Shown here one piece after another: positions 1-32,424 of a stretch of DNA of 32,424 bases. Source of the DNA: a virus; the IMG/VR virus record IMGVR_UViG_3300020274_000015, positions 1-32,424 of that record, one strand, 5' to 3'. Under the pieces are notes generated by a model. It saw nothing but the letters and a program-made list of their open reading frames with translations, had not been told where the DNA came from and did not search any database. Every line of letters starts with the position of its first letter. Position 1 is the first letter of the stretch. The translations under genes and the position numbers were made by a program.

Positions 1-2305
1 TATTATTACCCCCAGTACTTAAATTACCGCCTAGCTGTGGTGATGTGTCACCGACTAGATCTGTGTTAACTGTGTTACCAGATGCTGCTGTGATTCTACC
101 CTGTGCATCGACAGTAATAGAAGGTATAGAAGTTGATGAACCATAGCTACCAGCAGTTACAGACGTGTTAGCAAGTTTTCCAGCAGTCACTGCATCATCA
201 GCTAACTGAGATGTTTGAACCGCACCGTTTGCAATTTTTGCATTTGTGACTGCATCATCTGCAATTTTTCCTGTAGATACTGCACTGTCAGATATAGTAC
301 TTGTCTGGACTGAACCGTTTGCAAGTTTAGCATTGGTAACATTAGCGTCTACAATCTTTGCAGTTGTAACTGACCCGTTCTGTAATATTGCACTTGTAAC
401 TGTGTTGTTACTTGGTACACCTATACCTACGGATGATCCGATGGTAATGATGAAAAAATCAGCACCAGTAGGAGGAGCGGAACTAAATATAATGTTAGTA
501 CCACTGACAGCAAATCCCTCACTTGGAACTGAGGTTCCAGAATTAGGTTTCTGAATGACTCCGTTAAGACTGACGAGGAGTTGAGCTGCGAACTGAGGAG
601 GGTTAGATAAAGCAAATTTTTGAGCTGTGCCGTTGAATGTTGCACTACCACCTGGGGGGTTATCACTACCAGATCCAGTGCTAGATAAGGTGTTTATAAA
701 GAAGTTACCAGTAGATGTCACCTCTTCCCACGCTGTTGTACTAGCGTTGTACACCATTAACTTGTTGTTAGTTGTGTCAAACCACAAGTCACCGCCATCT
801 AGTGAAGATGTAGGTGCAGAGGCTGATACTCTATATCTGTTAGAAAATGAGTTGACCGTAGCACTAATAGCCTGTATGTCAGCTGCACTAGCTAACTGTT
901 TATGAAATGTGTAAGTATGCAGTGTTGAGGTTGTTTGAACCTGTAAACCACTAGCAGCTGGTAATGTCTGACTTTGTAAGTTAGTTGGAAAACCAGTTAT
1001 GGTTACTGTATTACCAGTCCCAGCACCATTAGATATTGTTGCTACACCGCTACCGTTGACTGCAAGACCACTTGCAAGCTGTGATATAGACACAACTGTA
1101 CCCGCATTGTTGCTTGGGTCAGGGTTAGCTGTAGGAAAACTTGTTTCGTTTGCTATTGCTACAAAACCGCCAAGGGCGTTTGTTACAGACAATACGAGAT
1201 CGTTTACTGCTTTTGATGTAGGTATGCGTGTATCGCTGTTTCCAGTAACAGAAGTTTCTAGTGTTATACCGTCAAGCTGGTTTAGCTCTGCCGTAGAAGC
1301 TGTAAGAGCTGTGCTATCAGCTAGAACTGAGGCTGTACCAGATTGCATACCAGCTAGTGTTGTTAACTCACCGTCAGCTATCTTGTCAGTTGTAACTGCG
1401 TTGCTTGCTATCTTATTTGAGGTGACAGCATTATTGGCTATTTTAGCTTCTACTACTGCGTTGTTGGTAATAGTTAATGCACTGCTACCAGTAACTTCTC
1501 CTGTATGAGTAACATTGCTAACTTTTGCATTGTTAGTTGTTATGTCGGAAACTATTGAGTTTGCAAGTTTATCGGTAGTTACAGCATCGTTTGCAATTTT
1601 AGCTGTTGTAACGGCATTGTCTTGTACCTTGACCGTTGTTACAGCGTTGCTAGCTAGTTGAGTTGCTCCAACATTGCCATCTGCAATTTTAGCGGCTGTT
1701 ACAGCATCGTCTGCTAACTTAGCAGTTGTGACGTTAGCATCGGTAATTTTAGCTGTAGATACTGAATTATTACCAAATTTATTACTTGTTACGGCTCCAT
1801 CAGCTATTTTGTCTGTGGTAACAGAGTTATTAGCTAAATCAGCTGTAGCAATCGCACCATCTTTTATTTTTCCAGAAGTTATAGCTCCGTCTTCTACATC
1901 ACCTGTTTTGATTGGTTGATTTTGAAGTTCATGTATGGCATATAATGCTTGCTCTGTATTAGCGTTTAGATCTGAAGCACGGATAGATGAACCAGCTGCA
2001 AATACAGCTTTAGGGTCATCATCTCCATTTGCTTTACCAACTGTTGTTTCTCTAAAAACTCTTACAGTTACACCTGACTTTGGTGCACCAGTTGTTTTCT
2101 GGACACTGCTATCAATACTTGTATTATTAAATTCAATTTGGGTAGGATTTGTAGAAGTATCTACTGTGTATTTAGTTGTCGCTTGTGTTACTCCATTAAG
2201 AGCAACTTTTACATCTTCATTTTGTAAAACGGGGAAAGTGAACGTAAAGATCTTGTCAGATCCATTAGGAGCACCTCCACCGTTATCGGTATAAGTTGTC
2301 GCCAT
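1..2305 (-). CDS. Tail fibre protein, T7 gp17-like N-terminus (3' end outside window)
   Basis: Probable host-recognition fibre. The reading frame is open from the ATG at 2305 to the left edge, 768 codons, with no stop. The N-terminus (MATTYTDNGGG...) and its next 130 or so residues resemble the T7 gp17 virion-attachment domain of phage tail fibres. Next come two blocks of degenerate repeats of the type AVTTAKIADD / AVTSNKIA (roughly residues 135-265 and 625-715), typical of trimeric fibre shafts. Between them is a stretch with GGDLWFDTTNNKLMVYN and GVIQKPNSGTSVP motifs that I recognise from cyanophage fibres. The last visible residues include SPQLGGNLSTGG, a motif that usually precedes more fibre sequence. 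AGGA lies six bases before the ATG. It follows the gp16-like gene by 31 bases, as in T7. The receptor-binding tip is not in the window. Confidence 0.9.
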   Translation of the reverse strand, partial: MATTYTDNGGGAPNGSDKIFTFTFPVLQNEDVKVALNGVTQATTKYTVDTSTNPTQIEFNNTSIDSSVQKTTGAPKSGVTVRVFRETTVGKANGDDDPKAVFAAGSSIRASDLNANTEQALYAIHELQNQPIKTGDVEDGAITSGKIKDGAIATADLANNSVTTDKIADGAVTSNKFGNNSVSTAKITDANVTTAKLADDAVTAAKIADGNVGATQLASNAVTTVKVQDNAVTTAKIANDAVTTDKLANSIVSDITTNNAKVSNVTHTGEVTGSSALTITNNAVVEAKIANNAVTSNKIASNAVTTDKIADGELTTLAGMQSGTASVLADSTALTASTAELNQLDGITLETSVTGNSDTRIPTSKAVNDLVLSVTNALGGFVAIANETSFPTANPDPSNNAGTVVSISQLASGLAVNGSGVATISNGAGTGNTVTITGFPTNLQSQTLPAASGLQVQTTSTLHTYTFHKQLASAADIQAISATVNSFSNRYRVSASAPTSSLDGGDLWFDTTNNKLMVYNASTTAWEEVTSTGNFFINTLSSTGSGSDNPPGGSATFNGTAQKFALSNPPQFAAQLLVSLNGVIQKPNSGTSVPSEGFAVSGTNIIFSSAPPTGADFFIITIGSSVGIGVPSNNTVTSAILQNGSVTTAKIVDANVTNAKLANGSVQTSTISDSAVSTGKIADDAVTNAKIANGAVQTSQLADDAVTAGKLANTSVTAGSYGSSTSIPSITVDAQGRITAASGNTVNTDLVGDTSPQLGGNLSTGGNN

Positions 2306-2336
2306 TTTTTCCTACTAGGATTGTTTGACGGGTGGA

Positions 2337-5300
2337 TTATTTATTGCGTAAATTTAATATTTTTTGTGTTTTTTCAGATTTAAATTCTCTTGTTTTATCT
2401 AAGGTTGCCAAACCTGTTATCTTCATATCTTTATCTTCTTGTATTAGCTGTAAAACTTCAGGATCATTTTGTATTTTCGACCAAGCTTTCTTTTTGGCTT
2501 TTTTAAAAATATCTGCAATAACTAAATTATGATAATAATATTTCATAGGATCATTACTACGCAAACCATTATTTCTATCAAAATTCATCTGTTGAATAGA
2601 ATTTAAAATTTTAGGATCTTTAGCTAATAAATCTAGTTGATATTGTATATTTTGTTCTCCAATAGCTTTTTGAAAAATTGATCTTATTCTTGGATTGTTT
2701 TTAAAACTAATTCCTTTATAAGAATAGACAGTTGTTCTTAAATCAAATCCACTATCAAATAACAATTTGCGTCCTGGACTGTAGTCTAAATTAACTGAAA
2801 ACGGGCTAATAGCATTAAACATTCTAGTTGGAAAATCCCAGTCTCTTATAGGTTTTCCTGTTAACATATCAAATTTATCAGGTACTGGTTCAGGTGAAAT
2901 ACCTTCTAAAAATAAATTCCTATTACGCCATGATTGTAAAATCCCAGAGTTTATTTCTTTCATATGAGGATTAAATAATTTACCTAATTCGTTTCTTAAT
3001 GAAGAAAGAGGTATTGAATTATTAGCGAGACTTGCCAAAATTCTTTCTATTTGACCCTCTTGTCCTACAGCAAATAAATCAACAAATTGCTGCATACTTG
3101 CAAGGTATGATTTACTTGTTAAACCTTGCATCATTACAGTAGCTAATTTTCTAAATTGTTTTTCACTCCATTCTGGACCCATTTGTTCAGAATAATCACC
3201 AATATCGCCAATAGTTGAAAGTATTAAATTAAAAGGTTCAAATGCGTCATATCCAATCCAAACATCACCTATTTTAATACTTCTTGGTCTCCATCCAGCA
3301 TCTATCCATGTCTGCCTTTTTTTTCTATCAGCTGGTCCATTTCCAGTCAAACCACCATTCAAATAATGAATATTAGCTAATAAAATTAATGAACTACCAA
3401 TAGCTTGTCTACCTTGTACTAAAGCTTTTGCATTTGCTAATTCATCGGCATTAGTAATTCCATATTGTAAAACACTTGATAAATCTTCTGGTGTTGCTTT
3501 GAGAATTTCACGAACTTCTTTAACAGCTCTATTAAATATGGGAGAGTGTTTAGCTGTTAATTCAAGACCATTCATACCTGTCCTGGCAAATAATAAAAAT
3601 GGTTTAGCCCAAGGAGTGCTTTGGAATGTTTGATCTAGTTTCTGTGCAAATCCGTGTAAATCACTAGTTAATGTTGCTTCTTTTTTTGAATATAATGTAG
3701 CGTCATCTATGATATTTCCATTTACATCCATTATTTCGCTATAAAATCTATCTTGAGCTTCCTTCAACATTTGAGGTGATATTTCTGTAACTTTTCCTTG
3801 GTTAAACAAATCCATAGCTTCACGCATTGCTCTTTCTTTTGCTTTAGCTCTTGCTAATAACAAACCAAATGCATCATCAGTAGCAGCCATGATTTTGGTT
3901 GAATAAGTTAAAAATTTATTATCATTCAATGCTCGTGCACCATTAGCTAAATGAAAAGCTAATTTATCTCCATTAGTAGCTCTGCCACTATTGTTTACCC
4001 AATCGGTGTACATAGCCCATTGTTCATCACCTTTAGTAATATTGTTAAATCTACTTTTTATCGTTGATACATCACCAGACCAATAAGAATTTAAGTTTTT
4101 AGTAAACAATGTCCAAGCTTCTGGTATTGATTCTCGCATAGCACTAAATGCGGACATTGATGCTCTAAGTGTTGCACCATCTCCTTTTAAACTAGCTCCT
4201 AATGCCATAGATAATGGTCTTAAAAATGTCGCAGTACCAGTACCTAGAAGTGCTCTCATAGGAGTTTTTGGTCCACTTAATACACTATTTACCATTACTC
4301 TTTGCATACCTTTAACTATTAAGCCTGTTTTCTTCTGCCCTTTTACAGTGCCACCTAAAAATTGTTTTCTTATATAGTTATCAAAATCAGTTAAATTATG
4401 TATATCACCACCCATAGACACAGCTTCCATATAAGCTTTAAATAAATCATCATCTCCTTCGCCAGCCATTTGCATAGCTAATTGATGAGCTTTAATAGAT
4501 TGTTCTGCATCAGCTTGTATCTCTGCTTTAATTTGTGCTCTAGTTGGTTTTTTTAAACCTCTATTTTGTAAACCAGCAAATGAATAACTTTGTAATTTTT
4601 TAGAAGTATTAACATGAATAACTCCAGCAATGATTTTGTCATACATTGCTTTAGCTGGACCATCAATATCTTTTAAATCTGCTATGTTATAAAGCTCTCT
4701 GTTAGTTATACCAGAATCTCTTATCTCCTTTAACAGTGAACCTATAACTAATTCAGATGCTTTTACTTGGTTTGAATCTATAAAATTAACTCCGAATAAC
4801 CTAGAGTTTTTATCTAAAGGAGACCAAAATTCTGAAGCCGTAAGATCACTAGTATTTCTTCCTTCATAAATTTTTTGTGCTAATGCTGTTGCATCACCCC
4901 ATAATTCATATAAAGGTTTATTTTTTGATTTTGCTTCTGCTACAGCTTCTTTAACTCTTGCATCACTCATATATTGATTCATGACCTTAATAAGATCTTT
5001 TTCAGCCATATTTGCATTAACTTGAATTCGTGCTAAACCAGCTGGAGTATATAGTGATCCAGTTGATCCCATCTCCGCACCATATTCATAATTAATACGT
5101 TTTAAACTCTGATCAACATTGTATGGTGTATCAGTAGATGTAGTCGCTCCTTGCCATTTATTTGCTAATTTTCTATTTTTATATGCACCAAACTCTGGAC
5201 CTTTAGCTTGATCTCTTGCCATTTCTATATTTTGATCTCTTAAGCTTTGTGCCCGTAGTTGTGCTTTTCCTAGTTCATCAGCTACACCATCAGTTACTTC

Positions 5301-6107
5301 ACCGCTTGGTAGTTGATTAGATTCAGGAATTACATTTTTATTTGGTTTTTTTGGTTTTACTTTTCTAATACCTTTACCAATAACAATACTAACTGCATCA
5401 AATAAAGAACCGATACCCATGCCTTCTACAACATTCTTAAAGGTCTTCATAGCAGGGTGATCTGTATCTTTTGTTGATAAGGGCGTATCTATAAATCCAA
5501 ACCTATCTCTTACCATGCCTAAAGCATTATCTTCTTGACTATATTTAGACATAAGGTCAGAGGTTGCACCGATAGCAGCACCTCTTAATAATGTTCCTCC
5601 AGCTCCTGTAGCAGCAACAAGACCACTTAATCCAGCAGCTTTTAATGCTACAACACTAGCTGGAACCATTGAACCAAAATGAACAAGTCCTCGTAAGGCA
5701 CCTCCCCACCATGTTTTAGTTTCTATAGGGTCTGTATCATCAACAAAGAAATCATCCCATTCTGGTTTATAACCTTCTTCTGTTTTTTGTTCTTCAACCA
5801 TTTCACCACTGAACATATCAATGGCTCTTTCTGGAAGAGTGACAAGAGAGGAGGCAGTATCTTGTAATCCACCACCTATAGCAGCACCTAGCTCCTTTGA
5901 AATACCTCTTATCCCACCAAAACCTTCTCTGTTTCGTGGATCTTCTATTTCAGCCTTAGCTTGTTCTGCTTCAGTAGATAAAAACTCTTCTTCTTCTGCT
6001 TGTTCTTCCCGTAGTTCTTCATCAAGTTCTGTAAATTCCCGTACTTCTTCAGCAGATTCTAATAAAGATTCTGGATCTACAGCATTTGGATTAAATCCTG
6101 AATACAT
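2337..6107 (-). CDS. Internal virion protein, T7 gp16-like
   Basis: Large internal core/ejection protein of 1256 aa (T7 gp16 is about 1318 aa). The assignment rests on size and position: it lies directly between the gp15-like and tail-fibre genes, as in T7. The N-terminal 70 residues are strongly acidic and Glu-rich. Residues about 110-190 contain Gly/Ala-rich hydrophobic stretches (GALRGLVHFGSMVPASVVAL, GLVAATGAGGTLLRGAAIG) that could insert into membrane during DNA ejection. I see no lytic transglycosylase domain at the N-terminus, where T7 gp16 has one, so a murein-cutting role cannot be assumed. The remainder is a long, mostly helical, Lys/Asn-rich protein. It starts 17 bases after the gp15 stop and is presumably a late gene. 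Function beyond internal virion/ejection protein is inference. Confidence 0.82.
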   Translation of the reverse strand: MYSGFNPNAVDPESLLESAEEVREFTELDEELREEQAEEEEFLSTEAEQAKAEIEDPRNREGFGGIRGISKELGAAIGGGLQDTASSLVTLPERAIDMFSGEMVEEQKTEEGYKPEWDDFFVDDTDPIETKTWWGGALRGLVHFGSMVPASVVALKAAGLSGLVAATGAGGTLLRGAAIGATSDLMSKYSQEDNALGMVRDRFGFIDTPLSTKDTDHPAMKTFKNVVEGMGIGSLFDAVSIVIGKGIRKVKPKKPNKNVIPESNQLPSGEVTDGVADELGKAQLRAQSLRDQNIEMARDQAKGPEFGAYKNRKLANKWQGATTSTDTPYNVDQSLKRINYEYGAEMGSTGSLYTPAGLARIQVNANMAEKDLIKVMNQYMSDARVKEAVAEAKSKNKPLYELWGDATALAQKIYEGRNTSDLTASEFWSPLDKNSRLFGVNFIDSNQVKASELVIGSLLKEIRDSGITNRELYNIADLKDIDGPAKAMYDKIIAGVIHVNTSKKLQSYSFAGLQNRGLKKPTRAQIKAEIQADAEQSIKAHQLAMQMAGEGDDDLFKAYMEAVSMGGDIHNLTDFDNYIRKQFLGGTVKGQKKTGLIVKGMQRVMVNSVLSGPKTPMRALLGTGTATFLRPLSMALGASLKGDGATLRASMSAFSAMRESIPEAWTLFTKNLNSYWSGDVSTIKSRFNNITKGDEQWAMYTDWVNNSGRATNGDKLAFHLANGARALNDNKFLTYSTKIMAATDDAFGLLLARAKAKERAMREAMDLFNQGKVTEISPQMLKEAQDRFYSEIMDVNGNIIDDATLYSKKEATLTSDLHGFAQKLDQTFQSTPWAKPFLLFARTGMNGLELTAKHSPIFNRAVKEVREILKATPEDLSSVLQYGITNADELANAKALVQGRQAIGSSLILLANIHYLNGGLTGNGPADRKKRQTWIDAGWRPRSIKIGDVWIGYDAFEPFNLILSTIGDIGDYSEQMGPEWSEKQFRKLATVMMQGLTSKSYLASMQQFVDLFAVGQEGQIERILASLANNSIPLSSLRNELGKLFNPHMKEINSGILQSWRNRNLFLEGISPEPVPDKFDMLTGKPIRDWDFPTRMFNAISPFSVNLDYSPGRKLLFDSGFDLRTTVYSYKGISFKNNPRIRSIFQKAIGEQNIQYQLDLLAKDPKILNSIQQMNFDRNNGLRSNDPMKYYYHNLVIADIFKKAKKKAWSKIQNDPEVLQLIQEDKDMKITGLATLDKTREFKSEKTQKILNLRNK

Positions 6108-6124
6108 TTTATTACCTTAGTAAT

Positions 6125-8554
6125 TTAAAAATTTTTTACTTGTCCGTCTAAATCTACAAAGTTTGATAATTCACCTTCATATTCACCTCCACGGCCTTTA
6201 TTACCGCTTCGTACAAATTTTTCTCCATCCCAAACTACATATCCTATAGCGTTTGGTATTTTTTTCCAGGAGCCTAAAGGTATATCACCTTTGTAATTAC
6301 CATCGTATGGTTTGACGAAGTTATCAATATCTCTATATTTTTCTACATTTCCTATATATGCTTCTTTAAATTTACCTTTATTACCTTTTCTGATCCACTC
6401 TTCACCATCGTAAACAACATATCCTAAACCATCTATATCTTTCCAATCGCCAATGCGAGGAGTCAATTGTCCAATCTCAGCATTTTTCGGAAGGACTGCA
6501 TCATATGCTTCGTTTACTAGATATTCCACATCATTATATGAAATATCACCATCCTCTTTTAACATTTCGATTTTAGCTCTTTGCACTTTATATTGATCTG
6601 GATGTTTCAGTAATATTTGTTGTACGTGTTTTGGTAGTTCTAAAGTTTCTTTATCAATATCTGATATAACATCTTCTATTTTATTACCAGCCGCATCAGC
6701 TTGGAGTGAGGCAAGATAGCTAGGTGATATTGGTGTTTCAGCAGTTTTATTATATTCAGTTGTAATTTGTTCAAAGATTATAGGTACAGTTTTACCTTTT
6801 GATTTAATGTATGTTTTTAAAGCTTCTTCAGTACCAGGAATAACACTTTCAGTAATTATTGATGGATTAGTTCCTATAGCAAAAAGAGAAGTTTGTAAGT
6901 TTTGTTCATGCTCTCTACTAGGGTCTTGCTTACGATAATTCCAAGTATCATATACACCATCATTTATGTTTTTTTCAATAATGTCGATAGCATAACGATG
7001 TGCCTCTGTAGGACTTTCTTTTTTTGTAATAGCTTCTGCATATAACTTGTTATAGTCATCAGTTGCCTGATGCATGTTAGCTGTATATTTTTCTCCTCTA
7101 ATACTATCTTGATTTTTTAAAGTTCTTTGTTCAACTGTACTTTTTATGCGTTCATCTCTTTTTGTTTTTATATCGCTGGGTAAAGTTAAATCTGTTTCTT
7201 CAATAATCTTTGTCCACTTTTTCCACTTTTCAAAATCTTGAATTTGATCAACATCTTCTTTATATATAGGTTGTAAATTTTTTTGTTTTGCTTCTAAAAT
7301 TTCAATAATATCTTCGTCTATTTTATCTTCAGATGAACGTGTTTTTAAATCAAATAAATAAGGATCCACTTTACCCCACTTAGCATCCCAATTAGTTATC
7401 ATTTCATCAATCTCAGCTTCACTAAATCTTTTTCCTTCTTTTTGTAATTTTGATTCTTTCTCTTGAATATCAATAATATATTTTTTTCCTTTATTTTCTA
7501 AAGATTCTATCTCATTTTTTAAAACTTCATTTTGATATTCTGTTACTTCGTCAGCTAACTTTAACCATCTAGTTTTCCATCTACTGGCTTTATATGGTTT
7601 ACCATCGATCATGATTTCTTGATCTTGTATGTCTTTAAGATCATCCTCTGTTAACTGACCTGTCTTAGCCATATCAGTTAATATTTTAAATGTTTCGTCT
7701 AGAGCTTCTGCTCTGTTATGTACAGTGCCATCCTTCTTTACAGTTCTTTTTATAGTTCCTAACAATGATTCAAAATCTTTATTTACAGCAAAATCGTTAA
7801 CAGCATCTGTTCTAATTTTAAACCCTTTATCAATAGCATCATCTTTCTCATAACCCTTCATTATAGTGCTATGAGCACTCTGAACTTTATCGTAAAATCC
7901 AACCTCTTTATCATCTAATAATGCTCTGTTTACATCAGTAAGATTTTGTTCTATTAGGTATTGTCTTCTTAAAGCTTTTAATGCAATATTTCTTTGATCT
8001 AATGTTTCAGCAGTAGAAGGTGTAAATGTTGTACCGTTAGCTTCTAGTTCAATGCTGTCATTATTTTGCATCTCCCCTTTTAACCAATCTTCGTAGCCGT
8101 CAGCTGCAATCTTAGATTTTTGTTGTACAAAACTATATAATGCCCAACCAGATAAATTACTTATTTCATCAGCTTCTTGAAAAGTTCCACCTTCTTCTAA
8201 AACATTATTAGCTACAGTATTTAATTGTTTTTTACTATCAAGTAGTGTCTCTTTGTTTGCAAAGTAATCGTCAAAATCTTCTTGAGGGATGTCTGCTTGA
8301 CCTGTTACTTCACGAGACTCCATGTCTTGTTCAATAGCTGCAAGCTTACCTTTTAATTTATCTTCTTCAATTTGTTTATCTACTGTATTTTTTATAAAGC
8401 CATCAAGACTTGTAGAAAATTCAGAAATAGCTTTTAATCTTTCACGACCTCTTTCTCGGTCTTCAGCTAAACGTATAGATTCAAATTGTCTAAATCTATT
8501 AGCGTTATTCTGTTCACCAGCAGTCAGTCCTCTTAGTACTTCTTTGTATGACAT
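6125..8554 (-). CDS. Internal virion protein, T7 gp15-like, with duplicated C-terminal repeat
   Basis: Protein of 809 aa (T7 gp15 is about 747 aa) in the gp15 position between the gp14-like and gp16-like genes. In T7 the equivalent forms the periplasmic/inner part of the ejection tube. Most of the chain is highly charged and predicted helical (Lys/Glu/Asp-rich, little Cys or Trp). The C-terminal ~110 residues differ: two copies of a roughly 50-residue unit, each with G-(S/D)-W-K-x-I, then GYVV-(Y/W)-DGE, then R-x-GNKG, then a D-x-D region, at about residues 700-757 and 758-809. Such Trp/Gly-rich repeats look like small beta modules. The ATG at 8554 is three bases after the stop of the upstream gene, consistent with coupling. 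The virion role is inferred from synteny. Confidence 0.8.
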   Translation of the reverse strand: MSYKEVLRGLTAGEQNNANRFRQFESIRLAEDRERGRERLKAISEFSTSLDGFIKNTVDKQIEEDKLKGKLAAIEQDMESREVTGQADIPQEDFDDYFANKETLLDSKKQLNTVANNVLEEGGTFQEADEISNLSGWALYSFVQQKSKIAADGYEDWLKGEMQNNDSIELEANGTTFTPSTAETLDQRNIALKALRRQYLIEQNLTDVNRALLDDKEVGFYDKVQSAHSTIMKGYEKDDAIDKGFKIRTDAVNDFAVNKDFESLLGTIKRTVKKDGTVHNRAEALDETFKILTDMAKTGQLTEDDLKDIQDQEIMIDGKPYKASRWKTRWLKLADEVTEYQNEVLKNEIESLENKGKKYIIDIQEKESKLQKEGKRFSEAEIDEMITNWDAKWGKVDPYLFDLKTRSSEDKIDEDIIEILEAKQKNLQPIYKEDVDQIQDFEKWKKWTKIIEETDLTLPSDIKTKRDERIKSTVEQRTLKNQDSIRGEKYTANMHQATDDYNKLYAEAITKKESPTEAHRYAIDIIEKNINDGVYDTWNYRKQDPSREHEQNLQTSLFAIGTNPSIITESVIPGTEEALKTYIKSKGKTVPIIFEQITTEYNKTAETPISPSYLASLQADAAGNKIEDVISDIDKETLELPKHVQQILLKHPDQYKVQRAKIEMLKEDGDISYNDVEYLVNEAYDAVLPKNAEIGQLTPRIGDWKDIDGLGYVVYDGEEWIRKGNKGKFKEAYIGNVEKYRDIDNFVKPYDGNYKGDIPLGSWKKIPNAIGYVVWDGEKFVRSGNKGRGGEYEGELSNFVDLDGQVKNF

Positions 8555-8557
8555 AAT

Positions 8558-9463
8558 TTATAAGAATGATGATTGTATACTGAAATTCAAATCATTAGCA
8601 CCAGTTTGTCTAGTCTCCTGGAAATAATCATCTAATTCATTTTGTAAACCTGAATCTCTAAATGAAATAGGGTTACTAAATTGAGGTACATCAAAAGTGT
8701 TCATAGCACCTCCCATAGACATCTGTTGTGATGGTTGTTGTTGCTGTTGCTGTGGTGGTACGAACTGGTTGTAAGAGTCACCACTTTGAGTCACTTGTGG
8801 AGCTTTTTTATCCTGATATTGTTGATATCTATTTAAACCAGAACTCGCAATAGATAATGCTGTATTAAAGAAACTTGGACCTTGTTTAAATTCTTGTAGT
8901 AATGGTGGTGCTTCAGGACTAGGTCTACCAGTTATGTACTCTACATATTTACCTTGAGCAAATGCAGCCATATTTCTACCAGCTTTATCTCTAAATAATA
9001 TTTCGCTTTCTTTAGCAAATGCAGCTTGTGCTCCAGCAGCAGCTAGTTGTTGACCTAATTCAGCAATACCTTTTCTACCTGATCTTCTACCTGATTGCTC
9101 TCTACCGCCAGCAGTTAACATTTTTGCAAGAATACGTTGTTGTGACATAGCAGCCTGACCAGCAGCTTGTCTTGCTTTTAGTTGTGCTTCAGCTAATGCA
9201 TCTTGTGTTTCACGCCACTTATTATCAACTTCAATGTCACTATCTATTTTGCTGTTTCGCCATATATTTTCTTCATTACGATTCTTTGTATTGTAAGCAT
9301 TAATAGCTAATTGATTTTGTAGTGCTATTGATCTGTTTGCTTCTCTAGTTTGTCTTCGTTGCTCTCCGTATTGTCCAAATGCTCCAAGAACATCTAAACC
9401 AAATCCGAGACCAGCACCCATTCCAGGAGACATTCCGTCTCCTCCTCCTATTCCTGAACACAT
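8558..9463 (-). CDS. Internal virion protein, T7 gp14-like
   Basis: Protein of 301 aa in the gp14 position. It begins with a Gly/Met-rich hydrophobic segment (residues 1-32, GIGGGDGMSPGMGAGLGFG) and has a long, Ala/Gln/Arg-rich helical centre (about 35-175) with AEAQLKARQAAGQAAMSQQR. The C-terminal third is low-complexity, including a run of six or seven Gln near residue 240. This composition fits the small ejected pore protein gp14 of T7-like phages, which crosses the outer membrane. Its start overlaps the end of the gp13-like gene by 16 bases. Synteny plus composition support the call; sequence identity to T7 gp14 is too low to judge by eye. Confidence 0.75.
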   Translation of the reverse strand: MCSGIGGGDGMSPGMGAGLGFGLDVLGAFGQYGEQRRQTREANRSIALQNQLAINAYNTKNRNEENIWRNSKIDSDIEVDNKWRETQDALAEAQLKARQAAGQAAMSQQRILAKMLTAGGREQSGRRSGRKGIAELGQQLAAAGAQAAFAKESEILFRDKAGRNMAAFAQGKYVEYITGRPSPEAPPLLQEFKQGPSFFNTALSIASSGLNRYQQYQDKKAPQVTQSGDSYNQFVPPQQQQQQPSQQMSMGGAMNTFDVPQFSNPISFRDSGLQNELDDYFQETRQTGANDLNFSIQSSFL

Positions 9464-9924
9464 GGTATTTTACAAAATTCGATAAATGGTAATAAGTTTG
9501 GACCATGAAAAACTTCACGAAGAAATTTAAAGCCCAAAAACTTTAAAAGTTTTAGGTGTGTTGTGTTGCGTTTATCGCATATATTCCACAACAAAGGTTC
9601 AGTACGTTTATCTAACCATCGTTTAGCATTTCTAGAAAATGCATAAGGATAGTCATGAATAACATCTGTACATATCATCCAGATACGTCCGTCTGGATAT
9701 ACGCCAGCCAATCCAGCAGTCTTGCCGTTTGGCATAGTGAAATAAATATTGTCGCCAGAATTTAAAAAAAGAGGAACATGGACAACAGGTGTTAATCCAT
9801 GACCCTCTACTAATTCTCTGTAATCGTCTGAACGTAAGTTTTGTGCAACATCTAAAGCTACTGCTTTTGTAGCTGGATGGATAGTTACTTTAGACACGTC
9901 TATAATATCGTGGGTTGAAATCAC
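9448..9924 (-). CDS. Internal virion / assembly protein, T7 gp13-like
   Basis: Protein of up to 158 aa in the gp13 slot. Its C-terminal half has LLWNICDKRNTTHLKLLKFL followed by GFKF, which parallels the T7 gp13 pattern LWNYV...NTSHIRFLKTIGAVF. That pattern belongs to a GNAT-like fold lacking obvious catalytic conservation. In T7, gp13 is needed for core assembly. No ATG is available: GTG at 9924 gives the longest form and overlaps the gp12 gene by 35 bases. GTG at 9897 (VSKVTIHP...) would cut the overlap to 8 bases and is equally plausible. Neither has a convincing ribosome binding site, so translation is probably coupled to the gene upstream. Confidence 0.78.
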   Translation of the reverse strand: MISTHDIIDVSKVTIHPATKAVALDVAQNLRSDDYRELVEGHGLTPVVHVPLFLNSGDNIYFTMPNGKTAGLAGVYPDGRIWMICTDVIHDYPYAFSRNAKRWLDKRTEPLLWNICDKRNTTHLKLLKFLGFKFLREVFHGPNLLPFIEFCKIPCVQE

Positions 9925-12718
9925 CTTCCCAGTTCATAGAAAATAATGTTGCTGGTGAAGGGTGAGTAGATTTAATTTGTATATCTAGGTTTGTATTTCT
10001 TTCGTATATTGGTATTGTTTGTATAAATTCTTCTACTACTGGTAACTCGTTTGCCTTAATAGAATCTATTTCAGCAGCATTAAAATTAGTTGTGTAATCA
10101 ACTCTGCCTTTTCTTTTTATAACTGTATCTATATTTCCTATTTCTCCGAAAGCAAAATGCAGCCTATGTATGATTAATGATGATCTAGTATCTGATCTTG
10201 TTTTTTCTCCAGCTGCTTTAGTAACAAATATTGTAGGCAATTCTAATGACCAGTCATATAAATAACCAAACATTAAAGTTGAACCAGTCCAATCTCCATC
10301 TACTTCTAAATTCTGTGTACCAGATACAGTATTAGCTTTTGCAAATCTACCGAGATCATTACCCGCATTGTTGTTATAGACAACTAGTTGAGATGTACTG
10401 GCATAGCCTGTAGGTCTAGCAAAAGTAGTTTTCTTTGTAGTTGCATTATAAGAACCAGAGGATAAAGCTGATAATTGGCTATGTCTATCTAAATGGATAG
10501 GATAAGTTTCTTCACCTATCGTTGTTGTATCATCTTGTTTTTTTACATCAAAAGCTTCAATTATTGTTTCACCTTGACTTTTAACAACTACATAATAAAC
10601 ATCATCTAAAATTACATGGTGTATTAATTCACCTGACAACAACCATCTAAACCAGGCTGACTGTACTCTCTTTTCTCCATTATTATAAAATCTAAAACCC
10701 CATACTTCGTTAGAAGGAATGTTAGTTCCATAGTATTTAGATCCTAAAAGTAAAAGACTATTTTCTTTAGATGTAGTTGGTTTATTGATATTAATAGGTA
10801 ATTTTTTAGAAACAAGTTTACTTTGTTCTAAAACAGTTGGTTCACCTTCACGTCTTATATCTGCCATCTCAAAGATTCTTGAATTTTTTCCTGTGCTGTT
10901 TATAAAACCTGAAGTTGTTCCTAAAGAAAAAGGTACAGTTTTAGGGTTGTAGTTATAAGCACAAAGAAAATTTATTTTAGCTGTAGAAGGTGTCAGAGCA
11001 TCACTATCTGTCGTCAACATAAACTGTTGATTAGAACTAAATATTAATAATCCTGAGTTAACTTCTATTCCATCATGAAGAGTAGTTGGAAAAGTAGAAC
11101 TTGCTTGTATATCTATAGGATCAGCAGTCGATTCTGACATAGCTGTAGTGCTAAAAAAATTGAAAAAATCATTAGTTTTAGAAAGAATTACATTGCCCTT
11201 GCTTAGTACAACTAATCTATTTCTAAAGAAAAGCATCTTTTCTAAAGTGCTTCCTATAAAACTAGGCACTGGGTTTGTGTTGTCATCTCCTACATCACGC
11301 TTTGTGTAATCTATTTCCTCTACTAAAAATCTTCCTTGTGGATATACATTACCTGGTAACTCTCTAACAATCTTGATAGGCATAGTAGTTTTATCTATTT
11401 CTATTTCGATACCAGGTGCTGGACATTCTTCCCATACACCTTCACCAAAAAAGTTACCACTAGTTCCAGCGTTAGATTGTTTGAATTTTAGAAAAAAGTC
11501 ATCATCATCATCACCACTATTAACAATCTTCACTACATAATTATGTCTGCAATTAGAAGGTAATTCAGCTATTGTATTTGCTTCATTAGTAATAATATTT
11601 ATTAACTGCGGTTCTGGAGTACTAACAGCAAAAGGTGTACTGCGTTGTAGATGTAAACAGTTACCAGTAATAGTTGCAGTAATTCCAGTCCCAGAAATTG
11701 CATCTAATGATGTTTTCATGTCACCTAATATTCCAGCAGCTGTTACTGCTTCATCAGCACTAGATGAGGTAGCAGCTGGACGAACTGCTGCGATATTTGC
11801 AGAACTTTTTATAGTTACGTGTGATTTAATTTCTATAGTTCCACTTCCATTTTTTTCTGTGGTGTAATTATGTGTATTACCTGTTACCCAACCTTCTCCA
11901 CCAAATTGTAGTTTTGCAAATGGTTGATAAGAATCATTATATTGAGGACCACTTGAGCTACCACCAATATTTTGTGGATCAACTACAGGTGCACATCTAA
12001 CATCTATTTCGTATCTTAAATTTTTAGTACCACTACCAGTTGCATTAATAACCTCTCTACTCATAGCTTTGCATGAGCCATCATTTGCACCATTAGCCTC
12101 AGTAAAGTTTGCTCTTGCTGCAATAGAAGTAGCTCTAGTCTCTGTTATGGGACTACCTGGATTTGTTGGATTATAAATATTTAAGGCATATTGCTTACCA
12201 TAAGATATTGTTTTTAATTCAATAATTGCTTCATTAACTAATGCAGGAGACTTCTCGGAAGCTCCTGACAACATAGCAGTCGTTTTAGTTCTATTAGTAA
12301 AGAATGTTTGTTCGTTTAATGTCAGTGCTTGTATTTCAGTTTCATCAGTCCAACCAGTTAGATATGTAGCTGCATTAGTTCCTGTTACGTTAGAATAATC
12401 AATTAGGTTTGTGCCCTGACCATTATTATCATGGTAAGAAAAACCATCCCTAGTTCTCCATATTTGTAGTTGACCTGATGTATTAACGCATCCAATGTAT
12501 TGATTATCTTCGTCAGTGTATATATGAAACCAACTTAAGGTCCCGCTATTTGTTGTTATTTTTTTTATTAGTTTACTACCAGGTCTTTTAATACAGCCTA
12601 AAGTTACGTCTGGTATGGCATTCACCAAGTCTTTAACTTGTCCAGGTAATTTTAATTCATCTGGCTGTTCTGATATTCCTAATACATAGTTTGGTACTTG
12701 TTGAGTTACTGTTGCCAT
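9890..12718 (-). CDS. Tail tubular protein B, T7 gp12-like
   Basis: Nozzle protein of the short tail, 942 aa (T7 gp12 is 794 aa). The N-terminus has the diagnostic pattern of the family: a short beta segment, then GISEQPDELKLPGQVKDLVN and a KRPG motif within the first 50 residues, paralleling GISQQPD...QGSRQVNG...KRPP in T7. A second landmark is the segment around FFRNRLVVLSKGNVILSKTN in the middle, also typical. The rest is beta-rich with many Ser/Thr/Asn, and the extra length is in the first half. Its ATG shares a base with the stop of tail tube A (TAATG), so the two are translationally coupled. It acts as the tail tip that connects with the fibres and holds the genome in. Confidence 0.92.
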   Translation of the reverse strand: MATVTQQVPNYVLGISEQPDELKLPGQVKDLVNAIPDVTLGCIKRPGSKLIKKITTNSGTLSWFHIYTDEDNQYIGCVNTSGQLQIWRTRDGFSYHDNNGQGTNLIDYSNVTGTNAATYLTGWTDETEIQALTLNEQTFFTNRTKTTAMLSGASEKSPALVNEAIIELKTISYGKQYALNIYNPTNPGSPITETRATSIAARANFTEANGANDGSCKAMSREVINATGSGTKNLRYEIDVRCAPVVDPQNIGGSSSGPQYNDSYQPFAKLQFGGEGWVTGNTHNYTTEKNGSGTIEIKSHVTIKSSANIAAVRPAATSSSADEAVTAAGILGDMKTSLDAISGTGITATITGNCLHLQRSTPFAVSTPEPQLINIITNEANTIAELPSNCRHNYVVKIVNSGDDDDDFFLKFKQSNAGTSGNFFGEGVWEECPAPGIEIEIDKTTMPIKIVRELPGNVYPQGRFLVEEIDYTKRDVGDDNTNPVPSFIGSTLEKMLFFRNRLVVLSKGNVILSKTNDFFNFFSTTAMSESTADPIDIQASSTFPTTLHDGIEVNSGLLIFSSNQQFMLTTDSDALTPSTAKINFLCAYNYNPKTVPFSLGTTSGFINSTGKNSRIFEMADIRREGEPTVLEQSKLVSKKLPININKPTTSKENSLLLLGSKYYGTNIPSNEVWGFRFYNNGEKRVQSAWFRWLLSGELIHHVILDDVYYVVVKSQGETIIEAFDVKKQDDTTTIGEETYPIHLDRHSQLSALSSGSYNATTKKTTFARPTGYASTSQLVVYNNNAGNDLGRFAKANTVSGTQNLEVDGDWTGSTLMFGYLYDWSLELPTIFVTKAAGEKTRSDTRSSLIIHRLHFAFGEIGNIDTVIKRKGRVDYTTNFNAAEIDSIKANELPVVEEFIQTIPIYERNTNLDIQIKSTHPSPATLFSMNWEGDFNPRYYRRV

Positions 12719-13380
12719 TATCTCTGTAATCCTCTAAAAGGTTTATAGGTTGAATAGTTTGTGTTATGAGGAAAACCAAGCATGTTGTAATCGCCTTGAT
12801 TACATTCGTATTCCATACATGACGCTCTAGCCATCTGTTCTTGAGTAGCTATAAGTTGCACTAACTGTGTGTTAGTAATCATCTGTGTTGCTGCTCTGCC
12901 AGCTGCTTTATAAGTTATGTATCTTTTGAATATTGAAGGTAAATCCTCATACTCAAAAAAGTAAACAACATTTAATAAAATATCGTCATCAAATTCAAAA
13001 GTATGATTTACCTTGTCATATAGTTTTCCGTTACGTCTTATAGGATCTATAGTTTTATCTTCTGGATTTTCTGAATCTAAACGCAAAACATTTGTTGGTA
13101 TTGTGATATGTTTTGTTGTTGCATCTGGGCTAAATTTAACGTGATCTTCTCTGTTAAAAGACCAACCTTCATTCTGTATATCACTATTACATTCTTTTAA
13201 TATCTGATATATAAGTGCTATCTCTGGATTCTCAAAAGTGTTTGCAACTTCTGATGCTGTATTGGTTACGTTTGTAGTTATTGTTCCTAGCGTTGTTACT
13301 GGAGATTGACCGATAGCTCCCAGTATTGTATTTACAGCGGAGAGTTCTGTCTCGGTATCTATTGTTGTGGGAGTTGTCAT
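12718..13380 (-). CDS. Tail tubular protein A, T7 gp11-like
   Basis: Tail adaptor protein of 220 aa, joining portal and nozzle. The start at 13380 gives MTTPTTIDTETELSAVNTIL, with the gp11-family feature ELSAVNTILGAIGQSPV near the N-terminus (T7 has a comparable ...ALNLMLSAIGEAPV... segment). The family motif EVANTFENPEIALIYQILKE follows. The frame stays open upstream to 13470, but that extension would cross the terminator hairpin at 13391-13415 and overlap the capsid gene, so it is rejected. The stop overlaps the next gene's ATG. Confidence 0.92.
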   Translation of the reverse strand: MTTPTTIDTETELSAVNTILGAIGQSPVTTLGTITTNVTNTASEVANTFENPEIALIYQILKECNSDIQNEGWSFNREDHVKFSPDATTKHITIPTNVLRLDSENPEDKTIDPIRRNGKLYDKVNHTFEFDDDILLNVVYFFEYEDLPSIFKRYITYKAAGRAATQMITNTQLVQLIATQEQMARASCMEYECNQGDYNMLGFPHNTNYSTYKPFRGLQR

Positions 13381-13390
13381 ATTAACAAAT

Positions 13391-13415
13391 AAAAAAAAGG
13401 GAGGCCGAAGCCTCC
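13391..13415 (-). terminator. Rho-independent terminator after the major capsid gene
   Basis: On the minus strand GGAGGC-TTCG-GCCTCC forms a six-base-pair GC-rich stem with a very stable UUCG tetraloop, followed after one C by eight T. It lies 15 bases after the capsid stop codon and before the tail tube A start. T7 has its polymerase terminator T-phi at the same place, right after gene 10, so this is likely the functional equivalent. It would raise capsid expression over downstream tail genes. Confidence 0.9.
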
Positions 13416-13429
13416 ATGTATATAAAAAA

Positions 13430-14548
13430 TTAGAATGCAGAAGGAGCTGTAGCACCAACATACAATTCAACAGCAGCAGCTGGGTTTAAGTAGTCTGCAC
13501 CCATAGCCATGCGACCTAAGATCACATCGCCTTGGTAGATTACTGAAACATCTCCATTTGTTACTTGGACTTGTGGGCCGATAGCCTCGACAACTCCAGC
13601 AGCTTCTTTTTGGAAAATTAAACCAGCAGATTTAGCACCTAGCTCAGCGTTGGTACCGTAGTCGTTGTTTACTCCGCCAGTAGCATTAGCATTTTCTGGT
13701 GTAGGTCCAATGAAATCACCAAGATTTCCAGGACTTGTTTCACCTGTTGTACCGCCGTACTTGATACCATACTTACCTAAGAATGGAATATTCATAGATT
13801 TAAATATCTGAATACCAGCGATTTCGATAACGCCATTACCACCTTGTAAAGCAGTACCCTGTACGTCTCTATTAACTAATCCGTTAGAACCGATGTCCTG
13901 AATTAGTGCATAGTATTGACGTGGGTTTAGTACAGCACATCTACCATCAGTGCTAACTCCTTTTTCATCTAAAGCAGCAGCAGCATCATAAAATGCGTTT
14001 ACTAGGTTTCCAGCGTTGAAAGCATCAGATTCGTTAGTTGTAGCACCAACTCTGATTTGTGTTCCACCAGGCTCTACAAAGTTTGTTGCAGATACTGGAG
14101 ATGCAGATCTAGCTCCTCGTGTAATTGAACGGAAGATTAGTCTGTCATATTTCTCAGCAAGAGCATATCCAATCTTTTTAGATATTTCTCCTCTCAATTC
14201 ATAATGTGCAAGTGTCTCATCTAAGTCATAAACAAAAGCAGAACTGATTAATAGATCGTCCATTACGATTGTTTTTTCTGCGACTGGAGGAGCCTTGTCA
14301 GCATTTCCAAGTATGGGGGTTCCAGGTGTGTGGAACGAACTTGTCATGCGTCCAGTGTAGATAAACTGCAATGATTTGCCGTTCTTTAAGGTTCTCTTAG
14401 TAACGAGATCTCTAGCGATAGTCTCGTGTTGGAAGCCTTTGAACATCTCTCCACTGAACAATTTTAAGTACAAATTATACTTATCATTGTAGCCAGTACC
14501 AGTCGCTAAATTTGAGCGACCTAAACTGACCTGATTAGCATTAGCCAT
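13430..14548 (-). CDS. Major capsid protein, T7 gp10-like
   Basis: Major head protein of 372 aa (T7 gp10A is 345 aa) with the HK97-type fold of the family. Recognisable segments are GYNDKYNLYLKLFSGEMFKG near the N-terminus, FIYTGRM at about 63, and DLLISSAFVYDLDETLAHYE around 97-116, which parallels the T7 gp10 pattern ending in DLD...H. Others are GRCAVLNPRQYYAL around 203 and GVVEAIGPQVQV near the C-terminus. The start at 14548 lacks a strong Shine-Dalgarno sequence (AACTGAAAAAATG). It is preceded by a 180-base structured leader and followed by a strong terminator. Normally scaffold and capsid genes are adjacent in T7; here small genes, hli and psbA lie between them, as reported for P-SSP7-like phages. 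Confidence 0.95.
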   Translation of the reverse strand: MANANQVSLGRSNLATGTGYNDKYNLYLKLFSGEMFKGFQHETIARDLVTKRTLKNGKSLQFIYTGRMTSSFHTPGTPILGNADKAPPVAEKTIVMDDLLISSAFVYDLDETLAHYELRGEISKKIGYALAEKYDRLIFRSITRGARSASPVSATNFVEPGGTQIRVGATTNESDAFNAGNLVNAFYDAAAALDEKGVSTDGRCAVLNPRQYYALIQDIGSNGLVNRDVQGTALQGGNGVIEIAGIQIFKSMNIPFLGKYGIKYGGTTGETSPGNLGDFIGPTPENANATGGVNNDYGTNAELGAKSAGLIFQKEAAGVVEAIGPQVQVTNGDVSVIYQGDVILGRMAMGADYLNPAAAVELYVGATAPSAF

Positions 14549-14727
14549 TTTTTCAGTTAAAAATTAAAGGTATATTTACTTGTCTTGTCGTACGAAAAGT
14601 TGCGAGTCTTATGCGACTCTTTTGTTATGTGGTCTATCCCACCGTCATGACGGCTGATGAGTATCCTCGTAAGGGTCAAAAGCCAAAGTGATAAGGGAGG
14701 ACTTGCACCTCCCAGTCGGCTTACCGA
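14549..14727 (-). promoter_or_regulatory. Structured, probably non-coding leader before the capsid gene
   Basis: No convincing ORF is seen in these 179 bases. In transcript order they hold a TCGG-TAAG-CCGA hairpin starting directly at the stop of the 32-aa ORF (14716-14727) and GGGAGG-TGCAAGT-CCTCCC (14695-14713). A stem closed by GGCT/AGCC with an inner CCT-TACG-AGG follows, then CCGT-CATG-ACGG (14642-14653) and GAGTC-GCATAA-GACTC (14604-14619). T7 has an RNase III site and a strong class III promoter before gene 10; one of these elements may play such a part. I cannot identify a phage promoter by sequence. Confidence 0.55.
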
Positions 14728-14826
14728 TTATCTTTTTGTGTATGTGATACCACGATACTTAAGTTTCATTTCTCTTTTGAAATCTTTTTGCTCTTTTAAT
14801 CGAGCTTGCAATTCTACTGGAGACAT
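14728..14826 (-). CDS. 32-aa small protein with DUF4278-like C-terminus
   Basis: A 32-aa ORF, MSPVELQARLKEQKDFKREM followed by KLKYRGITYTKR. GAGG lies seven bases before the ATG (TGAGGTTAATTATG), a good ribosome binding site. The ending MKLKYRGITY matches the pattern MxLxYRGxxY that I associate with cyanobacterial DUF4278 proteins; similar short ORFs are, as far as I recall, common in cyanophages. Its function is unknown. It lies between psbA and the capsid gene, directly behind a strongly structured RNA segment (14838-14925) that could control its translation. The frame extends upstream to an ATG at 14925, but that part would run through the RNA structure and looks unlike protein, so the shorter start is preferred. 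Confidence 0.62.
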   Translation of the reverse strand: MSPVELQARLKEQKDFKREMKLKYRGITYTKR

Positions 14827-14837
14827 AATTAACCTCA

Positions 14838-14925
14838 GTATCAGATCCCCGTTCCATGATCTGATCGCATGCGTCCCTATTAGGGATGAACGGACGTGGC
14901 TGCCAGTGTCTAGTAACACCAGCAA
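14838..14925 (-). ncRNA. Candidate pseudoknotted RNA element downstream of psbA
   Basis: Read on the minus strand this segment folds into nested and crossing stems. GCTGGTGT/ACACTGGC forms eight pairs (two of them G-U) around a TACTAG loop. TCCC-TAATA-GGGA lies at 14874-14886. ATCAGATC (14858-14865) pairs with GATCTGAT (14840-14847), eight Watson-Crick pairs around a ten-base loop. GAACGG within that loop (14849-14854) is complementary to CCGTTC (14888-14893), which would create a pseudoknot. The element ends 11 bases before the start codon of the 32-aa ORF. Function is unknown; I infer a regulatory or processing element. Confidence 0.5.
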
Positions 14926-14966
14926 TAATAAATAGATTTGTAATTAAGGTTAAAATTAATGTAAAT

Positions 14967-16001
14967 CTATGCAAGGTCAAGTGGGAAGTTATGTGCGTTA
15001 CGCTCATGCATAACCTCGAAACCTAAGTTTTGTCTGTTAACTATGTCAGCCCATGTTGGAATAACTTTACCGTTAGCATCAACAACTGACTGGTTAAAGT
15101 TAAATCCATTTAGGTTGAATGCCATAGTAGCTATGCCCATAGAGGTACACCATATGCCAACCACGGGGAGAACAGCCAGAAAGAAGTGTAGAGAGCGAGA
15201 ATTGTTAAAACTTGCATATTGGAAAAGTAAACGTCCGAAGTAGCCGTGAGCCGCAACGATGTTATATGTCTCCTCTTCCTGTCCAAACTTATAACCATAG
15301 TTTTGAGCTTCCAATGCAGTCGTCTCTTTAATAAGAGAAGATGTAACCAAACTTCCGTGCATAGCAGAGGCAAGAGCACCACCGAATACGCCAAGAACAC
15401 CGAGCATATGGAAAGGATGCATAAGGATATTATGTTCTGCCTGAAATACAAACATAAAGTTAAAAGTACCAGAAATACCAAGAGGCATACCATCACTGAA
15501 ACTCCCCTGACCGAAAGGGTAGACAAGAAATACAGCGAATGCTGCTGACACTGGTGCAGAGTAAGCTACTGCTATCCAGGGTCTCATACCTAATCTGTAA
15601 CTAAGTTCCCATTGTCGTCCCATGTAAGCAGAGACACCGATGAGGAAATGGAATACGATGAGCTGATATGGTCCACCGTTGTAGAGCCATTCATCAAGGG
15701 TTCCCGCTTCCCAGATTGGATAGAAGTGCAAACCGATTGCGTTTGATGATGGGACAACTGCCCCTGAGATGATGTTGTTTCCATAGAGTAATGAGCCAGA
15801 AACTGGTTCACGTATCCCATCTATGTCAACAGGAGGTGCAGCTATAAAGGCGATAATAAAACAGGTTGCAGCTGTAAGTAATGCAGGGATCATAAGAACA
15901 CCAAACCATCCAACATATAATCTGTTGTCTGTTGATGTAACCCACTTACATAACTCTTGCCACTTATTGGTTGTTTCTCTACTAATTGAGATTGCAGCCA
16001 T
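14967..16001 (-). CDS. psbA: Photosystem II reaction centre protein D1
   Basis: Phage-borne auxiliary photosynthesis gene; D1 is the fast-turnover core subunit that binds P680, pheophytin, QB and the Mn cluster in the thylakoid membrane. The 344-aa product aligns residue for residue with standard D1 numbering: Tyr161 (YZ), Asp170, Glu189, His190, His198, His215, Ser264, His272, His332, Glu333, His337, Asp342 and Ala344 are all in place. Residue 130 is Gln. The protein stops exactly after Ala344, so it lacks the C-terminal extension that the CtpA protease normally removes. Start [15 protein letters not shown] fits. It lies between the small-gene/hli cassette and the capsid gene, with a hairpin upstream (16029-16076). 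Intact catalytic and pigment ligands suggest a functional protein made during infection. Confidence 0.98.
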
Positions 16002-16028
16002 GTGTAATAAAAAATATATGTAAATTAA

Positions 16029-16076
16029 ATGAGGTTGTTATGCTCCCACCAGCCAGGGCCGACCTCTCATGGGAGC
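16029..16076 (-). promoter_or_regulatory. psbA 5' leader hairpin, PhotoRC-like candidate
   Basis: On the minus strand GCTCCCA (16076-16070) pairs with TGGGAGC (16048-16042) around a loop containing GGTCGGCCCTGGCTGG. A competing pairing exists between ATGAG/AGGT (16070-16062) and ACCT/CTCAT (16035-16029). Position (28 bases before the psbA ATG) and form fit the published PhotoRC RNA motifs found upstream of psbA in marine cyanobacteria and cyanophages. I identify it from memory of that class, not by a covariance search. No clear Shine-Dalgarno sequence is visible between it and psbA. Confidence 0.55.
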
Positions 16077-16083
16077 AAGAATA

Positions 16084-16236
16084 TTACTTACCTACTTTCG
16101 CTTGTGCTTTTTTATGAGCAACAGTAAAAGAATCTCCAGCCTTCATACGTTTTTTCATAAATGCCATATGTTTAGCTGTATGGTGCTGAGAATGTTTAGC
16201 AAGTGTAGTTTTTTGACGAGCTGTTAATTCCTTCAT
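16084..16236 (-). CDS. 50-aa basic small protein
   Basis: Protein of 50 aa beginning MKELTARQKTTLAKHSQHHT. Its middle carries KHMAFMKKRMKAGDSF and its end AHKKAQAKVGK. It is His- and Lys-rich. The arrangement (two short helices, T-x-AHKKA-x-x-KVGK end) recurs in small cyanophage proteins as I recall them. Function is unknown. The ATG overlaps the stop of the upstream small gene (ATGA), so translation is coupled. It is the last gene of the small-protein cassette before psbA. Confidence 0.72.
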   Translation of the reverse strand: MKELTARQKTTLAKHSQHHTAKHMAFMKKRMKAGDSFTVAHKKAQAKVGK

Positions 16237-16391
16237 TTTTTTCTTTTCTTTGCAGTTTTTGCTGCTCTTTTAAAATTTGCAGCTGTAGGTGCTCCAGATG
16301 CACCAGGCTTTCTCATCTTTTCTCCAGAGCCAGCTTTAATTCTTTTTCTTTTAGCATGGATGTTTGCATATAGCCCACGTTTAGCAGCCAT
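16233..16391 (-). CDS. 52-aa strongly basic small protein
   Basis: Protein of 52 aa, beginning MAAKRGLYANIHAKRKRIKA and ending in KRKK. Nearly a third of residues are Lys or Arg and only one is acidic. The core GLYANIHAKRKRI-x-x-GSGEKMRKPG is a pattern I recognise from short proteins of cyanophages of several families. An excellent ribosome binding site, AAAGGAGGT, lies just before the ATG. Function is unknown; binding to nucleic acid is a reasonable guess from charge only. The stop overlaps the next start by four bases. Confidence 0.75.
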   Translation of the reverse strand: MAAKRGLYANIHAKRKRIKAGSGEKMRKPGASGAPTAANFKRAAKTAKKRKK

Positions 16392-16434
16392 ACTTTTTAC
16401 CTCCTTTACCTTTATTTTTCTTTTTTTTAGTCAT
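16381..16434 (-). CDS. Possible 17-aa Lys/Gly microprotein or coupling leader
   Basis: A tiny ORF, MTKKKKNKGKGGKKYGC. Its ATG overlaps the stop of the upstream gene (TAATG) and its stop lies 11 bases inside the following gene. Its Gly-Lys-Gly-Gly codons contain the AAAGGAGGT ribosome binding site of the 52-aa gene. It may be a genuine micropeptide in the basic cassette or simply the spacer that carries that site. Evidence is only the perfect junctions and composition. Confidence 0.35.
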   Translation of the reverse strand: MTKKKKNKGKGGKKYGC

Positions 16435-16676
16435 TAGCATTTCCATCTTCTTCTTGCTTTCCTTAATCTGCTATTTGGATCTTTAGCAGCTTTTGGAAAT
16501 TTTTTCATTTGCCCTGCACTTCTCGCACAGTATGATTTTTTTCTAGGACCACCACCAGGCTGTGGAGCCTTGAGGTTAGATCCTGTTTCTCTATTAATTT
16601 TTTCTCGACCAGCTTTTGTTAAGCCACCTTTTCTACTCTTATGCTTTCCTATTTTTAGGCTTACGTTTTTTGCCAT
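16434..16676 (-). CDS. 80-aa basic Cys-containing protein, DUF6321-like
   Basis: Protein of 80 aa. Landmarks are GGLTKAGREKINRETGSNLK, then APQPGGGPRKKSYCARSAGQ, then a Lys/Arg-rich tail ending RRRWKC. The pattern GLT-AGR-x(4)-TGSNLKAP, SYCARSAGQ and a C-terminal W-x-C is one I associate with the DUF6321 family, common in marine phages; the name is from memory. The two Cys (about 50 and 80) could bind metal or pair. It is highly basic with few acidic residues. Function is unknown. It overlaps the upstream small gene by 38 bases and is followed by the micro-ORF. Confidence 0.8.
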   Translation of the reverse strand: MAKNVSLKIGKHKSRKGGLTKAGREKINRETGSNLKAPQPGGGPRKKSYCARSAGQMKKFPKAAKDPNSRLRKARRRWKC

Positions 16677-16785
16677 TAGACTTCATTGCTCTAAGTTTTG
16701 CTAAATCGTCTGAACCGATTTTTTTCTTGTTACCAGCTAAAGAAGCTAATCCTTTTTGTTTAGCTGAATACTTTGAATAAGGCAT
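16639..16785 (-). CDS. 48-aa basic small protein (MPYSKYS type)
   Basis: Protein of 48 aa beginning MPYSKYSAKQKGLASLAGNK, with a D-D-L-x-x-L-R-x-M segment in the middle and a tail of Lys/Arg (GKKRKPKNRKA). The MPYSKYS start followed by KQK recurs in tiny cyanophage proteins as I recall. AGGA lies eight bases before the ATG, inside the end of hli. It begins on the base after the hli stop codon. Function is unknown. Confidence 0.7.
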   Translation of the reverse strand: MPYSKYSAKQKGLASLAGNKKKIGSDDLAKLRAMKSNGKKRKPKNRKA

Positions 16786-16920
16786 TTATAAAATTCCTGG
16801 AATTATTTGTCCTGTAAAAACGTATGCTCCAATAGCAGCTATTACTCCTATCATTGCGAGACGGCCATTAAGCTCTTCAGCTACATGCCATGAATCATTG
16901 TTGTGGTTGTGATTAGTCAT
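16786..16920 (-). CDS. hli: High-light-inducible protein
   Basis: Single-helix chlorophyll-binding protein of 44 aa that protects photosystems and chlorophyll synthesis under light stress, in the thylakoid membrane. The family motif is clear: E-E-L-NGR-L-AM-I-G within residues 15-26, where E and N/R bind chlorophyll in the Lhc/Hli fold. It is followed by a hydrophobic helix IAAIGAYVFTGQIIPGIL. The N-terminus is His/Asn-rich and very short, typical of phage Hlis. It lies in the same transcription unit as psbA, separated from it by the small basic genes, which fits joint protection of photosynthesis during infection. Confidence 0.95.
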   Translation of the reverse strand: MTNHNHNNDSWHVAEELNGRLAMIGVIAAIGAYVFTGQIIPGIL

Positions 16921-16924
16921 TGTT

Positions 16925-17071
16925 CTATGGTTTGAATTCAGGTCCTACGCCAGCTTGTACACATCTGCCTTTGTCTTTATCAAAATAAAAACCAGAAGGA
17001 CATTTAACTTGACGTTTTGATTGTTTACCTTTTGGTAGTTTTTGTGGTTCTCTTAGTGTTGTATATTCCAT
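16925..17071 (-). CDS. 48-aa small protein with CPSGFYFDK motif
   Basis: Protein of 48 aa with a basic N-terminal half (LPKGKQSKRQVK) and a compact C-terminal half, CPSGFYFDKDKGRCVQAG. The two Cys, 14 residues apart around an aromatic-Gly core, look like a small disulfide or metal-stabilised beta hairpin. Function is unknown. The ATG overlaps the upstream stop (TAATG) and hli begins four bases after its stop codon. It belongs to the coupled small-gene cassette between scaffold and psbA. Confidence 0.7.
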   Translation of the reverse strand: MEYTTLREPQKLPKGKQSKRQVKCPSGFYFDKDKGRCVQAGVGPEFKP

Positions 17072-17214
17072 TAGAAATTATCTCCAAAGGCTTTTTTGAT
17101 AGCTGCGTTTCTTGCATCTACAGCTCTTACATGTCGAGAAGCTGGAGAAACATTTTTTTTATTTGTAAGTTTTTTTTTAATTTTTCCTAAAACTTTTTCT
17201 CTTAATTTTTTCAT
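17071..17214 (-). CDS. 47-aa basic small protein
   Basis: Protein of 47 aa, MKKLREKVLGKIKKKLTNKK at the N-terminus, then SPASRHVRAVDARNAAIKKA and an acidic-aromatic end, GDNF. The N-terminal half could form an amphipathic Lys-rich helix. Its ATG overlaps the scaffold stop and its stop overlaps the next ATG, both as TAATG. I do not recognise a family. It is the first member of the small basic cassette behind the scaffold gene. Confidence 0.68.
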   Translation of the reverse strand: MKKLREKVLGKIKKKLTNKKNVSPASRHVRAVDARNAAIKKAFGDNF

Positions 17215-18071
17215 TAGAAATCAATATCAGATCTATCAAGTTTGTCTATTACTGCTTTTCTATATGCAGGGTCATTATCATATCTTCTATCACTCATAGC
17301 TTCTATAAGTTGAGCCTGACTCTGGAATACATCTGTGTTTGTTTTAGAAGGTTTGCCTTGTAGCATTCTTCCTTCGTAACCATTCACATCGTTGTATTTA
17401 GCTTGTAAACCATCGACTGCTAACTGTATAGAGCCAGGGTCACCAGTGTTAACTAAATTATCGAATGACTTTATAGCCTCTTGAGATAAGTTATTACTTG
17501 CCCAGTTCATTAATGATTTGTATTTAGCTTCACCACCTACTGATTGATAAATTGAATTTATATCTGTTTGTGATACAGCTGCATTCATACCCATATCCTT
17601 AGCTCGTCCAGCTAAATATGCATCTACAGCTTCTTTAGCTATACCAGCTCCAGTTAATTGAGCATGCATCTCTGGTGTTATTTGACCATTATTTTTATAA
17701 AAATGATCAGCAATACTATATGGATCTACACCTTTCTGTTCAAATAAACTGCTTAGAGTTTCACCATAATGTTCTTTGACGGATTCATAATTTACTTTTC
17801 CGTCTTCCTGATACATCTCAACTTCAGTAGGTTCCTCTGGTTCTACTTCTTGGGTTTCGTTCCGCCCTTCTTCTTGTACGCCATCATTGTCTCCTAATTT
17901 TTTTTGTAGTTCTAAATAAGCACTTTCTAAATCTTCAGCATTTTTATATTTACCAGCAAGTAATTCACCTTGCTGTTCGGCCATCTCCTCACCGACTTGT
18001 AGAGAATCTTGCTCTTCAGGTGATAAACCTTCAGCTTCAGGTGTATCGTTGACTGTTAAAGTTTCTGCCAT
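17214..18071 (-). CDS. Scaffolding protein, T7 gp9-like
   Basis: Head-assembly scaffold of 285 aa (T7 gp9 is 307 aa). It lies directly behind the portal gene with one base between them. It is acidic and Glu/Gln-rich with a predicted helical core, e.g. AEDLESAYLELQKKLGD around residues 45-61 and an EVEPEEPTEVEM acidic stretch around 73-84. The first motif is very common in phage scaffolds (AEDLVKAYKELEKKLG type). The C-terminus (DRRYDNDPAYRKAVIDKL) is likely the capsid-binding end. Scaffold is released on maturation. Confidence 0.9.
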   Translation of the reverse strand: MAETLTVNDTPEAEGLSPEEQDSLQVGEEMAEQQGELLAGKYKNAEDLESAYLELQKKLGDNDGVQEEGRNETQEVEPEEPTEVEMYQEDGKVNYESVKEHYGETLSSLFEQKGVDPYSIADHFYKNNGQITPEMHAQLTGAGIAKEAVDAYLAGRAKDMGMNAAVSQTDINSIYQSVGGEAKYKSLMNWASNNLSQEAIKSFDNLVNTGDPGSIQLAVDGLQAKYNDVNGYEGRMLQGKPSKTNTDVFQSQAQLIEAMSDRRYDNDPAYRKAVIDKLDRSDIDF

Positions 18072-18072
18072 T

Positions 18073-19653
18073 TTATTCTTCCATTGGTGGTTCTTCTTCT
18101 GCCTCTTCAGGTTGCTCTAACATTGCTGGATTCTTACTTGGGTCCATCATTGGAGCACTAGCAAGTTGACCCATCTGTTTAGTCATTTCCTGTTGCTGCA
18201 TCATTTGTTGTTGTTGCTGCGTTTCTTGTTGTAACTGTTCTCTAGTCTTAACAAGATTCAATACGTCTATACCTTGTGCAGCTGCAAGACGTTTTATATA
18301 TTCGCTTGGTTCTATAAATTTCATCAAAGCTTGTGGTCCCATTGTCTGAGCCAACACTGTGACAAATTGAGTCAAGCTATCTCTATCCTGTCCTCTTCCT
18401 AAAGCATTTACACCAGCAACTATTTGCGGACGTACAAGATCTTTAGGGATCTTAGGAATCTCATTATTTCTTTGAAGTATATGCAAAGTTCTAGAGAGAT
18501 ATGGTCGGAGAAACTCATCCGTAAGTTGGCTGAATAGTCCGCCAAGCTGTTTCTCAAGTTCCAACTGTGTAAGGCGTACCTCTTCAGCAGTGGTTCTTTC
18601 ACTTTGTCGGATCTGTACTTTTAAGAAAGCTTCATTAATTCTTCTTTCTAAATTAGAAATCATTTCCGATGCAGTGCGGAAGTCTGCCGTCTTGCCTACC
18701 TGGACGACTTGTACATCTTCTGCCCTGCCCTGCACGATTGCTCCATTTCCAGCCTCTGCAAGGGTTTTTGGCTTCGTGGTTGAAGAGGGACTGACTAGAA
18801 AGACGACCTTCGCAGCCGCTGAGCTTCCTTCCGTTAGTGCTTGAGATAAACCTTCTAAAGATTTAAAGTCACCAAGAAACTCTTCTACTCTTCCACGTCC
18901 GTAATCTTCTCCATCCACAGAATTAAAGCGGCACACGAGCCATGCGTTTGCATTCTTTGGTGCACTACTTCTACTGCCTTCTATAATTTTGTCAAATACT
19001 TCTTGATGCCAAACCCATCTACCATTTTCTAAACGAACATAAGTAAATACTTCTACATCATCATCGTAAGACTTCGTCTCATCTATACCTGTATTAGGTT
19101 GTTTGGGTTCTTCTAAGTCTTCTGGAAGAACCTGACGACTAATCAGTTCCTTTGTAAGGATCTCTAACACGTTCCCGTTTCCATCTCTATTAACTACGAA
19201 ACGGTTAAGGGGATAATGCTTGAGACCATCTTTGCCCATAAATATTAATGCATTACCAGACACTATCAAATGCTTTAGAGCTTGGTTTAAAACAACTCTG
19301 TCAGTAGAAGCATTGATGTAATCCATAATCATCCTTTCCATTTTTGCAAAGGAAAGATCTAGTTCACTTCTTACCTCTGCTGGCAAATCTACCCCTAACT
19401 TGTCATCTCTAATTTGTAATTTAAAGAAACTAGTTTGGGGAGGTAAAAGAGCTAGGGAAAGTTTTGCAGCTAAATTTACAACCGCAGAAGCTCCCACGCT
19501 CTGCCAAGGTGTGATTAATTTTTTATGATATGGTCCGTCTGTTTCATCTTTTATTAGATAAGGCAAGGTAAGTTCAGAACAATCAACTGCTGTATCTAGG
19601 AACTGTGTTCGATCATGAGTCAGTTGAGTGTATCTTTGTCTTGCGGTTATCAT
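18073..19653 (-). CDS. Portal (head-tail connector) protein, T7 gp8-like
   Basis: Dodecameric portal through which DNA enters and leaves the head; 526 aa (T7 gp8 is 536). It has recognisable family segments: TPWQSVGASAVVNLAAKLSL near residue 50, LPPQTSFFKLQI around 70, VSGNALIFMGKDGLKHYPLN around 132, and RQSERTTAEEVRLTQLELEK around 340-360, which parallels the T7 pattern with AEEIR. The C-terminus is Gln/Met/Glu-rich low complexity (QQQQQMMQQQEM), as often seen in podoviral portals. Its ATG overlaps the preceding stop (ATGA). Confidence 0.95.
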   Translation of the reverse strand: MITARQRYTQLTHDRTQFLDTAVDCSELTLPYLIKDETDGPYHKKLITPWQSVGASAVVNLAAKLSLALLPPQTSFFKLQIRDDKLGVDLPAEVRSELDLSFAKMERMIMDYINASTDRVVLNQALKHLIVSGNALIFMGKDGLKHYPLNRFVVNRDGNGNVLEILTKELISRQVLPEDLEEPKQPNTGIDETKSYDDDVEVFTYVRLENGRWVWHQEVFDKIIEGSRSSAPKNANAWLVCRFNSVDGEDYGRGRVEEFLGDFKSLEGLSQALTEGSSAAAKVVFLVSPSSTTKPKTLAEAGNGAIVQGRAEDVQVVQVGKTADFRTASEMISNLERRINEAFLKVQIRQSERTTAEEVRLTQLELEKQLGGLFSQLTDEFLRPYLSRTLHILQRNNEIPKIPKDLVRPQIVAGVNALGRGQDRDSLTQFVTVLAQTMGPQALMKFIEPSEYIKRLAAAQGIDVLNLVKTREQLQQETQQQQQMMQQQEMTKQMGQLASAPMMDPSKNPAMLEQPEEAEEEPPMEE

Positions 19654-19988
19654 GTTCCTGTATTGACTCCACCAGCTGGTGTACTATCCATTCCTGTGTT
19701 CACAGCGGCTGCTGCCCCTAGTGACGCTAGTCCTTTTTTAGTGGTTTGCTTATCTCTTTTCTGTTTAGCGTTTTGTTGTATCTTAATTGATTCATCAACC
19801 TTCTTAGTCTTTTCATCATCGCCAGCTCCTTGAGCAGCTGGTCCTGGACCCCTAACTGTAGGAGGTGGTGTTACAGACCTTTGTGGTTGTGATTGATTTC
19901 TATTTCTATTACCTATTATTCCAAGTGATGAGGCAGCTGTTGCTAAACCGCCAATAGCACTTATCAATGGTATGACTGGTGCACACAT
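19650..19988 (-). CDS. Small virion-type protein before portal, T7 gp7.3-like position
   Basis: Protein of 112 aa with three parts: a hydrophobic Gly/Ala N-terminus (PVIPLISAIGGLATAASSLG) that could span a membrane, a Pro/Gln/Arg low-complexity linker, and a Lys-rich helix followed by an Ala/Gly tail (GLASLGAAAAVNTG). In T7 the gene just before the portal, 7.3, encodes a small tail/assembly protein with a similarly Gly/Ala-rich end. The similarity is in place and composition only. Coupled to portal by ATGA and to the upstream gene by TAATG. Confidence 0.65.
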   Translation of the reverse strand: MCAPVIPLISAIGGLATAASSLGIIGNRNRNQSQPQRSVTPPPTVRGPGPAAQGAGDDEKTKKVDESIKIQQNAKQKRDKQTTKKGLASLGAAAAVNTGMDSTPAGGVNTGT

Positions 19989-20179
19989 TAGATTTCATCC
20001 TCCATTATGGATTTTATGTATTCAATAACGCTGGCTTGACCAGCTCTGTAGAAGATTGTTTGCGGATCTTCTTTTGGATGGATTGGTTTCCAACCGAAGT
20101 TTTCCTCTAGTTTTATAAGTAACTTATCGAGTCGCTCGTTATGTAACCTAAGCGTACTGAGGGAGATTTCTGTTGTCAT
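19988..20179 (-). CDS. 63-aa hypothetical protein
   Basis: Protein of 63 aa. It has a helical, Leu-rich first half (LSTLRLHNERLDKLLIKLEE) and a second half with YRAGQASVIEYIKSIMEDE. The ATG at 20179 is preferred over a TTG two codons upstream. It overlaps the end of the RNR beta gene by 32 bases. The RAGQ-x-SVIEYI pattern is, in my memory, widespread among hypothetical proteins in this spot of cyanophage genomes; no function is known. It could be a small coiled-coil protein. Confidence 0.7.
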   Translation of the reverse strand: MTTEISLSTLRLHNERLDKLLIKLEENFGWKPIHPKEDPQTIFYRAGQASVIEYIKSIMEDEI

Positions 20180-20861
20180 GTTCAAAAAATGCTGGCATTC
20201 TTGCTGCCTTGGTGGTGACTAGTTGGGGAGCTTTGCCTTCATACATAAGACGATCACTCGCATCCAACCAAAATTTTTTGCTTAAATATTGATCTTCATG
20301 CTGCATAGCTAGTGGCTGCATGATCCAATTCATTGTTGCTTTTCTAAGTTTGTCTAATGAAGGACTAGGTTTTAGACCTAGCTCTGCACAGACCAAACTA
20401 TTACTTGCCACATGTACTTGCTCATCTCTAGATATATCAGCAGAGACTGTTGCTAATCCAGCGTCTCCGTTAAATCTAAAAAATGGCAATAAAACAAAAA
20501 ATATTGATCTTTCAATAATCATTGCTTTCAATACTGTGTGGTCAGGATGAGCCATCCATGCATCTCTTAGACGCAAGGCTTCTGCCTCTGCGGTATCATC
20601 AACGCCATGTACATTTGTGATGTATCCAAGAGCTAAGTCATGTTTGATTTCATCCTTTATGTTTGACTCCAAAAGTTCTCTAGATAATTTAGGAATCTCT
20701 GAGAGAGAGTCTTGTATAAAGTCGCCAACTGGTAATTCCATATGGCGTATTGCAAGAGCACGGTAGATGGTTTCCTCTGCTCCATATTTAAATATTCCTC
20801 TAGTGGTCTGGACTGGTGTCCAGGTTCTTTTTCTTTTTAATAATTTTTCGTAGGGGTTCAT
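20148..20861 (-). CDS. nrdB: Ribonucleotide reductase small (beta) subunit, Tyr-less
   Basis: Ferritin-like radical-generating partner of the alpha subunit, only 237 aa (E. coli NrdB is 376). Metal-ligand motifs are present: E71-x-x-H74, E117 and E147-x-x-H150, matching E115/H118, E204 and E238/H241 of E. coli; the first carboxylate ligand is harder to place. The residue at the radical Tyr122 position (four after the His) is Leu78, with a Tyr two residues further on. So a standard class Ia/Ib Tyr radical is unlikely, and a metal-based or other oxidant is implied. Coupled to nrdA by an ATGA overlap. P-SSP7-type RNRs have been reinterpreted in the literature as class I with a small beta subunit, and this fits. 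Confidence 0.88.
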   Translation of the reverse strand: MNPYEKLLKRKRTWTPVQTTRGIFKYGAEETIYRALAIRHMELPVGDFIQDSLSEIPKLSRELLESNIKDEIKHDLALGYITNVHGVDDTAEAEALRLRDAWMAHPDHTVLKAMIIERSIFFVLLPFFRFNGDAGLATVSADISRDEQVHVASNSLVCAELGLKPSPSLDKLRKATMNWIMQPLAMQHEDQYLSKKFWLDASDRLMYEGKAPQLVTTKAARMPAFFEHDNRNLPQYA

Positions 20862-22267
20862 TGTTGACAGTCACAAGCTATATCATCAGGTTTGTTACTC
20901 ATTATGTCTGCCAAGTATTGGTCAACATCGGATTGGTCTAGTGCAGCATAAGCATCAGACTTGTCCTGTACGTCACCCATCACTTGCAGTGAATAATAGA
21001 GAGACGTTTGTGGACTTTCTAGCCACTCGTCTACAAATGCCTCATCGTAAGTCACCATGTCGCTCCAAGAATTGAAGCTATAGCCATGAAGCAATCCAGT
21101 TCTATCAAGCATGATCATTATTTGATCTGCTACTTTTTTATAAACATCCCAGCCTACCTCGCTGGCTATCTCTACGTTGCCATATTCAACTCTTTCGACT
21201 CCAAATTCACCTGAGTCTCTATCCACTGTTCGTGCAATAGGTGGTGCAATTTCAGGAGTGCACGTATAACCTTTTAAGTCTCTACTTCTATATGAACATG
21301 ATGCAGTTGGGGCTATGGCAAATGCCCGCACCATGTTGTGTTGTCTTGCTGCATTAGCAGCTTCCTCAATACCTATATATAATTCTCTTGCAGCAAACCC
21401 AGCTAGTGTATCAGTTATGTTTCCATTGTTTATGGCTTCTAATGCTTCACCAAACTGAGCATAAGTTAAATTATTGTTTTTGAGGAAGTTGGCCAGACCG
21501 AGCATTCCGAGTCCGACTTGTCTATCGACATCTGGCGAAAGGTACTCTCCAGATTCTCCAACGCCTGTCCGACTATGGAGATCGCACAAAGATTGCATGC
21601 CTTCACGGAAACTCTGTCGTAAGTTGCCGATACGACAGGCACCGAGATTGATGTGCTGTAACAAGCAAGTTCCCCGTGAGGGCAAGTAAACCTCAAGACA
21701 GACGTTGCTCCAGATTCTGTTTCCATTTTTATCGTGTTTTATTTTGTTAAGCCAAATGTCCCCTCTTGCAATGCCTCTAAGGATTGCTTTCTTTGTTTCA
21801 GGTTCTGTATTACTCCAGTCTTCTTTTCCTCCAATGTCGATACACCTTTTAACCCACGGTAAATCGGACCGAGGAGTTTCAATGTAGGTATTAATATCAG
21901 GATGTGTAATGTCAAGATGGAGAACACAAGCACCGTTGCGGTACGTCCCCCCTCGCCTAAGAATTTCATTTAATGTTGAGTATATTTTTCCAAAGGACAC
22001 TGGTCCGCTCGCAATGAGAGTATCAGGTCCTTTATTTGTTTCTGTTCCCGCTGGTCTAAGCTTTGACAGGTGGACCGCAACTCCCGCTCCATAGCGAAGA
22101 GCATGCGATACAAATCGCCAGCTTGCTTCAAGTCCATTTGGTCCTTCCATTGAGTCTTCAACTACGAAGACAGTGCATGATACGGGTAGTCGAGAGTTAG
22201 GATTATCTATCCATTGTTGTACTCTCCCAGTTCTGGCTATCGTGTTCGGTTCTAAATTCGATCTCAT
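20858..22267 (-). CDS. nrdA: Ribonucleotide reductase large (alpha) subunit, short class I form
   Basis: Reduces ribonucleotides to deoxyribonucleotides for phage DNA synthesis, with the beta subunit encoded next. At 469 aa it is much shorter than E. coli NrdA (761) and lacks the N-terminal ATP cone that mediates dATP inhibition. Catalytic features are present: redox Cys31 (PVSCTVF), N188-C190-E192 in SNVCLEV, the second redox Cys201 in GTCLLQHINLG, and a Tyr pair in SLYYSLQ for radical transfer. The C-terminal tail ends CDCQQ, a CxC rather than the common CxxxxC for thioredoxin exchange. Its start overlaps the upstream DUF3310 gene by 65 bases. Presence of the YY pair and a beta gene argues for class I rather than B12-dependent class II. 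Confidence 0.93.
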   Translation of the reverse strand: MRSNLEPNTIARTGRVQQWIDNPNSRLPVSCTVFVVEDSMEGPNGLEASWRFVSHALRYGAGVAVHLSKLRPAGTETNKGPDTLIASGPVSFGKIYSTLNEILRRGGTYRNGACVLHLDITHPDINTYIETPRSDLPWVKRCIDIGGKEDWSNTEPETKKAILRGIARGDIWLNKIKHDKNGNRIWSNVCLEVYLPSRGTCLLQHINLGACRIGNLRQSFREGMQSLCDLHSRTGVGESGEYLSPDVDRQVGLGMLGLANFLKNNNLTYAQFGEALEAINNGNITDTLAGFAARELYIGIEEAANAARQHNMVRAFAIAPTASCSYRSRDLKGYTCTPEIAPPIARTVDRDSGEFGVERVEYGNVEIASEVGWDVYKKVADQIMIMLDRTGLLHGYSFNSWSDMVTYDEAFVDEWLESPQTSLYYSLQVMGDVQDKSDAYAALDQSDVDQYLADIMSNKPDDIACDCQQ

Positions 22268-22451
22268 TTTGTAGGTAGTGGATTGCTTTTTTTAAATCTT
22301 CTATATCGTTATCTTTGTACCCTGCTCTGCATACATATTTGATGACATTGCCTAAATGGAAATTCAATCCTTGCATTCGGATGAAATCCCAAACATCGAC
22401 AGTGCCTCTTCTGTAGTAAGAGGGTCCATATCCGTTGGTGGTTTCGGCCAT
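22203..22451 (-). CDS. DUF3310-family protein, similar to part of T7 gp1.7
   Basis: Protein of 82 aa. The core motif F-H-x-GN-x-IKYV-x-RAG-x-KD...EDLKKA-x-YL-x-NEI is characteristic of the DUF3310/SaV family, widespread in phages. T7 gp1.7, a nucleotide kinase, contains a related segment. Here only the short module is present, so kinase activity cannot be assumed. It lies directly before the ribonucleotide reductase genes, which suggests a nucleotide-metabolism role. The ORF overlaps the RNR alpha start by 65 bases and the upstream gene by 88 bases. Confidence 0.85.
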   Translation of the reverse strand: MAETTNGYGPSYYRRGTVDVWDFIRMQGLNFHLGNVIKYVCRAGYKDNDIEDLKKAIHYLQNEIEFRTEHDSQNWESTTMDR

Positions 22452-22690
22452 TTTTTTATAAGGTTTTCTAAACAGTTTGATAAAACATATGCTTGCTCTT
22501 GAAGAGCTATAAATACCGTTATGATGTCTTCCTTTCTTGTCTCTGGTTTTTCCAGTAGTATTTCAAGCTTACGCAACTTGAAGTCTTGAGTTGTTGTCAA
22601 CTCTGTAATTGGGTCTGGGAGTCCAAAGGATGGGTTGTTTGGTTTCATGGTCATAATCATTAGTGGTGAGTATTCGTGCAAGTCGTGCAT
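22364..22690 (-). CDS. Hypothetical protein between exonuclease and DUF3310 gene
   Basis: Up to 108 aa; no family recognised. The central part is helical with alternating charged and hydrophobic residues (KLRKLEILLEKPETRKEDII, IALQEQAYVLSNCLENLIKK). This could be a helical hairpin. The start is uncertain: ATGs at 22690, 22660, 22654 and 22648 are all without a good ribosome binding site. The later ones reduce the large overlap with the exonuclease gene (122 bases if 22690 is used). Its end overlaps the DUF3310 gene by 88 bases. Function is unknown. Confidence 0.6.
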   Translation of the reverse strand: MHDLHEYSPLMIMTMKPNNPSFGLPDPITELTTTQDFKLRKLEILLEKPETRKEDIITVFIALQEQAYVLSNCLENLIKKWPKPPTDMDPLTTEEALSMFGISSECKD

Positions 22691-23327
22691 TAACTAATGC
22701 GTCTTGCTCTGTCATTCCTTTTTCTTCAAAAGTTTCTACTACTGCTTGCCAGGTATAACCTTTCTCCTTAAATATTTTCTGTGCACGTTTTTGTCCTATC
22801 CCTGGAACACCAGAATATCCATCTGTGTTGTCTCCAGAAAGTGTTTGTGTTAGATGCCATTTAGCTCCCTCTTCAGGTGTAATGTCTACCGTTTCGTTGA
22901 AGTCGTATAACTTACCTGGTATCTGTCGCATGTCTTTGTCGGGAGACACAATCATGTTGCCTTCATACTTAGTTGCGTAGATGCCAAGACTGTCATCAGC
23001 CTCCAGCGTTGGTTTAACAATTACTTGGTAATCATTCTTGAGCTGATTTATCACTCTTTTAAAGCCACATGGCTTTTTTCTATTTCTATGACCCTTGTAT
23101 TCTGGTAAAATTTTTTTCCTAAAATTATTAGGACTTGTAAAAAATAAGAGAATATCCTCAGAAAACGGAAACTGAGATTGTATCTTCTCTAATTCTTTAT
23201 TAACTAATCTGTAAGCGTCACTAAAAAGTGAAGTTACTAAGATTACGTCATCACCAAAATCAAGCTCTGTCTCAGCAGCTGCACAGCATTTATATACTAT
23301 GTAGTCACAGTCAATAAGTAGTTTCAT
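22569..23327 (-). CDS. 5'-3' exonuclease, T7 gp6-like (FEN family)
   Basis: Structure-specific exonuclease, 252 aa (T7 gp6 is 300-347 aa), that degrades host DNA to nucleotides and removes RNA primers. Family motifs in order: LLIDCDYIVYK at the N-terminus with metal-binding Asp6 and Asp8, PEYKGHRNRKKP around residue 76-87 (basic DNA-binding), TLEADDSLGI around 107-116 with the carboxylate cluster, MIVSPDKDM around 125, and SGDNTDGYSGVPGIGQKRAQ around 165-184, a helix-hairpin-helix DNA-binding motif. The start overlaps the end of the endonuclease VII-like gene by 17 bases. Confidence 0.93.
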   Translation of the reverse strand: MKLLIDCDYIVYKCCAAAETELDFGDDVILVTSLFSDAYRLVNKELEKIQSQFPFSEDILLFFTSPNNFRKKILPEYKGHRNRKKPCGFKRVINQLKNDYQVIVKPTLEADDSLGIYATKYEGNMIVSPDKDMRQIPGKLYDFNETVDITPEEGAKWHLTQTLSGDNTDGYSGVPGIGQKRAQKIFKEKGYTWQAVVETFEEKGMTEQDALVNARLARILTTNDYDHETKQPILWTPRPNYRVDNNSRLQVA

Positions 23328-23745
23328 TAGGTTTTAAATAATTAATAGCTTTTTGTAAAAGTTCAATATTCTCCTTAAATTTGCCTAGACCTGTATTACA
23401 CTCATTGCACAGCCAACCTCTAAAAACTAAAGTGTCGTGGCAATGATCTAAATAAGTTTTACAAACCTTGCCACATAACTCACATTGTTCTGTTTGTGGT
23501 GGTGCATTTTTTCTTATTTCTCTTCTTTCTCTATTTATTTTGTTATCGCAACTTTTACAAAAATGTTTATAGTGTATCTTCTTAGGAGTTGTATTACATA
23601 TTTTAAAGTCAGTTATAAATTTATGTTCTTTACATATACTGCACTTCTTAGTGGACCTCGCTCCAATTAGTTCCTGATTTTGATTCGGCTGCAATTGGGC
23701 ATCGCAACTTGTAATAAACTCCAGCTTTAACTGCTGAGTCTTCAA
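23311..23745 (-). CDS. Recombination endonuclease VII-like protein (Zn, HNH/beta-beta-alpha-Me)
   Basis: Likely structure-specific or homing-type nuclease of 144 aa. The C-terminal half carries C-x-x-C-G (CELCG, about 88-92), then YLDHCHDTLVFRGWLC, then NECNTGLGKF, the hallmark of the endonuclease VII family, with the DHCH catalytic core and four zinc-binding Cys. A second zinc finger precedes it (CSICK and CKSCD, residues about 34-66). The only ATG, 23745, lies 98 bases inside the DNA polymerase gene, so the first ~32 residues are read from polymerase DNA in another frame. A shorter protein starting at a non-ATG codon near 23650 is possible. T7 has no gene here; this may be a mobile nuclease inserted between polymerase and exonuclease. 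Confidence 0.82.
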   Translation of the reverse strand: MKTQQLKLEFITSCDAQLQPNQNQELIGARSTKKCSICKEHKFITDFKICNTTPKKIHYKHFCKSCDNKINRERREIRKNAPPQTEQCELCGKVCKTYLDHCHDTLVFRGWLCNECNTGLGKFKENIELLQKAINYLKPNETTY

Positions 23746-24913
23746 GTGTAGTCTTTACCTCTTCTGTATATTTCGGATCACATTCGTATTGCAACTCGTC
23801 ATGGATGAAAGCGAGTTGGTTAGTGTGAGTTTTTTGTAATCTGTCGTTTGCTATTACCATCCATCGTTTAGCGATGACACCAGCACCACATTGCAAAAGG
23901 TAATTTAATCCTTTATGTGGACTGTCTACTAAAACTTTTCTTGAATCAATAGCTTTAAGGTAACCTTGTTTAGATTTGCTATTCACAGCCTTCAACAATT
24001 CACCTAAACCATCAATAGCATCTACATATGCTTCTCTTATTTCTTTACCTTTCTTAGCTGCTTTGCTTTGAGAAAGTTGTGGATCAAATGACAGACCTAG
24101 TTTTAGGTTGCCAGCTCCATAAAGAAAAGCATATGTCACAGTCTTAACTTGTCTTCTAGATATACCAATCTTATCTGCATTGACTTGATGGATATCACCG
24201 TTGAGAAGTATGTCAGCATATCTACCACCGTCATATCTACCAAGATAATGAGCAAGCATTCGTAGCTCTATACCTGAAAGGTCAGCACCTACCATAACTT
24301 TACCTGGAGTAGCAGTAAACAATCGTCTAAATTGTTCATCCGCTGGGACTTGTCCAAGATTTGGTTTACGATGTGCACACCTAAATGTGTTAGTAGCTAC
24401 AGAACAATGATGGTGAATACGATTAGACATCGTACATAGCTTGAGCCATGCGTTCACGCCTTCCGAGATCATCCCCAATTTCTTGGTAATATCTAGACAT
24501 TGAAGAAACAACAGGGCTGTTTCCGACCCAATATCTTTTAATACGGTCTCGTCTATAACCGCCTTCCCTGAGATCGTTTGCGATTTCGGTCGCCAATTCT
24601 CGTGTGTCTTCAGTATCCATGCTATGTGGTCTCTTGATGTTGGATTAAGTTCTTTAATTCGTTGTATTTCACAACCCTCCACATATCCCTGCGTTGAGTT
24701 GTTTCGTTTAGGTGTAAACAGAGAACCAGCTACAAATGGATATTTATCACGTAATAATTTTGATAATTTTTCAATTTCAATACGAAGCTTAGACTCTAAT
24801 TTAAATGCTTCTTCTTGATTGAAATACCAACCGTGTAGTTCCTGTTGTGTAAGAATTTGTGCGACTTGATGCTCTAACGTGAGCCAGTCAAATAGGGGAG
24901 GAAGTGCTCGCAT
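23648..24913 (-). CDS. DNA polymerase, polymerase domain (second part of a split gp5)
   Basis: Family A replicative polymerase domain, 421 aa from the ATG at 24913 (MRALPPLF); the frame is open to 24970. Motif A is VMVGADLSGIELRMLAHYLG with the catalytic Asp, motif B RRQVKTVTYAFLYGAG, and motif C LAFIHDELQY with the second catalytic Asp. The C-terminus SKSGTNWSEVH parallels the T7 ending (GPNWAICH), so this half is complete. Its N-terminus continues exactly where the exonuclease ORF is interrupted. The break is a -1 change at a C4 run (24895-24898): one extra C would join both parts as ...FLPLFDWLTLEH.... No ribosome binding site precedes 24913. It could be one gene with a deletion or sequencing error, or two real subunits. 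Confidence 0.92.
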   Translation of the reverse strand: MRALPPLFDWLTLEHQVAQILTQQELHGWYFNQEEAFKLESKLRIEIEKLSKLLRDKYPFVAGSLFTPKRNNSTQGYVEGCEIQRIKELNPTSRDHIAWILKTHENWRPKSQTISGKAVIDETVLKDIGSETALLFLQCLDITKKLGMISEGVNAWLKLCTMSNRIHHHCSVATNTFRCAHRKPNLGQVPADEQFRRLFTATPGKVMVGADLSGIELRMLAHYLGRYDGGRYADILLNGDIHQVNADKIGISRRQVKTVTYAFLYGAGNLKLGLSFDPQLSQSKAAKKGKEIREAYVDAIDGLGELLKAVNSKSKQGYLKAIDSRKVLVDSPHKGLNYLLQCGAGVIAKRWMVIANDRLQKTHTNQLAFIHDELQYECDPKYTEEVKTTLEDSAVKAGVYYKLRCPIAAESKSGTNWSEVH

Positions 24914-25392
24914 AGTTTGGTGGTAACTTTTACATCTTGAACGCAGTAATCTTGCATTTCTTGACTCCATTCTTTCCAGTCAGAAGTCTTACCAAAATCT
25001 CCTTTGTATTCTTGTAGACGATAACCATAGCTTTCTAAACTATGACGGCCATACAATTGCGAAGTCATTCTTGGTATGTTTCTTTTTTTATCTATGTCCA
25101 TCATGTTTGGATGAAACAGTCGAGATAAAATTAATGTGTCTATTATTTGAGCTTTTGTATTAAAAAAAGGATAAACCTTATTTAGTACAGGTAGATCAAA
25201 TCCTATGACGTTGTGTCCTACAACTACATCGGCATCAGTAAGTTGATGTAATCCTTCTGTAATTGGATAGCATTTATGACCCTGATTGTTGAAGACAAAG
25301 TATTCATCTTGTTCAGTGTCATATATTGCAAGGCAATGGATTTCAGTAGCGTCATGCAGCAATCCGTTTGTTTCGCAGTCGAATACCAACAT
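24874..25392 (-). CDS. DNA polymerase, 3'-5' exonuclease domain (first part of a split gp5)
   Basis: Proofreading domain of T7 gp5-type polymerase, 172 aa. Exo I is LVFDCETNGL with D-x-E, Exo II is VVVGHNVIGFDLPVL with the catalytic Asp, and Exo III is QDYCVQDVKVT. The ORF then ends with LPYLTGSR and a stop, in the linker where T7 gp5 continues toward the thumb and polymerase domains. The following frame overlaps by 40 bases or more and supplies the remainder; together the parts give about 590 aa, a usual length for cyanopodoviral polymerases. The ATG is four bases before the primase-helicase stop region ends. Confidence 0.92.
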   Translation of the reverse strand: MLVFDCETNGLLHDATEIHCLAIYDTEQDEYFVFNNQGHKCYPITEGLHQLTDADVVVGHNVIGFDLPVLNKVYPFFNTKAQIIDTLILSRLFHPNMMDIDKKRNIPRMTSQLYGRHSLESYGYRLQEYKGDFGKTSDWKEWSQEMQDYCVQDVKVTTKLCEHFLPYLTGSR

Positions 25393-25396
25393 CTAT

Positions 25397-26959
25397 TTAA
25401 AAGTCAGTACTGGGGTCAAATGCTGTGTCTGTCGTTTCATGAAATTTACAGGTGTTTTTGTCATATACAAGTTGTGCAGCTACTCCAGTTTCACCTGAGT
25501 ATCTGTTCTTTAAAACTCGTAAAGTGGATACGTTATCGTTTGATTGCTGGTCTCTTTCCAATGCAAGTACGGTGTCACTAAGCTGACTTATAGAAGCAGA
25601 TCCTCTAAGTTGACCTATAGAAACTCGTTGCCCATCTTCGTGTGCTTTATCATTTTGTGCTCGTCTCAAATGAGAAACTAAAAATAATTTAATTCCTGTT
25701 CTCTCAACTAAGCTACGCAAATCAGTCATAGTTCTATCTATCATTCTTCTCTCATCTCCATCTAGTCCACTAAGTAATATGGACAGGTGATCTAAGAAAA
25801 TAATTTTAGTGTCTAAACCTAGTGCCATGTATTCGATACGGTTATAGATAACATCGCTAGATAAACTACCGAAGTGATCGTATAAATAAAGATTCCAGTT
25901 TTTTATGGTTTTATCGTAAGCATTTCTTAGGGTGGTGTATTCATGCTCACCAAGGTGCAGGGCTTTACCCACAGCTACAGACATAAGTCCTAAAGCTGTT
26001 CGCCTGTTAGATTCCTCTAAAGCGATGTAGCCTACTTTTTCATCTGTGTTTAGTAACTCAGTTGCTAGTTGTCTACAAAATGTACTTTTACCTTGACCAG
26101 TACCAGCAGTTATTGTTGTTAGCTCTCCGTACCGTATTCCATGAGTCATGGCTTGCAATCCTGGGAACGGGTATTTGTGATTGCAAGGCGGGCTTGGAGT
26201 TGTAACAGCTTCTAATAACGATTTGCCATCCACGATACCGTCTGGTTGATACGGTTTCGCATCATATATGGCACGTCTGATAGCCTCCGCATCATCCGCC
26301 TGTAACGCATCTGACGCATCCTTATATTTATCCATTCTTGCAATCGTGACTTTACCTGTCGGTAAGACTGACGCTGCAAGTTCCGTAGCTCTTCGTCCGT
26401 GTTCATCATTGTCGAAGAACAAGACAATCTCCTTATAGCCTTGTAGTAAAGGTATTTGTTTTTGAATGTCTTTTTTGGCTGACGCACAGCCATGTGGTAG
26501 CGATACATGCGGCCATCCAACCATCGCTTCCCAACCTGAAGCGGCATCAAGTTCGCCTTCATAAACGATGATCCTTTTGCCAGAAGTTGGAAAAAGGTGT
26601 TGACCAAACAATGTATCTGTTGTTTCACCCTCATACTTAAAGTTTTTTAATTTATCCCTTGTTTTGAATCCTTTAAGACATCCAGAGCTGTCGTAATAAG
26701 GGAAACGTAGGTGTGTGTCGTCTCTGTAGATTTTGTATTTCTCACAGGTTCGTTCACTAATACCTCGTTTATTAAGCCTTTGAGGGTTTCCTTTGAATTG
26801 CACATTAGATTGCATGGGTAATTTGTTTTGTTCTCCATCTCCAGGTGTTCTCGTTGTGCAACTAAAACAATAAGTATGCCCATCTGTGTACACTGCAAGT
26901 GCATCAGATGAGCCACAATCTGGACATGGGTCGTGTCTTATGAATTCACTTTCCGTCAT
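25397..26959 (-). CDS. Primase-helicase, T7 gp4-like
   Basis: Bifunctional replisome motor of 520 aa (T7 gp4A 566). The N-terminal zinc-binding domain has CPDCG and CFSC (residues 12-35). The primase TOPRIM segment contains VYEGELDAASGWEAM and IVLFFDNDEHGRRA (about 150-205). The C-terminal RecA-type helicase has Walker A TAGTGQGKST (about 280), Walker B-like KIIFLDHLS, and SHLRRAQ with the sensor region. The C-terminus ends STDF, a terminal Phe that in T7 gp4 contacts DNA polymerase. The ATG overlaps the endonuclease I stop (ATGA). Confidence 0.95.
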   Translation of the reverse strand: MTESEFIRHDPCPDCGSSDALAVYTDGHTYCFSCTTRTPGDGEQNKLPMQSNVQFKGNPQRLNKRGISERTCEKYKIYRDDTHLRFPYYDSSGCLKGFKTRDKLKNFKYEGETTDTLFGQHLFPTSGKRIIVYEGELDAASGWEAMVGWPHVSLPHGCASAKKDIQKQIPLLQGYKEIVLFFDNDEHGRRATELAASVLPTGKVTIARMDKYKDASDALQADDAEAIRRAIYDAKPYQPDGIVDGKSLLEAVTTPSPPCNHKYPFPGLQAMTHGIRYGELTTITAGTGQGKSTFCRQLATELLNTDEKVGYIALEESNRRTALGLMSVAVGKALHLGEHEYTTLRNAYDKTIKNWNLYLYDHFGSLSSDVIYNRIEYMALGLDTKIIFLDHLSILLSGLDGDERRMIDRTMTDLRSLVERTGIKLFLVSHLRRAQNDKAHEDGQRVSIGQLRGSASISQLSDTVLALERDQQSNDNVSTLRVLKNRYSGETGVAAQLVYDKNTCKFHETTDTAFDPSTDF

Positions 26960-27306
26960 CTAAGCCAATCCACTGGGATAGCATGGAAAGCACACCATTT
27001 GATGTTGTATCGAGTACACCATTTTGCGTAGGTAGTTTTTGATTTTTTACTAATTTTTTTATATGGATCTTGAAAGACCATTCTTAAATCAATATGTGGA
27101 TTCTCAGTCACTACTTGTCTTATTTTTCGCCTGTCTTCAGGTCGCCAATATCCTTTTGTCTCTAAACATATACCGTTAGGTAGAACAAAGTCAGGTGTAT
27201 ATAAATGCTTTAGTGTATAAGTTAAACTTAAACTTTCGTATTCATAATTAACACCCAACTCACATAAAAGATCAGAGACTTTTTCCTCTAATCCTGATTT
27301 AAACAT
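26956..27306 (-). CDS. Endonuclease I (Holliday-junction resolvase), T7 gp3-like
   Basis: Branched-DNA nuclease of 116 aa (T7 gp3 is 149 aa), used for host DNA breakdown and for resolving phage DNA junctions. The PD-(D/E)XK active site is visible: E in FKSGLEEKVSDLL, D in YTPDFVLPNG, and E-T-K in CLETKGYW, matching T7 E20, D55, E65 and K67. The end with TTYAKWCTRYNIKW is also typical. It overlaps ssb by TAATG and the primase-helicase by ATGA. It is shorter than T7 gp3 mainly at the N-terminus. Confidence 0.92.
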   Translation of the reverse strand: MFKSGLEEKVSDLLCELGVNYEYESLSLTYTLKHLYTPDFVLPNGICLETKGYWRPEDRRKIRQVVTENPHIDLRMVFQDPYKKISKKSKTTYAKWCTRYNIKWCAFHAIPVDWLR

Positions 27307-27893
27307 TAAAAGTCGTCTTGATATTGCTCAATTTCAACTGATGATGGTGCTAAATCTGGAGTTACATTTGGATCATCTGCTTTGAATCCTTTTGTCTTAC
27401 CAAATAATTCTGCAACTCCTACTTCATCTAAGTCTCCTGTATCAACTCCAGCTCCAGACTGTATGCTTACTATCTGAATGCCGTTTAATTTAAGACTTGT
27501 TCCGTATGTAACTCCATCACGAAGTACATATGGTTTTTGATGAAAACCTATTTTAACTTTAGATCCTTCATAAACAGGTGTTTCTTTATTAGTGATAGGA
27601 GTTCCCTCTGTATCTACAACAGGTGGCCTTTTATCATCAGCCCAAGAAAACTTAACTAGATATTTACCAGCTTCTACTTCTTCCCAGGGTTCAGGTTTTA
27701 ATGTAGATCTCTTTGGATTTTTAAGTTTTGATTCTGCCCATTTAAGACAGTCTTCTCTTTCTTTTTCAAGAGCATCTACAATATCAGATCCTACAACTGC
27801 TCTTAATGTATATCCAAATTTACTTGGCTTTAGGATGGATTGGAAACCAGTTAGTGTGACTGGTTCTTTGGTTAAGTGGATGTTTCTAGCCAT
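27306..27893 (-). CDS. Single-stranded DNA-binding protein, T7 gp2.5-like
   Basis: OB-fold ssDNA-binding protein of 195 aa (T7 gp2.5 is 232 aa), coordinating replication. Position directly between RNA polymerase and endonuclease I matches T7 genes 1, 2.5 and 3. The C-terminus is acidic and ends EIEQYQDDF; the terminal Phe after acidic residues is the hallmark by which gp2.5 contacts polymerase and helicase. The ATG at 27893 shares a base with the RNA polymerase stop (TAATG). A TTG two codons upstream is less likely. Confidence 0.9.
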   Translation of the reverse strand: MARNIHLTKEPVTLTGFQSILKPSKFGYTLRAVVGSDIVDALEKEREDCLKWAESKLKNPKRSTLKPEPWEEVEAGKYLVKFSWADDKRPPVVDTEGTPITNKETPVYEGSKVKIGFHQKPYVLRDGVTYGTSLKLNGIQIVSIQSGAGVDTGDLDEVGVAELFGKTKGFKADDPNVTPDLAPSSVEIEQYQDDF

Positions 27894-30223
27894 TAACAAA
27901 AAAAATAAGTGGAATTAATTACTTCTGAGGGAACTAAGTCCCCGATTATGGGTGGTTCAGACTCTGCATTGATAGCCTCTGCAAAATCATTTAAGTAGTC
28001 ATGCTCTGCAAATAAATGCATGTAGACTTTTCTAACTTTCTTTGACAACTCAGTCATATCAGTGGCTCTACATAAGACACTGTCATGTATAAGTGCTATC
28101 GGTTTATCAAATTTATCAACTGTAAAGTGCAGGGTATTTGCATCTAATGAATGAATTAGGTTAGGAGCTGTACCATTTTTGTGACCAGCTAAATCAACTT
28201 TGTTGGTGTCATTAGTGGCTACGTTTATTTGACATCTTCCTAACAACTTCATCTTTATTTCGATAACTTCTTTCTTCATGTATCTTTGTGAAACCACAAA
28301 GCCTGAAGGAGTTACCCATTGCACTTTCTCTCCTCGTTTAATAGTCTTAGCTATTTCCTTTTCTATCCAACGCATTACAGCCATTGGTCCAGGTACAACG
28401 TGTTCCATTGCATCCCTTACAGCTTTAACTGTTTGAGTTAGATCTTCCTTCGTTATCTCTACACCTTTTTCTTTAAGAGCATCTCTAATGTATGTTCTAT
28501 TACTAAAAGGTTTTGCATTGTAAGGAATAGTCATCACCGTTCTTTTGGTGCATTTCCTATCCCAATGTTCATGCAAAATAACAGGTATATTAGGCTTCGA
28601 TTTCTCAGCAACAATCTTGTATGCATCTACAGGTTTATCTGTAGGTAATACATTGCACAACATCGCAGCTGATTTATCTCTAGCTAATCCAGATAGAATC
28701 TGTATGCCAGACGCAGTTGCATCAATAGCAATCATCAGGCGTGTTTCCTGACGATCTCTTTTAATAATGCAGTGATACATCTCATCACAACTAGCAAGGA
28801 ATTGCCAGGGTTCTTCAACACCTTCCCATTCGTGTCTGCTGCCTATTGGATCAGTAGCTATTTTTGCAATTAACGAGTAATTATCTTTTGCCCATTGCAG
28901 TCGTTCTGTAATGGTCGCCTTATCTAAACCGTATGTAGTAGCAACTTGAAACATGATCCATTGTTCAGATTCATATGTCAGTTTTGCCGCATCTGCAAAG
29001 ACTAAAAGTGATTTACCAAAGTCCGTATCTTGAGGAGTTAAGTAAGCGGGGATAGGGTAGCATCTCCCACGCCAATCAAAATTCCAAGGTAGAAAGAAAC
29101 GATCTCTATCTTTAAATAATTTAGCCGCTTCCATTTGCTTGCGTGTTCGTACGCTTTTCTTAAATACAAGTGCTTGTTTATTACGAGCCTCTGCTGCTTC
29201 TCTACAGTATGCTTTTTTAAGTTCTGGATTTTCCATATCCAGTGGTTTAGTTGGCATTGGTATGTCAACAATTGGTATAAACTTTCCAACTGCTATACCT
29301 CTATGCTGTAGCTCGTGAGCTATATCATATATAAAGGGATTTACACGATAACCAACTTTTTGAATTTTATTTAAAAATCTAAGTGGCAACTCTCCCTGTA
29401 TTATGCCGACCTCTCCCTGTCGTACCAAGTGATGTCCCCGCATCACCTCATTTAATAAATATCCTCCTTTTCTTTCGTTTGTCCAATCATTTGGTTCTAT
29501 ATACATTGGATATGCCAAGGGTGAAAACAGCTCGGCATCATGCATTATTTGTTCTTTTATTGCCAGAAACCTTTCAGTAGGAACCATTATGTTTGGTGCT
29601 TTCCTACCTTTAGCTCTGTCTTTTTCAAACCAACCAGAACTATCTACTAGACAATCTAGTAACCACCCGCCAAGTCTGACTCGTACAGGTGCTGGCCATC
29701 TGTTCCATGTCTCGACATTGTATCGATTCATAAGAGTTCTTAAGACAACAACCTTTTGATGTGTGCCGCAAGCTTTATGCCAGTAGTTTTTTTGTATGTA
29801 ATCTAGTAATCCTGGTACGGTTTCTTCGTAGAAACTTATATGACATTCATCCTCTACAGCACTGCCAATAGAAGAAGAAATATTGCATAAATAATTAGCT
29901 TTATCAACGCTGCTAAAAACTTTGTCGATAACTATCTTGCATGTAATAGCTGCAAGTAAACCATCATCAAGATCATTAATGTATTTATATACATCTTTAA
30001 AGGCTATGCCGTTATGTCCTCTGCGGATAACGTCCTTGCCTTTTCTAATCTGTTCTCGAACTATTGGTAGTAACTCTCTGAGTGTAGTTACTCCATAAAT
30101 AGAAGCTGAAGAATAAGATTTATCCTCCAGCTTTTTTGTAGTTTTGTTTAGTAGTTCAATTCCCTGCTTTATTTGATTTCTTTCCAACCGAACTTGCTCA
30201 TCAATTTGTGATGGTGTAGGCAT
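27893..30223 (-). CDS. Single-subunit DNA-dependent RNA polymerase, T7 gp1-like
   Basis: Phage polymerase of 776 aa (T7 883 aa) expected to transcribe middle and late genes. Conserved landmarks: FDWRGRCYPIPAYLTPQ (T7 MDWRGRVYAV), catalytic Asp in IAIDATASGIQILSG (T7 D537), KCTKRTVMTIPYNAKPF (K631/Y639 region), HKNGTAPNLIHSLDAN, and catalytic Asp in ALIHDSVL (T7 D812). The shorter length comes from the N-terminal promoter-binding domain. The protein ends STYFFC, in place of the FAFA foot of T7, still hydrophobic at the last residues. No Shine-Dalgarno sequence is visible at 30223. I could not identify its promoter sequence in the window. Confidence 0.97.
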   Translation of the reverse strand: MPTPSQIDEQVRLERNQIKQGIELLNKTTKKLEDKSYSSASIYGVTTLRELLPIVREQIRKGKDVIRRGHNGIAFKDVYKYINDLDDGLLAAITCKIVIDKVFSSVDKANYLCNISSSIGSAVEDECHISFYEETVPGLLDYIQKNYWHKACGTHQKVVVLRTLMNRYNVETWNRWPAPVRVRLGGWLLDCLVDSSGWFEKDRAKGRKAPNIMVPTERFLAIKEQIMHDAELFSPLAYPMYIEPNDWTNERKGGYLLNEVMRGHHLVRQGEVGIIQGELPLRFLNKIQKVGYRVNPFIYDIAHELQHRGIAVGKFIPIVDIPMPTKPLDMENPELKKAYCREAAEARNKQALVFKKSVRTRKQMEAAKLFKDRDRFFLPWNFDWRGRCYPIPAYLTPQDTDFGKSLLVFADAAKLTYESEQWIMFQVATTYGLDKATITERLQWAKDNYSLIAKIATDPIGSRHEWEGVEEPWQFLASCDEMYHCIIKRDRQETRLMIAIDATASGIQILSGLARDKSAAMLCNVLPTDKPVDAYKIVAEKSKPNIPVILHEHWDRKCTKRTVMTIPYNAKPFSNRTYIRDALKEKGVEITKEDLTQTVKAVRDAMEHVVPGPMAVMRWIEKEIAKTIKRGEKVQWVTPSGFVVSQRYMKKEVIEIKMKLLGRCQINVATNDTNKVDLAGHKNGTAPNLIHSLDANTLHFTVDKFDKPIALIHDSVLCRATDMTELSKKVRKVYMHLFAEHDYLNDFAEAINAESEPPIIGDLVPSEVINSTYFFC

Positions 30224-30352
30224 GATTTTGTGTCGCTAGTCTAGGGTTTGCAGTCATTTAGATCCATTAAGGAAACAAAATCCTAGTAATCGCAACGGCT
30301 ATCTAGTGTTGTAAGATAACAGTGTCGTATATGGCAATCAGTTCAACTCAGG
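30224..30352. other. Short intergenic stretch before RNA polymerase
   Basis: About 130 bases between the RNA polymerase start and the tRNA-like att segment. I see no ORF, no clear -10/-35 pair and no hairpin with a T tract. It may hold arm sites for integrase or a promoter for the polymerase gene, but nothing in the sequence identifies either. Confidence 0.4.
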
Positions 30353-30407
30353 CTTGAAAACTAGCGTAGGTGAAAGTCTACCGTGGGTTCGAATCCCACC
30401 CCCTCCG
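30353..30407 (+). other. Putative attP: 3' half of a tRNA-Ser(UGA) gene
   Basis: On the plus strand these 55 bases read as the second half of a class II tRNA. They show the anticodon loop CTTGAAA with UGA, the 3' anticodon strand ACTAG, and a long variable arm GTAG-GTGAAAGT-CTAC. A perfect T arm GTGGG-TTCGAAT-CCCAC follows, then the acceptor 3' strand CCCCTCC and discriminator G. The 5' half is missing: the bases before the loop (CTCAGG) do not pair with ACTAG. So it is not a functional tRNA but the usual signature of a phage attachment site that restores a host tRNA on integration. It lies 109 bases beyond the integrase stop, as expected. Confidence 0.85.
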
Positions 30408-30433
30408 TACTTTTTCAAATAGTCTGGGTGCTT

Positions 30434-30504
30434 GTTTACGCCTTGTTTTTAGGCTTTTCGTAAACTGATTGTCTGTTTTTTTACTAGGATCAGTCCTAAT
30501 CAGT
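30434..30504. repeat. Cluster of inverted repeats between attP and integrase
   Basis: Three inverted repeats in 71 bases: GTTTACG (30434-30440) with CGTAAAC (30459-30465), with an inner GCC/GGC; ACTGATT (30464-30470) with AATCAGT (30498-30504); and TAGGA-TCAG-TCCTA (30485-30498). They lack a T tract in the integrase direction, so a simple terminator is not indicated. They could be integrase or accessory protein binding sites, or an RNA structure. Confidence 0.45.
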
Positions 30505-30515
30505 CTTGGTTTTGA

Positions 30516-31406
30516 TTAGATATTTGCCATTGCATTTTGCCTGGCTCTGTTAGAAACTTTTGCATACATTAGTGTGGTTTCTATAGTTTTATGTCCCATA
30601 AGTTCCATCAAGGTTCTTATCGGTGTTCCAGCTTCCGCATGCCATACTCCAAAGGAGTGTCGCAAGTGATGAAAATTCATCTGTTTTGGCTGTCCCATAA
30701 ACTCTAGAACTTTCTTAAAGTTACGCAAGAGTACATCTTTGTTAGACCATTCATCGCCAAAAATACGTGTGTTTTGTTTAGCGTTTTCAAGTCTTCTTTT
30801 TACAATTGGGTGAACCCTTGGATGTATTGGAATTTCTCTCCAATCATCGTTTTTAGTTGTAAATCCTGGACGACCACCAATATAAATAGAACCATTACCT
30901 TCGTAAGAGTTCAAATCAATATCAACAGCTTTGATGTTTAGAATTTCTGCTTGTCTAGCACCTACATAAGCACCAAACACAGCAATGTCCGCAAGATCAT
31001 TTCTATAAAAATAATCACTACGAGCTATTTTTTCATATTCATCAATAACAGCTTTGTCGTACCATTCAGGTCTTCCTGGTTTCTCTTTAAGTTTCGTGAA
31101 CTTATAAGGTTGTGGAAGTTTCTTTTTTGTATGTGCAAAGTTGAGGACTGCTTTAATCGTTGCCATATAACGATTGGCAGTTGCATCACTAATTCCTCTC
31201 TCTTGTTGCAGCTCTTCAATAAAATCATCCATTACATCTTGTGTAATTCTTTTGCATGGATATGAACGTCCATACATGGATGTAAATGAGTTGCAGTGTG
31301 AAAGAATGTTTTTGTGACTGCTTTTGTTTCGACCATGTGATTTGTTTCGCTTGAGATCGTAATCTAAAGCTTGACCCCATGTTCTTATTTCAATTTCAGT
31401 TGTCAT
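30516..31406 (-). CDS. int: Tyrosine recombinase / integrase
   Basis: Site-specific recombinase of 296 aa. The N-terminal SAM-like core-binding domain spans about 1-115. The catalytic domain shows Arg in YVGARQAEILNIKAVDI, the His-x-x-Arg box in HHLRHSFGVWHAEAGTP, His in LMELMGHKTIETT, and the nucleophile Tyr in LMYAKVSN. All catalytic residues are present, so it is probably active. It overlaps the MarR-like gene by 11 bases and lies beside a tRNA-derived att sequence. Cyanopodoviruses of this type carry integrase though lysogeny has rarely been shown. Start at 31406 follows from coupling and family length. Confidence 0.95.
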   Translation of the reverse strand: MTTEIEIRTWGQALDYDLKRNKSHGRNKSSHKNILSHCNSFTSMYGRSYPCKRITQDVMDDFIEELQQERGISDATANRYMATIKAVLNFAHTKKKLPQPYKFTKLKEKPGRPEWYDKAVIDEYEKIARSDYFYRNDLADIAVFGAYVGARQAEILNIKAVDIDLNSYEGNGSIYIGGRPGFTTKNDDWREIPIHPRVHPIVKRRLENAKQNTRIFGDEWSNKDVLLRNFKKVLEFMGQPKQMNFHHLRHSFGVWHAEAGTPIRTLMELMGHKTIETTLMYAKVSNRARQNAMANI

Positions 31407-31770
31407 AAAGTATGCGGGTGATTTTGTGTACTAAGTCCTTACCTTTGCGTGTAAGTTTGAGAATTGTTCTACGTTTGTCTGAGTAATCGACCTCCTTTGT
31501 AACTAGATTTAAACCTGGCCTACCTAATCGATGTAGTCTTGCAAGCCAGTCAGTGTTTCTACTGCCTGATGCTTTTGTTAATCCTAAATCTTCTTCCATT
31601 GCTTGTTTATGGCAACCGTTATGGCTAGCTATATACATAAGAACAGTCAAAGTTTGGATTGGTAACTCGTTCACTTTTGCTTGTAATGGTTCAAGACTTC
31701 TGATTAAGTAGCAAACCTTAAGGAGTTTTTCAACGTCTTCATCAGTTACTTGTCTCCTTAGAGGATTCAT
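31396..31770 (-). CDS. Winged-helix MarR-like transcriptional regulator
   Basis: DNA-binding protein of 124 aa. The helix-turn-helix region is roughly residues 40-80: LTVLMYIASHNGCHKQAMEE, then DLGLTKASGSRNTDWL. The wing follows with DKRRTILKLTRKGKDL, the classic MarR pattern D-x-R-R/x-x-x-x-LT-x-KG. Overlap with the integrase start suggests coexpression; it might regulate integration or early transcription. I cannot identify an operator. The N-terminal dimerisation part is short. Confidence 0.8.
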   Translation of the reverse strand: MNPLRRQVTDEDVEKLLKVCYLIRSLEPLQAKVNELPIQTLTVLMYIASHNGCHKQAMEEDLGLTKASGSRNTDWLARLHRLGRPGLNLVTKEVDYSDKRRTILKLTRKGKDLVHKITRILYDN

Positions 31771-31888
31771 TAGATTGTTTTTGATTGTCGCCCCACTCTA
31801 AACGGTATTTACCTAAATGGATAGATATATCAAAAAAGCTTTCATCGTCCATGCCGATGTATAAAGAACCAATTGAAAATAATCTCAT
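31742..31888 (-). CDS. 48-aa hypothetical protein before the MarR-like gene
   Basis: Small ORF starting MRLFSIGSLYIGMDDESFFD, followed by ISIHLGKYRLEWGDN and a Ser/Asn/Gln-rich tail. It has a plausible beta-hairpin look with alternating hydrophobic residues. It overlaps the regulator gene by 29 bases. No ribosome binding site is obvious, and no family is recognised. Similar-looking early ORFs with W-x-x-x-W/Y strands are common in phages but nothing here gives a function. Confidence 0.5.
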   Translation of the reverse strand: MRLFSIGSLYIGMDDESFFDISIHLGKYRLEWGDNQKQSNESSKETSN

Positions 31889-31960
31889 TTGTTAACATAA
31901 GTTACTAAATTTGGGTGGATAAATTCAATATTAGATGAGAATGATTATCAATTGCAGGGA

Positions 31961-32101
31961 TTATTTAGGTATAATCACCGTAAATGTATCGTCAGATACC
32001 TGTTGTTGCATAAGGTTAACAAGTTCAACTTTTTGTGTATGTTTGTTAACGTCATCAAGCAAACCTTGTAACAATTTGCTGTAAGTTCTTTTTTTAATCA
32101 T
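31961..32101 (-). CDS. 46-aa hypothetical early protein
   Basis: Small ORF, MIKKRTYSKLLQGLLDDVNK at the start and DDTFTVIIPK at the end. A predicted helix is followed by a short strand. It overlaps the upstream partial gene by eight bases, a spacing that supports translation. Unknown function and family. About 70 bases of AT-rich DNA without an ORF follow before the next gene. Confidence 0.5.
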   Translation of the reverse strand: MIKKRTYSKLLQGLLDDVNKHTQKVELVNLMQQQVSDDTFTVIIPK

Positions 32102-32424
32102 TATTAAAGTCTAAAAATACATCTCGTGAATCAATATGGTAACAACCTTCATTGGATACCATAGTTACTTCAGAGCCATCTTGTATGCACTTAGCAAGCC
32201 TTCTTTTTGCATAGTGCGTAGTGTTGTAATACCTTTCCTCAATAAGCTGTGTGTCCTTGTTTCTTATCCTCATGAGACAGAAGACAGAATCAGGTAACTC
32301 ATAGCCATTTATTTTCCATTCCATTAACTCGTCATAAGGTAAAGAACAGAAAAAATGATCTGGGGCTTGTTGTATCTCTCTTATGTTGTGTGGGAAATAC
32401 TTTCTGCATTTATATCGTTTTTTT
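32094..32424 (-). CDS. Hypothetical protein, 5' end outside window or start at 32324
   Basis: The ATG at 32324 gives 76 aa, but the frame is open to the right edge (another 33 codons). The upstream part reads like protein (YFPHNIREIQQAPDHFFCSL, PYDELMEW). The gene may therefore start beyond the window. The visible part contains charged and aromatic residues, e.g. EERYYNTTHYAKRRLAKCIQ and GCYHIDSRDVFLDFNND. I do not recognise a family. It is the most upstream gene seen of the early region. Confidence 0.6.
   Translation of the reverse strand, partial: KKRYKCRKYFPHNIREIQQAPDHFFCSLPYDELMEWKINGYELPDSVFCLMRIRNKDTQLIEERYYNTTHYAKRRLAKCIQDGSEVTMVSNEGCYHIDSRDVFLDFNND

Follow-up and report, generated by a model that had tools for sequence, protein, structure and literature searches.

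The window, i.e., the whole 32,424-nt stretch of DNA analyzed, derives from a T7-like cyanophage. On its minus strand, psbA (14967..16001; Pfam Photo_RC, E 4.4e-89) is followed by a predicted riboswitch, a micro-ORF encoding 32 amino acids (14728..14826) and the major capsid gene (13430..14548; Pfam Gp10A-like, E 2.5e-69). A second conserved RNA (14628-14686, minus strand) lies between the micro-ORF and the major capsid gene, directly upstream of the latter. The psbA-capsid region of T7-like cyanophages has been studied for two decades, and P-SSP7 is among the nearest relatives of the riboswitch region.

The initial annotation described a densely paired, pseudoknotted RNA just before the micro-ORF, and every pairing it listed was located on the minus strand where it had been placed. 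These pairings include an 8-bp hairpin with a 10-nt loop holding GAACGG, complementary to CCGTTC at 14893-14888, and a TCCC-TAATA-GGGA stem at 14886-14874. The ATG of the micro-ORF is likewise at 14826, 11 nt past position 14838, and is preceded by GAGG at 14836-14833.

Aptamer identity and architecture

The whole window was scanned against 4227 Rfam families with cmscan, and RF01704 (glutamine-II, "downstream-peptide", type 2) was the sole match at gathering threshold. The match covers positions 1-60 of the 60-position model and a 56-nt core at 14840-14895 (minus strand), with a score of 56.7 bits (gathering cut-off 33 bits; E 2.3e-11). The glutamine-I riboswitch family, RF01739, was rejected at 18.0 bits against a cut-off of 35 at the same site. 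The earlier suggestion of a cis-regulatory RNA was correct, and the RF01704 match, together with its recurrence in 16 of 19 phage regions (see below), permits naming it as a glutamine-II riboswitch. The other two suggestions, a ribozyme-like element or a stable small RNA, found no support, as only riboswitch families matched at the site. By these matches the window RNA is assigned to a class familiar from marine cyanobacteria, here borne by a virus.

The pseudoknot 5' strand CGUUC (14888..14892) is complementary to GAACG (14850-14854), forming the pseudoknot helix of the solved structure (PMC6698751). It is followed by the P1 hairpin UCCC-UAAUA-GGGA (14874..14886), which aligns to P1 of RF01704, and by the linking strand CGCA (14870..14873), which contains the C-G-C of the ligand site. 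The P2 hairpin (14840..14865) consists of 8 bp, AUCAGAUC (14865-14858) with GAUCUGAU (14847-14840), closed by the 10-nt loop AUGGAACGGG that includes the pseudoknot 3' strand. The pseudoknot with P1 and P2 reproduces the architecture of RF01704, and the predicted role of the CCGTTC/GAACGG pairing is that of the ligand-binding pseudoknot of the aptamer. When ligand-site positions were taken from the crystal structure (PMC6698751), C1, G2, G18, C19, C39, G40 and G41 were all present in the window alignment, G18 and C19 being supplied by the linking strand (PMC6698751). The glutamine-contacting segments CGUUC, CGC of the linking strand, CAUGGAACGGGG and AUGGAACGGGG are likewise present. RF01704 is associated with the 5' UTRs of ORFs of 17-100 aa, and here the 32-aa ORF begins 13 nt past the aptamer.

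Across homologues the helices covary or change in concert. The 124 viral loci hold 72 distinct versions of the P1 hairpin and 47 of the 7-nt P2 5' strand, and the linking strand CGCA is found in all 124. That the pairing exceeds chance had been argued from its density; it holds instead through the covariance-model match and the homologues. Nested folding gave z -2.19 for the 88 nt and z -0.68 for the 56-nt aptamer alone, and such folding energy is weak evidence here because the pseudoknot is left out of the model.

One of the annotated stems falls outside the conserved RNA. The GCTGGTGT/ACACTGGC stem does form 8 pairs at 14925-14899, two of them G.U, and the stem occurs in about 11 of 124 loci, within a conserved frame (..ITNLFIIAGVTRHWQPRPFIP..) showing synonymous changes. 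It was rejected as a riboswitch part, being present in a minority of loci with conservation that is coding, and coding conservation is its best explanation. An unannotated frame at 14759-15007 (minus strand), which overlaps the end of psbA and the aptamer, encodes this ..ITNLFIIAGVTRHWQPRPFIP.. segment, with synonymous changes in about 10 loci.

Distribution among cyanophages

Nineteen psbA-capsid regions of T7-like cyanophages (isolate or fosmid), picked by BLAST independently of any RNA pattern, were scanned against Rfam. RF01704 was above cut-off in 16 of these, P-SSP7 among them, representing a dozen or more genera; among the 19 regions scanned, it was absent above cut-off from S-SBP1, S-B28 and 7B11-B. 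A pattern scan of IMG/VR placed the aptamer on at least 120 viral contigs. Both pseudoknot strands were fixed by the search pattern, so that their conservation among these contigs carries no independent weight; the pattern did not select for the ORF, the capsid position, P1, P2 or the flanks. Among the matches listed, the major capsid gene lies downstream of the aptamer in 97 of 120 loci and psbA upstream in about 80 of 120, many of the others ending too early to tell; in 27 of these 120 listed loci the capsid gene is downstream and psbA was undetected upstream. The aptamer was initially attributed to the psbA 3' region, an origin that these loci do not bear out: it is the leader of the micro-ORF and also occurs without an adjacent psbA. 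Related phages carrying the micro-ORF and lacking the complementary segments were looked for, and none was found.

Putative expression platform over the ribosome-binding site

A second set of pairings extends from the aptamer into the coding sequence. Strand b, GAUACU (14837..14842, minus strand), comprises the last 3 nt of P2 and the next 3, and covaries with its alternative partner b', AGUAUC (14754..14759), which lies within the codons Lys-Tyr-Arg. In the predicted OFF hairpin, AGGUU/AACUU pairing covers part of the Shine-Dalgarno sequence GAGG (SD; 14833..14836). For the 87 loci in which b was anchored without reference to b', one position of the b-b' helix is U-A in 42, C-G in 39, G-C in 2, G.U in 2, U.G in 1 and mismatched in 1, and the next position is A-U in 40 and U-A in 38. 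Rare variants agree as well (GTG and TCG with GGTACT, AAA with GGTATT, ACC with GGTAGT). Mean duplex energy was -5.28 kcal/mol, compared to -3.24 (sd 0.16) for permuted partners and approximately -1 to -2.3 for shifted windows.

Alignment A2, made of 42 short-ORF relatives, was used to score as one hairpin b-b', the SD pairing and a small helix that flanks the start codon. Cells were paired at 92.4%, versus 82.5% when shuffled and 31-48% when slid, and covariation was 0.290 versus 0.129 shuffled (0/500 shuffles); only short-ORF relatives enter this count, and the N-terminal part of the window's own micro-ORF is long. A2 control (a) retains relatedness, and much of the signal comes from two large clades, so most weight falls on the rare variants and the slid control. 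Given no structure, RNAalifold recovers b-b' and the start-codon helix, and the ribosome-binding-site hairpin of the window itself has z -3.56, with 0 of 200 shuffles as stable.

An additional helix joins strand a, GCCACG in the aptamer 5' flank (14895..14900), to strand a', CGUGGU within the codons Arg-Gly (14749..14754). Its complementarity is well above permuted and shifted controls, yet only in a subset of loci. Helix a-a' is kept as secondary because two-sided changes on the capsid-protein tree are few and the helix is missing from many loci. A pairing between the YRG codons and the P2 loop was also considered and rejected, since it was almost never predicted. Neither b-b' nor a-a' was seen in any host leader examined, and the phage platform reaching into coding sequence is likely a new part.

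Six relatives (L131, L138, L008, L013, L080 and L132) carry no recognizable SD. In these relatives, a UUCGUAC that precedes the aptamer is complementary to a GUACGAA immediately ahead of the ATG. This could represent a different expression platform that uses the first pseudoknot nucleotide, and the group (e.g., S-TIP37 and S-RIP1) seems to use another arrangement.

The micro-ORF and its peptide

The micro-ORF product, MSPVELQARLKEQKDFKREMKLKYRGITYTKR, contains a single DUF4278-like YRGxxY repeat and falls short of the Pfam PF14105 gathering cut-off (17.0 vs 25.3 bits, E 0.008). A YRGxxY micro-ORF follows the aptamer in 16/16 isolate or fosmid loci and, among the matches listed, in 116/116 contig loci with enough sequence. 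Viral micro-ORFs in the contig set are usually 13-51 aa with one motif each. In Prochlorococcus genome contigs that matched the search pattern used for the viral set, the ORF after the aptamer is 55-65 aa long, with three motifs (LTYRGKNY...LTYRRNVY...LNYRGVNYTK), and these host proteins match DUF4278 (PF14105) over its full length (E 9e-11 to 1e-9). The full-length, three-repeat form is a feature of the host proteins, the viral ORFs holding one repeat. Most viral relatives match only the C-terminal end of DUF4278 (profile positions of approximately 39-57), one of them above the cut-off (29.9 vs 25.3 bits). The best stretch of the window peptide aligns to profile positions 1-12, leaving the source repeat of this peptide uncertain.

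Both the protein and the RNA appear to constrain this ORF. In viral ORFs the Val or Ile after YRG is kept through seven different codons, and amino-acid selection is visible on the micro-ORF. In the N-terminal part, outside the paired codons, codon-position entropy is 1.07/0.73/1.42, the third positions being the most variable. Among 75 distinct viral YRG cores, Arg is encoded by CGT or CGC (CGY) in 70 (93%, vs 39% genome usage), Gly by GGC in 50 (67%, vs 13% background) and the first Tyr by TAT in 73 (vs 60% background). The YRG codons are, to judge from this usage, constrained also as RNA.

Proposed mechanism and alternatives

We conclude that the virus-borne glutamine-II riboswitch probably controls translation of the 32-aa micro-ORF (probability approximately 0.78). 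At low glutamine, a hairpin formed by b-b' and the SD pairing would keep the start closed. In the predicted structures, strand b is part of the aptamer's P2 or, alternatively, of the ribosome-binding-site hairpin. Glutamine would stabilize the pseudoknot and P2, P2 would reclaim strand b, and translation would begin as the hairpin weakens, giving a switch that is ON with glutamine. This direction agrees with the type 2 switch of Prochlorococcus, which is reported to activate on glutamine (PMC6316151), and with the proposal that the ligand frees an occluded ribosome-binding site (PMC6698751). A thermodynamic proof of switching was rejected, as the two states were not distinguished by SD accessibility in the model: with P2 enforced it was hardly higher (0.32 vs 0.29), because P2 costs the hairpin only 3 bp.

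The switch might instead serve the major capsid gene, with the micro-ORF as a leader ORF and glutamine tuning late capsid expression via coupling or RNA processing. The frequency with which the capsid gene follows the aptamer (97/120 loci among the matches listed, often without psbA) and the presence of another conserved RNA between micro-ORF and capsid gene are in keeping with this, but the capsid start is located about 250-1400 nt past the aptamer, beyond that separate structured element, and the b-b' hairpin closes on the start of the micro-ORF itself. The micro-ORF also shows amino-acid constraint, with Val and Ile kept through seven codons, and host aptamer copies regulate their own DUF4278 ORF; we regard a capsid-serving switch as unlikely. 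A little less likely still is that the YRG codons are conserved solely for the RNA and that the micropeptide has no function in trans. Their pairing with UTR strands and the departure of Arg CGY and Gly GGC from genome codon use would suit an RNA-only reading, against which stand the third-position variability outside the paired codons, the recurrence of the YRG motif in proteins of the host, whose copies do not have the pairing, and the viral peptide that passes the Pfam DUF4278 cut-off.

It is hardly credible that the riboswitch is a piece of host DNA left over next to psbA without a function. Cyanophages do carry host-derived genes, and marine picocyanobacteria are where the class is otherwise known (PMC6316151). 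Against a remnant, the RNA is conserved across a dozen or more phage genera, its P1 and P2 having diversified without losing their pairing and its ligand nucleotides being intact, and it has a covarying platform of its own. Control of micro-ORF translation is the reading retained here. The presence of a metabolite switch in almost every one of these late regions, each with a 13-51-codon peptide gene overlooked by most annotations, suggests that the infection involves sensing of nitrogen status.

What the peptide does is less firmly indicated. It may act on the nitrogen-control target of the host DUF4278 protein as a minimal mimic or competitor, and mimicry of, or competition with, the three-repeat host protein is our simplest guess for its role. 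It is possible, if doubtful, that T7-like cyanophages rebuilt the host glutamine switch with their own coding-reaching ribosome-binding-site hairpin, and that the one-repeat peptide competes with the host's DUF4278 nitrogen regulator with its three repeats, so that nitrogen assimilation continues while capsids are made. The contrast between one and three repeats offers a direct handle on DUF4278 protein function, and for this question a laboratory system exists in P-SSP7 and Prochlorococcus MED4, the predicted peptide there being MKVTFVYRGVAYTRVIG.

Comparison with known systems

RF01704 copies of Prochlorococcus and Synechococcus share with the phage RNA the architecture of the aptamer, the pseudoknot and the ligand-site nucleotides, and they too stand before a small YRG ORF. 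The host copies examined differ in having an NtcA-like GTAGCAAnnGCTAC upstream, in preceding 55-65-aa three-repeat DUF4278 proteins and in lacking b-b' and a-a', whereas the phage copy drives a one-repeat micropeptide from a platform that extends into the coding sequence. The GTAGCAAnnGCTAC element, which has the look of an NtcA box, was observed 4-5 nt upstream of the pseudoknot strand in host aptamers (L142 and other Prochlorococcus loci).

The glutamine-I riboswitch (glnA, type 1; RF01739) has a ligand pocket similar to that of glutamine-II (PMC6698751), but is a three-way junction without a pseudoknot, unlike the window RNA. Genomes of T4-like phages and methylophages are reported to contain it (PMC9964418, PMC9004378). 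For glutamine riboswitches in general, the literature has mentions in T4-like cyanophages and a description from a methylophage (PMC9964418, PMC9602691, PMC9004378). The T4-like cyanophage P-RSM1 (L140, 1167-1217) has sub-threshold scores for glutamine-I (28.9, cut-off 35) and glutamine-II (26.0, cut-off 33) before a hypothetical gene.

Yfr6 of Prochlorococcus MED4 is also a downstream-peptide RNA (PMC2518516, PMC2864571) with a conserved ORF, of 33 aa; it differs in being host-encoded and in having an antisense partner, Yfr14. The GS-inactivating factor IF17 (gifB) has an N-terminal DUF4278 moiety, and its synthesis is under a glutamine riboswitch (PMC6316151). This moiety stabilizes IF17 rather than inhibiting glutamine synthetase (PMC6316151), so the label "GS inhibitor" is unjustified for the phage peptide. 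Inhibition resides mainly in the IF7-like C-terminal part of IF17, for which a 32-aa single-repeat peptide, judged by its length, has little room.

Neither the RNA class nor its ligand nor its association with small ORFs is new (PMC6698751, PMC6316151, PMC2864571). A partial literature search returned no report of a glutamine riboswitch in T7-like cyanophages, but Rfam would annotate these sequences automatically. As far as could be checked, the near-constant arrangement of riboswitch, one-repeat micro-ORF and capsid gene is new, as is the predicted phage-specific platform reaching into coding sequence.

A second conserved RNA before the capsid gene

The second RNA is found in about 100 loci, nearly all of the T7-like cyanophage loci compared (L001-L137), among them S-SBP1 and S-B28, both without the riboswitch. 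It contains a GGNN/N'N'CC helix, a hairpin, a conserved GAUACC, the palindrome CCGUCNNGACGG and GUGG-GAUAGA-CCAC. In 80 distinct sequences its 12-pair structure has 99.3% of cells paired and 7 pairs with two-sided changes; covariation over the same 80 sequences was 0.420, compared to 0.122 shuffled (0/500) and 0.04-0.14 when slid. At E values up to 5, it has no match in Rfam. An HDV-like theta ribozyme, an idea suggested by a real tRNA-Gly directly upstream in cyanophage NATL1A-7, was rejected by inspection, as the strand order mismatches P1-P2-P3-P1'-P4-P2'. In NATL1A-7 this true tRNA-Gly (L125, 2741-2811) ends exactly where the second RNA starts; other phages have a GGAGCACCTCAGAGTCGGACTCC hairpin in its place. 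In the window, a tRNA-like fold just before the second RNA (approximately 14687-14742, minus strand), with its 5' strand overlapping the end of the micro-ORF, consists of a GAUAA/UUAUC closing stem, a UCGG-UAAG-CCGA hairpin and a T-arm-like GGGAGG-UGCAAGU-CCUCCC.
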